DNA of 42,334 nucleotides from Lactobacillus sp. 0.1XD8-4 (GTDB taxonomy: Bacteria > Bacillota > Bacilli > Lactobacillales > Lactobacillaceae), in assembly GCF_009663775.1 (NCBI RefSeq), contig NZ_RDBR01000015.1, positions 1 to 42,334 on the forward strand, in the 5' to 3' direction. The translations under genes and the position numbers were made by a program. Below the pieces are notes generated by a model. It was not told where the DNA came from and did not search any database. It saw only the letters and a program-made list of their open reading frames with translations. This document shows positions 1 through 42,334 of this stretch, piece after piece. Each line of letters begins with the position of its first letter. Position 1 is the first letter of the stretch.

Positions 1-102
1 TAGTTGCCTAGAAAAATATTTATTCAATTTTAAAGCAAGAACATACAGGTTCCAACTTTAAGGGTACACGTCAATTCCTAGCTGCTAAGGCTCTTTTTTT
101 TA
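1..102. other. Intergenic left edge with T-tract
   Basis: No ORF with a ribosome binding site is visible here. A short imperfect stem (around 78-90) is followed by an eight-T run at 94-101, which may be the terminator of a gene lying left of the window. The assignment is weak because the transcript it would end is not in view. Confidence 0.3.
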
Positions 103-130
103 TTGATTTTATAAGCGAATGTTATATAAT
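103..130 (+). promoter_or_regulatory. Promoter of the marR-MFS operon
   Basis: A -35 TTGATT (103-108) and a perfect -10 TATAAT (125-130) are separated by 16 bases. The last base of the -10 is the first base of the palindrome at 130-151, so a bound repressor would sit on the start of transcription. Confidence 0.75.
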
Positions 131-151
131 TTTGTTAGTTTGCTAACAAAA
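130..151. promoter_or_regulatory. MarR operator palindrome
   Basis: This is a perfect inverted repeat, TTTTGTTAG-N4-CTAACAAAA, between the -10 box and the marR ribosome binding site. Its position and symmetry match autorepression by the dimeric MarR protein encoded immediately downstream. Binding by that protein is inferred. Confidence 0.8.
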
Positions 152-161
152 AGGAGAGAAA

Positions 162-584
162 ATGAACGAGATGATGGGGCGCCTGATAAAACAGGCCAAT
201 AATAAAATAAATCACGAAATGAACGTCTTTGCTCAGCAATATGACTTGACGGGAACGCAAATGTCAATTATTGATTTTTTAACTCATTTCCCGGGAAATA
301 GTTGCGACCAACACCAAATTGAATCTGAATTTGGGATTAAGCGGTCAACGACAACGGTGCTATTACAACGGATGGCGAAAAAAGGTCTTATTACCCGTGA
401 TATTTCCCCCAGCGATCATCGGCAAAAAGTAGTAGCGCTGACAACCGCTGGGAAAGAGTTGGTGCCGATTGTCAGTCAATATTTAAAAGATTATGAAGCC
501 CGAATTAAAGCTGCATTTAGTGAAGATGAAATTACCGTAATTGAGCAATTTTTAACGTCAATTATCAAGGGGGAACTAGGATAA
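162..584 (+). CDS. MarR family transcriptional regulator
   Basis: A 140-residue winged-helix repressor of the usual MarR length. Helices near residues 30-75 form the DNA-recognition unit (IKRSTTTVLLQRMAKKGLI), followed by a wing containing the family hallmark SPSDHRQKVVALT around residues 82-95. The start is set by AAGGAGAG six bases upstream. The stop overlaps the start of the exporter gene in a TAATG junction, so the two are translationally coupled. The gene probably represses its own operon through the perfect palindrome at 130-151 and is relieved by a toxic or phenolic ligand; the ligand cannot be read from sequence. Confidence in the family is high. Confidence 0.93.
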   Translation: MNEMMGRLIKQANNKINHEMNVFAQQYDLTGTQMSIIDFLTHFPGNSCDQHQIESEFGIKRSTTTVLLQRMAKKGLITRDISPSDHRQKVVALTTAGKELVPIVSQYLKDYEARIKAAFSEDEITVIEQFLTSIIKGELG

Positions 585-1960
585 TGAATGATAAAATTTC
601 ACCAAAAGTTATTGCAGCAATTGTGGCAACAGGGTTAATGTCCTTTTGTGGCGTTATTGTGGAAACTTCGATGAATGTCACGTTTCCGATTTTGATGCGT
701 GAATTTGCGATTACAACGAATACGGTTCAATGGATTACATCAATTTATTTATTGCTAGTAGCAATTATTGTGCCGTTGTCGGCGGTTTTAAAAAGCTCAT
801 TCAAAACTAAAAGCTTATTTACGTCAGCAATTTTACTCTTTATTAGCGGAGTAGTGATTGATGCGCTAGCGCCAACGTTTACCGTGTTATTGATTGGCCG
901 AGCAATTCAGGGGATTGGTACGGGAATTGCCCTACCATTAATGTTTAATATTATTATGGAGCAGGTTCCAGCAAGTAAGATTGGCCTAATGATGGGCGTT
1001 GGTAACTTAATTACCGGAGTTGCCCCAGCAATTGGTCCGACTTTTGGCGGGATTGTTGCCAGTCAGCTTAATTGGCGCTGGGTTTTCTATCTCTTGCTTC
1101 CATTGCTCTTTATTTCACTATTGCTAGGAGAATGGGGGATTACGCAAAAGTCTGTTATTCGCCGTCAACATGTTGACCTGTTGAGTATGCTGATGATTAT
1201 CTGCCTTTTCACTGGTTTAGTAACTGGATTTAGTAATCTCGGTAGCCAGCCATTTATTAGTTTGAACGTCGGTGGAGCGATCCTAGTAGGACTGGCTGGC
1301 ATGAGTGGCTTGGTTTGGCGTTCGTTGACAATTAACCAACCGATTCTACAATTACGCTTATTCAAAAATCCGTTATTTACTGGGCATGTATTGGGATTTT
1401 TCCTTACCCAGTTGATTTCATTAGGATTTGCGTTCTTATTACCGAACTATATTCAGCTAGTTAATGGTAATACTGCAATGGTGGCAGGCTTAGTTGTTTT
1501 GCCAGCAGGTTTTGCCGGGGCTCTTTTTGCTCCGTTAGGCGGGCGGATCTTAGACCGTTTTGGTGCACGAAAGCCAATATTATTAGGGATAACGCTATGC
1601 TTGCTATCGTTGCTGCTTTTTACCGTAATGAGCCGCCATTTGAGTAACCTGTTTATTGCGATTGTATACATCTTTTATATGGCTGGGATGGGGATGTGTA
1701 TGGGAAGTGTAATGACCAGTGCCTTAACAGTGGTTGGTAAGGAAAATTCCCCGCAAGGCAATGCAATCTTGAATACCCTCCAACAGTTTGCTGGTGCAAT
1801 TGGAACATCATTGGTAGCGATGATTGTTGCCACAAGCCAGGCTCACTTACACGTTAACCGCAGTATTTCGACAGCGGTCGGCACACAAGGAGCATTTGCA
1901 TTACTGACAGTTTTTGCGGTTATTGTATGGATTAGTTACTACCGGTCAGTTAAACAATAA
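584..1960 (+). CDS. MFS multidrug exporter, DHA2-like
   Basis: A 458-residue, highly hydrophobic protein consistent with the 14-helix drug:H+ antiporter (EmrB/QacA) branch of the major facilitator superfamily. An antiporter-type motif C (GVAPAIGPTFGG) lies near residues 143-156, a motif-A-like GGRILDRFGARKP near 318-331, and NWRWVFY after motif C. It would sit in the cytoplasmic membrane and expel lipophilic toxicants using the proton gradient. It overlaps the MarR gene by one base and ends at a strong terminator, so the pair forms a two-gene inducible efflux operon. The substrate is unknown; assignment to a named pump would be guesswork. Confidence 0.88.
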   Translation: MNDKISPKVIAAIVATGLMSFCGVIVETSMNVTFPILMREFAITTNTVQWITSIYLLLVAIIVPLSAVLKSSFKTKSLFTSAILLFISGVVIDALAPTFTVLLIGRAIQGIGTGIALPLMFNIIMEQVPASKIGLMMGVGNLITGVAPAIGPTFGGIVASQLNWRWVFYLLLPLLFISLLLGEWGITQKSVIRRQHVDLLSMLMIICLFTGLVTGFSNLGSQPFISLNVGGAILVGLAGMSGLVWRSLTINQPILQLRLFKNPLFTGHVLGFFLTQLISLGFAFLLPNYIQLVNGNTAMVAGLVVLPAGFAGALFAPLGGRILDRFGARKPILLGITLCLLSLLLFTVMSRHLSNLFIAIVYIFYMAGMGMCMGSVMTSALTVVGKENSPQGNAILNTLQQFAGAIGTSLVAMIVATSQAHLHVNRSISTAVGTQGAFALLTVFAVIVWISYYRSVKQ

Positions 1961-1967
1961 AAATACG

Positions 1968-2004
1968 AAAGGGACTGGAAAAAATTTTTTGCCAGCCCCT
2001 TTTT
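1968..2004. terminator. Intrinsic terminator, probably bidirectional
   Basis: AAAGGGACTGG pairs with CCAGCCCCTTT (one mismatch) around an A/T-rich inner stem, followed by T5. It ends the exporter operon. On the other strand it is preceded by the yigZ stop and could end that gene too. Confidence 0.85.
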
Positions 2005-2063
2005 AAATATTATAAAGTTAAATCACAATCACCTTGTTGAATGGGTCATTTTTCAACTGTACA

Positions 2064-2702
2064 TTAATTTTGGTATGGAATTTCATTAAATCGCTTAGGT
2101 CCCTCCGTAATCTGTAATTGATCGTTAAAACGGTTCGTTAGCGCTTGCTTTACAGTTGCCAATTCGTCCTCGTTAACATAGACGGTGGTTAAAACATTCA
2201 CACCGTATTCTTCGCCCGCGACTTCTAGGTTATTTTCTTTCAAGTAGTACAAGAGTGAGTCATGTTGGGAATAGGCAACAGTAATCTGGAGAGTTGCCTG
2301 TTTAACGCGTTGGATTAGTCCTGCTTGCTGAATAGCCTCGGTAGTTGTATTGCTATATGCACGGATAAGACCACCGGCACCAAGTTTAATTCCGCCAAAA
2401 TAACGAGTTACAACGGCTGCCACGTCATGAATTTTGGCAAGCTTTAGCGATTCAAGAATCGGAATCCCAGCGGTACCGCTTGGCTCACCATTATCACTTT
2501 CACGTTGAACTTGGTCGTTGTCGCCAATCATGTAGGCAAAACAGTTGTGGGTTGCTTTGCGGTTTTCAGTTTGAATCTTACTGATAAATGCTTGAGCTTC
2601 TTCGTCAGATGATACCCGAGCAATTGAACAAATAAATCGTGATTTCTTAATTACTTTTTCGTTGGTGGTATCGTGAGCAATTGTTAAATAGGGTTCTGTC
2701 AT
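2064..2702 (-). CDS. yigZ: YigZ/IMPACT family protein
   Basis: A 212-residue member of the UPF0029/IMPACT family. The conserved N-terminal domain carries KKSRFICSIARV near residue 17, then GEPSGTAGIPIL and YFGGIKLGAGGLIRAYS near residues 74-115. A small C-terminal domain of the YigZ type follows. I start it at ATG 2702 because GAAGGAAG lies eight bases upstream; a longer reading from 2723 would place that ribosome binding site inside the gene. Family members are linked to translation and stress, but no reaction is established. It diverges from comFA with only about 60 bases between them, a common arrangement in lactobacilli. Confidence 0.9.
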   Translation of the reverse strand: MTEPYLTIAHDTTNEKVIKKSRFICSIARVSSDEEAQAFISKIQTENRKATHNCFAYMIGDNDQVQRESDNGEPSGTAGIPILESLKLAKIHDVAAVVTRYFGGIKLGAGGLIRAYSNTTTEAIQQAGLIQRVKQATLQITVAYSQHDSLLYYLKENNLEVAGEEYGVNVLTTVYVNEDELATVKQALTNRFNDQLQITEGPKRFNEIPYQN

Positions 2703-2765
2703 TTTTAAACTTCCTTCGTGCATTTTTAATTTTTTTACGTATATATACTTATAGGGGGGTAGTAA

Positions 2766-4103
2766 ATGATGGATCTTAGTTATTATTATGGCCGGAAAGT
2801 CTTGGTAAATCGCTTGGCGCCGGTTCCTGCCGGTGTTCGAGTTTTACCGACAATTGAGGTGAGGTCACGGAATATTCGGTGTTATCGTTGTAACCAATTG
2901 ACAGCGAAAACTATCGCTGCCTTACCGCATAACGAATTTTATTGTCCTCACTGTATTAACCTGGGGCGGGTTTCAACGTTAAATAAATTTTATCATGTTC
3001 CCGAACCAAATCAATTTCTGCCAATTAAGCAACCAATATTAACATGGCACGGTAAGTTATCACCGTTGCAAGAGCAGGTTTCACTGACGGTTGCCCAGCG
3101 AATGGCTCGCCATGAACACCAGTTATTATGGGCAGTGACAGGAGCTGGCAAGACGGAGATGATGTTTGCAGGGATTGCAGCAGCTATCCGCCGCGGTGAA
3201 CGCATTGGAATAGCTTCACCGCGGGTCGATGTTTGTCTGGAGCTTTTTCCGCGCCTGCAAGTAGCCTTTGCTAATTGCGAGATTGCCTTATTGCATGGAC
3301 GGCAAGAATTACCATACCATTATGCTCAATTAACAATTTGTACGACCCACCAGTTATTGCGGTTCTACCATGCCTTTGATAATTTAATTATTGATGAGGT
3401 CGATGCTTTTCCCTACGCGGCTGATAAATCACTGCTTTATGCCACTAAGCATGCTCTGAAGGCCGATGGCGGCTGCCTATACTTGACGGCAACACCTGGT
3501 GATGCTTTATTACGTGAGGTGAGGCAGCGCCGTTTAGCGGTTAGTTATTTACCGTTACGGTATCATGGTCATCTCTTACCACGGATAAAGGTTCAGCTTG
3601 TTTGTTGGCGGCAACGGTTAAAACACCGGCAACTGCCAAGACGATGTGTGCAAAGAATGAACAAAAGCTTAGTTCGCCATCACCGTTTCCTATTATTTGT
3701 ACCGCACGTTGTTGATTTGTCATCAGTTTTCATAACCCTCCAAGCATATTTTCCGCGTTATCGTTTCGCAACGGTCCATGCCAATGACCCTGACCGGCTA
3801 ATAAAAGTTCAGCGCATGCGTGATGGTGAGTATGACTTTTTAATTACAACGTCAATCCTTGAACGTGGGGTCACCTTTCCTGAAATTGACGTATATGTGT
3901 TAGGAGCTGACGAAGCCGTTTTTTCTTCTTCGGCACTAGTCCAAATTGCGGGGCGGGCTGGTCGTGCACAGAGCCGGCCGACCGGAAATGTAATCTTATG
4001 GGTGAGCAGTAATTGCCGACAAGTACGACAAGCAACCCAACAGATAAATTATATGAATCGGAAAGGACAACGGATAAAAGATGAAGTGTCTGTTATGCAA
4101 TAA
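2766..4103 (+). CDS. comFA: Late competence helicase ComFA
   Basis: A 445-residue DEAD/DEAH-like ATPase needed for taking up transforming DNA at the inner face of the membrane. An N-terminal four-cysteine zinc site (CYRC ... CPHC, about residues 39-60) precedes the helicase core: Walker A VTGAGKTE near 125, a DEVDAF Walker B near 212, and QIAGRAGRA motif VI near 392. A G6 ribosome binding site lies six bases before ATG 2766; ATG 2769 is also possible. Its 3' end overlaps comFC by 23 bases, as in other Firmicutes comF operons. Reading frame and motifs are intact. No competence sigma-factor box could be recognised with confidence. Confidence 0.93.
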   Translation: MMDLSYYYGRKVLVNRLAPVPAGVRVLPTIEVRSRNIRCYRCNQLTAKTIAALPHNEFYCPHCINLGRVSTLNKFYHVPEPNQFLPIKQPILTWHGKLSPLQEQVSLTVAQRMARHEHQLLWAVTGAGKTEMMFAGIAAAIRRGERIGIASPRVDVCLELFPRLQVAFANCEIALLHGRQELPYHYAQLTICTTHQLLRFYHAFDNLIIDEVDAFPYAADKSLLYATKHALKADGGCLYLTATPGDALLREVRQRRLAVSYLPLRYHGHLLPRIKVQLVCWRQRLKHRQLPRRCVQRMNKSLVRHHRFLLFVPHVVDLSSVFITLQAYFPRYRFATVHANDPDRLIKVQRMRDGEYDFLITTSILERGVTFPEIDVYVLGADEAVFSSSALVQIAGRAGRAQSRPTGNVILWVSSNCRQVRQATQQINYMNRKGQRIKDEVSVMQ

Positions 4104-4764
4104 GATAATTTCAGTTCGGCTAACAATAAGAGATATATTTTGGCCGAGCGAGATTTTAAACCAAGCAACTTGTCCAGAATGTACGAATAAATTTGTCCAT
4201 TGGCAAACGGTAAATCGGTGTCGGGGATGCGGAAGATCAGGAATGGAAAAAGGACAACTGTTATGCAGTGAATGTAATTATTGGAAGCAAATGTACGGCT
4301 GGTATCTTCATCACCACGGAATATATCGTTATAATTCGATGATGAAAGAATACATGCGTCGCTATAAATTTGATGGTGATTATCGCTTGCGCAAAGTATT
4401 TCAATGTGAATTCAGTACATATATTCGGCAGATACCTACTGACTATATAGTTCCAATTCCGATAACAACGACAACGTGGCAAACACGAGGGTTTAATCAA
4501 GTAGTTGGGTTATTACGAGAAGTTCCATACCTAACAGCACTTCAAACCAAAATAGAAAAAAAGGCGCCTCAATCAAGTAAAAATAGACAAGAACGATTAG
4601 CGGCATCACAACCTTTTATCCTTAAAACGCCAGCAAAATTTAAGCATAAAAAGATTCTTTTAATTGATGATGTCTATACCACTGGACGAACACTTTATCA
4701 TGCTGCTGAACTATTTCATCAAGCAGGCGGTGATTGGGTTGGAAGCGTTTCTTTAGCACGTTAA
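4081..4764 (+). CDS. comFC: ComFC phosphoribosyltransferase-like competence protein
   Basis: A 227-residue ComF/GntX family protein. The N-terminus holds several CxxC pairs (CLLC, CPEC, CRGC, CSEC within about the first 65 residues), predicted to bind zinc. The C-terminal part is a type I phosphoribosyltransferase-like domain with the PRPP-loop signature ILLIDDVYTTGRT near residues 196-209. The family partners with ComFA in importing single-stranded DNA; whether it binds PRPP in vivo is not settled. Its start lies inside comFA, giving translational coupling. It is followed by an independent promoter for hpf. Confidence 0.92.
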   Translation: MKCLLCNKIISVRLTIRDIFWPSEILNQATCPECTNKFVHWQTVNRCRGCGRSGMEKGQLLCSECNYWKQMYGWYLHHHGIYRYNSMMKEYMRRYKFDGDYRLRKVFQCEFSTYIRQIPTDYIVPIPITTTTWQTRGFNQVVGLLREVPYLTALQTKIEKKAPQSSKNRQERLAASQPFILKTPAKFKHKKILLIDDVYTTGRTLYHAAELFHQAGGDWVGSVSLAR

Positions 4765-4791
4765 AATCTTCTTAAGATCCGTTAATAAAAT

Positions 4792-4820
4792 TTGTTAATT
4801 AATCAGAACTAATCTATAAT
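4792..4820 (+). promoter_or_regulatory. Promoter of hpf
   Basis: TTGTTA (4792-4797) and a perfect TATAAT (4815-4820) are spaced by exactly 17 bases. This makes hpf independent of the competence operon. Confidence 0.85.
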
Positions 4821-4844
4821 AAAGATAGGATATGAGAAGAGTGG

Positions 4845-4885
4845 TCCTTCTGATATCAGATCAAGCAATGGCTTGGCTGAAAGGA
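4845..4885 (+). promoter_or_regulatory. hpf leader hairpins able to mask the SD
   Basis: In the hpf leader, TCCTTC (4845-4850) can pair with GAAAGGA (4879-4885), which contains the Shine-Dalgarno. Inside lie the hairpin CAAGC-AATG-GCTTG (4862-4875) and the perfect palindrome TCTGATATCAGA (4849-4860). The pairings are visible; any regulatory role is inference. Confidence 0.35.
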
Positions 4886-4895
4886 GAGAAGTACA

Positions 4896-5444
4896 ATGTT
4901 AAAGTTCAATATTCGTGGTGAAAATGTCGAAGTTACTGAGTCAATCCGTGATTACGTGGTAAAACGGATCAGCAAACTTCAAAAGTTCTTTGAAGATAGC
5001 GTTGAAGCTACCGCCCACGTGAACTTAAAAGTTTATCCAAACCGTACGTACAAGGTTGAAGTAACTATTCCTTTACCATACTTGACGTTGCGGGCAGAAG
5101 AGACTTCTAATGATATGTACGGAAGTATTGATTTAGTTACAGATAAGCTTGAACGGCAGATTCGGAAGTACAAGACAAAGGTAAACCGTAAGTCACGTGA
5201 AAAGGGCTTAAAGAACCTTGAATTCATCCCATCTGACAATGATGTTGTAGACGAAGCTGATGATGAATTAAAGATTGTACGGACGAAGCAGGTTTCATTA
5301 AAGCCAATGGACCCAGAAGAAGCAGTCCTTCAAATGGACATGTTAGGACATGACTTCTTTGTCTTCCAAGATGCTGATACTGATGGCATTAGCATTGTTT
5401 ACCGTCGTAATGATGGTCGTTATGGCTTAATTGAAGCAGAATAG
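4896..5444 (+). CDS. hpf: Long-form ribosome hibernation promoting factor
   Basis: A 182-residue long HPF (YvyD/RaiA type). The N-terminal beta-alpha-beta domain (about residues 1-100) binds the 30S decoding region. A charged linker leads to a C-terminal dimerisation domain from about residue 125 (VRTKQVSLKPMDPEEAVLQMDMLGHDFFVF ending in YRRNDGRYGLIE) that pairs two 70S ribosomes into 100S particles. Length and both domains are those of the Firmicutes long form. AAAGGAGAG sits about ten bases before the ATG. It has its own promoter and terminator and lies just before secA, a conserved order. Expression is expected to rise in stationary phase or stress. Confidence 0.96.
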   Translation: MLKFNIRGENVEVTESIRDYVVKRISKLQKFFEDSVEATAHVNLKVYPNRTYKVEVTIPLPYLTLRAEETSNDMYGSIDLVTDKLERQIRKYKTKVNRKSREKGLKNLEFIPSDNDVVDEADDELKIVRTKQVSLKPMDPEEAVLQMDMLGHDFFVFQDADTDGISIVYRRNDGRYGLIEAE

Positions 5445-5466
5445 TCAATGCTAAATAATTAAGAAA

Positions 5467-5496
5467 AGCGCGGATGAGAAATCATTGGCGTTTTTT
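5467..5496 (+). terminator. Terminator after hpf
   Basis: GCGCGGATG pairs imperfectly with CATTGGCGT and is followed by T6. One mismatch and one wobble make it moderately strong. Confidence 0.6.
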
Positions 5497-5569
5497 ATTT
5501 CTGATATCGGTTGGACGGCTATTTTAGTAGTTATAATTGTGTTGAAAATTTTTATTTACGTTATGAACG

Positions 5570-5578
5570 TGGTAAAAT
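5570..5578 (+). promoter_or_regulatory. Extended -10 promoter of secA
   Basis: TGGTAAAAT has the extended -10 form TGnTAAAAT. No good -35 is seen 16-18 bases upstream. The leader behind it contains a possible stem, GGCTTGAG (5605-5612) with CTTAAGCC (5637-5644), ending about 20 bases before the secA start. Confidence 0.5.
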
Positions 5579-5666
5579 ATTATGGTTAGAATAAAAATAT
5601 AATTGGCTTGAGTAGTACTTTTTTATTGATATTGGACTTAAGCCAGAAAGTAGGAAGGACGCTTTT

Positions 5667-8030
5667 ATGGCCAATATTTTAAAAAAATGGATTGAAAGCG
5701 ATCGTCGTGAGTTACGGCGAATTAATAAAATAGCAAATAAAGTAGAAAGTTATGCTAAGCAGATGTCAGAATTGACTGATGAACAACTTCAGGCAAAAAC
5801 TGACGAATTCCGAGATCGTTACAAAAAAGGAGAATCACTGGATCATATGCTTCCCGAGGCTTTTGCGGTGTCTCGTGAAGGAGCTAAGCGAGTTTTAGGC
5901 TTGTATCCATTCCATGTCCAAATTATGGGGGGAATCGTTCTGCATGAAGGTAACATTGCGGAAATGCGTACTGGTGAAGGTAAGACCTTGACTGCTACGA
6001 TGCCAGTGTACTTGAATGCTATCTCTGGCAAGGGAGTTCACGTTATTACGGTTAACGAATACCTATCAAAACGTGATGCGACAGAAATGGGACAGCTTTA
6101 TAACTGGTTAGGCTGTTCTGTTGGAGTTAATAATTCTGAAATGAGCCCTGATCAAAAGCGGGAAGCGTACAAGGCTGACATTATGTACTCAACTAATAGT
6201 GAGATCGGGTTTGATTATCTTCGTGATAATATGGCGGTTTACAAAGAAGATCAAGTTCAACGGGGACTAAATTATGCCTTAGTTGATGAGGTTGATTCAA
6301 TTTTGATTGATGAAGCGCGGACGCCATTGATTATTTCTGGTCCAGGGACAGGAACATCAAAGCTATATCGACAGACAGACCGGTTTGTTAAACAATTAAA
6401 AAAGGATGTCGATTATAAGGTTGATCTTGAATCAAAGACAGTTTCTTTAACTGATGAAGGAATTAAAAAGGCTGAAAAATACTTTAACTTAAAGAACCTT
6501 TACGACCCTGAAAATACTGCATTGACGCACCACTTAGATCAAGCATTGCGTGCTAATTACATCATGCTTCTTGATAAGGACTATGTTGTTCAAGATGGTG
6601 AAGTCTTGATCGTTGATTCTTTTACTGGACGGGTAATGGAAGGACGGCGTTTCTCTGATGGATTGCACCAAGCAATCGAAGCCAAAGAAGGCGTTGAAAT
6701 TCAAGAAGAAAACAAGACGATGGCTAACATCACATACCAGAACTTATTCCGAATGTACAATAAACTAGCCGGGATGACTGGTACGGCTAAGACGGAGCAA
6801 GAAGAATTCCGTGAAATTTACAACATGGAAACTATTACGATCCCAACTAATCGTCCGGTTCAGCGTAAAGATGAGCCAGATTTATTATATCCAACCTTGC
6901 AAAGCAAATTTGCGGCAGTTGTTGAACGAATCAAAAAGCTCCACGCCAAGGGTCAGCCAATCTTAGTCGGAACCGTGGCTGTCGAGACGTCCGAATATCT
7001 TTCGCAACTTCTTGATAAAGAAAACATTCCTCATGTTGTCTTAAATGCTAAAAACCACGCTAAGGAAGCTGAGATTGTTAAAAATGCCGGTCAAAAAGGT
7101 GCAGTTACAATTGCTACTAACATGGCTGGTCGGGGAACTGATATTAAATTAGGACCTGGTGTTCGTGAAATCGGCGGCTTAGCGGTTATTGGAACTGAAC
7201 GTCATGAGTCGCGGCGGATTGATAACCAGCTGCGGGGACGTTCTGGTCGACAAGGGGACCCTGGCTTATCACAATTTTATCTTTCCCTTGAGGATGACTT
7301 GATGAAACGTTTCGGTGGTGACCGAATTAAGTCATTCTTAGAGCGGATGAAAGTTAATGATGAAGATGCGGTTATTCGTAGCCGTTTCTTAACTCACCAA
7401 GTTGAATCGGCTCAAAAACGAGTTGAAGGTAACAACTATGATTCACGGAAAAACGTTTTGCAATATGATGACGTAATGCGTGAACAGCGTGAAATTATTT
7501 ATAAAGAACGGCAAGAGATTATCACAGAAGATAAATCGCTGAAATGGGTTTTGATGCCAATGTTTAAGCGTACAATCAAACGTGAAGTCGATCAGCATAC
7601 TCTTGGTGAAAAGAAAGATTGGGATTTACAAGGAATTGTTGACTTTGCCGAAGAAGTTTTGATCAAACCTGATACAATTACGGTTAAGGACCTTGAAGGT
7701 AAGACACCAGACGAGATTGTAGACTACTTAATGACCTTTGCCGAGGGTGTCTACAAGGAAAAGCAAAAACAGCTCTACGATCCAGCACAAATGCTTGAGT
7801 TTGAAAAAGTTGTTATCTTACGGGTGGTGGATTCACACTGGACAGACCATATTGATATTATGGATCAATTCCGTCAATCAGTTGGTTTACGGGGTTACGG
7901 TCAGTTAAACCCGTTAGTTGAATATCAAACTGCAGGTTATCACATGTTTGAGCAAATGATTGCGGATATTGAGTATGAAACGACTCGTCTCTTTATGAAG
8001 TCCGAAATTCGGCAAAATGTAACCCGATAG
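5667..8030 (+). CDS. secA: Preprotein translocase ATPase SecA
   Basis: A 787-residue motor that drives unfolded preproteins through SecYEG. Walker A MRTGEGKT lies at residues 100-107 and the Walker B stretch [17 protein letters not shown] near 207-223. The preprotein cross-linking domain follows, then the second nucleotide domain with [12 protein letters not shown] and [11 protein letters not shown] (about 485-535), and helical scaffold and wing domains. The C-terminus ends at QNVTR and lacks the cysteine-rich zinc/SecB-binding tail of E. coli or B. subtilis SecA, as expected in lactobacilli. AGGAAGG lies eight bases upstream. It precedes prfB, the usual Firmicutes order. Confidence 0.98.
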
Positions 8031-8050
8031 TTATAAATTTACTACTAGGT

Positions 8051-8087
8051 ACGGCAGTAAGGTAACCCATGGCGGTACCGCTGCCGT
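8051..8087 (+). terminator. Hairpin between secA and prfB
   Basis: ACGGCAG (8051-8057) pairs with CTGCCGT (8081-8087), with an inner GGTA/TACC pairing. The following bases are T-rich but not a clean T-run, so it may be a partial terminator or processing site rather than a full stop. Confidence 0.45.
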
Positions 8088-8112
8088 ATTGTTGTATTAC
8101 GGAGGTTTTATT

Positions 8113-9229
8113 GTGGAATTAAGCGAAGCAAAAAAACAAGTAGAAGCAATGCAAAAAGAAGTTACGCACTTCGGGAGGTCTCTTTGACCTTGATGCGTTA
8201 GATGAACGTATTGCTGAAATTGAACAAGAGATGGCACAACCTGACTTTTGGAATGATAATGAAAAAGCACAGAAAATTATTACCGAAAATAATAATTTAA
8301 AGGATAAACGCGATACGTTTGTCAATCTGCGCGATCAAATTGCTGATTTAGAGACGTCGATTGAGCTATTAACCGTTGAACCTGATGCGGACTTACAAGA
8401 AGAATTTGAAACATCATTTGATGAGACGCAACAAGCTCTTAAACAGTATCGACTTAACCAATTATTAGCTGGTGAGTATGATGCCAAAAATGCAATCTTA
8501 GAAATTCATCCTGGAGCTGGCGGAACGGAAGCACAGGACTGGGGTGAAATGCTCTTGCGGATGTATGTCCGCTGGGGAGAACAACATGGTTTTACGGTAG
8601 AAACAGCTAGTTATGAAGCCGGTGAAGAAGCTGGAATTAAAAGCGTTACCTTATTAATCAAAGGTCATAATGCATTTGGTTATTTACGAAGCGAAAAGGG
8701 TGTTCACCGTTTAGTACGGATTTCTCCTTTTGATGCCGCGGGTCGTCGTCATACATCCTTTGCTTCGGTTGATGTAATGCCGGAATTAGATGATAGTGTT
8801 GAAGTTGAGATTGATCCATCTGACTTACGAATCGATACCTTTCGTTCTAGCGGGGCCGGTGGTCAGCACATTAATAAGACAGAGTCAGCAGTTCGCATTA
8901 CCCATCTTCCAACGGGAATTGTCACTTCATCCCAGGCAGAGCGATCACAATTGCAAAACCGGGTAACGGCAATGAACATGCTAAAATCAAAGCTTTATGA
9001 ATTAGAAGAAGAAAAAAAGGCTAAGCAGCGGGCGGAAATCGAAGGAGAACAGCTTGATATTGGCTGGGGCTCTCAGATTCGCTCATACGTCTTCCATCCT
9101 TATACCCTTGTTAAAGATAATCGGAGCGGTTATGAGACGCATAATGGTCAAGCGGTGATGGATGGCGATCTTGATCCTTTTATTAATGCCTTTTTGCAAT
9201 GGAAACTTAGTCAAAAGAATCCGCAATAA
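8113..9229 (+). CDS. prfB: Peptide chain release factor 2, programmed +1 frameshift
   Basis: The gene begins at GTG 8113 after GGAGGT, is read for 24 codons (MELSEAKKQ ... FGRSL) to an in-frame TGA at 8185-8187, and continues in the +1 frame from GAC 8186, giving a 371-residue protein. RF2 recognises UGA and UAA stop codons and releases the peptide. The SPF anticodon-like tripeptide (RISPFDAAG) and the catalytic GGQ (SSGAGGQHINK) are both present. Frameshifting lets RF2 sense its own level: low RF2 delays termination at UGA and favours the shift. A simple ORF call would start at 8231 and miss the first 39 residues. Confidence 0.97.
8173..8188 (+). promoter_or_regulatory. prfB +1 frameshift signal
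   Basis: An internal Shine-Dalgarno GGGAGG (8173-8178) lies three bases before the slippery CTT TGA C (8182-8188). This is the canonical arrangement known from E. coli and most bacterial prfB genes: the peptidyl-tRNA slips from CUU to UUU. Confidence 0.96.
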
Positions 9230-9259
9230 TTGGTTTCGTTTAGAAGGGAAGTGAATGGA

Positions 9260-9595
9260 ATGCGTGAGAGTCAACATAAAAGATTAACGCGTTCTGGGTC
9301 AGATAAAATGGTTGCTGGTGTTTTTGGCGGAATCGGTCAATATTTTAAGATTCAACCAAATATTTTACGGATTTTATATGTCCTATTAACTATTTTCACT
9401 GGTTTTGTTCCAGGGGTCATTATCTATATTATCTTGGTAATAATCATGCCTGCTGACCCGCAAAACCCTGATTTATTAGGAATACTAAAATCATTTAGTG
9501 AATCACAAACAAAGTCCCATCAGTCCCAAGAGCGTTCTCGCCGAACATTAACGGATGTAGAAGAAAAAGACATTAAAAGAAATGGAAGATCATAA
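9260..9595 (+). CDS. PspC domain membrane protein
   Basis: A 111-residue protein with an N-terminal PspC domain (KRLTRSGSDKMVAGVFGGIGQYF, then a hydrophobic helix around residues 34-66) and a hydrophilic charged tail. PspC proteins are small envelope-stress proteins; in Bacillus the relatives sit in the liaI/yvl group. I start at ATG 9260 because AGAAGGGAAG is eight bases upstream; a TTG at 9230 directly after the prfB stop is less likely. It overlaps the next gene in a TAATG junction, so the two are coupled. The specific role is inferred. Confidence 0.85.
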   Translation: MRESQHKRLTRSGSDKMVAGVFGGIGQYFKIQPNILRILYVLLTIFTGFVPGVIIYIILVIIMPADPQNPDLLGILKSFSESQTKSHQSQERSRRTLTDVEEKDIKRNGRS

Positions 9596-9951
9596 TGGAA
9601 TTTTGGAAACGCGTATTAATTGATACGATCCTCTTTATTGCCCTGGCAGGTTTATTTGCTGGTACAGGAATGTTTTATATTACTAGTGCATGGATTGCAC
9701 CGCTAGCAAGTTTTGTTTTAGCAATCTTAAATGTGCTCATCAAACCCATTTTAGTAATATTGTCGTTGCCGATAAATGTTTTGACCCTCGGTCTTTTTAG
9801 TGTTGTAATTAATGGAATAATGCTGCAACTGACATCGCTGCTTGTCGGTCCAGCGAACTTTCATTTCTCGTCATTTGGTGCTGCAATATTGATTGCAATT
9901 ATTATGGCAATCTTTAACACGATTATTACCAGTCACGAGGAAAGAATGTAA
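9595..9951 (+). CDS. YvlD-like four-helix membrane protein
   Basis: A 118-residue, almost wholly hydrophobic protein with about four transmembrane segments, matching the phage-holin superfamily IV (YvlD) family. The segment FVLAILNVLIKPILVILSLP with its internal proline/lysine is typical. It is coupled to the PspC-domain gene upstream and followed 14 bases later by hprK. Despite the family name, these chromosomal proteins are not established as lytic holins; an envelope-stress role with PspC is the more likely reading. Its reaction or partner is unknown. Confidence 0.8.
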   Translation: MEFWKRVLIDTILFIALAGLFAGTGMFYITSAWIAPLASFVLAILNVLIKPILVILSLPINVLTLGLFSVVINGIMLQLTSLLVGPANFHFSSFGAAILIAIIMAIFNTIITSHEERM

Positions 9952-9965
9952 AGGAGTGGAGAAAA

Positions 9966-10928
9966 GTGTCCAACAGTATTACGGTTCAAGAATTAGTTGA
10001 GAAGGTGCGATTAAAAGTCTTACAAGGTGAAGAATATTTACAACGTAAGATTACAACTAGTGATATATCACGCCCCGCTTTGGAATTTGCCGGATATTTT
10101 AAGCATTATCCGGCAGTCCGCATTCAGTTGTTAGGAATCACCGAGACTTCCTTTGCCAAAGACTTGACTCATGAACAACGAGAAGAATATATGACAAGAA
10201 TGTGTATGCCACAAACACCATGTTTTGTTATCTCAACTAACTTGCCAATTCCTAAAGAGCTTAAAAAGGCGGCAAATGATGCTAAAATTCCAATTTTAGG
10301 AACGCACCTTACGTCTTCACAAATTTTAAGTAATATGACTTCCTATTTGCTGGGAAGGCTAGCTCCACGTAAATCTCTTCACGGGGTACTAGTCGATATT
10401 AGCGGGGTCGGTGTTTTAATTACTGGTGATTCGGGAGTCGGTAAGAGTGAAACGGCCCTTGAACTTGTTCGTCGTGGACACCGTCTGATTGCTGATGACC
10501 GAGTTGAAGTTTATGCTCGGGATGAGCAAATCCTAGTTGGAACAGCTCCCCAAATTCTAAAAAATCTAATGGAGATTCGGGGAATTGGCATTATTGATGT
10601 TTCAACGTTATATGGGACCGGGGCAATTATGCCATCAGATCAAATTAATTTAATTGTTCACCTTGAGACGTGGACACCAGATGTTCAATTTGACCGCTTA
10701 GGTGATCGTGGAGATACTCAAACTATTCAAGGTGTAATCGTGCCTAAGGTTTCAGTTCCCGTCAAGACTGGGCGGAATTTAGCCATTATTATTGAATCGG
10801 CAGCAATGAATTACCGTGCTGAAACGATGGGTTATGATGCAACCGAGACGTTTGACCGCAACCTTAACCAACTAATCAAGCAAAATTCAGAGCGTGATAG
10901 TAAAAAGAATGAAGGGTCTGCGAATTAG
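9966..10928 (+). CDS. hprK: HPr kinase/phosphorylase
   Basis: A 320-residue bifunctional enzyme that phosphorylates HPr on Ser46 in response to glycolytic intermediates and removes the phosphate when Pi is high; P-Ser-HPr is the CcpA corepressor. Walker A GDSGVGKS is at residues 154-161 and the HprK signature LMEIRGIGIIDV near 201-212. The start is GTG 9966 after GGAGTGGAG. It heads hprK-lgt-gpsA with tight spacing (lgt begins at the next base after the stop), the usual Firmicutes order. It suits the cre-like sites seen at 17038, 23893 and 35668. Confidence 0.97.
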   Translation: MSNSITVQELVEKVRLKVLQGEEYLQRKITTSDISRPALEFAGYFKHYPAVRIQLLGITETSFAKDLTHEQREEYMTRMCMPQTPCFVISTNLPIPKELKKAANDAKIPILGTHLTSSQILSNMTSYLLGRLAPRKSLHGVLVDISGVGVLITGDSGVGKSETALELVRRGHRLIADDRVEVYARDEQILVGTAPQILKNLMEIRGIGIIDVSTLYGTGAIMPSDQINLIVHLETWTPDVQFDRLGDRGDTQTIQGVIVPKVSVPVKTGRNLAIIIESAAMNYRAETMGYDATETFDRNLNQLIKQNSERDSKKNEGSAN

Positions 10929-11744
10929 ATGACTAACGTAGCAATAAAAGCGGTTTTAAACCCCATTGCCTTTCAAGGTGGTCCGTTTACGATTCATTGG
11001 TATGGTGTGATCATTGCTAGCGGAGTTGTTTTAGCCTTGCTGCTTTCAGTGCGTGAAGGAAAGCGGCAAGGCATTCCTGAAAATGACTTTTACGATTATC
11101 TACTGTGGGCGCTTCCAGTCGCAATTATCTGCGCACGGGCGTACTATGTAACTTTCCAATGGGATTATTATTCTCAACATCCTAGCGAGATTATTGCAAT
11201 TTGGGATGGTGGAATTGCAATTTATGGTGCTATCCTTGGTGGATTTGCGGTTTTGCTTATTTTTTGCCATTACCGCCATATTTCTGGTTGGTTAATGATG
11301 GATATTATTGCACCCACCTTAATCTTGGCACAAGGAATAGGCCGGTGGGGTAATTTTATGAACCAGGAAGCGTTTGGCGCAGTTACAACGCGTGCAAACT
11401 TGGTTGCCCAGCATATCCCTAACTGGATAATTAACCAAATGTATATTGGTGGTCATTATCGAATTCCGACATTTTTATATGAATCATTATGGGATTTTGC
11501 CGGTTTTGCATTATTGATGCTCCTGCGTCACCGAAAGCACCTTTTTCGGCGCGGAGAAATCTTTTTATCATATGTAATGTGGTACTCATGCGGACGCTTT
11601 ATTATTGAAGGAATGCGGACAGATAGTTTAATGCTAGGGCAAATTCGGGTTTCGCAAATGCTCTCAGTCGTCTTTTTTATTGGTGCGTTAATAATAATGA
11701 TTATTCGTCGTCGGCAAAAGAACGTACCGTGGTATATGGCGTAA
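10929..11744 (+). CDS. lgt: Prolipoprotein diacylglyceryl transferase
   Basis: A 271-residue polytopic membrane enzyme that transfers diacylglycerol from phosphatidylglycerol to the lipobox cysteine of prolipoproteins. The Lgt signature GRWGNFMNQEAFG is near residues 137-150, and an early FTIHWYG motif is near residues 20-26. About seven hydrophobic segments fit the family. It starts one base after the hprK stop, so translation is likely coupled. The adjacent gpsA supplies glycerol-3-phosphate for the same phospholipids, a sensible functional pairing. Confidence 0.96.
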   Translation: MTNVAIKAVLNPIAFQGGPFTIHWYGVIIASGVVLALLLSVREGKRQGIPENDFYDYLLWALPVAIICARAYYVTFQWDYYSQHPSEIIAIWDGGIAIYGAILGGFAVLLIFCHYRHISGWLMMDIIAPTLILAQGIGRWGNFMNQEAFGAVTTRANLVAQHIPNWIINQMYIGGHYRIPTFLYESLWDFAGFALLMLLRHRKHLFRRGEIFLSYVMWYSCGRFIIEGMRTDSLMLGQIRVSQMLSVVFFIGALIIMIIRRRQKNVPWYMA

Positions 11745-11773
11745 GTAAAATTAACTAATTAAGGAGAAAGATT

Positions 11774-12790
11774 ATGGCAGAAAAGATTGCTGTTTTAGGT
11801 GCAGGTTCATGGGGTAGCATTTTAGCAAATATGCTTACTGAAAATGGGCATAATGTTATGCTATGGTCCCGCAATAAGGAACAAGTTGAACAATTAAATA
11901 CTAACCATGTTAATCCGCATTACATGAAAGATTTTGTTTATTCTGATAAATTAGTAGCGACAACTGATATGAAAGAAGCCGTTAAAGATGCCAGCGTTAT
12001 CTTGATCGTCATCCCCACTAAGGGATTGCGTGAAGTTGCTCAAAAGCTAAATGCGATCTTAACAGAATTGAACCAAAAGCCGTTGATTATTCATGCCACC
12101 AAAGGATTAGAACAAAATACCTATAAGCGTCCTTCTGAAATGTTGAGCGAAGATATTTCTCCTAATAATCGAGAAGCAATTGTGGTTCTCTCTGGTCCAA
12201 GTCATGCTGAAGATGTTGCAATAAAAGACATGACGGCAGTAACGGCAGCTTGTGAAGACCTTAAAAGTGCTAAAAAAGCTCAAGAACTATTCAGTAATTC
12301 ATATTTTCGGGTTTATACCAATGATGATGTGATTGGGGCGGAATTTGGGGCTGCCTTGAAGAATATTATTGCGATTGGTGCTGGTGCTATCCAAGGACTT
12401 GGCTACCATGACAACGCAAGAGCAGCTTTGATTACCCGAGGATTAGCAGAAATTCGGCGATTAGGAGTTGCGTTTGGTGCTAATCCGATGACGTTTATCG
12501 GTCTTTCTGGTGTTGGTGACTTGGTTGTTACCGCAACGAGTAAGAATTCACGTAATTGGCGGGCCGGTTATCAATTAGGGCAAGGAAAGAAGCTTCAAGA
12601 TGTTATTGATAATATGGGCATGGTGATTGAAGGCGTTTATACCACTAAGGCAGCCTATGAATTAAGTCGAAAGCGCCAAGTTCAAATGCCGATTACAGAA
12701 GCCCTTTACCGTGTTTTATACGAAGGCGAAGATATTAAGACCGCAATTTCTCAATTAATGAGTCGAGATCTTACGTCAGAAAACGAATAA
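11774..12790 (+). CDS. gpsA: Glycerol-3-phosphate dehydrogenase [NAD(P)+]
   Basis: A 338-residue cytosolic enzyme reducing dihydroxyacetone phosphate to sn-glycerol-3-phosphate, the backbone of membrane phospholipids. The Rossmann motif GAGSWGSILA is near residues 8-17, and the catalytic-lysine stretch GAALKNIIAIGAG near 189-201. AAGGAGAAAG is well placed before the ATG. It follows lgt by 29 bases and precedes galU. Length and motifs are normal. Confidence 0.97.
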   Translation: MAEKIAVLGAGSWGSILANMLTENGHNVMLWSRNKEQVEQLNTNHVNPHYMKDFVYSDKLVATTDMKEAVKDASVILIVIPTKGLREVAQKLNAILTELNQKPLIIHATKGLEQNTYKRPSEMLSEDISPNNREAIVVLSGPSHAEDVAIKDMTAVTAACEDLKSAKKAQELFSNSYFRVYTNDDVIGAEFGAALKNIIAIGAGAIQGLGYHDNARAALITRGLAEIRRLGVAFGANPMTFIGLSGVGDLVVTATSKNSRNWRAGYQLGQGKKLQDVIDNMGMVIEGVYTTKAAYELSRKRQVQMPITEALYRVLYEGEDIKTAISQLMSRDLTSENE

Positions 12791-12793
12791 ATA

Positions 12794-12802
12794 TGGTAAA
12801 AT
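12794..12802 (+). promoter_or_regulatory. Extended -10 element before galU
   Basis: TGGTAAAAT, just after the gpsA stop, fits an extended -10. No clear -35 is present. galU may therefore have an internal promoter in addition to read-through from gpsA. Confidence 0.4.
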
Positions 12803-12855
12803 GCTAAAGGATGGATATTGAGAGAAATTGAAAATATGGAAAGGGTTTTATAATT

Positions 12856-13770
12856 ATGAAACGTGTTAGAAAAGCCATTATTCCGGCTGCCGGTTTAGGA
12901 ACCCGTTTTCTACCTGCAACTAAGGCATTGGCAAAGGAAATGTTACCAATTGTTGATAAGCCAACAATTCAATTTATCGTTGAAGAAGCGCGCAAATCAG
13001 GAATTGAAGATATTGTTGTTGTTGACGGTAAGAATAAACGCTCAATTGAAGACCACTTTGATTCCAATCCTGAATTGGAAGATAATCTTCGTTCAAAGCA
13101 CAAGGACGAAATGTTAAAGATGGTTGAAGAGACAACTGACGTTAATATTTACTTTATTCGTCAATCACACCCTCGTGGTTTAGGGGATGCGGTCTTAACC
13201 GCTCGTGACTTTATTGGTGATGAACCATTCGTTGTAATGCTTGGTGATGACCTTAATAACATTAACAATAAGAACGAAGCATTGACTAAGCAATTGATCG
13301 AAAGCTACAACCAGACAGGTGCTTCTACTCTTGCTGTTATGCGGGTGCCACATGAAGATACTGCAAAATATGGTGTCATTAACCCAAGCAAGGAAGTAAC
13401 TCCAGGACTTTACAATGTAACAAGTTTTGTTGAGAAACCAGCTCCGAAAGATGCACCTAGTGATCTTGCAATTATTGGTCGCTACGTCTTTACTCCAGAA
13501 ATCTTTGATGTATTGGCAAAGACGAAGCCTGGTAAGGGTGGCGAGATCCAATTAACAGATGCAATTGACACCTTAAACCAAACACAACGAGTATTTGCCC
13601 GCGAATACAAGGGTGACCGTTACGATGTTGGTAACAAGTTCGGCTGGGTTAAGACTAATATTGAATATGGTTTGGAACACCCACAAGTTAAAGATGAATT
13701 GCGCGAATACATTAAAGAATTAGGCGCAAAATTATCTGCCGAAGATAAGCAAAAAGGGGCGAAGAAATAA
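12856..13770 (+). CDS. galU: UTP-glucose-1-phosphate uridylyltransferase
   Basis: A 304-residue nucleotidyltransferase making UDP-glucose from UTP and glucose-1-phosphate, for glycolipids, cell-wall polysaccharides, exopolysaccharide and the Leloir pathway. The N-terminal nucleotide-binding signature [20 protein letters not shown] lies near residues 13-32, VMLGDD near 128, and VEKPAP near 190. Glucose-1-phosphate comes from the phosphoglucomutase encoded at 18815. It ends at a strong bidirectional terminator. The ATG follows GGAAAGGG at a normal distance. Confidence 0.97.
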
Positions 13771-13859
13771 TCTGATTTGTCCAGCAGGCAAGGTTGGTTA
13801 AATGGTGGTTAATCTGCTAGTCAGCTAATGCCTTATGATATTTTCATATTTAAAATAAT

Positions 13860-13900
13860 AAAAGCTGAGAGAAAACAAAAAAGTTTTTTCTCAGCTTTTT
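13860..13900. terminator. Bidirectional terminator, galU/lutC
   Basis: AAAAGCTGAGAGAAAAC pairs with GTTTTTTCTCAGCTTTT over 17 positions with one wobble. T-runs on both strands let it end galU and the oppositely oriented lut operon. The 90 bases before it hold only short imperfect repeats. Confidence 0.9.
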
Positions 13901-13907
13901 ACTATTT

Positions 13908-14642
13908 CTACATATCTTCGACAACTACATATTCCATATCTAACGGTCCATGAACACCAACAATTAAAACCATTTCAATGTCCCCAGAATTAGAAGGACC
14001 AGTGATAAAGTTGATATTTGAAGTTTTTAATGTTCCATCTTGGATTGCTTTTTGATAATAATCCATTGCTTGGCGCGATCGTGGTAAGATTTTACTCTTT
14101 GGAATAATCGCAAGGTAATGGGTTGGTAAGAAGTGGAACGTCCGACCTTGTTCGGGATATGTGGCAATGGTGATTGTTCCCGATTCTGCTAATAGAAAGT
14201 CAGCAAAGCCAATTGCACCGTCACTATTATTGGCATTAACGATATTTTGCCGGCCAAGTTCTTCTTCCCAATAGTAGACGGGATCGACGCGAAGATTATC
14301 TTGCCAGTTGCCTAGTGAGTAGTCTTGCCATTTTTTCTCATCAAAAGAAGGAAGCATTAAGCTTTTAATATCTTTTTCTTGAATAAAATCATTTAACGTA
14401 TGTCCTAGCTCAGCGGATTTAACAATCCGAAAATCAACGTGGACTTCTTCACTATTCTTTTTAGCAATTTCAAGTAGTTCATCTTGTGATTTTCCCGAAA
14501 GAGTCTTTTCTGGCAGATCATTTACCGGCACGAAAGGATCATCTTTTAAAGTATGGCGGGGACGATCAGCAGCTTTGGCGATTCGATTAAGGAAATCTTC
14601 TTGGTTTTGCTTAGTATTTGCATCTTTTAAATAATCAGTCAT
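13908..14642 (-). CDS. lutC: Lactate utilisation protein LutC
   Basis: A 244-residue LUD-domain protein, third component of the LutABC complex that oxidises L-lactate to pyruvate. The domain core includes VHVDFRI-type strand residues near 70-80 and LLAESGTITIAT near 155-168, with a C-terminal ITGPSNSGDIEMVLIVGVHGP segment. I start at ATG 14642, eight bases after GAGGAGGG; a longer in-frame start at 14729 would lie inside lutB and is unlikely. Start and lutB stop overlap by eight bases, so the two are coupled. Operon order lutA-lutB-lutC is the standard one. Confidence 0.92.
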   Translation of the reverse strand: MTDYLKDANTKQNQEDFLNRIAKAADRPRHTLKDDPFVPVNDLPEKTLSGKSQDELLEIAKKNSEEVHVDFRIVKSAELGHTLNDFIQEKDIKSLMLPSFDEKKWQDYSLGNWQDNLRVDPVYYWEEELGRQNIVNANNSDGAIGFADFLLAESGTITIATYPEQGRTFHFLPTHYLAIIPKSKILPRSRQAMDYYQKAIQDGTLKTSNINFITGPSNSGDIEMVLIVGVHGPLDMEYVVVEDM

Positions 14643-16122
14643 TCTTTTGGCCCTCCTCTTCTTCATGATGACGGTACCAGTGGCGGAAATTCTGATGATA
14701 TTTTGGCGGAACAGCAAGGTCACGAACATTTACCCAGCCCTGAGCTAATTTAGGGGCTACTGCTGGTAAGTGATTAATTTTACCTTCTGGGTAGAGGTTC
14801 TTAACATCTTCTGGTGTTGTCTTCTTGCCAAATGGTTCCAGAGCAATATGAGCGAACCGCATTGCATCATTGAAGAGCACTGGAGAACTTGTTCCTTTCC
14901 CAACCGCTTTTAAGAGGGTATTAGACATACTATGGTCTAAGTGAAGCTGATCCATTTCAACATATCGGTGGTGGCGGATGAGGTCATGTAACGGAATCTT
15001 AACAGGACATGTTTCTGTACAGGCAGCACATAAACTACATGCATATGGTAACTCCTTAAATTCCTGGTAACCACCCAAAATTGGCGAAAGAACGGCGCCC
15101 ATTGGACCAGGATAAATCGAGCCATATCCTTTCCCGCCGACTTGACGATAAACGGGACAAACATTTAAGCAAGAACCGCAACGGATGCATTGGAGCATTG
15201 GCTCAAAATCAGTATTAAGCATCTCTGAACGGCCATTATCAACGATTACGACATAAAAGTCATCAGGACCATCGGCTTCATTAGCCTCTTTGCCCTTGGA
15301 GAAGGTACAGTAACTGGTTAACTTTTGACCAACAGCACTCCGGCATAAAACGTTATCAAGCGTTTCAGCTTCTTTAAGACTCGGAACAATTCGTTCCATC
15401 CCCATTACAACTACTTGGGTCTTGGGGATTGCCATGGTCAGATCAGCATTACCTTCGTTAGTAACGAGGTTAATCATCCCGTTGTTTGCGATTGCAAAGT
15501 TACAACCAGTAATTCCAAAATCAGCTTTCATGAAATAATTGCGTAAGTAATGACGAACAAAACGTGCCATATGCTCGGGATCATTATCACCATCATAGCC
15601 GAGTTTTTCAAAAACTTTTTGAATTTGATTACGATTTTTGTGCAACGTTGGAAAAACAATGTGGGTTGGTTCATCCCAGTTATCTTCTTGTAAAATAAAT
15701 TCAGCTAAGTCAGTTTCCATTAATGAAACGCCAGGAATTGTTAGTAAATCTTTGTCTAAGCCAATTTCGGTTGTTACCATTGATTTTGACTTAACAATAT
15801 GTTGGGCTTTTTTCTTGATTGCTAATTCCTTAATGAAGGTACTTGCTTCATCGCCGTCTTTAGCAAAGAAAACGTGCCCGCCATTTTTTTGAACATTATC
15901 ACTAAATTCTTCAAGGTAGTCGGGGAGGTGTTTGAGGACGTGCTGACGAATTTCAGCCGAAAGATCCCGCCAGCCTTCCCAATTCCCTAATTGTCGCCGT
16001 GCCTCAGTCCGCTTTTGGAATTGGGCATCTTGTGCTTTGGCAACAGAAGCACGCATAAATTTATCGGCTTCCGCTTCTGTTATTCGTTCGTTAAAAGGTT
16101 TATCGCTTGTTGCAATTCCCAT
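14635..16122 (-). CDS. lutB: Iron-sulfur lactate oxidation protein LutB
   Basis: A 495-residue protein with an N-terminal LUD-type domain and a C-terminal ferredoxin-like region carrying two [4Fe-4S] motifs: CIRCGSCLNVCPVY near residues 312-325 and CSLCAACTETCPV near 360-372. It is expected to relay electrons from L-lactate in the cytosolic LutABC complex. It starts immediately after the lutA stop with GGGGTG as ribosome binding site. In a heterofermenter this complex would allow lactate reuse when an electron acceptor is present; the acceptor is not encoded here. Confidence 0.94.
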   Translation of the reverse strand: MGIATSDKPFNERITEAEADKFMRASVAKAQDAQFQKRTEARRQLGNWEGWRDLSAEIRQHVLKHLPDYLEEFSDNVQKNGGHVFFAKDGDEASTFIKELAIKKKAQHIVKSKSMVTTEIGLDKDLLTIPGVSLMETDLAEFILQEDNWDEPTHIVFPTLHKNRNQIQKVFEKLGYDGDNDPEHMARFVRHYLRNYFMKADFGITGCNFAIANNGMINLVTNEGNADLTMAIPKTQVVVMGMERIVPSLKEAETLDNVLCRSAVGQKLTSYCTFSKGKEANEADGPDDFYVVIVDNGRSEMLNTDFEPMLQCIRCGSCLNVCPVYRQVGGKGYGSIYPGPMGAVLSPILGGYQEFKELPYACSLCAACTETCPVKIPLHDLIRHHRYVEMDQLHLDHSMSNTLLKAVGKGTSSPVLFNDAMRFAHIALEPFGKKTTPEDVKNLYPEGKINHLPAVAPKLAQGWVNVRDLAVPPKYHQNFRHWYRHHEEEEGQKND

Positions 16123-16926
16123 CTAAAACACCCCGTTTCCATTTGCTGGGACCATTACATGATCGGTATCCTTAACATAGGTAATCCGACTAGGATCAAC
16201 ATTATGGTTAAGGACTTCGGCAATATGCATAATCTTAATGTGTGAGCCATCATGGCGCCGATTAATCCGGCCTCCGATGTTCATCAGACAAGTTTGTTCA
16301 CAGGCAATTAAAACGTGCGCTTTGGTCTTAAGAACATTATCCGCCTTGTCGTCAACCATTGCTTCCGAAATTAGTGGTTCCTTGACTGAGAAAGTTCCCC
16401 CGAATCCACAGCATAATTGAATATTATGGAGCGGGATTAGCTGTAAGCCTTTAACGTGTTCCAATAAAACGATGGGAGCTGTCCGTTCGCCTAACAGACG
16501 GGTCATATGGCATGAACGGTGGAAAGTTGCGGTATCATCTAATTCAGCTCCGCAATCAAGGATACCAAGGACACGATAGATGAATTGGGTTAATTCAAAT
16601 GATTTATCATAGAGAACCTGGGCTTTTTTAGCGTATTCAGGATCATCCTTAAAAATATCCTTATATTCGTGAAGCATTGCCACACATGAACCAGTGGGGC
16701 CAACGATATAGTCCGCATCGATACTTAAAAGGGCATCGAGTTGGTTCTTAAAAGTTGCCATAGTTTCCTTGTCGTAACCACTGTTATAGGTTGGCTGTCC
16801 ACAGCAAATTTGCTTATTAGGGAAAAATGTTTCACACCCAAAGCGTTGGAGGAGTTCGACAGTTGCTTTACCAACGTCTGGATAAAGCAAATCAACAATA
16901 CAAGTAGAAAAAATACAGACTTTCAT
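16123..16926 (-). CDS. lutA: (Fe-S) lactate oxidation protein LutA
   Basis: A protein of 267 residues with two CCG domains: CCGQPTYNSG near residue 50 and CCGFGGTFS near 180, the cysteine-rich cluster-binding modules of the LutA/GlpC/HdrB group. I place the start at ATG 16926 because MKVCIFSTCIVD matches the family N-terminus. The Shine-Dalgarno AAGGAGG (16962-16956) is 29 bases away, but a perfect 7-bp hairpin lies exactly between them and would bring the effective distance to about ten. An in-frame ATG at 16938 lies within that hairpin and is the alternative. Confidence 0.92.
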   Translation of the reverse strand: MKVCIFSTCIVDLLYPDVGKATVELLQRFGCETFFPNKQICCGQPTYNSGYDKETMATFKNQLDALLSIDADYIVGPTGSCVAMLHEYKDIFKDDPEYAKKAQVLYDKSFELTQFIYRVLGILDCGAELDDTATFHRSCHMTRLLGERTAPIVLLEHVKGLQLIPLHNIQLCCGFGGTFSVKEPLISEAMVDDKADNVLKTKAHVLIACEQTCLMNIGGRINRRHDGSHIKIMHIAEVLNHNVDPSRITYVKDTDHVMVPANGNGVF

Positions 16927-16962
16927 ATAAGTGTGCATTAGTTGAATGCACTTCGCCTCCTT
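16927..16962 (-). promoter_or_regulatory. lutA SD with hairpin spacer
   Basis: Reading the minus strand: AAGGAGG, CGAA, then GTGCATT-CAACT-AATGCAC (16951-16933, a perfect stem), then ACTTAT and the lutA ATG. Folding shortens the SD-to-start distance from 29 to about 10 bases and hides an upstream in-frame ATG. Confidence 0.6.
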
Positions 16963-17037
16963 AAAATAATCGAATCCAATAAAAATTAATAAATGCTTAT
17001 CATAATAAGTATAACGCAAATGTTGCTAACTTAGTGT

Positions 17038-17051
17038 TGATATCGCTTTAA
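17038..17051 (-). promoter_or_regulatory. cre-like site upstream of lutA
   Basis: Minus-strand TTAAAGCGATATCA matches 13 of 14 positions of the CcpA consensus TGWAANCGNTNWCA. It lies about 110 bases upstream of lutA, between lutA and trxB, so carbon control of lactate oxidation is plausible. A clear lut promoter was not recognised; a TATACT (17013-17008, minus) may be its -10. Confidence 0.5.
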
Positions 17052-17131
17052 TTATTTCATTCACATATATAAAATAATAATATTTGTTATAGTCTGATAA
17101 GAATATAGCTATGAAAAAGTAAGCTAAAAAA

Positions 17132-17160
17132 TAGACAAGCACACAGAAAGTCGGTATGAT
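17132..17160 (+). promoter_or_regulatory. Promoter of trxB
   Basis: TAGACA (17132-17137) and TATGAT (17155-17160) are 17 bases apart, each one base off consensus. A second candidate, TGTTATAGT, lies further upstream near 17086-17095. Confidence 0.75.
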
Positions 17161-17192
17161 ATGGATAATAATTCTTTGAGGAGGAAGAAAAA

Positions 17193-18125
17193 ATGGCAGA
17201 AAACAAGCAATATGATGTTGTGATCATTGGTGCTGGTCCTGGTGGAATGACTGCAGCAATGTATGCTTCACGCGCCAATCTATCTGTCTTAATGTTAGAT
17301 CGAGGGATTTATGGCGGAAACCTAAATAATACTGCTGAAATTGAAAATTATACTGGCTTTAAGAGTATTAAGGGGCCAGAACTTGCCCAACAAATGTATG
17401 AGGGAGCAACCCAATTTGGAGCTGAATATGCTTACGGAACCGTCACGAAAGTCGAAATTGATGGTAATGTGAAAAAGATAACTACTGATATGAACGAGAC
17501 GTACAGCGCCAAGGCGGTGGTGATCGCTACTGGTTCTGACCAACGGCACTTAGATGTACCAGGAGAAGAAGAATTTGGCGGTCGCGGTGTTTCATACTGT
17601 GCAGTTTGTGACGGAGCTTTCTTTAGAGGAAAACACTTAATTGTCGTTGGCGGTGGTGATGCTGCGGTTGAAGAAGGCGTCTACTTAACCCAGCTAGCGG
17701 CAAAAGTAACGGTTTTAGTCCGTCGTGATGAATTACGCGCGGAACCGATTATTCAAGCTGAAGCTATGAACAATGATAAAATGGAGTTTATCTATAATAC
17801 GAGTGTAACGGAAATTATCGGGGATGATGTAAAGGTTACAGGCGTTAAAACCCATAATAATAAAACCGGTGAAGATGGCGAAATGACAGCTGACGGTGTT
17901 TTTATCTATGTTGGTAACTTGCCAATGACGAAGGCGTTTACTAATTTAGATATTCTCGATGATCAAGGATGGGTTAAAACGGATGAACGAATGCGGACAT
18001 CACTGCCAGGTGTTTTTGCCATTGGGGATGTTCGTGAAACGCCATTACGTCAAGTGGCGACTGCTGTTGGTGACGGAGCGATCGCGGGGCAACAGGTTTA
18101 CCAATACATTAAATCAATTGATTAG
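17193..18125 (+). CDS. trxB: Thioredoxin reductase
   Basis: A 310-residue FAD/NADPH flavoprotein that reduces thioredoxin, the main cytosolic thiol system in lactobacilli. FAD-binding GAGPGGMTAAMYASRA lies near residues 13-28, the redox-active CAVC at about 136-139, the NADPH-binding GGGDAAVEEG near 153-162, and the C-terminal FAIGDVRETPLRQVATA. GAGGAGG precedes the ATG by about eight bases. It has its own promoter and terminator. It lies between the lut operon and sugar-phosphate genes; in B. subtilis trxB is next to the rapZ group, here found about 14 kb downstream. Confidence 0.97.
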   Translation: MAENKQYDVVIIGAGPGGMTAAMYASRANLSVLMLDRGIYGGNLNNTAEIENYTGFKSIKGPELAQQMYEGATQFGAEYAYGTVTKVEIDGNVKKITTDMNETYSAKAVVIATGSDQRHLDVPGEEEFGGRGVSYCAVCDGAFFRGKHLIVVGGGDAAVEEGVYLTQLAAKVTVLVRRDELRAEPIIQAEAMNNDKMEFIYNTSVTEIIGDDVKVTGVKTHNNKTGEDGEMTADGVFIYVGNLPMTKAFTNLDILDDQGWVKTDERMRTSLPGVFAIGDVRETPLRQVATAVGDGAIAGQQVYQYIKSID

Positions 18126-18130
18126 CTAGA

Positions 18131-18159
18131 AAGGCTGGGAAGAAGATCCTGGCTTTTTT
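18131..18159 (+). terminator. Terminator after trxB
   Basis: AAGGCTGGGA pairs with TCCTGGCTTT over ten positions (three wobbles), followed by T-rich tail. Its GGCTGGGAA core recurs at 39896 and 42261. Confidence 0.8.
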
Positions 18160-18203
18160 CTTTTATGCTAAAATTAATACATAAAAATAAGGAGGACTTT
18201 TCA

Positions 18204-18716
18204 ATGGATGCGATCAAGTGCAATGATACCTTGGCAATTTCTATCCATCGCGTTCGTAATTCCGATTTAAATGAACACGGGACGGTTTATGGCGGACGAA
18301 CATTAGACTTAATTGACGGTCAGGCTTCGGTGGCGGCGATGCGAGTGGCGCGGACAACTGTAGCAACAGCCTCAATGGATCATATTCAATTCCTTCGTCC
18401 TTTTGATTTACAAGATTCTATGTGCATGGAAGCCTACGTAACTGGGTTTGGCAAACGGTCAATTGAAGTTTTTACAAAAGTAATTGGAGAACATTTGATG
18501 ACCGGTGAACGTTTTCTTGGATTTACCAGTTTTATGACTTTTGTTATCTTAGAACCGGAAAAACAAGTTAATTTTACGCGGGTAATTCCAGAGAATGCTG
18601 AACAACAAGCATTAGTGGCCGCTTATCCGCAACGGCTAGCAGATCGGAGAATACAGCGGCAAGCGCAACAAGATTTTCTTCAAAACATTTCACTTAATAA
18701 ACCATGGCTAAAGTAG
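18204..18716 (+). CDS. Acyl-CoA thioesterase, hot-dog fold
   Basis: A 170-residue protein of the YkhA/acyl-CoA hydrolase family. The hot-dog hallmark LNEHGTVYGGRTLDLIDGQA lies near residues 17-36, followed by TASMDHIQFLRPFDLQD and a C-terminal strand pair. The family hydrolyses acyl-CoA thioesters; the in vivo substrate is unknown. I start at ATG 18204, six bases after AAGGAGGAC, rather than at an upstream ATG (18165) without a ribosome binding site. It stands alone between the trxB terminator and the pgcA promoter. Confidence 0.85.
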   Translation: MDAIKCNDTLAISIHRVRNSDLNEHGTVYGGRTLDLIDGQASVAAMRVARTTVATASMDHIQFLRPFDLQDSMCMEAYVTGFGKRSIEVFTKVIGEHLMTGERFLGFTSFMTFVILEPEKQVNFTRVIPENAEQQALVAAYPQRLADRRIQRQAQQDFLQNISLNKPWLK

Positions 18717-18751
18717 CTCTGGTAAAATTTTAGTAAAAACAAAAGTAAAAA

Positions 18752-18780
18752 GCGACATCAAGGATTTTATGCGGTATACT
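18752..18780 (+). promoter_or_regulatory. Promoter of pgcA
   Basis: GCGACA (18752-18757) and TATACT (18775-18780) with a 17-base spacer, about 35 bases before the GTG start. Confidence 0.6.
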
Positions 18781-18814
18781 AAAAAACAGAGTAAGACGTA
18801 AAGGAGACATTATT

Positions 18815-20542
18815 GTGAGCTGGAAAGATACTTATAAGGTTTGGCAAGAACGGACAGATCTTGAACCAGACTTAAAGCAAGAATTAGCTGCAATGAACGA
18901 TGATAAAGAAATTGAGGACGCCTTCTATGGACCGCTCTCATTTGGTACTGCTGGTATGCGGGGCTTGATGGGACCAGGGATTAACCGGATGAATGTATAT
19001 ACGGTTCGGCAAGCAACAGAAGGATTAGCAACCTTGATGGATTCACTTGGTGATGAGATCAAGCAGCGCGGGGTTGCGATTGGTTACGATTCACGTCACA
19101 ATTCACGTAAGTTTGCTCATGATGCGGCTCGCGTACTAGGCGCACATGGGATCAAAGTTTATATTTATGACAACCTTCGCCCAACTCCAGAGCTATCATT
19201 TGCGGTTCGGCATATGGGAACTTACGCCGGAATTATGATTACCGCTAGTCATAACCCGAAAGAATATAACGGCTACAAGATTTATGGTGAAGATGGCGGA
19301 CAGATGCCGCCAAAGGAATCTGACATGATGACCGGTTATATTCGTAAGATTGATGACATCTTTGATATTGCCTTAGCTGACGAACAAGAAATGCTTGATA
19401 ATGGTCTTGAGACGATTATGGGTGAAGATGTTGACGCTGCTTATCTTGAAAATGCCAAGGGAGTAACTGTTAATCCAAAATTAGCCCAAGAATATGGCAA
19501 GGACATGAAGTTTGTCTTTACACCATTATGCGGGACCGGGCGGATGCTTGGTGAACGTGCTTTACAACAAGCTGGTTTTACAAATTATGAGATGGAACCA
19601 ACTGAAGCACAGCCTAATGGTGATTTCCCAGGGTTAGAACATCCTAATCCAGAATTCCCCGAAGCATTTGTACGGTCGATTGCTCTTGGCAAAAAGGTTG
19701 GTGCCGATGTTTTAATTGCGACTGATCCAGATGCTGACCGTCTTGGCTGTGCCGTTCGTCAACCTAATGGTGAATATCAATTGCTTACGGGTAACCAGAT
19801 TGCTTCAATTATGCTTGCTTACATCCTCGAAGCTCATAAACAAGCAGGAACTTTACCCAAGAATGCGGCAGCTGTTAAGTCAATTGTTTCAACTAACTTT
19901 GCTGCAAAGATTGCCGAAAGCTACGGGGTTGCAATGGTTAACGTTTTGACTGGTTTCAAGTGGATTGCCGACCAAATTCACCAATATGAAACTGGTAAGA
20001 TTGACCATGCTTTTATGTTTGGTTTTGAAGAAAGCTATGGTTACTTGATTAAGCCATTTGTTCGGGATAAGGATGCTATTCAATCATTAACACTATTAGC
20101 TGAGGTAGCTGCATATTACCGTAGTCGGGATATGACCCTTTATGATGGCTTACAAGAACTCTTTAAGAAGTATGGCTACTTCCGTGAAAAGACGATCGCT
20201 AACACTTATGCTGGCGTGGACGGTCCAGCTAAGATTAAGAACTTAATGAAGAAGTTCCGCGAAGAAGCACCAACCCATTTTGCTGGTCACCAAGTGGTAC
20301 TTACTGAAGACTTTGCTAAGGGTACTAAGACGACTGCTGATGGCAAGGTTAGCGAATTAGGCATTCCTGAATCAAACGTATTGCGTTACATTCTTGATGA
20401 CGATACATGGATTGCAATTCGTCCTTCAGGAACTGAACCAAAGCTTAAGTTCTACATTGGAACGAGTGCGGATACCTTGGAAAAGGCCAACACAAAGTTA
20501 GCTGACTTTGAAAAGGCTTTGCAAGAATTTGCTGAAGAATAA
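18815..20542 (+). CDS. pgcA: Alpha-phosphoglucomutase
   Basis: A 575-residue alpha-D-phosphohexomutase interconverting glucose-6-phosphate and glucose-1-phosphate, feeding galU. The active serine motif TASHNPKEYNGYK is near residues 143-155, the metal-binding DPDADR near 307-312, the sugar-recognition GFEESYG near 408-414, and the phosphate-binding RPSGTEPKLKFY near 538-549. Length fits the PgcA branch rather than shorter phosphomannomutases. Start is GTG 18815 after AAGGAGAC. Codon use is of the well-expressed type. It has its own promoter and a bidirectional terminator shared with lacI. Confidence 0.94.
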   Translation: MSWKDTYKVWQERTDLEPDLKQELAAMNDDKEIEDAFYGPLSFGTAGMRGLMGPGINRMNVYTVRQATEGLATLMDSLGDEIKQRGVAIGYDSRHNSRKFAHDAARVLGAHGIKVYIYDNLRPTPELSFAVRHMGTYAGIMITASHNPKEYNGYKIYGEDGGQMPPKESDMMTGYIRKIDDIFDIALADEQEMLDNGLETIMGEDVDAAYLENAKGVTVNPKLAQEYGKDMKFVFTPLCGTGRMLGERALQQAGFTNYEMEPTEAQPNGDFPGLEHPNPEFPEAFVRSIALGKKVGADVLIATDPDADRLGCAVRQPNGEYQLLTGNQIASIMLAYILEAHKQAGTLPKNAAAVKSIVSTNFAAKIAESYGVAMVNVLTGFKWIADQIHQYETGKIDHAFMFGFEESYGYLIKPFVRDKDAIQSLTLLAEVAAYYRSRDMTLYDGLQELFKKYGYFREKTIANTYAGVDGPAKIKNLMKKFREEAPTHFAGHQVVLTEDFAKGTKTTADGKVSELGIPESNVLRYILDDDTWIAIRPSGTEPKLKFYIGTSADTLEKANTKLADFEKALQEFAEE

Positions 20543-20560
20543 ATTGAACTGATAAGGATA

Positions 20561-20596
20561 AAGCGAGATTGAAAATTTTTTCAACCTCGTTTTTTT
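20561..20596. terminator. Bidirectional terminator, pgcA/lacI
   Basis: CGAGATTGAAAA pairs with TTTTTTCAACCTCG (one mismatch), with a T7 tail that overlaps the lacI stop codon on the other strand. Confidence 0.8.
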
Positions 20597-21527
20597 AGCG
20601 CCAAATTATATCAAAGTTTACCTTTTCTTTCATTGTTGAAGTTGCTTCAGTAGCTAGTTTTAATGCTAAAATGCCAGTTTCATCTAAATGTTGATCAATT
20701 GATGTAAAGCGAAGTAATTTACTAACTAATTGATTTCCCTGTCCGATGATTAATGTGTCTGAATTGCCGCGGGCCTGGTAAGCACCAGCAGCAGATATAT
20801 CACTTTCCGAAAGAACTATTTGTAAGTTAGGAATAGTTCTTTTTAGCTTTAAATAACCGTTTTTTCCATCCTCAGCAGTTCGACAATTATATATAATTCT
20901 TTCTGGCTGGGGATAATGATTAAAAATTTTTTTGAAAGCCTCAAAAGTTTCTTTAGTTGTTTTACTATCTTGCGGATTGCGAATAAACATAAAACCAAAA
21001 TTAGTAATTTCCTTTTGTTTTAAAGTTGTAAAAAGCTTTTCAAATATTTCTTTGCGATTATTGAAAACACAGCGAGTCTGCTGATGATTACTATTTTCGC
21101 AGAAAACAATTTTGCCAAAGCGCTGATAAGGGTAAATTTTTGCATATGGCAAGGAATGCGAAGTAATAATGAGTGAACTTACCATGTTGTGTTCGAGTTC
21201 TTGTAAATATTGTTGTTCGCGGTTTGCGTTATATGCGGTAGGTAATATAACAACTTCCTTACTTATCTTACTAGCTTCAAGGATAATTGCATTTACTAAT
21301 CCTTGGAAATAGGGGTGATCTAAAAATGGAACAATCACGCCAATGCGATTATTAGTTTTAGTGCTGAGATTTCGCGCAAGGCCATTATAGTGATAATCTA
21401 GCTTAGCCATTGCTGCAGTTATTTTATTACCAAGCTTATTACTTACATAGCCATGCTTTGTAATAAATTTAGATACTGATGATGGAGCGCAGCCAGCCTC
21501 TTTAGCGACATCGTAAATTGTTGACAT
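20595..21527 (-). CDS. LacI family sugar-operon repressor
   Basis: A 310-residue LacI/GalR regulator. The N-terminal helix-turn-helix (STIYDVAKEAGCAPSSVSKFI, residues 2-22) and hinge helix (YNGLARNL, near 52-59) are intact, followed by a periplasmic-binding-like effector domain beginning NRIGVIVPFLDHPYF. It is divergent from a GRP-family sugar transporter and a HAD phosphatase; the perfect palindrome between them is the obvious operator. The protein is unusually rich in Lys, Asn and Ile and its codons are more AT-rich than those of pgcA or uvrB, hinting that the cassette was acquired separately. Effector sugar unknown. Confidence 0.92.
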   Translation of the reverse strand: MSTIYDVAKEAGCAPSSVSKFITKHGYVSNKLGNKITAAMAKLDYHYNGLARNLSTKTNNRIGVIVPFLDHPYFQGLVNAIILEASKISKEVVILPTAYNANREQQYLQELEHNMVSSLIITSHSLPYAKIYPYQRFGKIVFCENSNHQQTRCVFNNRKEIFEKLFTTLKQKEITNFGFMFIRNPQDSKTTKETFEAFKKIFNHYPQPERIIYNCRTAEDGKNGYLKLKRTIPNLQIVLSESDISAAGAYQARGNSDTLIIGQGNQLVSKLLRFTSIDQHLDETGILALKLATEATSTMKEKVNFDIIWR

Positions 21528-21546
21528 GTTTTTTCCTCATTTCTTA

Positions 21547-21577
21547 TTGACAGGAAACCAGTTTCCTAAATTATTAT
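21547..21577 (+). promoter_or_regulatory. Promoter and LacI operator
   Basis: A perfect -35 TTGACA (21547-21552) and a TATTAT (21572-21577, long 19-base spacer) flank the perfect 16-base palindrome AGGAAACCAGTTTCCT (21552-21567). The centre and arms resemble LacI-family operators. On the opposite strand TATAAT (21578-21573) is a likely lacI -10, placing the same operator just downstream of that start: mutual repression and autoregulation are expected. Confidence 0.85.
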
Positions 21578-21617
21578 AAGTCCGCAAAAGAATTATATGA
21601 TAGAGGAGATTGGAATT

Positions 21618-22472
21618 ATGAATATTTTGATTGCTTTAATTCCTGCGTTAGGGTGGGGAACAATGCCCCTGATTACTGGAAAAATTGGTGGATCACCGGT
21701 TAATCAAATTTTTGGAATAGGTGCGGGAGCTTCACTTATTGGCTTAATCGCATATATTTTTACCCATCCAACAATTAGTACAGCAGCTTTTTGGCTTTCC
21801 GTTCTTTGTGGAGCATTATGGACTGTTGGACAAATCGGTCAATTTATTTCGTTTAAGCACATTGGTGTTTCAAATACTATTCCGTTATCAACTGTTTTTC
21901 AATTAGTTGGGAATTCGATTATTGGTGTTTTAATTTTTGGCGATTGGGCTGGGGTGAAGTCGAAAATTATTGGAATAATTGCTTTAATTATTGTTATCGT
22001 TGGAGCGTTATTTACATCTGTGAGTGATCAAAAAGAGAAGAAAATATCAGCAAGTGCTGTTTTGTTCCTATTGTGTACAACAATTGGTTTTTGGGTTTAC
22101 TCTTCATTTCCTAATATTCCAGTAATCAAGCAACAAAGTGGTACTGGAATTTTTCTCCCGGAAATGTTAGGAATCCTACTCGGAGCAATAATATACGGGC
22201 TGTTTGCTGACCGTCATGCTTTCTTTGAGAAACAACAATACCTTAATATTCTTGGAGGTCTTGCTTGGGGAGTTGCCGGTTTTGCTTATATTTTTTCTGC
22301 ACAAGCAAACGGAAATACATCTGCATTTATTTGGACGCAGTTAAATGTTGTTATTGCAACTTTTGGTGGAATTTTCATTCTTCATGAACACAAGAGTAAA
22401 CGTGAAATGTTTTATACAATTTTGGGGATTGTGTTAATTGTAATTGGAAGCGTTGCAACATCATTTGCCTAG
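21618..22472 (+). CDS. GRP-family sugar uptake transporter
   Basis: A 284-residue, ten-helix membrane protein of the glucose/ribose porter (GRP; GlcU/RbsU) family within the drug/metabolite transporter superfamily. The N-terminus LIPALGWGTMPLITGKIGG is characteristic, and an internal repeat of five helices each half is suggested by the hydrophobic pattern. It would import an unphosphorylated sugar by proton symport. I start at ATG 21618; GAGGAG lies about nine bases upstream. Expression should follow release of the LacI repressor. GlcU (glucose) and RbsU (ribose) cannot be distinguished here. Confidence 0.88.
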   Translation: MNILIALIPALGWGTMPLITGKIGGSPVNQIFGIGAGASLIGLIAYIFTHPTISTAAFWLSVLCGALWTVGQIGQFISFKHIGVSNTIPLSTVFQLVGNSIIGVLIFGDWAGVKSKIIGIIALIIVIVGALFTSVSDQKEKKISASAVLFLLCTTIGFWVYSSFPNIPVIKQQSGTGIFLPEMLGILLGAIIYGLFADRHAFFEKQQYLNILGGLAWGVAGFAYIFSAQANGNTSAFIWTQLNVVIATFGGIFILHEHKSKREMFYTILGIVLIVIGSVATSFA

Positions 22473-22485
22473 GAAGACAGTTAAT

Positions 22486-23130
22486 ATGACAAAACTAAAA
22501 AATTTTATTTTTGATATTGATGGTACTTTAATAAATACATGTAATATGTATATGCCGGCTTTATTTGTGACTCTTAAAAAGAACGGGTATTACTTTTCGG
22601 CAAGTCAAATAAAAGAGCTGAAAAAAAGAATATATGGTTTGGCTGCTACAAATGCGTTAGAGTACCTGGGTGTCCCACATAGTGAAGTGAAGATAATTAA
22701 CCGAGAATGGTTAAGGGCAGCTTATCAAAATTTTAATGAGGTAAAAATATTCAATGGCATTCCTGATGTATTAAGAAAGATGGCAGCAGATCCTGATAAT
22801 CATTTAGCAATTGTGACTTCAAAAACGGAACGTGAGTATCAACAGTATTTTCAAGATAAGTATGACTTTGCATCTGTTTATTCAGTGGTAGTAACTGCCG
22901 ATAAAACGAATAGACATAAGCCGGATTCAGAGCCAATTGTATATGCAATGAAGGAAATGAAAGCAAATCCCCGTGAAACTATTTATATTGGTGATATGCA
23001 AACTGATTTGCTTGCTGCGCATCGAGCGGGAATAAAATTCGCCGGAGCATTATATGGGTCAATCAACCCGGAAGCATTAAAGAAAGCCGATTATCTTTTA
23101 AGGTCACCAAGAGACTTGTTGAAAATCTAA
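22486..23130 (+). CDS. HAD superfamily phosphatase
   Basis: A 214-residue haloacid-dehalogenase-like hydrolase, PpaX/beta-phosphoglucomutase-like subgroup. Motif I FDIDGTLIN (nucleophile Asp, about residues 8-16), motif II TSKT, motif III lysine in RHKPDSEP, and motif IV IGDMQTD are all present, with a helical cap between motifs I and II. I start at ATG 22486 after AGGAAGACAG, 13 bases behind the transporter stop; a start at 22444 would overlap the transporter. It is probably co-transcribed with the transporter and acts on a sugar phosphate or pyrophosphate. The substrate is unknown. Confidence 0.87.
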   Translation: MTKLKNFIFDIDGTLINTCNMYMPALFVTLKKNGYYFSASQIKELKKRIYGLAATNALEYLGVPHSEVKIINREWLRAAYQNFNEVKIFNGIPDVLRKMAADPDNHLAIVTSKTEREYQQYFQDKYDFASVYSVVVTADKTNRHKPDSEPIVYAMKEMKANPRETIYIGDMQTDLLAAHRAGIKFAGALYGSINPEALKKADYLLRSPRDLLKI

Positions 23131-23151
23131 TTATTCCTAATAAGTTTTTTC

Positions 23152-23179
23152 TTGAATTTTTACATAAAAATTGTATGAT
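23152..23179 (+). promoter_or_regulatory. Promoter of the HD-domain gene
   Basis: TTGAAT (23152-23157) and TATGAT (23174-23179) with a 16-base spacer. Confidence 0.65.
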
Positions 23180-23213
23180 TGTAAAAATCAACTATTTTGG
23201 GGAGGAATCCGCC

Positions 23214-23852
23214 ATGGGAATGCATGAGTATTTAAAAAGTTTAAGTGATCTTGAAATGATTAATCGTGCTCCGGGATATTTTAAATTTGAAGAGCATAAC
23301 GTTGCTGCCCATTCTTTTAAGGTGACGCAGGCGGCACAAATGCTTGGTGATATTGAAGAACAAGCAGGTAATGAGATTAACTGGCGGTCACTATACGAAA
23401 AAGCCCTTAATCATGACTACACAGAGCGCTTTATCGGTGATATTAAGACACCGGTCAAGTATGCGACGCCGGAATTGCGGTCGATGTTGGCCCGGGTAGA
23501 CAAGTCACTGACTGAGAACTTTATTCAATCAGAAATCCCGGCTGAATTTCGCACGGCATACGAGCGACGCTTTGCGGAAGGAAAAGATGATACGCTTGAA
23601 GGTCAAATTCTAGCAGTAGCTGATAAAATTGACCTGATGTATGAATCGTTTGGCGAAATTCAAAAAGGTAATCCAGAACCGGTGTATATGGATATCTACA
23701 AGTCAAGTTTGACCGCGATCATGGACTTTCGCGATATGGCAAGTGTGCAATACTTTCTTAAAAAGATCTTGCCGGAGTTATTAAAAGACAATGCAGATGG
23801 TAATGCCAAAAATCAACTGGCAATTGTGACAACCCAAATAATTCAACAATAG
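23214..23852 (+). CDS. HD-domain hydrolase, YfbR-like
   Basis: A 212-residue HD superfamily phosphohydrolase resembling 5'-deoxynucleotidase YfbR. The metal-binding residues are visible: HNVAAHSF near residues 28-35, the HD pair in ALNHDYTERFIGDI near 66-79, and a distal Asp in AVADKIDLMYE near 137-147. It would remove the 5' phosphate from deoxynucleotides or a related substrate. I start at ATG 23214, preceded by GGGGAGGAA; the longer frame from 23175 has no ribosome binding site. It has its own promoter. The family is clear, the substrate is not. Confidence 0.85.
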   Translation: MGMHEYLKSLSDLEMINRAPGYFKFEEHNVAAHSFKVTQAAQMLGDIEEQAGNEINWRSLYEKALNHDYTERFIGDIKTPVKYATPELRSMLARVDKSLTENFIQSEIPAEFRTAYERRFAEGKDDTLEGQILAVADKIDLMYESFGEIQKGNPEPVYMDIYKSSLTAIMDFRDMASVQYFLKKILPELLKDNADGNAKNQLAIVTTQIIQQ

Positions 23853-23884
23853 GTATTGTAAAATGTTCTTCTTTTACTTAATAG

Positions 23885-23912
23885 TTGCTTTTTGCAAACG
23901 CTTTCTTATAAT
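23885..23912 (+). promoter_or_regulatory. Promoter with cre-like spacer
   Basis: TTGCTT (23885-23890) and a perfect TATAAT (23907-23912) are 16 bases apart. The spacer contains TGCAAACGCTTTCT (23893-23906), which matches 12 of 14 positions of the cre consensus, so CcpA repression of the small membrane protein gene is possible. Confidence 0.6.
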
Positions 23913-23957
23913 AGAGGTAGAGGGTAAAAGCTAACAAAGTAAAGGGAGGCGGCAAAC

Positions 23958-24236
23958 ATGTTTACGGCAAGTATGTTTACGGGAACATTTTCAATTTTAG
24001 TATTATGGTTAATTGTTGATATTTTCTGGATATTAAGTCGGCCTAAAGATATCGTAATGCGTCGGATATGCGCTTGGATTAATTTAATTGCAATTATCGG
24101 CGGATTTAGTGTATTTTATGGTGTAACTCACTTGGGCAATGCCAATATTGTTCCATGGTTTATTTGCCTCAATTGGCTTAACGTTATTGCGGCAGGTTTC
24201 CAATTTTACTTTGGTTATGCTCGGCGGTTTAATTAA
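23958..24236 (+). CDS. Small hypothetical membrane protein
   Basis: A 92-residue protein I do not recognise. It has three hydrophobic segments, roughly residues 8-25, 36-55 and 65-85, separated by short basic stretches (RPKDIVMRR), which suggests three transmembrane helices. AAAGGGAGGCGG lies about seven bases before the ATG, it has a clear promoter with a cre-like element and a strong terminator, so it is a genuine single-gene unit. No function is proposed. Confidence 0.8.
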   Translation: MFTASMFTGTFSILVLWLIVDIFWILSRPKDIVMRRICAWINLIAIIGGFSVFYGVTHLGNANIVPWFICLNWLNVIAAGFQFYFGYARRFN

Positions 24237-24249
24237 AAATAGGTTTTGC

Positions 24250-24281
24250 GGAGAATTAGTGGGAAATGCCCACGATTCTCC
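24250..24281 (+). terminator. Terminator before uvrB
   Basis: GGAGAATTAGTGGG-AAAT-GCCCACGATTCTCC forms a long stem with only a small internal irregularity, followed by a T-rich tail. Confidence 0.8.
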
Positions 24282-24307
24282 TTATTTTTATCTAGTAAAT
24301 TTATAGA

Positions 24308-24321
24308 CGAATGCATGTTTG
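24308..24321. promoter_or_regulatory. LexA (DinR) box of uvrBA
   Basis: CGAATGCATGTTTG fits the Bacillus-type SOS box CGAAC-N4-GTTCG with one mismatch in each arm and the right spacing. It lies 115 bases upstream of uvrB near a TATAAC (24333-24338). uvrB is a classic SOS gene, which supports the call. Confidence 0.7.
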
Positions 24322-24436
24322 GATGATAAACTTATAACAGTAAATAGTGAAGTGATGATATGAGTGGGACGCGGTAATTTAACGCTTGCGATTCCACTTT
24401 CTTTTGTCTAAAAATTGTAAGAGGGAGGACCTTTTT

Positions 24437-26452
24437 GTGATATACCGGCAACCAGATAAAAAATTTGAATTAGTATCAGATTATCAGCCAACAGGCGATC
24501 AACCCCAAGCGATTGCACAATTGACTAAGGGAATTGAAGAGGGCGAGAAGTCTCAAATCCTATTAGGAGCCACAGGGACAGGAAAAACATTTACGATTTC
24601 AAACGTTATCGCTAATGTCAATAAGCCGACATTGATCCTCTCTCATAATAAGACGCTTGCGGGACAACTTTATGGTGAGATGAAAAAGTTCTTCCCTCAT
24701 AATGCAGTTGAATATTTTGTTTCATACTATGACTATTACCAACCGGAAGCATATGTTCCTTCTAGTGATACATATATTGAAAAAGATGCCTCAATTAACG
24801 ATGAGATTGATAAATTACGCCACTCAGCGACTACTTCATTGCTAGAAAGAAATGACGTTATTGTGGTTGCTTCAGTATCGAGTATTTTTGGATTAGGTGA
24901 TCCGCGGGAGTACCAGAATAGTGTCCTTTCTTTGCGGGTAGGACAAGAGATCGAACGTGATCGGCTGTTAACCGACCTTGTTAACATTCAGTTTGACCGT
25001 AATGATATTGATTTTCAACGTGGACGGTTTCGGGTACGGGGCGATGTTGTCGAGATTTTTCCCGCTTCTCGTGATGAGCGGGCTTTACGGGTTGAATTTT
25101 TCGGAGATGAGATCGACCGGATTCGCGAAGTTGACGCTTTAACTGGCGAGGTGATCGGTGACCGTGACCATGTTTCGATATTCCCAGCGACGCACTTTAT
25201 GACTAACGAAGAAGTGATGGATCGCGCGCTTCCGCAGATTGAAGCGGATATGAAAAAACAAGTAAAGAAATTTACTGATGCTGGAAAACTTCTTGAAGCC
25301 GAGCGGATTCAGCAGCGGACGACTTACGATATCGAGATGATGCGGGAGATGGGTTATACCAACGGAATTGAAAACTATTCCCGCTATATGGACGGACGAA
25401 AACCGGGTGAGCCGCCATATACGTTGCTTGATTTCTTCCCGAAAGACTTTTTGCTTGTTGTTGATGAATCCCACCAAACAATGCCGCAGGTACGTGGAAT
25501 GTACAACGGCGATCGCGCCCGGAAACAGATGCTAATCGATTATGGATTTCGGTTACCAAGTGCCTTAGATAACCGTCCATTAAAACTACCAGAGTTTGAG
25601 CAACACGTTAACCAGGTTGTGTATATGTCAGCTACTCCCGGACCTTATGAGATGGAGCAAACTGACCATGTTGCCCAGCAGATTATTCGGCCAACCGGAC
25701 TTCTTGATCCGACAGTTGAAGTACGACCAGTAATGGGGCAGATTGATGACCTCGTTGGCGAAATCAATAAGCGGATTGAGCGTAATGAACGGGTATTTGT
25801 GACTACGTTGACGAAGAAAATGTCAGAAGACTTGACTGATTATTTGAAAGACATGGGGTTGAAAGTTAAATACCTCCACAGTGATATTAAGACGCTTGAG
25901 CGGACGCAGATCATTCGGGACTTGCGGCTGGGTAAGTTTGATGTTCTGGTCGGAATCAATCTTTTGCGGGAAGGACTTGATGTTCCTGAAGTATCGTTAG
26001 TAGCGATTCTGGATGCTGATAAGGAAGGATTTTTACGAAATGAGCGCTCGCTGATCCAGACAATTGGCCGGGCAGCGCGGAATGAGAACGGTGCTGTTAT
26101 TATGTATGCTGATACAGTAACTGATTCGATGCAAAAGGCAATCGATGAGACGAAACGCCGGCGAACGATTCAGATGAAGTATAATGAAGAGCACCATATT
26201 ACGCCACATACAATAATTAAACCAATTCAAGAAGCAATTTCCGTTACTAAAAAGGCGGCGGATGATGAAGAACAAGTCAATAGTGCCGAATTTACAGATA
26301 AAGATTTTGCTAAGCTTGATAAAACCGCGCAGGTCAAAATGCTTGATGAATTGACAGAACAAATGCGATCAGCAGCTAAGCGCTTAGACTTTGAACAAGC
26401 CGCTACTCTTCGCGACACAATTATGGAATTAAAAACACAAGTTAAAAAATAA
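24437..26452 (+). CDS. uvrB: Excinuclease ABC subunit B
   Basis: A 671-residue DNA damage-verification helicase of nucleotide excision repair. Walker [13 protein letters not shown] is near residues 40-51, the damage-probing beta-hairpin [21 protein letters not shown] near 94-114, helicase motifs VVDESH and [12 protein letters not shown] further on, and a C-terminal UVR domain for UvrC contact in the last 40 residues. I start at GTG 24437, seven bases after GGGAGGA; a longer frame from 24386 is not supported. It is followed 16 bases later by uvrA, and the pair sits behind a LexA-like box. Confidence 0.97.
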
Positions 26453-26468
26453 AAGGAGGGATTAGTTC

Positions 26469-29333
26469 GTGGCAAATGATAAGATCATAATCCATGGTGC
26501 ACGAGCACACAACTTGAAAAATATTGACGTGACGATTCCTAAGAATAAGCTAGTTGTTGTAACAGGATTGTCAGGTTCTGGCAAGAGTTCACTGGCATTT
26601 GATACCCTTTATGCCGAAGGACAACGACGCTACGTGGAGAGCCTGTCTGCGTATGCGCGGCAATTTTTAGGACAGATGGACAAGCCGGACGTCGACTCAA
26701 TTGACGGGCTTTCACCAGCAATCTCGATTGATCAAAAAACAACGTCGCATAACCCCCGCTCAACGGTTGGAACTGTTACTGAGATCAATGACTTCTTACG
26801 TTTATTATGGGCGCGGGTTGGTACACCGATTTGTCCAAATGATAATATTCCGATTACTAGTCAATCGCCGGAACAAATGGTTGACCGTGTACTGGAATTA
26901 CCGGAACGGACTCGTTTGCAAATTTTATCCCCAGTCGTTCGTGAAAAAAAGGGGACGCAAAAGAAAGTTTTTGAGACAATTAAGCGTGAAGGCTTTGTTC
27001 GAGTGCAGGTAGATGGGGAAACTTATGACCTTGATGAAGTACCGGAATTAGATAAAAACAAAAAGCACACGATTAACGTTGTGATTGACCGAATTATTAT
27101 TAAAGACGGTGTAAGATCGCGGCTATTTGATTCTTTTGAAGCAGCGCTTCGCTTAAGTAAAGGGTATGCGATTGCCGATATTATTGGTGGCGACCCAATT
27201 CCTTTCTCAGAACAGTATGCCTGTCCAATTTGTGGTTTCACGGTTGGTGAATTAGAACCACGCCTATTTTCTTTTAATGCACCGACTGGAGCCTGTCCCG
27301 AGTGTGAAGGATTAGGGTTAAAGCTAGAAGTAGATATTGATTTGGTTGTCCCCGATCCTGCTAAGACATTGAGAGAAGGGGCCATCGTTCCGTGGAATCC
27401 AATTTCTTCACAATACTATCCGCAGCTACTAGAACAATTTTGTAAATCGGCGGGGATTGATATGGATACGCCATTTAATAAGTTACCGAAAAAGCAGCAA
27501 CAACAGGTTCTCTATGGGAATGGTGCTAAGACATTCCACTTTCATTATGAAAACGATTTTGGCGGTATCCGTGATGTTGATGTGCCTTTTGAAGGAGTGA
27601 TTAACAACATCAATCGGCGTTATCGGGAAACTAATTCCGACTTTACTCGTGAGCAAATGAGAAAATATATGACGGAGCTGCCATGTCCGGTTTGTCACGG
27701 CTATCGTTTAAATCAGCGCGCGTTAGCAGTCAAAATTGATGGTAAAAATATTGGAGAAATTTCTGACTTACCAATCAGTGAATCACTTGAGTTCTTTAAA
27801 GATGTTCAATTATCAGATCAAAATCAGCAAATTGCTAAGCCAATTTTGAAGGAAATTATTGACCGATTAACATTTATGAAAAATGTTGGAGTTGAATATT
27901 TGACGCTTAGTCGATCTGCGCGGACGCTTTCTGGTGGTGAAGCCCAACGAATTCGATTGGCAACCCAGATCGGCTCGAATCTATCGGGGGTAATGTATGT
28001 ATTAGATGAACCATCAATCGGGTTGCATCAACGGGATAATGACCGGTTAATCGCTTCCTTAAAAGCAATGCGCGACCTTGGCAATACATTGATTGTGGTT
28101 GAGCATGATGAAGACACGATGCGTGCTGCTGATTATATTATTGATATCGGTCCTGGTGCTGGTGAAAATGGTGGACAAGTAATGGCTGCGGGCACGCCGA
28201 AGCAGATTATGCGCTCACGAAAGTCGCTTACTGGTCAATATCTTTCCGGAAAGAAATTTATTGAGGTCCCGCAGGAACGGCGACCAGGGAATGGCAAAAA
28301 AATTACGATTAAAGGCGCTGCTGCAAACAATTTAAAAAATATTGATGTTGATTTTCCTTTAGGTAAATTTATCTGTGTAACAGGTGTTTCTGGTTCTGGG
28401 AAGTCAACGCTGGTTAATCTGATTTTGAAGCGGGTCTTGGCACAAAAATTAAATAATAACTCTGCTAAACCGGGGAAGTATAAGTCAATTAGTGGTGTTA
28501 AAAACATCGAAAAGGTGATTAATATTGACCAGTCCCCAATTGGACGGACACCTCGAAGCAATCCAGCTACTTATACTGGAGTCTTTGATGATATTCGGGA
28601 GTTATTTGCGCAGACTAACCAAGCAAAGATGCGGGGCTACACAAAGGGACGCTTTAGCTTTAACGTAAAGGGCGGTCGTTGTGAGGCATGTCGTGGTGAT
28701 GGAATTATTAAGATTGAGATGAACTTCTTACCAGACGTATACGTTCCTTGTGAAGTATGTCATGGTACCCGTTACAACTCTGAAACGCTTGAAGTTGAAT
28801 ATAAGGGAAAAAATATTGCGCAAGTACTGAACATGACTGTTTCTGAAGCATTAGCATTCTTTAGTGCAATTCCGAAGATCAAGCGTAAGCTTCAAACAAT
28901 TGAAGATGTTGGTTTAGGTTATGTTCACCTCGGACAGCCGGCAACTACTCTTTCTGGTGGTGAAGCCCAACGAATGAAGTTAGCGGCTGAATTGCACCGT
29001 CAATCTCACGGTAAGAGCTTCTATATCCTCGATGAACCAACAACTGGGCTGCACATGGACGATATCAAGCGACTATTAGCAGTTCTTCAACGATTAGTAG
29101 ATGCTGGAAATACAGTATTGGTTATTGAACATGACTTAGATGTGGTCAAGTCAGCTGATTGGTTAATTGATCTAGGACCGGAAGGAGGAGCCGGGGGCGG
29201 TAATATCGTTGCAACAGGGACTCCTGAAGAAGTGGCAGAAGTAAAAGAAAGTTATACAGGACGCTACCTTAAAGAGATGCTTACGCGAGATCAAAACTGG
29301 GCAGCAGAACGAGCAGCCAAAAATAAAAAATAA
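26469..29333 (+). CDS. uvrA: Excinuclease ABC subunit A
   Basis: A 954-residue twin-ATPase damage sensor that loads UvrB onto lesions. Two ABC modules are complete: Walker [13 protein letters not shown] near residue 32 and [12 protein letters not shown] near 640, with signature LSGGEAQR in both halves. Two zinc modules show CPIC ... CPEC near 253-280 and CEAC ... CEVC near 738-765. Start is GTG 26469 after AAAGGAGGG. Co-transcribed with uvrB and SOS-inducible by inference. No terminator is obvious after it; the next promoter begins within ten bases of the stop. Confidence 0.97.
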
Positions 29334-29341
29334 AAAAAGAG

Positions 29342-29370
29342 TTGCAAATTTAATCTTCTAATGGTATTCT
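29342..29370 (+). promoter_or_regulatory. Promoter of the serine attenuator and steT
   Basis: TTGCAA (29342-29347) and TATTCT (29365-29370) are spaced by 17 bases; each matches four of six consensus bases. Transcription would begin near 29377, giving a leader of about 225 nucleotides before the transporter gene. Confidence 0.6.
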
Positions 29371-29406
29371 AATAAAAATCAACGTACACGAAATGAGGGA
29401 AAACAA

Positions 29407-29478
29407 ATGTTACGATTAGTTAATCAAAATCAACAATTTTCTTCCTCCTCAGCCTCTAGTTCCATTAAGGCTGAGTGA
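29407..29478 (+). CDS. Serine-rich attenuator leader peptide
   Basis: A 23-codon ORF preceded by GAGGGA six bases upstream. It encodes MLRLVNQNQQ followed by FSSSSASSS and IKAE, with seven Ser codons (TCT, TCC, TCC, TCA, TCT, AGT, TCC) among eight consecutive codons (12-19). The Ser run covers the 5' arm of the first leader hairpin, and the stop codon lies in the region that competes for the terminator. This is the layout of a leader peptide whose translation senses charged tRNA-Ser. It is too short for ordinary gene finders. The product itself probably has no function. Confidence 0.85.
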   Translation: MLRLVNQNQQFSSSSASSSIKAE

Positions 29479-29577
29479 TTTTGGTGTACCCATAGACAGG
29501 TGTAAATATACCCGGGTCTCTATTAATCATTTGGCAAGTCCTTATGATTAATGTAACGAGACCTGGGTTTTTATTTT
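29448..29577 (+). promoter_or_regulatory. Serine leader-peptide attenuator
   Basis: Three helices compete. 1:2 is CTCAGCCT (29448-29455) with AGGCTGAG (29468-29475), perfect. 2:3, the antiterminator, is GCTGAGTGATT (29470-29480) with AATCATTTGGC (29525-29535), eleven pairs including three wobbles. 3:4, the terminator, is CCCGGGTCTC (29511-29520) with GAGACCTGGG (29558-29567), stacked on TTAATCAT (29523-29530) with ATGATTAA (29544-29551), then TTTTTATTTT. Stalling on Ser codons would cover arm 1, free arm 2 and allow read-through; full translation to the stop would cover arm 2 and permit termination. Confidence 0.8.
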
Positions 29578-29604
29578 GCCTAATATTAGAATGGAGGAAT
29601 GATG

Positions 29605-30939
29605 ATGAATCAACAACCAGCAGATGAATTAAAAAGGTCGCTTGGGTTCTGGTCTGCCATTTCGATTGTTGTTGGAACAATAATCGGGTCAGGAATCTTC
29701 TTTAAACAGGGATCAGTTTTAGATAGTGCTGGAACTTCTACCCTAGCGATTGCTGCCTGGGTATTTGGTGGTATTATTACCCTCACTGGTGGACTAACAG
29801 TCGCTGAAATTGGGGCCCAAATGCCATACACTGGGGGTCTATATGTATACATTGAAAATATTTATGGTCGTTTACTAGGCTTCCTTGCTGGCTGGATGCA
29901 GGTGATTGTCTATGGTCCAGCGATTATTGCTTCGGTAGCCGGCTTTATGAGTATTTTAATGGCAAATTTCTTCGGCCTCGGGGCAGCATGGCGCATTCCG
30001 TTAGCGGTTATTACGGTCGTTGCAATTGGGATTATGAACTTATTTGAAAATAAAGTTGGAGCTATTTTTTCCATTATTACAACTGCTGGTAAAATGATTC
30101 CGATTGCAGCTATTATCATCTTTGGGCTATTTTGGGGACACCAAGATGCTTTTGGTCAAACAGTGACGGAAGTCCATCAAGCAACTGGCGGCTTCGGAGT
30201 TGCCGTTCTTGCAACCTTATTTGGTTATGATGGCTGGATTTTAATTGCTAACCTAGGTGGTGAAATGAAGAATCCACAAAAATTACTCCCTAGGGCAATT
30301 ATTTTTGGGATTACCGCTGTTCTAATTATCTATACATTAATTACTGTTGGTATTTTGAAGTTTCTTCCCGCTAATACAATTCATCGGTTGGGAGAAAATG
30401 CCACTGCTTACTTAGCTGTTAAGGCTTTTGGGGCTGTTGGCGGTAAATTATTATCAGCGGGAATTATTATCTCAATGATGGGAACATTAAACGGAAAAAT
30501 GATTACTTTCCCACGGATTGTCTACGCAATGGCCCGCCGTCGTGACCTACCGTTCTCACGGTATCTTGCTTATATTACGCCTAAAGGAAAATCGCCGGTT
30601 GTTGCTACAATTTTTATTATCGTGCTAGCGACGGTGATGATGTGTTTCTTTGATCCAGATCACTTGTCAGACTTGTGTGTGTTTACAGTGTATTGTTTCT
30701 ACTTGTTAGCCTTCTTTGGGATTTTCATCTTGCGGCGTAAAAATAAGGGACCTCGTCCATTTAGTACGCCACTATATCCGCTTGTTCCCATTGTTGCAAT
30801 TGCCGGCGGAATTTTTGTACTGGTAAGTGAGGTATTGAATGACCCGGCTGGTGTTCTTCTCTTTGTAGGAATTGTGATTGTTGGTTTACCAATTCTTTAC
30901 ATTGTTAAACGAATGGATCAGCGTCGAATGAAATGGTAA
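29605..30939 (+). CDS. steT: Serine/threonine exchanger SteT-like permease
   Basis: A 444-residue, 12-helix APC-superfamily (LAT-type) transporter in the cytoplasmic membrane. The substrate-binding loop GTIIGSGIFFKQG lies near residues 20-32, followed by GGLTVAEIG, TGGLYVYIE and ATLFGYDGWI ... GGEMKNPQKLLPRA, all resembling B. subtilis SteT, a Ser/Thr obligate exchanger. Three ATGs occur in a row at 29599, 29602 and 29605; GGAGG (29593-29597) favours 29605. Its only visible control is the serine-codon attenuator immediately upstream, which independently supports a serine substrate. It is a single-gene unit inserted between uvrA and rapZ. Confidence 0.9.
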   Translation: MNQQPADELKRSLGFWSAISIVVGTIIGSGIFFKQGSVLDSAGTSTLAIAAWVFGGIITLTGGLTVAEIGAQMPYTGGLYVYIENIYGRLLGFLAGWMQVIVYGPAIIASVAGFMSILMANFFGLGAAWRIPLAVITVVAIGIMNLFENKVGAIFSIITTAGKMIPIAAIIIFGLFWGHQDAFGQTVTEVHQATGGFGVAVLATLFGYDGWILIANLGGEMKNPQKLLPRAIIFGITAVLIIYTLITVGILKFLPANTIHRLGENATAYLAVKAFGAVGGKLLSAGIIISMMGTLNGKMITFPRIVYAMARRRDLPFSRYLAYITPKGKSPVVATIFIIVLATVMMCFFDPDHLSDLCVFTVYCFYLLAFFGIFILRRKNKGPRPFSTPLYPLVPIVAIAGGIFVLVSEVLNDPAGVLLFVGIVIVGLPILYIVKRMDQRRMKW

Positions 30940-30962
30940 CTAATAACTATTAATGGTGAATA

Positions 30963-31114
30963 AGGCTGTGACATAAGGCACAGATATAATTGCAAATGCT
31001 ACAGCGCAGTATACAAAGGACTCTAGTATTCGGCAAAACTGAATGCTAGAGTCCTTTGTATGTTTGTGGGGTCGTGAAGCTGAAGTCATGAATAACTTCT
31101 GTCACGTGCCATTT
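30963..31114. repeat. Palindromic intergenic element, about 150 bases
   Basis: The steT-rapZ gap holds nested inverted repeats. The outer GTGACA (30967-30972) pairs with TGTCAC near 31104-31109, with GGC/GCC outside it. The centre is a nearly perfect 23-bp hairpin (31011-31033 with 31039-31061, containing ACAAAGGACTCTAG). A third hairpin uses CGTGA and GAAGT (31073-31086) with ACTTC and TCACG. The central hairpin may serve as steT terminator, but it lacks a T-run. The overall form resembles a dispersed palindromic element; copies elsewhere cannot be checked here. Confidence 0.55.
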
Positions 31115-31131
31115 CTTTTTGAGATTCAATT

Positions 31132-31160
31132 AAGACACGCCCGGCTTGATATGGTAAAAT
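31132..31160 (+). promoter_or_regulatory. Promoter of rapZ-yvcK-whiA
   Basis: AAGACA (31132-31137) and TAAAAT (31155-31160) with a 17-base spacer; the -10 is extended (TGGTAAAAT). Confidence 0.7.
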
Positions 31161-31191
31161 AGGTGGGTAGCTGTAAGGAAGAAGGGAACTA

Positions 31192-32067
31192 ATGATGGCG
31201 GATAATAAATTAAAAGTAGTAATAATCACGGGGATGAGTGGGGCTGGTAAAACTGTTGCCGTCCACAGTCTAGAAGATTTAGGTTATTTCGTAATTGATA
31301 ATATGCTTCCGAGTCTCGCTGGGAAATTTGTGGATGTAGTTAAAGATTCTGGTGAATTTAATAAGATAGCGATGGTGATGGATACTCGTTCACGGGGATT
31401 TTATGACGAGGTTTTGCCAAATTTGGAAAGGCTGAAAGAATGGACAGACCTTGATGTTAAGTTGCTATTTCTTGACGCTAATGACGTTACGTTAATTTCA
31501 CGGTATAAAGAAACGCGGCGTGCACATCCGCTTTCTCCGCATGGACGAATTCTCGATGGTGTGGAATTAGAACGAAAGCTTTCGGCGGACCTTAAGAGTC
31601 AGGCTGATGTTGCTATTGATACCACCAACATAACACCACGCAACCTTAAATTGCGAATTAATAAGCTTTTCGGTCATGGGGAAGGTAATGATTTCTATGT
31701 TGAAGTAATGTCATTTGGCTTTAAATATGGGTTACCACTAGATGCTGACATTGTAATGGATGTACGTTTTCTTCCTAACCCATTTTATATTCCAGAATTA
31801 AAACATCAGACAGGAAATGATAAAGCGGTTCAAGAATATGTAATGAAAAGTCCGCTTGCCCAAGAATTTTACCAACATTTGCAGTCGCTTCTGCAAATAA
31901 CTCTTCCAGGTTATATTCGCGAAGGAAAGAGTAGTTTGACAGTTGCTATTGGCTGCACGGGTGGGCAACATCGGTCAGTGACGATTGCTAATAAGATATC
32001 AGCAGATTTAGCGTCTGATGGGTACAAAATAAATACATATCATCGTGATATTGATAAGGCAAAGTAA
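31192..32067 (+). CDS. rapZ: RapZ/YvcJ nucleotide-binding protein
   Basis: A 291-residue P-loop protein. Walker A GMSGAGKT lies near residues 14-21, a second conserved stretch DTRSRGFYDEV near 62-72, and a C-terminal domain ending with IGCTGGQHRSV near 251-261. E. coli RapZ is an RNA-binding adaptor for GlcN6P control; the Firmicutes homologue YvcJ binds and hydrolyses nucleotides and its RNA role is unproven. Two ATGs (31192, 31195) follow AGAAGGGA. It leads the conserved rapZ-yvcK-whiA operon. Confidence 0.95.
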   Translation: MMADNKLKVVIITGMSGAGKTVAVHSLEDLGYFVIDNMLPSLAGKFVDVVKDSGEFNKIAMVMDTRSRGFYDEVLPNLERLKEWTDLDVKLLFLDANDVTLISRYKETRRAHPLSPHGRILDGVELERKLSADLKSQADVAIDTTNITPRNLKLRINKLFGHGEGNDFYVEVMSFGFKYGLPLDADIVMDVRFLPNPFYIPELKHQTGNDKAVQEYVMKSPLAQEFYQHLQSLLQITLPGYIREGKSSLTVAIGCTGGQHRSVTIANKISADLASDGYKINTYHRDIDKAK

Positions 32068-32082
32068 AGAGGAGTTTTAATT

Positions 32083-33069
32083 ATGTTGCATAAACCAAAG
32101 ATTGTTGTAATCGGTGGAGGAACTGGACTGCCAGTCGTGCTCCGCGGATTACGTGATCAAGATGCTGATGTTACTGCTGTTGTAACTGTGGCAGATGATG
32201 GGGGCTCATCAGGAATTTTACGTAATTATATTAACGTTGTTCCACCTGGTGATATTCGCAATGTGTTAGTGGCGTTGTCAGAATTACCTGATCTTGAACT
32301 AAATATTTTTCAGTATCGTTTTAAGAGTAGTGATCAATTTTTTGCAGGACATGCAATTGGCAACCTCATCATTTCTGCTTTATCAGAAATGAAAGGGGGA
32401 ATTTTTACAGCTGTTCAAGAATTGTCACTAATGATGAAAATAAAGGGTCATATTTATCCGGTGGCTAATGAGCCCTTAACTTTAAATGCAGAATTTACGG
32501 ATGGCACTAAGTTGAGCGGGGAATCAGAAATTACAGCCGCACATAAGCAAATTAAACGGGTATGGGTAACTCCTTCTTCCGACAACGATGGTCACCAAGC
32601 CCATCCTGTCTCAGAGGTTTTAACGGCGATTAAAGAAGCAGATCAGATTGTTATTGGTCCTGGTAGCTTATTTACAAGCATTTTGCCAAACTTAATGATT
32701 TCTGAAGTTGGACGAGCAGTTTGCGAAAGTAAAGCTGAAGTAATTTATATTTGTAATATTATGACGCAAAAAGGTGAGACGGATAACTTTACTGATGCTG
32801 ACCATGTTCGGGTACTTAATCGACACCTTGGTAAGAACTTTGTCGACACTGTATTAGTAAATATCCAGCCTGTTCCGGCAAATTATCTTGATTTTCAAGA
32901 ATGGAATGAGATTTCTCAACCCGTTAAACACGACTTTCAAGGATTACGCGAGCAGGGATGCCGAGTAATCAGCTCTAACTTTTTGCGCTTAAAAGATAAT
33001 GGGGCTTTCCATGATCGAGATAAAGTAGTCGCTGAGTTAATGAATCGGCTTCACCAAGTCCATGAATAA
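32083..33069 (+). CDS. yvcK: YvcK/CofD-like morphogenesis factor
   Basis: A 328-residue member of the CofD/YvcK family. The N-terminal [14 protein letters not shown] (residues 10-23), [13 protein letters not shown] and [13 protein letters not shown] are hallmarks. In Bacillus and Listeria it binds UDP-sugars and is needed for normal cell shape and growth on gluconeogenic sources. AGAGGAG precedes the ATG. It is 15 bases behind rapZ, and its TAA stop is part of the whiA ribosome binding site (TAAGGAGG), tying their translation. Confidence 0.95.
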
Positions 33070-33084
33070 GGAGGTGGGTAGTAG

Positions 33085-34023
33085 ATGTCATATGCAAGTG
33101 AAGTGAAAAAAGAATTAACGGGGATTAAGGTTCATCGAGATAATGCAAAGGCCGAATTAATGGCGTTGATCCGTATGAATGGGTCCATCGGAATTGCCGA
33201 CCACCAGTTGATTTTAAACGTTCAAACAGAAAATCCAGCGATTGCACGACGGATATATTCACTACTAAAACAATTTTATGAAGTCGAAAGTGAAATTGTC
33301 GTACGACGAAAAATGAAGTTGAAAAAGAATAACCAGTATATTGTTCGCTTGCGTTACCATGCCCAACGTGTATTAGATAATTTAGGAATCTTGCAAAATT
33401 ACCAAATTAAGGAACAGGTTCCGGTTGAATTATTAAAAGATGAATGGATGGTTCGTTCTTATCTCCGAGGGGCATTCCTTGCTGGTGGCTCTGTAAATAA
33501 TCCGGAAACCTCTCGTTACCATTTAGAGATTTATTCACTATATGAAGAGCATAATGAGATGATTGCTCAGATGATGAATAAATTTGGCCTAAACGCGCAA
33601 ACTACAGCACGACGGAGTGGTTTTATTGTTTATCTTAAAGAAGCAGAAAAAATTGCTAACTTTATGTCATTAATTGGGGCTACTAATTCAATGCTTCAAT
33701 TTGAAAACGTTAGAATAGTTCGTGACATGCGCAATTCGGTTAATCGATTGGTAAATTGTGAAAATGCTAATTTAAATAAGATTGCTAACGCTTCAACACG
33801 ACAGATTGAAAATATTGAACTGATTGATTCACGGGTCGGTTTAAGTAGTTTACCAGATAAATTGCGGGAAATTGCGGAAACACGGTTAGCTCATCAAGAG
33901 GTCAGCTTAAAAGAGCTGGGGGAATTGGTGCCAGGAGGACCAATTTCTAAATCGGGTGTAAATCATCGTTTGCGCAAATTAAACGCATATGCTGATGAAT
34001 TACGTGCATCACAAACAAATTAA
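33085..34023 (+). CDS. whiA: DNA-binding protein WhiA
   Basis: A 312-residue WhiA. The N-terminal LAGLIDADG-homing-endonuclease-like fold without catalytic activity spans about residues 1-200 ([18 protein letters not shown] near 129-146), and a C-terminal helix-turn-helix lies near 250-305 ([22 protein letters not shown]). In Firmicutes it affects cell division and chromosome segregation and may act as a regulator. AAGGAGGTG precedes the ATG by about ten bases. It is last in the operon and ends at a strong bidirectional terminator. Confidence 0.96.
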
Positions 34024-34024
34024 A

Positions 34025-34070
34025 AAAGAAGACAAGCGCAGAGCTAAAAGCACTATCGCTTGTCTTCTTT
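34025..34070. terminator. Bidirectional terminator, whiA/clpP
   Basis: AAAGAAGACAAGCG (34025-34038) and CGCTTGTCTTCTTT (34057-34070) are perfectly complementary over 14 bases, with A-runs on one side and T-runs on the other. It serves both converging genes. Confidence 0.9.
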
Positions 34071-34112
34071 ATTATTAATTAACTGAATATTGTGAAAATC
34101 CAAACTAATTAA

Positions 34113-34706
34113 TTACTTTAATTTTGAATTATTTTCCATTACCCCATCAAGTAAGCCATAGTCAACAGCTTCTTGCGCAGTTAAGTAATGGTCACGTTCA
34201 GTATCAGCTTGAATCTTTTCGATTGGCTGTCCAGAATTCTTAGCTAAGATGCCATTTAACATCTTACGGGTCTTCAGAATTTCGGTAGCAGCGATTTCAA
34301 TTTCAGTTTGTTGACCTTGAGCACCACCAGATGGTTGGTGAATTAGCACTTGAGAGTGAGGTAAACCAAAACGCTTACCTTTTGCACCAGAAGATACTAA
34401 TACACTAGCCATTGAAGCAGCCATCCCGATAACAATCGTTTGAACATCTGCTTTAATGAAGTTCATTGTATCGTAGATTGCCATTCCAGAGGTAACAACC
34501 CCACCAGGTGAGTTAATGTATAAGTAAATATCTTTAGTTGAATCTTGCGCGTCTAAGAATAGAAGTTGCGCAACAATTGAGTTTGCCATTTCGTCTTCAA
34601 TTGGACCAGAAAGCATGATAATCCGATCCTTCAGAAGCCGTGAATAAATGTCATAGGCACGTTCACCACGAGATGATTGCTCAATGACAGTAGGAACTAA
34701 GTTCAT
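34113..34706 (-). CDS. clpP: ATP-dependent Clp protease proteolytic subunit
   Basis: A 197-residue serine protease that forms a tetradecamer working with ClpX, ClpC or ClpE. The catalytic serine lies in [15 protein letters not shown] near residues 93-107, the histidine in [17 protein letters not shown] near 112-128, and the aspartate in a late [10 protein letters not shown] segment. The N-terminus [22 protein letters not shown] is typical. AAGGAGG is seven bases before the ATG. It is controlled by the CtsR box and the CIRCE-like element described separately and has the usual position after whiA, though in opposite orientation. Confidence 0.97.
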
Positions 34707-34727
34707 AGTGTGGCCTCCTTGTATAAA

Positions 34728-34754
34728 TTAGCACTCGTTAGACTTCTATGCTAA
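34728..34754. promoter_or_regulatory. CIRCE-like element in the clpP leader
   Basis: TTAGCACTC, nine bases, then CTATGCTAA. The HrcA operator is TTAGCACTC-N9-GAGTGCTAA, so the left arm is perfect, the spacer exact and the right arm matches six of nine. It sits between the clpP promoter and ribosome binding site, where HrcA would block transcription. Function is inferred. Confidence 0.5.
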
Positions 34755-34765
34755 CGGATAATAAT

Positions 34766-34795
34766 ACTATACTCGATTGGTCAAAAAAGGTCAAA
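34766..34795 (-). promoter_or_regulatory. clpP promoter with CtsR box
   Basis: On the minus strand, TTGACC (34794-34789) and TATAGT (34771-34766) are 17 bases apart. The plus strand reads GGTCAAA-AAA-GGTCAAA (34779-34795), a perfect CtsR heptad repeat overlapping the -35 and spacer. CtsR repression released by heat or protein stress is the expected control. Confidence 0.9.
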
Positions 34796-34911
34796 TGTTT
34801 TAACCGAAAATTTAAAATTAAAATCTAAATAACTTTTTTAGCAGCATGGTTGGCTATGCTGGCATGACGTTAGAACATGGTGAACTATCTGCCATTTATT
34901 AGGTTTTACAA

Positions 34912-34952
34912 TAAAAAAAGCCTGATGAAAATTTTTAGCTTTTCACTAGGCT
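34912..34952 (-). terminator. Terminator of the 37-residue gene
   Basis: Minus strand AGCCTAGTGAAAA pairs with TTTTCATCAGGCT (two internal mismatches) and is followed by T7. A second copy of CCTGAT just after the stop codon (34967-34962) could pair with ATCAGG in the 3' arm, an alternative fold. The stretch 34800-34911 shows only a short AGCAT/ATGCT hairpin and no gene. Confidence 0.8.
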
Positions 34953-34967
34953 CTATAGCTTATCAGG

Positions 34968-35081
34968 TTATTTTTGATTAAGACTTGCACTCACTAATGC
35001 TAATTCGGTTGCCGCACATTCCTTATCTAATTCTGCCCAATTATTAGTAACGTTAAATACATTTAATGAATTTGTTTTCAT
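34968..35081 (-). CDS. Small hypothetical protein, 37 residues
   Basis: A 37-codon ORF (begins MKTNSLNVFNVTNNW, ends SASLNQK) with a perfect-looking ribosome binding site GGAGGA seven bases before ATG 35081 and a strong intrinsic terminator 16 bases after the stop. A possible -10 TATGAT (35143-35138) has only a weak -35. The peptide is mildly acidic in the middle (WAELDKECAATELALV), contains one Cys and one Trp, and has no signal peptide, double-glycine leader or transmembrane helix. I do not recognise it. Its signals make it a likely real small protein or peptide precursor rather than chance. Confidence 0.7.
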   Translation of the reverse strand: MKTNSLNVFNVTNNWAELDKECAATELALVSASLNQK

Positions 35082-35338
35082 GATGTTTTCCTCCATAAAA
35101 TTATGCTTTATTTTTCTAGCTTTGGTTTATATTCTGTATCATACTACAATTGGTCTGAAATTAAAAGCTTTTAGTGATAATGATTATCGCCATAACGTTA
35201 AAATTGGTATAGATGGATTGCTGGGATAGTAGATAGGCTGGTAAAGATAATCGTTTAGCAAATTGCTTAAGATTTTTGAAAAGTAAAGCGCCGGTACTAC
35301 AACAACATTCATATAATTTGATTTGCTAATAGGTAGAC
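35082..35338. other. Intergenic region with Fur-like box
   Basis: About 250 bases between two small-protein genes with no further ORF carrying a ribosome binding site. It holds TGATAATGATTATCG (35175-35189), 14 of 15 bases of the Fur 7-1-7 palindrome TGATAATnATTATCA, and the weak promoter of the minus-strand small gene. Nothing else is recognised. Confidence 0.5.
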
Positions 35339-35367
35339 TTGCTTTTTAAAACAATGCCCGGTATAAT
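35339..35367 (+). promoter_or_regulatory. Promoter of the 43-residue gene
   Basis: TTGCTT (35339-35344) and a perfect TATAAT (35362-35367) spaced by 17 bases. Confidence 0.85.
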
Positions 35368-35414
35368 TGGAACGTTAATTAATTTACGTTTAATATTAAA
35401 GGAGGCATAGTCAC

Positions 35415-35546
35415 ATGCGTAAAGCACACCCATACGGCGTACAAGGCCGTCGCCCAATCGCTTCTAAGTATAAGCGAGCATTAAAAGAAAAGAAGATTGA
35501 AGCTATTCGTAAGTGGGCTAAGGAAAAGCCAGCTGATGAAAAGTAA
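35415..35546 (+). CDS. Small basic hypothetical protein, 43 residues
   Basis: A 43-codon ORF (starts MRKAHPYGVQGRRPIASKYK, ends PADEK) with AAAGGAGG nine bases before the ATG, a consensus promoter and a near-perfect terminator. The product is strongly basic (about a third Lys/Arg), with a Gly/Pro-rich N-terminal half and a charged helix-like C-terminal half, a composition like that of small ribosome- or nucleic-acid-binding proteins. Codons are of the well-expressed type. No family is recognised, and no function is claimed. The gene is too short for default ORF cut-offs. Confidence 0.82.
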   Translation: MRKAHPYGVQGRRPIASKYKRALKEKKIEAIRKWAKEKPADEK

Positions 35547-35558
35547 TAAAACTTTAGT

Positions 35559-35595
35559 GGGACTAGGATAATTTAGTTATCTTAGTCCCTTTTTC
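35559..35595 (+). terminator. Terminator after the 43-residue gene
   Basis: GGGACTAGGATAA pairs with TTATCTTAGTCCC (one wobble) around TTTAG, followed by T5-6. Confidence 0.9.
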
Positions 35596-35667
35596 TATAT
35601 AAAACAATTTAATGCAAAAAAAGAATATTAATCCATTATAAGTTATGATAAAATATTAAAGCGCTTT

Positions 35668-35681
35668 TGAAAGCGATATCA
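35668..35681 (+). promoter_or_regulatory. cre site before the organophosphate transporter
   Basis: TGAAAGCGATATCA matches all positions of the CcpA consensus TGWAANCGNTNWCA. It lies 14 bases after a TAAAAT (35649-35654) -10 candidate, where binding would repress transcription. Confidence 0.85.
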
Positions 35682-35702
35682 ATAATCAAAGAGGTGAGAA
35701 AT

Positions 35703-37055
35703 ATGTTCTCGTTTTTAAAACCTGCACCTGTAGCAGCGAAAAAAGTGCCGAGTGATAAGGTGGCTAGCTCATATCGTTGGCACCAGTTTGGGGTTTTGTT
35801 AGCAATTTGTATCGGTTATATTGGCTATTATGTTATTCGTTTAATTTTTACAACCGAACAAAATGAAATCATGAAGCAGTATGGTTTTACCACTGCAGAT
35901 GTTGGAATGGTTCTTTCGTGTTTTGGAATTGGTTATGGAATTTCTAAACTATTTATGGGAGCTTTGAGTGATAAGAGTAATACCAATCACTACTTGGCAA
36001 CCGGATTAATCGTTTCTGCTCTTTTGAACTTTGGATTAGGGGCAACTCGTAACCTTTACGTAATGATGATTTTAATGTTGGTTATGTCAATTGCTCAAGG
36101 AATGGGGGCAGCTGCTTGTCAACGTTCAGTTCAATTATGGTGGGGAAAGAAACACCGTGGAGCGATATACTCAATCTGGTCATCAGCCCATAATGCTGGT
36201 GCGTTTGTCTGTGTTGCAGTCGTTCAATTAGCAACGTTTATGTTTGCAGGATCAATTCCAGCAGTCTTTTATACTTCCTCGGTCGTTTCCTTAGTTATTG
36301 CAGCATTTGTTTTACTGGTTGGTGCTGATCGTCCGGTAAGTGTTGGTCTGCCTAGTATCTCTGAATACACTGGTGATGAAGTTGTGCTTGAAAATGGTGA
36401 TGAATCTGCTTCAGAAGAAACGAGCTTAACCCTTCCGCAAATCTTTGTTAAATATATCTTAACAAATAAGGTAGTGTGGGCGATTACATTAACATCCATG
36501 TCCTTATACCTAGTGCGTTACGGAATTATGAGCTGGATTCCAAGCTACTTAGTTGAATCAAAGGGTTTTACAACCAACTTTGCTAAATGGCTTGTCGGAA
36601 TTTTTGAATTAGCTGCAGTTCCTGGTGTAATTATTATGGGAGCAATTTCTGATGCCCTAAAAGGTCGGCGTGCAATTGTATGTATTATATGTGTAATCGG
36701 CTTATTTGTATGTTTAACCACGTACTTTTTCAGCGCAAATCATGCATTGATTGTAACAGTATTATTTATTATGGGGACCCTGATTTATGCACCATTAACA
36801 TTAGTCGGACTAATGGTTAATGAAGCTGTACCAAAGTTTGCTGTTGGTTCTTCAACTGGATTTATGGGCTTTTTTCAATATATATTTGGTGAGACATTAG
36901 CAACAGCGTTAATTGGGATTTTGGTTTCTAAGTACGGCTGGCTTGCAAGTAATATTGTTTTATATGCCGCATCGACGTTAGCGTTGCTATTATTAATTTA
37001 TATTCTTATTGCAGAACGTCATGCCGAAAAAATTGCTGATTCAAGTAAAGATTAA
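35703..37055 (+). CDS. Organophosphate:phosphate antiporter (GlpT/UhpT family)
   Basis: A 450-residue, 12-helix MFS transporter of the OPA family. The two substrate-phosphate arginines of the family appear to be kept: one in GYYVIRLIF near residue 46 and one in YLVRYGIMSWIPSYL near residue 275. A central hydrophilic loop rich in Glu/Ser lies near residues 205-235. It should import glycerol-3-phosphate or a hexose phosphate in exchange for Pi. I start at ATG 35703 after AGAGGTGAG, which leaves the cre site in the leader. It is a single-gene unit with its own strong terminator. The exact substrate cannot be told from sequence. Confidence 0.88.
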   Translation: MFSFLKPAPVAAKKVPSDKVASSYRWHQFGVLLAICIGYIGYYVIRLIFTTEQNEIMKQYGFTTADVGMVLSCFGIGYGISKLFMGALSDKSNTNHYLATGLIVSALLNFGLGATRNLYVMMILMLVMSIAQGMGAAACQRSVQLWWGKKHRGAIYSIWSSAHNAGAFVCVAVVQLATFMFAGSIPAVFYTSSVVSLVIAAFVLLVGADRPVSVGLPSISEYTGDEVVLENGDESASEETSLTLPQIFVKYILTNKVVWAITLTSMSLYLVRYGIMSWIPSYLVESKGFTTNFAKWLVGIFELAAVPGVIIMGAISDALKGRRAIVCIICVIGLFVCLTTYFFSANHALIVTVLFIMGTLIYAPLTLVGLMVNEAVPKFAVGSSTGFMGFFQYIFGETLATALIGILVSKYGWLASNIVLYAASTLALLLLIYILIAERHAEKIADSSKD

Positions 37056-37134
37056 TTAGAAGCAGGCAGTAATTAGGAAGAAATCGTCTTACGGTTGCTT
37101 TCCTTGATTAGCCTTTGTCATATTCAAAAACGAA

Positions 37135-37172
37135 AAAATGGTTGCGGAAAAATACATTCCGCAACCATTTTT
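37135..37172 (+). terminator. Terminator after the OPA transporter
   Basis: AAAATGGTTGCGGAA and TTCCGCAACCATTTT form a perfect 15-bp stem followed by T. Confidence 0.9.
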
Positions 37173-37183
37173 AATTAAGATAT

Positions 37184-37210
37184 AAAAAAGCAGAGGAACG
37201 AATCCTCTGC
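37184..37210 (-). terminator. Terminator of tRNA-Arg
   Basis: Minus strand GCAGAGGA-TTCGT-TCCTCTGC followed by T6, starting six bases after the tRNA 3' end. Confidence 0.9.
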
Positions 37211-37215
37211 AGATA

Positions 37216-37287
37216 TGCGCCCCCCGAGAGTCGAACTCGGATCTCGAGAACCGGAATCTCACGTGCGATCCATTACACTAAGGGCGC
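37216..37287 (-). tRNA. tRNA-Arg (anticodon CCG)
   Basis: A full cloverleaf can be drawn on the minus strand. Acceptor GCGCCCT pairs with GGGGCGC (one wobble), the D arm is GTGT/GCAC, the anticodon arm is TGAGA-TTCCGGT-TCTCG with CCG in the loop, and the T arm is CCGAG-TTCGACT-CTCGG. The discriminator is A at 37216. The CCA end is not encoded and must be added by the nucleotidyltransferase. It reads CGG arginine codons. It is an isolated tRNA gene with its own terminator. Confidence 0.95.
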
Positions 37288-37388
37288 GTCAACAGATATT
37301 ATGATATCTTAATCGAGATAAAAATGCAAGTATTATTTGAAATTTTTAATCAAAATAACGCTTACATCAGAAAAATGTTGTTATTGAA

Positions 37389-37416
37389 TAGACAATTTTT
37401 TTGAAGATGGTATCAT
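37389..37416 (+). promoter_or_regulatory. Probable gap promoter
   Basis: TAGACA (37389-37394) and TATCAT (37411-37416) with a 16-base spacer, each one base off consensus. It implies a leader of about 130 nucleotides before gap. Confidence 0.6.
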
Positions 37417-37437
37417 AAGTATCGTAGGAGTTGTATA

Positions 37438-37513
37438 TTGCTTAGACCTTACCACTACGTCACTTACAATGGTTGAGAGTTGCGATGCTGATGTAATGTG
37501 ATAAACTAAGCAA
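37438..37513 (+). promoter_or_regulatory. Structured gap 5' leader
   Basis: TTGCTTAG (37438-37445) is perfectly complementary to CTAAGCAA (37506-37513). Inside it TCAC-TTACA (37460-37468) pairs with TGTAA-T-GTGA (37492-37501) with a single bulged base. The nested helices enclose a 23-base apical region and end about 40 bases before the gap start. The role is unknown. Confidence 0.5.
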
Positions 37514-37553
37514 GTACACTAATTATGTTTTTCCTAAAGGAGGAATTTGCAGT

Positions 37554-38561
37554 ATGACTGTAAAAATTGGTATTAACGGTTTTGGCCGTATTGGTCGTTT
37601 AGCATTTCGTCGGATTCACGAACTCAACACAGATGACATTGAAGTTGTTGCAATCAACGATTTGACTACTCCTTCCATGTTGGCATACTTACTTAAGTAT
37701 GACTCAACTCATGGTAAGTTCCCAGGTGAAGTTACAGCTACTGATACTGGTATTGTTGTTGATGGTAAGGAATACCCTGTATATGCTGAACGTGATGCTC
37801 GTAACATTCCTTGGGTAAAGAACGATGGTGTTGACTTTGTCCTTGAATGTACTGGTTTCTACACTTCTGCTGAAAAGTCACAAGCACACATTGACGCTGG
37901 TGCAAAGCGTGTATTGATTTCAGCACCTGCTGGTAACATCCCAACTGTTGTTCCTGGTGTTAACCTTGATACTTTGAACAAGGACGATGTTATTGTTTCA
38001 GCTGGTTCATGTACTACTAGCTGCTTGGCACCAATGGCTAAGGTCTTAAATGACGAATTTGGTGTTAAGGTTGGTACTATGACTACTATCCACGCATTTA
38101 CTTCTACTCAAGCTATCCTTGATGGCCCTCGTGGTAAGAAGATGCGTAACAACCGTACTGCAAGTGTAAACACTATTCCTCACTCAAGTGGTGCTGCTAA
38201 GGCTATTGGTTTAGTTATTCCTGAATTAAACGGTAAGCTTTCAGGTCACGCACAACGTGTTGGTGTTGTTGACGGTTCATTAACTGAACTTGTTTCTATC
38301 TTAGACAAGAAGGTTACTGTTGACCAAATCAACGATGCTATGAAGAAGGCTACTAACCCAGCATTCGGTTACACTGAAGATCCAATTGTTTCAACTGATA
38401 TTATCGGTTCAACATACGGTTCAGTATTCGATCCTTCCCAAACTGAAATTATGGAAGGTGACGATGGTTCACAATTAGTTAAGACTGTTGCTTGGTACGA
38501 CAACGAATACGGCTTCACTAGCAACATGATTCGGACTTTGCTTCACTTTGCTACTCTTTAA
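37554..38561 (+). CDS. gap: Glyceraldehyde-3-phosphate dehydrogenase
   Basis: A 335-residue NAD-dependent enzyme converting glyceraldehyde-3-phosphate to 1,3-bisphosphoglycerate, the first payoff step of both glycolysis and the phosphoketolase pathway. NAD-binding [13 protein letters not shown] lies at residues 6-18, and the active cysteine in [12 protein letters not shown] near 152-163 (most homologues have CTTN, here CTTS). [10 protein letters not shown] and WYDNEYGF are also kept. Codon use is extremely biased (GGT, GTT, CGT, AAC), as in the most highly expressed genes. AAAGGAGGAA precedes the ATG. cggR, which usually heads this cluster, is absent. Confidence 0.98.
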
Positions 38562-38592
38562 TTTGAAGTAACAAGTTGAATTAATTGATTTA

Positions 38593-38626
38593 AGGTGGGA
38601 GGAGGAATACTCCGCCCGCCTTTTTT
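38593..38626 (+). terminator. Terminator between gap and pgk
   Basis: AAGGTGGGAGGAG pairs with CTCCGCCCGCCTT (one mismatch, one wobble), followed by T6. It lies within the gap-pgk cluster and ends 27 bases before pgk, so it should reduce or stop read-through. Confidence 0.88.
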
Positions 38627-38653
38627 CATCAAGAGAAGAGGAGACATAATACA

Positions 38654-39859
38654 ATGGCTAAATTGACTGTTGAAGACCTTCCTTTAGAAGGCAAGAAAGT
38701 ATTAATGCGTGTTGACTTTAATGTTCCAATTAAAGATGGTGTTGTGGGTGACGATAACCGGATCGTTGCAGCTTTACCAACAATTAAATACGTTATTGAC
38801 CATGGTGGCCGGGCAATCTTATTCTCACACCTTGGTCGGATTAAGAAAGAAGAAGATAAGCCAGGACTTTCACTTCGTCCAGTTGCAGAACGTCTTTCTA
38901 ACCTATTAAACAAGCCAGTAACATTTGTTCCAGTTACTGAAGGAAAGCAACTAGAAGATGCTATCGATAACATGAAGAATGGCGATGTTTTGCTTGTTCA
39001 AAATACTCGTTACGAAGATGTTAAGGATGGCGAATATGTAAAGCGTGAATCTGGTAATGATCCTGAATTAGGGAAGTACTGGGCTTCACTTGGCGATGTA
39101 TTTGTAAACGATGCATTTGGTACTGCTCACCGTAAGCACGCATCAAATGTTGGTATTGCTACAAATATGCCAGGCAAGGCAGCGGCTGGTTACTTGATGG
39201 AAAAGGAAATCAAGTTCTTAGGTGATGCTGTTGATAATCCAGAACGTCCATTTGTTGCTATTCTTGGTGGTGCAAAGGTTTCTGATAAGATTGGTGTTAT
39301 TGATAACCTTCTTGAAAAAGCTGATAAGATTATTATCGGTGGTGGAATGGCTTACACATTCTATGCTGCTAAGGGGATCAAGGTTGGTAACTCACTTGTT
39401 GAAAAGGACAAGATTGAGGTTGCCAAGCAGATCTTAGACAAGGCTGGCGATAAGTTAGTCTTACCAATCGACAATGTTGTTGCTGACAAGTTTAATAACG
39501 ATGCTGATACTAAGGTAGTAGAAGGCGATATTGACGATGGCTGGATGGCTCTTGATATTGGTCCTAAGTCTGTTGAAGAATTTGAAAATGTTTTAAAGGA
39601 TGCTAAGACTGTTGTTTGGAATGGACCAATGGGTGTATTCGAAATGCCTAACTTTGCTAAGGGAACTCTAGAAATTGGTAAGTTCCTTGGTACATTATCA
39701 GATGCAACTACGATTGTCGGTGGTGGTGACTCAACTGCTGCTGTTAAAGAATTAGGCGTTGCAGATAAGCTTACTCACATTTCAACTGGTGGTGGAGCAT
39801 CATTGACCTACCTTGAAGGTAAGGAATTACCAGGAATTGCTGCAATTTCTGAAAAGTAA
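38654..39859 (+). CDS. pgk: Phosphoglycerate kinase
   Basis: A 401-residue two-domain kinase making ATP and 3-phosphoglycerate from 1,3-bisphosphoglycerate. The N-terminal signature [14 protein letters not shown] lies near residues 15-28, the substrate-binding SHLGRIKK near 57-64, the hinge NGPMGVFE near 319-326, and [13 protein letters not shown] near 356-368. Codons are strongly optimised, like gap. AGAGGAGAC precedes the ATG. It lies downstream of the gap terminator, and I see no clear promoter in the short gap, so it may depend on read-through or on a promoter inside gap. Confidence 0.98.
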
Positions 39860-39895
39860 GCATAGGTAGCTTGCTGTCTGCGCATAAATTAACGG

Positions 39896-39933
39896 GGCTG
39901 GGAAAAAACTTTAGTTTTTTCACCAGCCTTTTT
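39896..39933 (+). terminator. Terminator between pgk and tpiA
   Basis: GGCTGG-G-AAAAAAC, TTTA, GTTTTTT-CA-CCAGCC followed by T5. The GGCTGGGAAAAAACT part recurs after eno at 42261. Confidence 0.9.
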
Positions 39934-40067
39934 CGGTCTGTGAATCTTATAAAGTTTAATTGCAGAAGATAACCGTAAGGCTCAGTTCTAAGTACGAACG
40001 ATGATTATAATTACAGCTCTAGCTAAGTCAACTATCTTGCTGAGAAGTTTTTTAGGAGGTGCGAGTA

Positions 40068-40817
40068 ATGAGAGTACCGATTATTGCTGGAAATTGGAAA
40101 ATGAATAAAGATGTCCAAGAGGCAGTCTCATTTGTTAATCAAATTAAAGATCATTTGCCACCAGCAAGCCAGCTTGAAACAGCCCTTGCAGCGCCGACGC
40201 TTTGTTTAGTGCCAATGGTAAAGGCTGCTGGTGGCTCCCCATTAAAGATAATGGCGGAAAATTGTTATTATAAAGATAGGGGAGCGTATACTGGCGAAAC
40301 TAGCCCGTATGCTTTATATCAAGCAGGAATTCATCATGTTATCTTAGGACATTCTGAACGGAGAACATATTTTCACGAAACAGATGAGTTAATCAATAAG
40401 AAGGTTAAAGCGGCTTTGCAAAATGGATTATGCCCAATTGTATGTTGTGATGATACGATGGGACGCCGGATAGCAGGGAAAAAGGTTCACTGGGTAGTCA
40501 GTAGGATTTTAGCGGACCTCCACGGATTATCTAATGACGAAATATGTCATGTAACGATTGCCTATGAACCAAGTTGGGCAATCGGAACTGGTGAGAGCGC
40601 TGATCCAGAGCAAGCGGCAGAAGGATGTTACCTAATTCGACAAACGATTAGTGATATGTATGGCGATGCAGTTGCTAATAATGTCCGTATCCTTTATGGG
40701 GGCAGTGTTACAAATACTAATATCAATGCGCTGATGGCTAAAGCAGATATTGATGGGGTACTTGTCGGAACCGCTAGCTTAGATCCGCAAACATTTTTAC
40801 AATTAGTTCACCATTAG
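40068..40817 (+). CDS. tpiA: Triosephosphate isomerase, divergent
   Basis: A 249-residue TIM-barrel enzyme interconverting dihydroxyacetone phosphate and glyceraldehyde-3-phosphate. Lys11 (AGNWKMN), His95 (GHSERR) and the catalytic base Glu167 (AYEPSWAIGTG) are all in place, and the phosphate loop ILYGGSV is kept. Several otherwise steady positions differ: AENCYY instead of AQN near residue 63, and CCDDT instead of CVGET near 126. Codons include AGA, AGG, CGG and CGA, unlike gap, pgk and eno. Start ATG 40068 has AGGAGGT seven bases upstream. A TATAAT at 40006-40011 may be its own -10. Confidence 0.93.
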   Translation: MRVPIIAGNWKMNKDVQEAVSFVNQIKDHLPPASQLETALAAPTLCLVPMVKAAGGSPLKIMAENCYYKDRGAYTGETSPYALYQAGIHHVILGHSERRTYFHETDELINKKVKAALQNGLCPIVCCDDTMGRRIAGKKVHWVVSRILADLHGLSNDEICHVTIAYEPSWAIGTGESADPEQAAEGCYLIRQTISDMYGDAVANNVRILYGGSVTNTNINALMAKADIDGVLVGTASLDPQTFLQLVHH

Positions 40818-40829
40818 CTTGTTAAATGC

Positions 40830-42230
<1,401 letters not shown>

Positions 42231-42260
42231 TCTTAGAATAAATCTCTAAGAGTTTATAGA

Positions 42261-42334
42261 GGCTGGGAAAAAACTCCTAGTTGAAAATAAAAATCCGTAC
42301 AATGAATTCTACAAAGATTCATTGTACGGATTTT
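42261..42334 (+). terminator. Post-eno element with perfect hairpin
   Basis: GGCTGGGAAAAAACT (from 42261) is followed by a perfect 18-bp hairpin: AAAATCCGTACAATGAAT (42290-42307), a nine-base loop, and ATTCATTGTACGGATTTT (42317-42334). It reaches the window edge, so the tail cannot be seen. It is probably the eno terminator. Confidence 0.7.

Follow-up and report, generated by a model that had tools for sequence, protein, structure and literature searches.

A putative serine-sensing leader-peptide attenuator upstream of an amino acid exchanger gene in lactobacilli

The trp, his and thr attenuators of Escherichia coli work by the logic of three helices (1:2, 2:3 and 3:4), with arm 2 masked by the ribosome that reaches the stop codon. 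The locus described here has the same helix logic, but it involves other genes and amino acids and has no Rfam match. As far as the accessible portions of the papers cited here go, the trp attenuator is described in PMC1183508, and the ilv-leu operon of Staphylococcus aureus carries a Leu-rich leader attenuator (PMC5794164). The latter resembles our locus in that it belongs to the Bacillota and has a short ORF with control codons, a terminator, an antiterminator and no T-box; leucine is its amino acid and its operon is biosynthetic, in contrast to the serine and the transporter gene of our locus. In Firmicutes, hisS/hisZ and his operons likewise have leader-peptide attenuators that replace T-boxes, but these are specific for histidine and are reported from bacilli, Eubacteriales and Erysipelotrichales (PMC2965389, PMC9413887). 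In Bacillus subtilis, SinR senses serine via UCN codons (PMC3862929); there, as proposed here, the serine level is read out by ribosomes that slow down at UCN codons, but this happens within a long gene, acts on protein output and involves no terminator switch.

No serine leader peptide in lactobacilli was found in the open-access literature, represented mostly by titles and the beginnings of abstracts, and the phrase "serine-rich leader peptide" did not occur in the open-access PMC literature searched; supplementary tables may contain a bulk prediction of such a leader. As far as these sources reach, leader peptides of Firmicutes are already in print for His and Leu, and the apparent novelty is the Ser specificity.

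The leader, the RNA arms and the exchanger gene

The window, which is the whole stretch of 42,334 nt analysed from Lactobacillus sp. 0.1XD8-4, contains the putative attenuator at 29342–29577, between a long ORF ending at 29333, which by eye we take to be uvrA, and an APC-family permease gene. The features are as follows:

29342–29370, + strand: promoter-like site read from the sequence, TTGCAA (29342–29347), 17 nt, TGG and, immediately 3' of it, the -10 element TATTCT (29365–29370)
29356–29373, + strand: direct repeat TTCTAAT-GGTA-TTCTAAT with an 11-bp period, overlapping the -10 element, from a pattern search of the same genome
29395–29399, + strand: Shine-Dalgarno (SD) sequence of the leader ORF, GAGGG, 7 nt before the ATG, read from the sequence
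29407–29478, + strand: leader ORF of 23 codons, MLRLVNQNQQFSSSSASSSIKAE, with the stop codon TGA at 29476–29478
29440–29463, + strand: control codons 12–19, TCT TCC TCC TCA GCC TCT AGT TCC, seven of them Ser
29448–29455, + strand: arm 1, CTCAGCCT / CUCAGCCU, inside the Ser run
29468–29491, + strand: arm 2, starting AGGCUGAG and spanning the leader stop codon
29514–29535, + strand: arm 3, the rising arm of the terminator
29510–29577, + strand: intrinsic terminator (3:4), with its hairpin at 29510–29568 and the T-run TTTTATTTT at 29569–29577
29605–30939, + strand: APC/LAT-family amino acid exchanger gene (29599 is the start of the listed ORF), with BasC (6f2g) as best solved relative

The observation of a leader ORF, a Ser run and a terminator was confirmed as real: the SD, the start codon and the 23-codon ORF with seven Ser in eight codons, as read in the initial annotation, were all found in the sequence. 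The promoter proposed there fared less well. A promoter-like site is present, and relatives and the Thr-leader locus described below have a similar one; however, it is off-consensus, and the scan for consensus promoters did not list 29342–29370. When ATG starts giving 8–36 residues were counted in the window, at least five Ser in eight were encoded by the leader alone among 350 starts on the + strand, and by one of 272 on the - strand. At least six Ser in eight in a small ATG ORF were found in 30 of 64 upstream regions (the 67 named homologues minus L214, L223 and L247), compared with none of 2,560 dinucleotide shuffles. A chance Ser-rich ORF is ruled out by the shuffles and by the recurrence in relatives.

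The three mutually exclusive helices and the intrinsic terminator before the permease, as initially described, are also present in the sequence. Arm 1 pairs with AGGCTGAG (29468–29475) of arm 2, giving a 1:2 helix that overlaps the control codons and could be lengthened by an outer segment at 29425–29432 (CAAAATCA). Arm 2, through GCTGAGTGATT (29470–29480) and more bases up to 29491, is also the partner of arm 3, in which AATCATTTGGC (29525–29535) is the matching part. The central antiterminator, GCUGAGUGAUU (29470–29480) with AAUCAUUUGGC (29525–29535), has 11 pairs including G-U and is flanked by extra pairs. The terminator hairpin reaches -30.6 kcal/mol, a value that none of 1,000 shuffles matched, and is missing from the listing of the terminator scan. 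The 1:2 pairing was equalled by 9 of 2,000 shuffles and the 2:3 pairing by 43 of 2,000, so that 2:3 taken alone is only moderately unusual in the window; the folding energy of the leader RNA has z = -5.0.

The stop codon had been said to adjoin arm 2, and the Ser run to hold arm 1. The second point stands, and the first is refined, as the antiterminator pairing overlaps the stop codon. By usual ribosome sizes, a ribosome at codons 12–15 would reach about 29452–29461 and leave arm 2 free, and one at the stop codon would cover up to about 29489 and hide most of arm 2. This spacing of arms and stop codon is that of the classical attenuation layout.

The start of the permease gene is most likely 29605 rather than 29599, because an SD, GGAGG, lies at 29593–29597. 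Pfam assigned AA_permease_2 and AA_permease to its product, and the NCBIfam matches were to amino-acid transporters only, all under their cut-offs. Among solved structures the closest was 6f2g (E = 3e-84, residues 19–438), which is BasC, an alanine-serine-cysteine exchanger according to the accessible part of PMC6472337. By this sequence relation to BasC the protein would be a BasC/LAT exchanger. The downstream gene had been called a SteT-like Ser/Thr exchanger; a gene for an exchanger of this family is indeed there, BasC is its nearest solved relative, and its putative substrates are serine and probably also Ala, Thr and Cys.

A near-perfect long hairpin at 31013–31059, downstream of the permease and before the gene that follows, was listed by the terminator scan. 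Elsewhere in the same genome, two L-serine dehydratase alpha matches lay above the cut-off. The PGDH model TIGR01327 gave no match over its cut-off in this genome; as it passes in just 9 of 14 control genomes, serine auxotrophy was not concluded. Seven of the 11 lower-scoring APC paralogues of the genome were viewed by eye; no codon-run leader was seen before them, and one had a T-box-like motif, with no Rfam match at gathering level.

Conservation of the leader and complementarity of the arms within the genus

The permease was detected at E ≤ 1e-100 in 48 of 50 genomes of the genus, and 47 upstream regions were examined, the match in G015 being cut by a contig end. Comparison demonstrates that the leader, its run and the terminator are conserved: a Ser or Ser/Thr leader with a terminator is kept at 35 of 46 informative loci (47 minus L046 of G035). 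This number excludes L078, an unrelated ORF passing the filter, and includes by hand L068 (SSSSAPI, 4 of 8), which fails it; L081 and L082 have the Ser/Thr leaders TSSSTTTTS and TSSSTTTS. The terminator between leader and gene was found by script at 33 of the 35 loci and added by hand at L069 and L082. The other 11 informative loci have no leader or a broken one. No leader was found under the filters used at ten of these (L072–L080 and L084); at L045 (G037), an insertion, by eye presumably an IS30-like transposase gene, lies between promoter and leader, and the leader is frameshifted. A transposase gene with a frameshifted leader behind it, a natural loss, was noted at L122 and L045 (G037). 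In G035 (L046, L273), genes abut stop-to-start at the uvrA-permease junction, at the junction of the permease with the next gene and at that of thrP with its preceding gene; this record without intergenic DNA seems to be an artefact.

The exclusive arms differ between clades yet, as judged by computed pairing, remain complementary. In a swap test with ten clades drawn by hand, cognate 2:3 partners averaged -21.1 kcal/mol and swapped clade partners -16.4 (clade permutation p = 5e-5). The 1:2 values were -17.4 and -15.2 kcal/mol (p = 0.010, between clades), with an arm-1 window that missed arm 1 of clade H, and the control 1:3, which is not expected to pair, gave -5.9 and -5.8 kcal/mol (p = 0.19). 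The arms of clade H diverge in sequence yet pair over their full length with one G-U (L067: AAAGCAGUUGAG with CUUAACUGCUUU). At 31 of 35 Ser loci and at all 27 Thr loci tested, the 2:3 pairing beat 95% or more of the shuffles; the other four Ser loci fell short of this mark, as did L228, one of the 16 hand-picked leaders described below.

Covariation in the three helices had been proposed as a check in relatives. In an alignment of 20 sequences it was found for 2:3, which is exclusive with 3:4: both partners had changed in 5 of 19 pairs, a number reached by 1 of 500 shuffles, and 93.7% of cells were paired, exceeding all six slid versions. The 1:2 helix, supported between clades, varies very little in this aligned subset and showed no significant covariation there (its score was reached by 108 of 500 shuffles). 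For 3:4, 75.7% of cells were paired and the covariation score exceeded all 500 shuffles, but 117 of 500 shuffles matched the both-side changes and 391 of 500 the pair types.

The Thr-run sister leader and other genera of the family

A search with the promoter motif TTCTAATNNTATTCTAAT yielded, among the matches listed, a second locus in the same genome, G000:C66:13748 (L136), whose leader ORF ends MQIYNRSIIHHLTSTSTTTTITVVE and precedes a permease; the reversed control motif also matches many genomes at up to two mismatches, and several one-mismatch places that were inspected had no leader. The run of this sister leader is LTSTSTTTT. For two relatives, the fragments L034 and L087, the best NCBIfam match is ThrP, annotated as a bifunctional threonine/serine transporter, with a score under the curated cut-off. 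With the loci anchored on the protein of the same genome, and with ATG starts only at thirteen minus-strand loci, 41 of the 44 first-copy loci that were informative (45 first copies minus G035, the cut match of G041 also being left out) had a Thr/Ser-run leader with at least 5 in 8, and 38 had at least 6 in 8. L302–L304 have only 5 Ser/Thr in 8, L286 carries the Thr leader, and the misses are L300, L306 and L307. None of the nine second copies of the ThrP-like gene examined reached 6 in 8; one of them, L315, had an ORF with 5 of 8 at a distance of 523 nt upstream. Arm 3 of the Thr loci mostly repeats arm 1 (CUCAACC).

Because the Thr-run sister precedes the ThrP-like gene at 41 of 44 loci, the codon run follows the gene: by comparison, similar scaffolds have Ser codons in front of the BasC-like exchanger and Thr codons in front of the ThrP-like gene, each run matching the amino acid linked to its gene.

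The ThrP-like locus L300 (G006) retains the promoter motif and has a hairpin resembling a terminator, and no leader ORF was seen there. At L093 (G009:C3:21312), the motif and a short Thr-containing ORF (MQLTSTMQRNN...) lie upstream of a gene that by eye we take to encode an MFS transporter, which may be a third target.

A homologue of the exchanger was detected at E ≤ 1e-110 in 137 of 301 genomes of the family. Among 55 upstream regions from other genera, all four of genus g37 have a Ser leader, and none of the remaining 51 reaches 6 Ser/Thr in 8; ATG starts only were used at seven minus-strand loci (L146, L147, L151, L153, L155, L158 and L159). Of the 67 named loci, 36 reach 6 of 8, with L. 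reuteri (L203), L. johnsonii (L244), L. jensenii (L239) and L. corticis (L242) among the carriers, and 17 never exceed 4 of 8 (Furfurilactobacillus, Levilactobacillus, Dellaglioa, Ligilactobacillus, Weissella, Periweissella and an unclassified MAG). Lactobacillus sensu stricto also has the Ser leader, and some of its species use AGT Ser codons; the leader of Lactobacillus sp. LL6 (L258), MQFSSSSSSSSS, is built from TCA, AGT, TCC and TCT codons. In 16 leaders picked by hand from the named loci, outside the clades tested earlier, 15 had a 2:3 pairing that beat 95% or more of the shuffles, the exception being L228.

In Weissella (L263, L264), an Asp/Asn-rich leader (MIYIYVTSIDDNNDDRSYSFTS) and a terminator precede the homologous exchanger, together with a long antiterminator, GUUAGUGAUUGGG/CCCUAAUCGCUAAC; this is perhaps an Asp/Asn version of the attenuator.

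Alternative readings and the proposed mechanism

Genus g26 of the Lactobacillaceae has a T-box in place of the leader peptide at 5 of 5 loci examined (among 10 g26 genomes with a homologue match), at 44–58 bits, under the Rfam gathering score of 93. Their specifiers, read by eye, are GCC (Ala) at three loci and ACC (Thr) at two; a tandem pair was noted at L178 among these loci (L177–L181). Such leaders resemble the proposed attenuator in sensing tRNA charging before a related transporter, but they bind tRNA directly and have no leader peptide. A T-box or a metabolite riboswitch at our locus, for which these g26 cases could speak, has a negligible probability: the region had no family match at gathering level, the T-box family RF00230 included, and a scan at E up to 10 returned four weak matches only, none of them a T-box or riboswitch. 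This reading is rejected by the Rfam scans and largely refuted by the sequence. It is also very improbable that the leader ORF, which has an SD and a start codon, encodes a small protein with its own function next to a constitutive or otherwise controlled terminator. Outside the Ser/Thr run the peptide shows little conservation, in contrast to the codon run, the placement of the stop codon with respect to arm 2 and the alternative pairing, all of which are conserved.

A further alternative concerns the codons themselves. The Ser codons of the 35 leaders are TCT 76, TCC 74, TCA 51, AGC 10, AGT 9 and TCG 0, against TCA 50, TCT 34, AGT 33, TCG 21, TCC 11 and AGC 9 in six genes of the window, and the TCN share is 201/220 versus 116/158. 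The UCN preference fits the finding that ribosome density in serine-starved B. subtilis rises at UCN and not at AGC/AGU codons (PMC3862929, accessible part). The TCC excess (74/220 versus 11/158) could come instead from pairing to ribosome-binding sites: for the codons preceding arm 1 and those where it begins, Ser-run pairing averages -10.6 kcal/mol with the permease SD and -9.0 with the leader SD, compared with -6.1 and -5.1 for random synonymous Ser runs, and the Thr leaders retain CCUCC. The Ser codons would then be a by-product of a UCUUCCUCCUC run acting as an anti-Shine-Dalgarno for the permease or leader ribosome-binding site, with translational control that is not tied to serine. As the full explanation this is improbable, though somewhat less so than the two readings above. 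A purely RNA-level reason fails on the AGT codons of some Lactobacillus leaders, the UCCUCC core is missing from the Ser runs of L237 (TCA TCT AGC TCA AGT TCC), L061 and L063–L068, the Thr sister locus swaps most Ser for Thr, and the conserved terminator and antiterminator are left unexplained. The anti-SD pairing signal is nevertheless real and is retained as a possible second layer. Inside the genus, selection on the amino acid and on the RNA is not separable, because the core TCY-TCC-TCC-TCA is almost invariant in nucleotides; the Lactobacillus and Thr cases separate the two only partly, because the Thr leaders keep ACC-TCC-ACC.

The Thr-run sister before the ThrP-like gene and the Ser runs built from other Ser codons favor serine-specific attenuation, as the initial annotation held. 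In most relatives the Ser run and the helices are kept, the antiterminator covaries, and no T-box was found in the region of the window, in support of its attenuator reading. The attenuation mechanism is well supported by comparison, and very probably the locus serves for ribosome-mediated transcription attenuation, in which charged tRNA-Ser is sensed and the import of serine (and probably Ala, Thr and Cys) is controlled. We infer that the leader is translated with stalling in the Ser run, that serine is the signal, and that the exchanger responds to its shortage. With enough Ser-tRNA, the ribosome would reach the stop codon and mask arm 2, arm 3 would pair with arm 4, and transcription would stop near 29570. 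With scarce Ser-tRNA, the ribosome would stall in the Ser run and occupy arm 1, arm 2 would pair with arm 3 (GCUGAGUGAUU/AAUCAUUUGGC), no terminator would form, and the exchanger would be transcribed. Without translation, the 1:2 helix would form and the terminator would prevail.

If this is correct, well-studied lactobacilli such as L. reuteri, L. johnsonii and L. jensenii have a serine-specific leader attenuator, and the replacement of control codons and T-boxes can be compared before one transporter family. Nature would have provided a codon-swap experiment in the Ser/Thr leader pair, and reading the leader codons could aid the substrate assignment of poorly annotated amino-acid permeases.

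Two extensions of the attenuator, considered jointly, are speculative and on balance unlikely. One is a double switch, in which the Ser run holds arm 1 while its UCUUCCUCC codons pair with the SD of the permease (and leader). A ribosome stalled in the run would then save the transcript and also expose the start site, giving serine control of both transcription and translation via a single codon run. The other is a modular scaffold whose run is swapped according to the transporter (Ser, Ser/Thr, Thr and perhaps Asp/Asn in Weissella), in which case leader codons would foretell transporter substrates.

A minor observation concerns the direct repeat over the -10 element. In the same genome, TTCTAAT-N4-TTCTAAT has exact matches only at the Ser-leader locus and at the Thr-leader locus G000:C66:13748; allowing two mismatches adds three further places, compared with 0 exact and 3 two-mismatch matches of the reversed control pattern. 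The repeat, which lies over both -10 elements, may be a candidate operator of an additional regulator acting on top of attenuation.
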